A DNA stretch of 7,624 nt from Desulfuromonadaceae bacterium (GTDB lineage Bacteria > Desulfobacterota > Desulfuromonadia > Desulfuromonadales > Geopsychrobacteraceae), in NCBI GenBank assembly GCA_030639985.1, contig DAOWKG010000205.1, positions 1-7,624 on the forward strand. The letters are read 5' to 3'. Under the pieces are notes generated by a model, which saw only the letters and a program-made list of their open reading frames with translations, had not been told where the DNA came from and did not search any database. This document shows, piece after piece, positions 1 to 7,624 of the stretch (position 1 is the stretch's first letter; each line of letters opens with the position of its first letter). A program made the translations under genes and the position numbers.

Positions 1-421
1 AACAGATGGTCACGCCGCTGCGGGGGTAATTATCCACGAATCAAGATTTACCTATCAACAGCAGGGCCTGAAACAGATTATCGATCTGGGGCAATGGTGG
101 GAAGAAGATAGCGGCGGCCCGATCCCGTTAGGGGGGATTTTAGCAAAACGATCTCTGGGGGGAGAACTCATCAGCAAAATTGATGCGGCACTACGTCAAA
201 GCATTGAATATGCTTTTTCTCAACCACAGGAACCGCAAAATTATATTAAACAACATACGCAAGAATTAGATGATGATGTGGTTCGCAGCCACATTGGACT
301 GTACGTCAACGATTTTTCACTGGATTTGGGTGATGAGGGAGTTCAGGCAGTTAAGACGCTCTTCAGTAGAGCTGAAGAGCGCGAGATTATTCCGCACTGT
401 GAGTTGCCACTGTTTATTTGA
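1..421 (+). CDS. mqnD: 1,4-dihydroxy-6-naphthoate synthase (MqnD), C-terminal part
   Basis: The 5' end lies outside the window; 139 codons plus TGA are visible, with the first full codon at base 2. MqnD cleaves cyclic dehypoxanthinyl futalosine to 1,4-dihydroxy-6-naphthoate in the cytoplasmic futalosine route from chorismate to menaquinone. Seen: a GVIIHESRFTY block, DLGQWWEE, the PIPLGGILAKRSL block, and near the end HIGLYVNDFSLDLGDEGVQA, all in the order I know for MqnD. The His of the IHE motif is probably the histidine proposed as catalytic base in the family (from memory). The related MqnA family lacks the WWEE...PIPLGG arrangement, so MqnD is preferred. The C-terminus looks complete. 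Downstream there is no partner gene on this strand, only a hairpin-rich gene-free stretch, so this is probably the last gene of its transcript. Confidence 0.8.
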   Translation, partial: TDGHAAAGVIIHESRFTYQQQGLKQIIDLGQWWEEDSGGPIPLGGILAKRSLGGELISKIDAALRQSIEYAFSQPQEPQNYIKQHTQELDDDVVRSHIGLYVNDFSLDLGDEGVQAVKTLFSRAEEREIIPHCELPLFI

Positions 422-477
422 AAAATATCCAGATTAACACGTTCAAGGTCGCGGGGTTGTGCCCCCGCTCGTCGCCT

Positions 478-505
478 TACTCTTTTGTTGTGCCACAAAA
501 GAGTA
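478..505. repeat. 11-bp perfect hairpin inside the repeat block
   Basis: TACTCTTTTGT and ACAAAAGAGTA are exact reverse complements around the six-base loop TGTGCC; GCC before and GGC after extend the stem by three pairs across one bulged T. It is the most regular hairpin of the 451-661 block. It lacks a T tract on either strand, so it is not an intrinsic terminator. Confidence 0.75.
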
Positions 506-574
506 GGCAGAAAAAGGCACCCGAACTCCTGGCCCGCCGCTGGCGGGTTCCCTCCATTCCACAGCTGCTTTGAG

Positions 575-618
575 GAGCGGCAAAAACTCGCTTCGCTCAA
601 ACATTTGCCGCTCTTTTT
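575..618 (+). terminator. Possible intrinsic terminator downstream of mqnD
   Basis: A 10-bp perfect GC-containing stem (575-584 with 604-613), loop of 19 bases, followed directly by five T residues (614-618) on the plus strand. It is the first plus-strand hairpin with a T tract after mqnD, 154 bases beyond its stop. The long loop and its place in a repeat-like block make termination uncertain. Confidence 0.4.
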
Positions 619-698
619 CTCAAATCAGCCGTTCCACTCCGGCTGCGTCACACGGGAACGGGGCAATCAAGACACATCCATACAAAGGTTTGGTTTTT

Positions 699-730
699 CG
701 CCATTAGAGACGTATACGTCTCGTTAGGCG
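699..730. repeat. 32-base dyad with a perfect 16-base palindrome
   Basis: GAGACGTATACGTCTC (707-722) is its own reverse complement. Around the same centre, CGCC at 699-702 pairs with GGCG at 727-730 across four unpaired positions on each side. The right side reads GTTAGGC (723-729), identical to an integron attC R' core, but the left side (GCCATTA) is a poor match and the unit is far shorter than ordinary attC sites. No gene, operator partner or second copy is seen nearby, so its role is unknown. Confidence 0.7.
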
Positions 731-883
731 CTACACCGCTCAATAAATCTAACGTACAACTACTTTCTTCATGCCCATAACAATATAGAAGTGTTACCAC
801 GAAGCAGATATACTATTCCTAAAATCCACAATTGAAATGTCGTAGAAAGTCTCGCGAAAGAAATAAAAAAGAGTTTCTTTTGG

Positions 884-913
884 TTCGTTTTCTTTGCGAT
901 CAAAGAAAATGAA
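884..913. repeat. 13-bp hairpin, second structured block
   Basis: TTCGTTTTCTTTG (884-896) pairs with CAAAGAAAATGAA (901-913) around loop CGAT, with one G-T pair. A further 6-bp inverted repeat GTCGGT/ACCGAC lies just downstream (921-926/933-938). The T/C-rich arm and small loop resemble in style the hairpin at 478-505, suggesting a second related repeat unit or the remainder of the same element; sequences are not identical. It is not followed by a T tract. Confidence 0.6.
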
Positions 914-969
914 GTCGGCTGTCGGTCCGATAACCGACGGTCCTAAAGATTTCAAGTGTTTAAAAATGC

Positions 970-1009
970 AAAAACGGGACAGCCCCTCTGCGGTGACTGT
1001 CCCGTTTTT
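970..1009 (-). terminator. Intrinsic terminator of serA
   Basis: A 13-bp perfect stem, AAAAACGGGACAG (970-982) with CTGTCCCGTTTTT (997-1009), loop of 14 bases. In the minus direction it lies 19 bases after the serA stop and ends in TTTTT, then GCA and TTTTT. The A/T ends on both sides mean it could also stop plus-strand transcripts leaving the repeat region. Confidence 0.9.
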
Positions 1010-1028
1010 ACTGTTAGCTACTTTCAAA

Positions 1029-2621
1029 CTAGAGCTGCATATGCACCGATTTGATAAACTTGGCACCAACGGCATCACTAACTTTTTGCAATGTCTCGTC
1101 ATCCACCTTAGAATCGACCGAAAGGACAACCATCGCTTCGCCGGCCTTCTCCTGCCGACCAAGGCTCATATTACCGATATTTACTCCCGCTTCGCCAAGG
1201 ATTGTCCCCATTTTACCAATCAAACCGGGGCGATCTTGATAACTGATCACCAGCATGTGCTCTTCAGGACGAAAATCGAGGGCAAAGTTACGCATCTTGA
1301 CAATCTTCGGAATACCCTCAAATAACGTTCCAGCAATTGTACGGCTGCCCTCGGCACTCTCAAGCGTCAAGGTTATCAAGCTTGAAAATGAATCGGTTTC
1401 GGTGGAACGAATCGATTCAACTTCTATTCCCAGCCCCCGAGCAATCAAGCTGGCATTGACCATATTGACCTCTTGATCGGAGCAATGGTTAAGCAGTGCT
1501 GCCAAACCACAAACCCCCAAGGGAGCACAATCGTAACGGGCCAATTTGCCGTTATAAGTAAAGGTAATTTTGTTTGGATTTGGGGGCGCCAACTGGGAGA
1601 TAAAATCACCCATAATAGAGATAAGCTCCATAAATGGGCGCATATGCTCCATCAAATCGGGATCAAAGCGGGGGATATTCACCGCATTGGTCATAGGGCG
1701 GCCATCAACGTAACTGACGATCTCCTTGCTGACATCAACGGCAACATTTTTCTGCGCCTCAAAGGTATTAGCACCCAGATGGGGGGTTACCAGCATATTG
1801 GGCTGGGCAATCAATTTTTTCAGCACTTCACTTTTGGGCGGCTCTTCACTCCAGACATCAAATGCCGCGCCGCTACATTTACCAGTTTCAAGAGCTTCAA
1901 GCATTGCCGCTTCATTGATAATCCCACCACGGGCACAGTTGATGATAATTACCCCATCCTGCATCCCCTTGAAGTTTTCGGCAGAAATCAAATCACGGGT
2001 TTCATCATTGAGGGGGGTATGAACGGTAATAATATCGGCAAAACGGACAACGTCTTCCAAAGGAACTAACTTAACCCCAAAATCATCAGCACGCTTTTCT
2101 GATATGTACGGATCATAGGTGATAACATTGGCTTCAAATGCCCGACAACGCCGTGCAACCCGACCGCCGACCTTGCCCAAACCGATAATGCCGACAGTTT
2201 TACCTTTCAGTTCCCGCCCGGTAAACGGTGCCCGCTGCCACTCGCCCCGCTTTAAGCTGCTATTGGCAACGGGGACATTGCGACAGAGTGACAACAAAAT
2301 TGCCATGGTATGTTCGGCAGCCGAATTAACATTGCCATAAGGGGCATTAACGACAATAATCCCCTTGCTGCTAGCGGCATCGACATCAACATTATCGATG
2401 CCAACCCCGGCACGGGCTACTATTTTAAGCTTATGGGCATGACTGAGTAGTTCCGCATCAACCAGAGTCCCACTCCGGGTAATAATCGCTTCGTAGTCGC
2501 CAATAGTTTTATGCAGTTCAGGTATGGACAAACCCAACTTTTTATCGACCTGAATGCGATGATCTTCAGCTAACGGCAACAGACCACTTTCAGAAATCTC
2601 ATCAGTAATAAGAACTTTCAT
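1029..2621 (-). CDS. serA: D-3-phosphoglycerate dehydrogenase (SerA), 530 aa
   Basis: Oxidises 3-phosphoglycerate to 3-phosphohydroxypyruvate with NAD, the first step of serine synthesis, in the cytoplasm. The N-terminal substrate domain (about 1-95) is followed by the NAD-binding domain with GLGKVG at 147-152. Conserved catalytic residues are seen as Arg231 in CARGG, Glu260 in SEEPP and His281 in TPHLGANT. An intervening domain (about 320-450) and a C-terminal ACT domain (about 457-530, starting VISYQDRPGLIGKMG) make this the long form, in which serine feedback acts through the ACT domain. Start: ATG at 2621 preceded by AGAGAGGT at 2627-2634. It lies 163 bases downstream of the VanZ-like gene on the same strand, too far for clear coupling, and I could not pick a convincing promoter in that gap. 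SerC, the next enzyme, is in a different transcript. Confidence 0.97.
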   Translation of the reverse strand: MKVLITDEISESGLLPLAEDHRIQVDKKLGLSIPELHKTIGDYEAIITRSGTLVDAELLSHAHKLKIVARAGVGIDNVDVDAASSKGIIVVNAPYGNVNSAAEHTMAILLSLCRNVPVANSSLKRGEWQRAPFTGRELKGKTVGIIGLGKVGGRVARRCRAFEANVITYDPYISEKRADDFGVKLVPLEDVVRFADIITVHTPLNDETRDLISAENFKGMQDGVIIINCARGGIINEAAMLEALETGKCSGAAFDVWSEEPPKSEVLKKLIAQPNMLVTPHLGANTFEAQKNVAVDVSKEIVSYVDGRPMTNAVNIPRFDPDLMEHMRPFMELISIMGDFISQLAPPNPNKITFTYNGKLARYDCAPLGVCGLAALLNHCSDQEVNMVNASLIARGLGIEVESIRSTETDSFSSLITLTLESAEGSRTIAGTLFEGIPKIVKMRNFALDFRPEEHMLVISYQDRPGLIGKMGTILGEAGVNIGNMSLGRQEKAGEAMVVLSVDSKVDDETLQKVSDAVGAKFIKSVHMQL

Positions 2622-2784
2622 GTTCTACCTCTCTATTTTTTCAATCTATTAAGTACCATAAACAAGGCCGACGACCACCATTTGTAGCGTTCATCTGACT
2701 TATTGATTCACGTAAAACCTACCGAAGAGATGGGAGTTTATGACCATAACCAGCACATGTCAATGTCGAACCGTGGCTACTAAT

Positions 2785-3729
2785 CTATGGCAACAACTTC
2801 ACTTCATCCAGATAAATCATCCGAGGTTTATCCAGCTTACCAACGAACACCCCGATCCCAGCTATTTTGGATAAATCGAGCAGGCGCCCCTTGGGGGCAC
2901 TCCTGACTTTAGCTAGAGAAACCAGTAAACGGTTCCAACCCGGAAGAATATCAAAGCTGGCATTATAGCGATCACTATAAGCGTTAGAGTGATCGCGGTG
3001 AAACTGATCGTGAATCCTGAAATGGAGCGTCAACGACTCCCGGTCAGGATTATAAACCCGCAAGCTAACAGCACTATATTTAGTCCAATCATGGGGGAAA
3101 TCTTTGAGTCCAATTCCCGAATACCGTTGCGTAGTTAACCTAACTTGCAACGATGCATCGCCACTAAAAAAGATTTTTTGGTCGACCTTACGCTGGGAGC
3201 TACCGCTCCAACGAGTTATTTCCAGTGGTGTTTCAAACCCCGACAAAAGTGGAAACTGCTGCCATGCGACAAAATCGTCGATCAAAACTTTACCTAATGG
3301 AAGTATGCTCCCCAGTGCTAACAACAAAACCGGAACTTGTATAAACCTTAACCGCCAAGGAGAAAGGGCATGTCGTGATTTGGCAAAAAAAACCACCCCT
3401 AAGAACCCGCCGATAAGATCATTACCCAAATCAATCCAGGACGCTTCCCGCCCAATACCCGACTGAATCAATTCGGTCGCACCACCAAGTAAAACGGTCA
3501 GAACGATAACTTCTACTAACTGGCGAAAAAATGACTGTCCAGCCCGCCAACAAACATAAAGGTATGCCCATAGAGAAAAACACAACAGGTGCCCCATTCC
3601 CCAGACATAGCGAACACTACGTAACGAATCAGAACTGGGGCCGCCAACAAACAATAATATGACAAAAATTATTGCCATCGGGATCAGGATAAATGAATAT
3701 TTACCGTTGCATTCTTTCATCGGCGCCAT
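2785..3729 (-). CDS. VanZ-like membrane protein with extra C-terminal beta-rich domain
   Basis: 314 residues. The N-terminal half has about five hydrophobic segments (roughly 12-29, 43-62, 70-85, 103-117, 128-147). It carries VanZ-type features: His47 in the second segment, the motif ELIQSGIGREASWIDLGND at 86-104 (Glu86, Gln89, Arg94, Asp100, Asn103) and the Gly-rich stretch after it. VanZ in Enterococcus gives low-level teicoplanin resistance; the general role of the family is unclear. Residues about 160-314 are unlike VanZ: FSGDASLQVRL, DWTKYSAVSLRVYNPD, LPGWNRLLVSL and RMIYLDEVKLL suggest a jelly-roll, carbohydrate-binding-like fold (CIA30/galactose-binding type), probably outside the membrane. 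The start is uncertain: neither Met1 (3729) nor Met4 (3720) has a good Shine-Dalgarno site. Divergent from the PilZ gene, upstream of serA. Confidence 0.8.
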   Translation of the reverse strand: MAPMKECNGKYSFILIPMAIIFVILLFVGGPSSDSLRSVRYVWGMGHLLCFSLWAYLYVCWRAGQSFFRQLVEVIVLTVLLGGATELIQSGIGREASWIDLGNDLIGGFLGVVFFAKSRHALSPWRLRFIQVPVLLLALGSILPLGKVLIDDFVAWQQFPLLSGFETPLEITRWSGSSQRKVDQKIFFSGDASLQVRLTTQRYSGIGLKDFPHDWTKYSAVSLRVYNPDRESLTLHFRIHDQFHRDHSNAYSDRYNASFDILPGWNRLLVSLAKVRSAPKGRLLDLSKIAGIGVFVGKLDKPRMIYLDEVKLLP

Positions 3730-3797
3730 TCTGGTGTAATTATTGCTTCATAAAAATTTTTAGGAGTTTCAAACAACTCAGATTAAACCATGTAGCC

Positions 3798-3814
3798 GTT
3801 GATTTCCACTCAAC
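3798..3814. promoter_or_regulatory. Small dyad between divergent genes, operator-like
   Basis: GTTGA (3798-3802) and TCAAC (3810-3814) are perfect inverted repeats seven bases apart, with one more matching pair inside. It lies in the 157-base gap between the VanZ-like and PilZ genes, where both promoters must be. No convincing -35/-10 pair could be placed next to it, so an operator role is only a suggestion. Confidence 0.2.
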
Positions 3815-3874
3815 TATCGCCTCTCTTTAGTATTGCAATTTATTTAGCAGTAAGAGAAGATGGGGCTATCGTCA

Positions 3875-3880
3875 AAGGAG
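3875..3880 (+). promoter_or_regulatory. Ribosome binding site fixing the PilZ start
   Basis: AAGGAG followed by six bases and ATG at 3887. An in-frame ATG at 3860 would add nine residues but has no comparable site, so 3887 is chosen. Confidence 0.85.
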
Positions 3881-3886
3881 CTACAA

Positions 3887-4264
3887 ATGGAAAGTCGTAT
3901 TCAATACAGCCCCGCCAGAGACCATCAGCGCTTCTCTGCGATGGATCGGGCGCTGGCACTGATCAACCAAGGGATGGAGTCATTACCATACCACATTGTT
4001 GATATCAGTGAAGGTGGACTATCTTTCCGCTATCTTGGCAAAAAGCTGAAACGTAGTGAAATCAAGAACGTAAGCCTTTACTATGACTCCCAGTTAATTG
4101 TAGACGATCTCCCCATTAATTCAATTTCAGATTATCGCCTCCACGACAATCTGATTCAGGTACGGCGTAACAGTTTAATCTTTAAGGAATTATCCTCTGA
4201 ACAACATACCAAACTGGAAAGTTTCATCAAAAGATATACCAAGGCGCCATTACCGCTAGCCTGA
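3887..4264 (+). CDS. PilZ-domain protein, 125 aa
   Basis: PilZ domains bind cyclic di-GMP and pass the signal to motility, exopolysaccharide or other outputs. The two binding motifs are present: RxxxR as RDHQR at residues 11-15 and DxSxxG as DISEGG at 39-44, followed by SFRYLG and alternating hydrophobic strands ending in a helical tail (about 100-120, SSEQHTKLESFIKRY). The length is that of a single free-standing PilZ domain with no fused effector and no signal peptide, so it should be cytoplasmic. It stands alone: divergent from the VanZ-like gene and convergent with serC, so the context does not name its output. No plus-strand terminator is obvious after it; the hairpin at 4373-4398 has its T tract only on the minus strand. 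Confidence 0.88.
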   Translation: MESRIQYSPARDHQRFSAMDRALALINQGMESLPYHIVDISEGGLSFRYLGKKLKRSEIKNVSLYYDSQLIVDDLPINSISDYRLHDNLIQVRRNSLIFKELSSEQHTKLESFIKRYTKAPLPLA

Positions 4265-4365
4265 CTTTTTGATGCCACAGCTACCCGAATAAATTTAATC
4301 GGAGCCAGAGCAAACCGGTAAAACCCGAACTATGCTTCATGCCCCATTTTGTCGGAAAAGATTAC

Positions 4366-4398
4366 AAAAAAAGGGCGGGCAAAATGTTCGCCCGACCC
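4366..4398 (-). terminator. Intrinsic terminator of the aroF-serC operon
   Basis: In the minus direction, GGG-T-CGGGC (4398-4390) pairs with GCCCGCCC (4380-4373), eight pairs with one bulged base and a nine-base loop. Seven T residues follow directly (4372-4366). It begins 25 bases after the serC stop. Confidence 0.92.
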
Positions 4399-4423
4399 TA
4401 TAGTGTAAAGTTTTCTGACAACA

Positions 4424-5515
4424 TCAGCCGTTTTTCTGTTCAAATTCCGCCATAAAATTCGTCAGTTTTTCTACCCCGGCCAATGGCATCGGATTATAAA
4501 TCGAAGCCCGAACCCCACCCGTATTACGATGCCCTTTAAGGGCATACAAACCAATGGCTTCTGCTTGTTGTAAAAATCTGGCAGCCAATTCTTCGTTTGG
4601 CAACTTGAACGATACATTCATAATTGAACGATCAGCCTCTTGGGCAATCCCTTGATAAAAATCACTATTATCTATCGTTTGATACAATAGCGCTGCCTTG
4701 GCTTCATTCTGCGGTTCAATCGCCGCAATGCCACCCTGCTCCTTGAGCCATTCAAGCACCAATTTGATAACGTAGATGGCAAAGGTGTTGGTGGTATTGG
4801 TTAACGAATTATCTTTATCACCCTGAGTATAGTTGAGCAGGGTCGGAGTTTGCTCAGCAGCATAACCAAGCAGATCCTCCCGAACAATCACCATTGCCAT
4901 CCCCGAGGGGCCAAGATTCTTCTGCAATCCGGCATAAACAACACCAAACTTGCTATAATCGATCTTTCTGGACAACAGTTCCGAGGTCATATCTGCAATC
5001 AACGGGACACTGCCAGTTTCAGGGAATTGATTCCAGCGGGTTCCATAAATAGTATTATTGCTAGTGATATGCAGGTAAGCAGCGTCTTGGTCGATACTAT
5101 CAGGTGTCAATCTTGGGATATAGCTATAGTTTGAATCGGCGCTACTGGCGATTATTTCGGTCGGACAAAAGATTTGTGCCTCTTTTGCCGCCAGCTTGGC
5201 AAAGTTACCACTTTCGACATAGAGACACTTCCTCGATGCTACTCGTCCCGCAAAATTTAATGGCACTGCTGAAAACTGCATCCGGGCACCACCATGGACA
5301 AATAGAATCCGATAATTTTGTGGTAAACCGGTCAATTCACGAAACAGCGTTTGCACCTCCTCAAGAATTGCGACAAATTCTTTGGATCGATGGCTTATTT
5401 CGATAAGCGAAACACCCATCCCCTGAAAATCGAGCCACTCTTCCTGAATTTTTGCCATCACTGGTGGCGGCAACATCGCTGGCCCGGCACCAAAATTATA
5501 AACGCTATCGGTCAT
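4424..5515 (-). CDS. serC: Phosphoserine aminotransferase (SerC), 363 aa
   Basis: Transfers an amino group from glutamate to 3-phosphohydroxypyruvate giving phosphoserine; in some bacteria it also serves pyridoxal phosphate synthesis. It is a cytoplasmic class V-type aminotransferase. Seen: the N-terminal NFGAGPAMLP (7-16), SHRSKEF (41-47) with the substrate-binding His-Arg, HGGARMQF (74-81), the cofactor lysine Lys199 in GLQKNLGPSG, and GHRNTGGVRASIYNPMP (328-344). Length is that of the family. The frame is open to 5557, but family proteins begin just before NFGAGPA, so the ATG at 5515 is chosen. Its Shine-Dalgarno is only GGAA, seven bases upstream, weaker than those of aroF and the 97-residue gene, and translation may depend on the upstream genes. 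It is the last gene of the operon, 45 bases after the Cys-motif gene. Confidence 0.96.
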   Translation of the reverse strand: MTDSVYNFGAGPAMLPPPVMAKIQEEWLDFQGMGVSLIEISHRSKEFVAILEEVQTLFRELTGLPQNYRILFVHGGARMQFSAVPLNFAGRVASRKCLYVESGNFAKLAAKEAQIFCPTEIIASSADSNYSYIPRLTPDSIDQDAAYLHITSNNTIYGTRWNQFPETGSVPLIADMTSELLSRKIDYSKFGVVYAGLQKNLGPSGMAMVIVREDLLGYAAEQTPTLLNYTQGDKDNSLTNTTNTFAIYVIKLVLEWLKEQGGIAAIEPQNEAKAALLYQTIDNSDFYQGIAQEADRSIMNVSFKLPNEELAARFLQQAEAIGLYALKGHRNTGGVRASIYNPMPLAGVEKLTNFMAEFEQKNG

Positions 5516-5560
5516 TTCATTTCCAATCTTCGGTATAAATACCTGCACTCGCCACAACCA

Positions 5561-5854
5561 TCACTTAACGACCCTAAGTCCACCCCGACCTGAAGTTCCA
5601 CCCGTGGGAGGCGGAGGATCATCATCTGGCAGAGGAACAGGTTCAGATTCTATCTCACCATTTTCATTATCAGTAAGCTGTGGCATAGCTCCGGTCAGGA
5701 GCATTTTTTCAATCGAACCAGCAAGCGTCAAACATTGCTGCATACAAACCTTACGCGCTGGACACATGGTACAATCAGCTTCGCCAGCAGCGGCCTTAAG
5801 GCAATGAATCAACAGTTCGACACTTTCCAATTGTGTCAGGGGAACAAAATACAT
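5561..5854 (-). CDS. Small four-Cys protein of unknown function, 97 aa
   Basis: I do not recognise a named family. Residues 1-60 look like a small helical domain carrying C28-x2-C31-x5-C37-x3-C41 (CTMCPARKVCMQQC), plus a separate Cys18. This arrangement could bind zinc or an iron-sulfur cluster, but no partner motif settles which. Residues 61-97 are a low-complexity tail: acidic, then Pro-rich (DDDPPPP), then Gly-rich and basic. There is no signal peptide or membrane segment. It is certainly expressed with its neighbours: its ATG is nine bases after the aroF stop and its Shine-Dalgarno (AGAAGGA, 5859-5865) overlaps that stop codon, pointing to translational coupling. It sits between aroF and serC, so a role in aromatic or serine metabolism or its control is possible but not shown. 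Confidence 0.82.
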   Translation of the reverse strand: MYFVPLTQLESVELLIHCLKAAAGEADCTMCPARKVCMQQCLTLAGSIEKMLLTGAMPQLTDNENGEIESEPVPLPDDDPPPPTGGTSGRGGLRVVK

Positions 5855-5863
5855 AATTTCCTT

Positions 5864-6886
5864 CTATGCCATATCGCGATCTGCAACCTTGGCAAACTGG
5901 CGCAATTTATCCATCATTACCTGAAAATCATCGGGGCGCAACGATTGAGGACCATCGCTGGCAGCTTTTTCGGGACAAGGATGGACTTCGACAATCAACC
6001 CATCAGCCCCGGCAGCGGCAGCGGCATAAGACATCGGCGCGATCAATGATGCGTGGCCGGTAGCGTGGGAGGGGTCAATAATGACCGGCAAGTGGGTTTG
6101 TTGTTTCAGTACCGGAACAGCGGAGATATCGAGGGTATTGCGAGTTGCTGTTTCAAAGGTACGAATCCCACGTTCACATAGAATCACCCGGCGATTACCT
6201 TCAGCAAGAACGTATTCAGCGCTCATCAAAAATTCCTGAATAGTAGTCGACATACCCCGCTTGAGCAAAATCGGCTTATCAATCTGACCAAGCATTTTTA
6301 ACAAGGCAAAGTTTTGGATATTCCGAGCCCCAACCTGCATGACGTCGGCATATTTGGCTACCAGTTCGACATCACGAGGATTGACCACCTCGGTAACAAC
6401 CGGCAACCCGGTCAACTCACGTGCCTCAGCTAACAGTTTCAGACCATCTTCTTCCATCCCCTGAAAAGAGTATGGACTAGTGCGTGGTTTGTAAGCACCG
6501 CCACGCAACATTCTAGCACCAGCCCTTTTTACCGCAACTGCTGTTTCACAAATTTGCTCCCGGCTTTCAACGGCACAAGGACCTGCCATCACGACAAATT
6601 CCTTACCACCGATAGTCAGGCCTGGCACTATTTCAATTTCACTCGGCTGCGGCTGTACCTCACGGCTAGCCAGTTTATACGGTTTGAGGATTGGCACTAC
6701 GTTTTCCACCCCGGGCATCAACTGCAGCGCCTGCAGCTTTTCCTTCCCCTGCTCATCACCAACCGCACCGATAACATTGCGGGTTTCACCATAGATAACG
6801 TGAGGGGTATAACCTAATTCAACGATTTTCTTTTCAACCGCCGCAAGATCCGACTTCTCTGCCCCTTTTTTCATTACAATAATCAT
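5864..6886 (-). CDS. aroF: 3-deoxy-7-phosphoheptulonate (DAHP) synthase, type I-beta, 340 aa
   Basis: Condenses phosphoenolpyruvate and erythrose 4-phosphate to DAHP, the first step of the shikimate pathway. An N-terminal ferredoxin-like regulatory domain (about 1-70, [17 protein letters not shown]...) precedes the barrel, as in the Thermotoga-type enzyme, where it mediates Tyr/Phe inhibition. Catalytic motifs: AGPCAVES (101-108), [16 protein letters not shown] (128-143), LLKRGMS (207-213), DPSHATG (271-277) and [17 protein letters not shown]. By family comparison the metal ligands are Cys104, His274, Glu300 and Asp311, all present. The frame is open to 7006, but family proteins start MIIVM, and the ATG at 6886 has AAGGAG six bases upstream. 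It is the first enzyme gene of the operon, preceded by a Phe-rich leader peptide and terminator. Symbol: equivalent genes are called aroF, aroG or aroA in different genomes. Confidence 0.96.
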
Positions 6887-6892
6887 TTTGCT

Positions 6893-6898
6893 CTCCTT
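6893..6898 (-). promoter_or_regulatory. Ribosome binding site fixing the aroF start
   Basis: AAGGAG read on the minus strand, six bases before the ATG at 6886. A small hairpin (TTCGC/GCGAA, 6902-6914) lies just upstream of it. This site rejects the in-frame ATG at 7006, which would translate through the attenuator terminator. Confidence 0.9.
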
Positions 6899-6924
6899 CT
6901 TCGCGCTGCGAAAGAAACGGCAAA

Positions 6925-6949
6925 AGACCGTCAGGCTTCCCAACGGTCT
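6925..6949 (-). terminator. Second hairpin in the aroF leader, weak terminator-like
   Basis: In the transcript AGACCGTTGGG (6949-6939) pairs with CCTGACGGTCT (6935-6925), 11 pairs with two G-U, loop AAG. It ends in TTTTG, and a further T/C-rich stretch follows. The short T tract makes it a poor terminator on its own. It lies between the main attenuator and the aroF ribosome binding site and could be a back-up terminator or a stabilising 5' structure for the read-through mRNA. Confidence 0.5.
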
Positions 6950-6964
6950 CATTTTCATCAGTGT

Positions 6965-7011
6965 AAAAAAGAAAAACCATGGGAGAACTGTCAGCCGTTC
7001 CGCCATGGTTT
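6965..7011 (-). terminator. Attenuator: intrinsic terminator in the aroF leader
   Basis: In the transcript AAACCATGG (7011-7003) pairs with CCATGGTTT (6982-6974). After one C-C mismatch, GGAAC (7001-6997) pairs with GTTCT (6988-6984) including one G-U, around an eight-base loop. The stem runs straight into TTTTTCTTTTTT (6976-6965). A strong terminator 79 bases upstream of the aroF ATG and 26 bases after the leader-peptide stop makes sense only as a conditional stop. Confidence 0.88.
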
Positions 7012-7067
7012 GTGTTGCCTGAAGTTTTAAAACTCCTTACACACGTTCCCCTTGGGCAGACGGCTGA
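6991..7067 (-). promoter_or_regulatory. Antiterminator pairing for the aroF attenuator
   Basis: TCAGCCGTCTGCC (7067-7055), the codons just after the Phe run of the leader peptide, can pair with GGCGGAACGGCTGA (7004-6991): eight pairs, one bulged A at 6999, then five pairs including one U-G. The second strand is the inner 5' half of the terminator, so the two structures exclude each other. A competing short hairpin GGCT/AGCC (7075-7072 with 7065-7062) could hold the antiterminator strand when no ribosome is stalled on codons 16-17. The pairings are read from the sequence; the switching is inferred from known amino acid attenuators. Confidence 0.75.
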
Positions 7068-7120
7068 AAAAAGCCAAAAAACCAAAAGAAGCTATTAAAG
7101 TAAGAAGCGCTAAAAAACAT
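7037..7120 (-). CDS. Phe-rich leader peptide of the aroF operon, 27 aa
   Basis: A short ORF with ATG at 7120 and TAA at 7037-7039, preceded by AGGGA (7127-7131) six bases upstream. It encodes MFFSASYFNSFFWFFGFF (residues 1-18) followed by QPSAQGERV. Nine of 27 residues are Phe (2, 3, 8, 11, 12, 14, 15, 17, 18), with one Tyr and one Trp; eight of the nine Phe codons are TTT. This is the make-up of leader peptides that sense charged tRNA-Phe, such as that of enteric pheA. A ribosome short of Phe-tRNA would stall at codons 11-15, freeing the antiterminator strand that starts at codon 18/19, and aroF would be read. The peptide itself need have no function. It is cis-acting and sits 150 bases before the aroF start codon. 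Confidence 0.9.
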   Translation of the reverse strand: MFFSASYFNSFFWFFGFFQPSAQGERV

Positions 7121-7145
7121 ATCTATTCCCTTTTTTTGTTGCCCG

Positions 7146-7174
7146 AGAGTACACAAGCCGGCAAGACGGTGCAA
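7146..7174 (-). promoter_or_regulatory. Candidate promoter of the aroF operon leader
   Basis: Read on the minus strand: TTGCAC (7174-7169), 17 bases, TACTCT (7151-7146). The hexamers are weak matches but the spacing is right. A start about 7 bases downstream would leave some 18-20 untranslated bases before the leader peptide, typical of attenuator transcripts. Other placements in 7121-7251 are possible. Confidence 0.35.
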
Positions 7175-7209
7175 GCAAAAAGCATCTCTACCAACAGCGC
7201 TATTTTTCC

Positions 7210-7238
7210 TTGACTATCCTCTGCCCTTTAGCTATAAA
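7210..7238 (+). promoter_or_regulatory. Promoter of tRNA-Phe
   Basis: TTGACT (7210-7215), 17-base spacer, TATAAA (7233-7238): close to the sigma-70 consensus with ideal spacing. Transcription would begin near 7245, a few bases before the mature tRNA at 7252. It diverges from the aroF leader promoter region. Confidence 0.85.
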
Positions 7239-7251
7239 CGGGATTCGATTC

Positions 7252-7327
<76 letters not shown>

Positions 7328-7335
7328 GAAAATTC

Positions 7336-7375
7336 AAGCACTTAGCGTTTATTCGCTAGGTGCTTTTTGTTTTTA
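7336..7375 (+). terminator. Intrinsic terminator of tRNA-Phe
   Basis: AAGCACTTAGCG (7336-7347) pairs with CGCTAGGTGCTT (7354-7365), one G-T pair, loop TTTATT, followed by TTTGTTTTT. It lies eight bases after the tRNA 3' end. Confidence 0.93.
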
Positions 7376-7432
7376 GGTGCCACATGGGTACCACCATCAA
7401 AAAAAATGAATCGTACGCAGCACAAATCAAAC

Positions 7433-7624
7433 TTAACTGAAGAATTTAAACAGGCTGCCCCAGAATAGATATGCCGTTCCCAAAGTCACAGAAAAGACAA
7501 TAACAACGCTGATACTCATACTGGCATTTTCACTGAGCTTGATTTTCTTCTCCAAAAGACTGGACAACGTCACACTGACAAGTGTAACCACCGCAAAAGC
7601 AACCCCCAGTGCTATCCATCCAGT
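7433..7624 (-). CDS. Membrane protein of unknown function, C-terminal 63 residues
   Basis: An open frame enters from the right edge of the window and ends at TAA (7433-7435). The visible part has two hydrophobic stretches suited to membrane helices: WIALGVAFAVVTLVSVTLSS (residues 3-22) and ISVVIVFSVTLGTAYLFWG (38-56). Between them is a short polar loop (LLEKKIKLSENASMS), and the end is SLFKFFS. I recognise no family from this fragment. It is convergent with tRNA-Phe. The beginning lies outside the window, and the assignment as a gene rests on the open frame to the edge, the membrane-like composition and the absence of an overlapping alternative. Confidence 0.7.
   Translation of the reverse strand, partial: TGWIALGVAFAVVTLVSVTLSSLLEKKIKLSENASMSISVVIVFSVTLGTAYLFWGSLFKFFS

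What the first reader, a model, noticed from the sequence alone, without database searches (positions are those of the whole stretch)
7037..7120. Unannotated Phe-rich leader peptide upstream of a DAHP synthase operon
A 27-codon ORF below usual gene-calling length has nine Phe residues, with the run FFWFFGFF, a good Shine-Dalgarno site, and lies directly before a terminator in the aroF leader. Such peptides are established for pheA, pheST and other enteric operons. Here the target would be the entry enzyme of the shikimate pathway in a type I-beta (Thermotoga-like) form, in what looks like a deltaproteobacterial genome. Whether this case has been described is not known to me.
Basis: partly seen in the sequence, partly recalled or inferred. 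Interest (0 to 1): 0.85.

Follow-up and report, generated by a model that had tools for sequence, protein, structure and literature searches.

The report
Aromatic-sensing two-terminator attenuator before aroF
Just ahead of its gene for the first enzyme of aromatic amino acid synthesis, this bacterium carries an open reading frame for a 27-residue peptide with nine phenylalanines, followed by two terminator-like hairpins whose strands can pair in a chain, an arrangement with counterparts in three bacterial orders; ribosomes short of phenylalanine, and likely of tyrosine or tryptophan, are predicted to stall there and so switch the enzyme on.

Summary
The Phe-rich ORF (7120-7037, minus strand) is the leader peptide of a predicted ribosome-mediated attenuator of aroF (type I-beta DAHP synthase) in a Desulfuromusa-like MAG. 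An aromatic-rich ORF stands in all 100 distinct leaders of the main set, in 34 of 36 sampled class hits (the other two are not before aroF), and, with more Tyr, in 29 of 30 Syntrophales loci. Trp is kept in 96 of 97. The conserved RPSA stretch is an RNA constraint: it is antiterminator strand 2, which pairs with strand 3 of terminator T1 and co-evolves with it. The 3' arm of T1 (strand 4) pairs with the 5' arm and loop of T2 (strand 5) and co-evolves, while most control pairings do not: a possible relay in which one stalled ribosome opens two terminators. A divergent tRNA-Phe gene sits beside the leader in 44 of 64 loci. Phe leaders before aroF are known in Corynebacterium and proposed in Acholeplasma, so the kind is known; lineage, Trp/Tyr content, tandem relay and tRNA-Phe synteny appear new. 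Against: T2 lacks a good U tract in 9 of 90, and 4:5 is weaker than T2 in 84 of 90. Nothing is tested experimentally.

The parts
7037..7120 (-). leader peptide ORF MFFSASYFNSFFWFFGFFQPSAQGERV (predicted control codons Phe, Trp, Tyr)
   Evidence: aromatic ORF in 100 of 100 distinct leaders of the main set
7055..7066 (-). strand 2 (CAGCCGUCUGCC): 5' half of the antiterminator, inside the ORF (codons Q-P-S-A)
   Evidence: coordinates; pairing -25.3 kcal/mol in the window; co-evolution
6997..7010 (-). strand 3: 5' arm of terminator T1 and 3' half of the antiterminator
6975..6988 (-). strand 4: 3' arm of T1, also partner of strand 5
6965..6974 (-). U-rich tail of T1
   Evidence: at least 5 T of 8 after the stem in 88 of 90 leaders
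6932..6949 (-). strand 5: 5' arm and loop of hairpin T2
6922..6931 (-). strand 6: 3' arm of T2 (6931-6925) and its short U run UUUU (6925-6922)
5864..6886 (-). aroF, DAHP synthase type I-beta, the controlled gene
   Evidence: NCBIfam PRK08673, 506.7 bits against a cut-off of 335; PDB 1rzm E 2.6e-105
7146..7174 (-). possible promoter of the leader transcript (TTGCAC, 17 nt, TACTCT), read by eye
   Evidence: sequence only; the promoter scan reported none
7252..7327 (+). tRNA-Phe (GAA), divergent from the leader
   Evidence: ARAGORN; divergent tRNA-Phe in 44 of 64 loci
7210..7238 (+). possible promoter of tRNA-Phe (TTGACT, 17 nt, TATAAA), read by eye
   Evidence: sequence only; not reported by the scan

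Best explanation
The Phe-rich ORF is a leader peptide that is predicted to control aroF by ribosome-mediated transcription attenuation, in which shortage of charged tRNA-Phe (and likely tRNA-Trp or tRNA-Tyr) would stall the ribosome on the aromatic codons. Predicted order of events: a ribosome stalled on the core codons (in the window best on codons 12-14, Phe-Trp-Phe) leaves strand 2 free; strand 2 pairs with strand 3 (antiterminator) and T1 cannot form; the freed 3' arm of T1 (strand 4) pairs with strand 5 as it emerges, which delays or prevents the second hairpin T2; RNA polymerase reaches aroF. When charged aromatic tRNAs are plentiful the ribosome runs on toward the stop codon and masks strand 2, so 3:4 (T1) and then 5:6 (T2) form and transcription ends before aroF. 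Shown by computation: the ORF, T1, T2, their conservation, and the co-evolution of 2:3 and 4:5. Inferred: translation of the ORF, stalling, termination at either hairpin, and the regulatory effect of 4:5.
For: Conservation: ORF in 100 of 100 distinct leaders and in 34 of 36 fetched class hits, the other two not lying before aroF. Codons: Phe TTT 534 / TTC 152, whereas RPSA is nearly fixed in its nucleotides (CCG 65 of 68 Pro, TCT 62 of 63 Ser, GCC 67 of 72 Ala), as an RNA strand would be. 2:3: own pairing -22.6 against -20.1 swapped among 42 representatives, 0 of 10000 permutations; control 2x5 flat (z=0.48). T1 covaries, 33 both-side-changed cells against 8.1 shuffled; T2, 12 against 2.4. 4:5: 93.0% of cells paired against 90.4% in column shuffles (0 of 500 reach it) and at most 59.6% when slid; own -16.4 against -14.6 swapped among 42 representatives, 0 of 10000, control 3x6 z=0.00; independently in Syntrophales 0 of 5000, control z=0.54. 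State folding of the window: A-site on codons 12-14 keeps 2:3 with T1 open; codons 17, 18, 22, 25 and stop give T1, then T2. Over 97 leaders aromatic codons make 51% up to the last codon whose stall allows 2:3 and 6% after it; Syntrophales, 29 leaders, 37% and 3%; with the ribosome at stop 2:3 does not form in 126 of 126.
Against: No expression, termination or ribosome data. At equilibrium with T1 complete, a stall keeps T1 open in only 40 of 97 (main set) and 15 of 29 (Syntrophales) leaders, and in the window not on codons 2, 3, 8, 11 or 15, so the switch must be largely kinetic. In the window's codon 12-14 states T2 wins over 4:5 by about 1 kcal/mol once T2 is complete. 4:5 is weaker than T2 in 84 of 90. 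T2 is missing or unaligned in 10 of 100 and has 3 or fewer T of 8 in 9 of 90, yet 4:5 is kept there, so T2 may have another role. The number of 4:5 pairs with a change on both sides is not above shuffles (193 of 500). On the class side 4:5 shows no own-versus-swapped signal (z=-1.12), and at class level the control 3x6 also scores (z=-6.67). In the first, smaller test a second control (strand 4 with the T2 3' arm) was slightly positive (208 of 5000). The Trp codon is more often paired than others in the free leader (0.79 against 0.61), so part of its conservation may be structural. Permutations do not remove relatedness.
Confidence: 0.78

Rival explanations
1. Only T1 is regulated; T2 is a plain fail-safe terminator or a 5'-leader stabilising hairpin, and the 4:5 complementarity is a by-product, for example of T2 having arisen as a copy of T1.
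For: T2 lacks a good U tract in 9 of 90 and is missing or unaligned in 10 of 100; T2 is stronger than 4:5 in 84 of 90; on the class side and in Syntrophales T1 and T2 share arm sequences.
Against: If T2 were a copy of T1, the reciprocal pairing 3:6 should be kept as well; it is not (z=0.00 among 42 representatives, z=0.54 in Syntrophales) while 4:5 is, though at class level 3:6 also scores. The T2 loop, free of the T2 stem, co-evolves with strand 4 (z=-5.0 among 42 representatives).
Confidence: 0.3
2. The leader senses Phe only; Trp and Tyr are carried along for RNA pairing or by chance.
For: Phe dominates in the main set (mean 7.1 of about 28 residues; Tyr never exceeds Phe in 97); Trp codon pairing 0.79 against 0.61; a tRNA-Phe gene, not Trp or Tyr, lies alongside; in C. 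glutamicum Tyr availability has no effect on the aroF operon (PMC11802643 section 7).
Against: Trp in 96 of 97 main-set leaders, before the antitermination boundary in 95 of 96, in 34 of 34 class-side leaders and 26 of 29 Syntrophales leaders; Phe-Tyr exchange at several columns; Tyr exceeds Phe in 19 of 29 Syntrophales leaders, equals it in 6 and is fewer in 4.
Confidence: 0.35
3. A nascent-peptide arrest leader (TnaC-like): the peptide itself stalls the ribosome in response to free aromatic amino acid.
For: A recognisable core F-F-W-F-G-F-R-P-S-A.
Against: The conserved non-aromatic residues are explained by the RNA strand (nearly fixed codons), and the aromatic ones interchange (Phe/Tyr) and move between clades.
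Confidence: 0.05
4. Chance T-rich frame in front of an ordinary terminator.
For: T-rich DNA favours TTT codons.
Against: 0 of 2000 shuffle trials; kept across three orders.
Confidence: 0.01

Closest known systems
Corynebacterium glutamicum aroR leader before aroF (Neshat et al. 2014, known to me through PMC11802643 section 7 and passages of PMC4046766)
   Same: Leader peptide with aromatic codons (Phe-Tyr-Phe) before a DAHP synthase gene; ribosome-mediated attenuation; induced by Phe limitation.
   Different: Another phylum, one short aromatic motif; no Trp and no tandem hairpin relay mentioned in what I read. Sequences were not compared.
uORFC-13-1 motif of Acholeplasma aroF (PMC8632094, section 26 read)
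   Same: uORF with Phe codon(s) and an apparent intrinsic terminator, found only before aroF.
   Different: 24 sequences, at least one Phe, another phylum, one terminator described; proposed, not tested.
Computational attenuator predictions before aromatic-pathway operons (Merino database, as told in PMC1173090 section 36, read)
   Same: Attenuators predicted before a Tyr-type DAHP synthase-tyrA operon in Vibrio; two attenuator units named for the Streptococcus pneumoniae supraoperon.
   Different: Other lineages; no Desulfuromonadia leader named in that section; its Table 7 and the database itself were not seen.
E. coli pheL-pheA and pheST leaders (recalled; named in PMC11802643 section 7)
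   Same: Phe codons, terminator and antiterminator switch.
   Different: Other target genes; one terminator (recalled); no Rfam family matches this window at gathering score apart from the tRNA.
his operon leader with hairpins AB, CD, EF (passages of PMC10989985; the classical BC/DE alternative is partly recalled)
   Same: A chain of alternating pairings along the leader passes the ribosome's position on to the last hairpin.
   Different: In his only EF is described as followed by uridines; here both 3:4 and 5:6 carry U tracts in most members.

Membership tests
classical ribosome-mediated transcription attenuator | short ORF rich in codons of the amino acid(s) made downstream | tested here: met
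classical ribosome-mediated transcription attenuator | intrinsic terminator between ORF and structural gene | tested here: met
   T1 with U tract, at least 5 T of 8 in 88 of 90; covariation; termination itself not tested
classical ribosome-mediated transcription attenuator | mutually exclusive antiterminator using the 5' arm of the terminator | tested here: met
   2:3 in 99 leaders, mean -24.1 kcal/mol; co-evolution
classical ribosome-mediated transcription attenuator | stall on control codons permits, ribosome at stop prevents, the antiterminator | tested here: met
   folding with an assumed 13-nt mask; but at equilibrium with T1 complete only 40 of 97 and 15 of 29 stay open
classical ribosome-mediated transcription attenuator | expression responds to amino acid limitation | not testable with these tools
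   no expression data for this organism
Rfam leader families (Phe leader and others) | covariance model reaches gathering score | tested here: not met
   only the tRNA matches in the window; none in L224, L055, L242, L099, L263; hits below threshold are unrelated families
his-type multi-hairpin relay leader | chain of alternating pairings between neighbouring hairpins | tested here: met
   2:3 and 4:5 co-evolve, 3:6 and 2:5 do not, among 42 representatives
his-type multi-hairpin relay leader | only the last hairpin is a terminator | tested here: not met
   T1 has the better U tract; T2 has at least 5 T of 8 in 69 of 90
C. glutamicum aroR leader | homologous leader sequence | not tested
   not fetched; compared from text only

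The most novel reading that the evidence does not exclude
A domino attenuator: one ribosome stalled on a mixed Phe/Trp/Tyr codon block opens two successive terminators, because the 3' arm of the first is the antiterminator of the second. It serves as the all-aromatics gate of the shikimate pathway across Desulfuromonadia and Syntrophales, retuned from Phe-rich toward Tyr-rich between clades, and in Desulfuromonadales it is physically paired with the tRNA-Phe gene whose charging it reads.
Probability: 0.5. Interest if true: 0.82.

Novelty: new variant of a known kind. Interest (0 to 1): 0.72.

Why it matters
It would supply a predicted regulator for the entry step of aromatic synthesis in Desulfuromonadia, the class that holds Geobacter, and in Syntrophales; I found no such regulator in the papers searched. 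The tandem arrangement gives a concrete, testable design for raising the on/off ratio of an attenuator: a second terminator slaved to the first by shared strands. The shift from Phe-rich toward Tyr-rich control blocks, with Trp kept, offers a natural series for studying how attenuators are retuned between amino acids. The conserved divergent tRNA-Phe gene raises the question whether tRNA supply and the leader that reads its charging are co-regulated.

Tried and rejected
Considered and rejected: chance ORF; extension of aroF into the leader (the 380-aa frame from 7006 is cut by a stop in the relatives whose corresponding short ORF, ending ...FEN, is listed); 'WFFFF' ORFs read across T1 in some relatives, which are the terminator's own U run in frame; a known Rfam element.

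Negative or weak results: the promoter scan found none. Sixteen Nitrospinota aroF loci (L091-L098, L100-L104, L106-L108) show no comparable leader even with a relaxed scan; L110 none; L111 has a terminator and only a weak candidate ORF. The paralogous aroF of the own genome (L002, 49%) has no leader. On the class side the 4:5 swap test is not significant.

Literature: ten searches of open-licence PMC text gave no description of this leader in Desulfuromonadia or Syntrophales (listings). Passages seen: PMC2965389 (no hits), PMC2659441, PMC1262725, PMC4046766, PMC10989985, PMC4448311 (its Geobacter entries are c-di-GMP and Tuco riboswitches, its aroF entries E. coli and Synechococcus), PMC3766115 (deltaproteobacteria not analysed there). 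Sections read: PMC8632094 section 26, PMC11802643 section 7, PMC1173090 section 36. Vitreschak et al. 2004 (attenuation in proteobacteria) is not held, and the Merino attenuator database named in PMC1173090 was not seen; either could hold related predictions.

Rows dropped before counts: aroF loci under 70% identity were left out of the main set. In the first pairing test two of 67 leaders had no T1 picked (L065, L089), 52 of 65 had a T2 picked, and L028's T1 was mis-picked. 9 of 66 loci were left out of alignment A1 because T2 seemed absent by eye, one of which (L062) does have T2. 9 of 99 model-aligned leaders were left out of the T1-T2 tests and L080 was not matched by the model. L060 and L178 were left out of the peptide statistics; L255 (no leader found) was left out of the Syntrophales state tests. 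In some searches letters in rare insert columns were left out of the tested segments. L238 repeats the leader of L109. In Syntrophales T2 was found by a rule that asks for a U run, so its U-tract count there is circular, and the leader ORF was picked by its aromatic content.

Full report
WHAT IS THERE. The window comes from a 2.06 Mb, 345-contig MAG whose nearest named relatives are Desulfuromusa. On the minus strand, reading toward aroF: a 27-codon ORF (7120-7037), a 25-nt gap, hairpin T1 (arms 7010-6997 and 6988-6975) with the tail UUUUUCUUUUUU, hairpin T2 (5' arm and loop 6949-6932, 3' arm 6931-6925) with the short run UUUU, then AAGGAG and aroF (6886-5864). aroF is a DAHP synthase of the form with an N-terminal domain. 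A 97-aa ORF without NCBIfam match and serC follow closely. A tRNA-Phe gene (GAA) lies divergently at 7252-7327.

IS IT MORE THAN CHANCE. No shuffle trial of the region (0 of 2000) gave such an ORF. I gathered aroF upstream regions by protein search in the family and in named genome contigs (capped at the best 80 of 154), and by a covariance model of T1-T2 (R1, built from 57 sequences) across the order and class. R1 matched 118 of 136 order genomes at E<=0.01 and 160 of 277 class genomes at E<=1e-4; some of these are weak chance hits (four family genomes without a close aroF have one), so the counts are upper figures. Of 60 order hits fetched, 57 lie directly before aroF and 3 weak ones do not. 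Of 36 hits fetched from the class outside the order, 34 lie before aroF (33 by script, L219 judged by eye from its sequence) and 2 do not. Of 148 upstream regions of the main set 100 are distinct; 98 are Desulfuromonadales-type and two (L099, L109) lie elsewhere in the class. Every one holds the aromatic ORF; L060 is cut by the contig end, and for L178 the script took a wrong frame although the right one is listed. In the family 44 genomes were searched: 33 have a close aroF ortholog and all 33 have a strong R1 match; the other 11 have only a 49-52% paralog or, in G011, a 31% match.

WHAT THE PEPTIDE SAYS. Over 97 leaders: Phe in 86 and 87 of 97 at two core columns, Trp in 90 of 97 at the next column and in 96 of 97 overall, Phe/Tyr exchange at three columns (32/27, 52/18, 56/25). 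Phe codons vary synonymously (TTT 534, TTC 152). The RPSA stretch hardly does: CCG 65 of 68, TCT 62 of 63, GCC 67 of 72. So the aromatic residues look chosen for the residue, and RPSA for the nucleotides. In 34 class-side leaders the mean is Phe 7.0, Tyr 2.8, Trp 1.06, with Trp in 34 of 34.

STRAND 2 AND STRAND 3. The RPSA codons pair with the 5' arm and loop of T1; for all 99 leaders examined a duplex was found, mean -24.1 kcal/mol, the weakest being L178 with its wrong frame. The partner sequences change together: GUCUGCCC/GGGCAGAC in many, GCCUGCCC/GGGCAGGC (L065, L072), GUCUACCC/GGGUAGAC (L109), GUCUGUCC/GGACAGAC (L105), CAUCGACCCG/CGGGUUGAUG (L087, L088). Own pairings beat swapped ones in permutation tests with 65 leaders (0 of 5000) and with 42, 22 and 8 representatives (0, 0 and 7 of 10000); control 2x5 is flat (z 0.48, -0.29, 0.27).

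THE SECOND HAIRPIN AND STRAND 4:5. It covaries as a helix. The 3' arm of T1 with the start of its U tract is complementary to the 5' arm and loop of T2: 93.0% of 627 cells paired in the 57-sequence alignment, against 90.4% in column shuffles (0 of 500 reach it) and at most 59.6% when slid; 18 cells with both sides changed against 6.7 in shuffles (0 of 500). The number of pairs with a change on both sides is not above shuffles (4 against 3.3, 193 of 500). By duplex energy, own against swapped: first test, 52 leaders, z=-3.97, with control 3x6 z=-0.41 and control strand 4 x T2 3' arm z=-1.80 (208 of 5000); 90 leaders z=-8.0; 42, 22 and 8 representatives z=-5.9, -4.7, -2.3; the part that lies in the T2 loop alone z=-8.8, -5.0, -2.8, -2.8. 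Controls: 3x6 z=-1.76 (421 of 10000), 0.00, 0.10, -0.79; T1 loop x T2 loop near zero; strand 4 with the spacer or with the stretch after T2 has the opposite sign. Across the class z=-14.6, but there 3x6 also reaches -6.7, because both arms differ between the groups; within the 34 class-side leaders the test is not significant (z=-1.12) although the duplexes are long (mean -21.4 kcal/mol, 14 uninterrupted pairs in L224).

AN INDEPENDENT LINEAGE. L112, a contig titled Syntrophaceae (order Syntrophales), prompted a search of the order of its genome: 54 of 60 genomes have an aroF match at E<=1e-110, and the 30 best loci, its own among them, were fetched. 29 of 30 have a leader of another flavour, for example YYFWSYFYF (means over 29: Tyr 3.9, Phe 2.9, Trp 1.1; Tyr exceeds Phe in 19, equals it in 6, is fewer in 4; Trp in 26; L255 has no leader). 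T1 was found in 30 of 30 and T2 in 28 of 30. 4:5 co-evolves again (z=-4.07, 0 of 5000; 3x6 z=0.54); 2:3 more weakly (z=-2.24, 81 of 5000; control 2x5 z=-1.17, 622 of 5000). With Geobacter (L099; Geobacterales) and Desulfuromusa (Desulfuromonadales) this makes three orders.

RIBOSOME STATES. Taking 13 nt from the start of the A-site codon as masked, folding of the window gives: stall at codons 12-14 (Phe, Trp, Phe): 2:3 with T1 open, and 4:5 formed until T2 is complete, when 5:6 wins by about 1 kcal/mol. Codon 11: T1 closes when complete, but with T2 complete the fold is 2:3 with 4:5. Codons 2, 3, 8 and 15, and no ribosome: 2:3 before T1 is complete, T1 afterwards. Codons 17, 18, 22, 25 and the stop codon: T1, then T2. 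Over 97 leaders the last codon whose stall permits 2:3 before T1 is complete lies a median of 10 codons before the end; aromatic codons are 51% up to that codon and 6% after it; 37% and 3% in 29 Syntrophales leaders; at the stop codon 2:3 does not form in 126 of 126. Against this, with T1 fully made, equilibrium folding keeps T1 open in only 40 of 97 and 15 of 29, so the model needs 2:3 to form first, as in classical attenuators (recalled).

LIMITS OF THE RELAY. 2:3 is stronger than T1 in 68 of 90, but 4:5 is stronger than T2 in only 6 of 90. T1 has at least 5 T among 8 after the stem in 88 of 90; T2 in 69 of 90, with 3 or fewer in 9 of 90, where 4:5 is nevertheless kept; the window itself has 4. 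On the class side T2 has at least 5 T in 25 of 34 and 3 or fewer in 3. T2 may therefore be a terminator in most members and something else in some. This is why the relay carries about even odds while the attenuator itself is well supported as a prediction.

THE tRNA GENE. In 44 of 64 main-set loci of sufficient length a tRNA-Phe gene lies divergently within 800 nt upstream of the leader start; its middle is at 166-231 nt in 43 and at 149 in one. 18 of the other 20 have no tRNA-Phe in the fetched piece, three of these with under 500 nt upstream of aroF. 11 of 33 further short loci also contain tRNA-Phe. None was found on the 36 class-side pieces, which are short, or the 30 Syntrophales loci. 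In the own genome, which is 90% complete, the full-length tRNA-Phe matches once, here; one partial match (46 of 76) lies elsewhere.

WHAT IS KNOWN. A Phe-Tyr-Phe leader controls the aroF operon of C. glutamicum under Phe limitation, with no effect of Tyr (PMC11802643 section 7; PMC4046766 passages). A Phe uORF motif lies before Acholeplasma aroF (PMC8632094 section 26). Attenuators were predicted before a DAHP synthase-tyrA operon in Vibrio, and two attenuator units in a Streptococcus supraoperon (PMC1173090 section 36). The his leader has three consecutive hairpins of which the last is followed by uridines (PMC10989985 passages). None of ten paper searches turned up this leader in Desulfuromonadia or Syntrophales, but only open-licence PMC text is held. 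Hence: a member of the classical attenuator kind, apparently new in lineage and target enzyme form, and a variant in its two interlocked hairpins and mixed aromatic control block.

Noticed in passing
window 7252-7327 (+): Divergent tRNA-Phe gene beside a Phe-rich leader, found in 44 of 64 main-set loci; it seems to be the only full-length tRNA-Phe in the own (90% complete) genome.
   Followed up: yes
L002 (G000:C163:6566-7549, -): Second, 49% identical aroF in the own genome, reported with one in-frame TAA in the matched stretch; what looks like an aminotransferase-type coding sequence lies directly upstream and there is no leader peptide.
   Followed up: partly
G023 (C176 and C128): One genome carries two aroF copies, each with its own T1-T2 match.
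   Followed up: no
L045 (JADFVC010000393.1): Contig labelled Chloroflexi whose aroF upstream region is identical over 300 nt to that of a family genome (L019, G032); probably a mis-binned or mis-named MAG contig.
   Followed up: no
L089, L192: About 200 nt inserted between T2 and aroF, so the leader lies more than 330 nt upstream.
   Followed up: no
spacer between T1 and T2 and the stretch after T2, e.g. L029, L105, L176: Sequences flanking T2 look complementary to each other by eye (for example CTGTTGAA / TTCAACAG), as an outer helix that would end near the aroF ribosome-binding site.
   Followed up: no
window 5561-5854 (-): 97-aa ORF with a cluster of Cys residues between aroF and serC, no NCBIfam match.
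   Followed up: no
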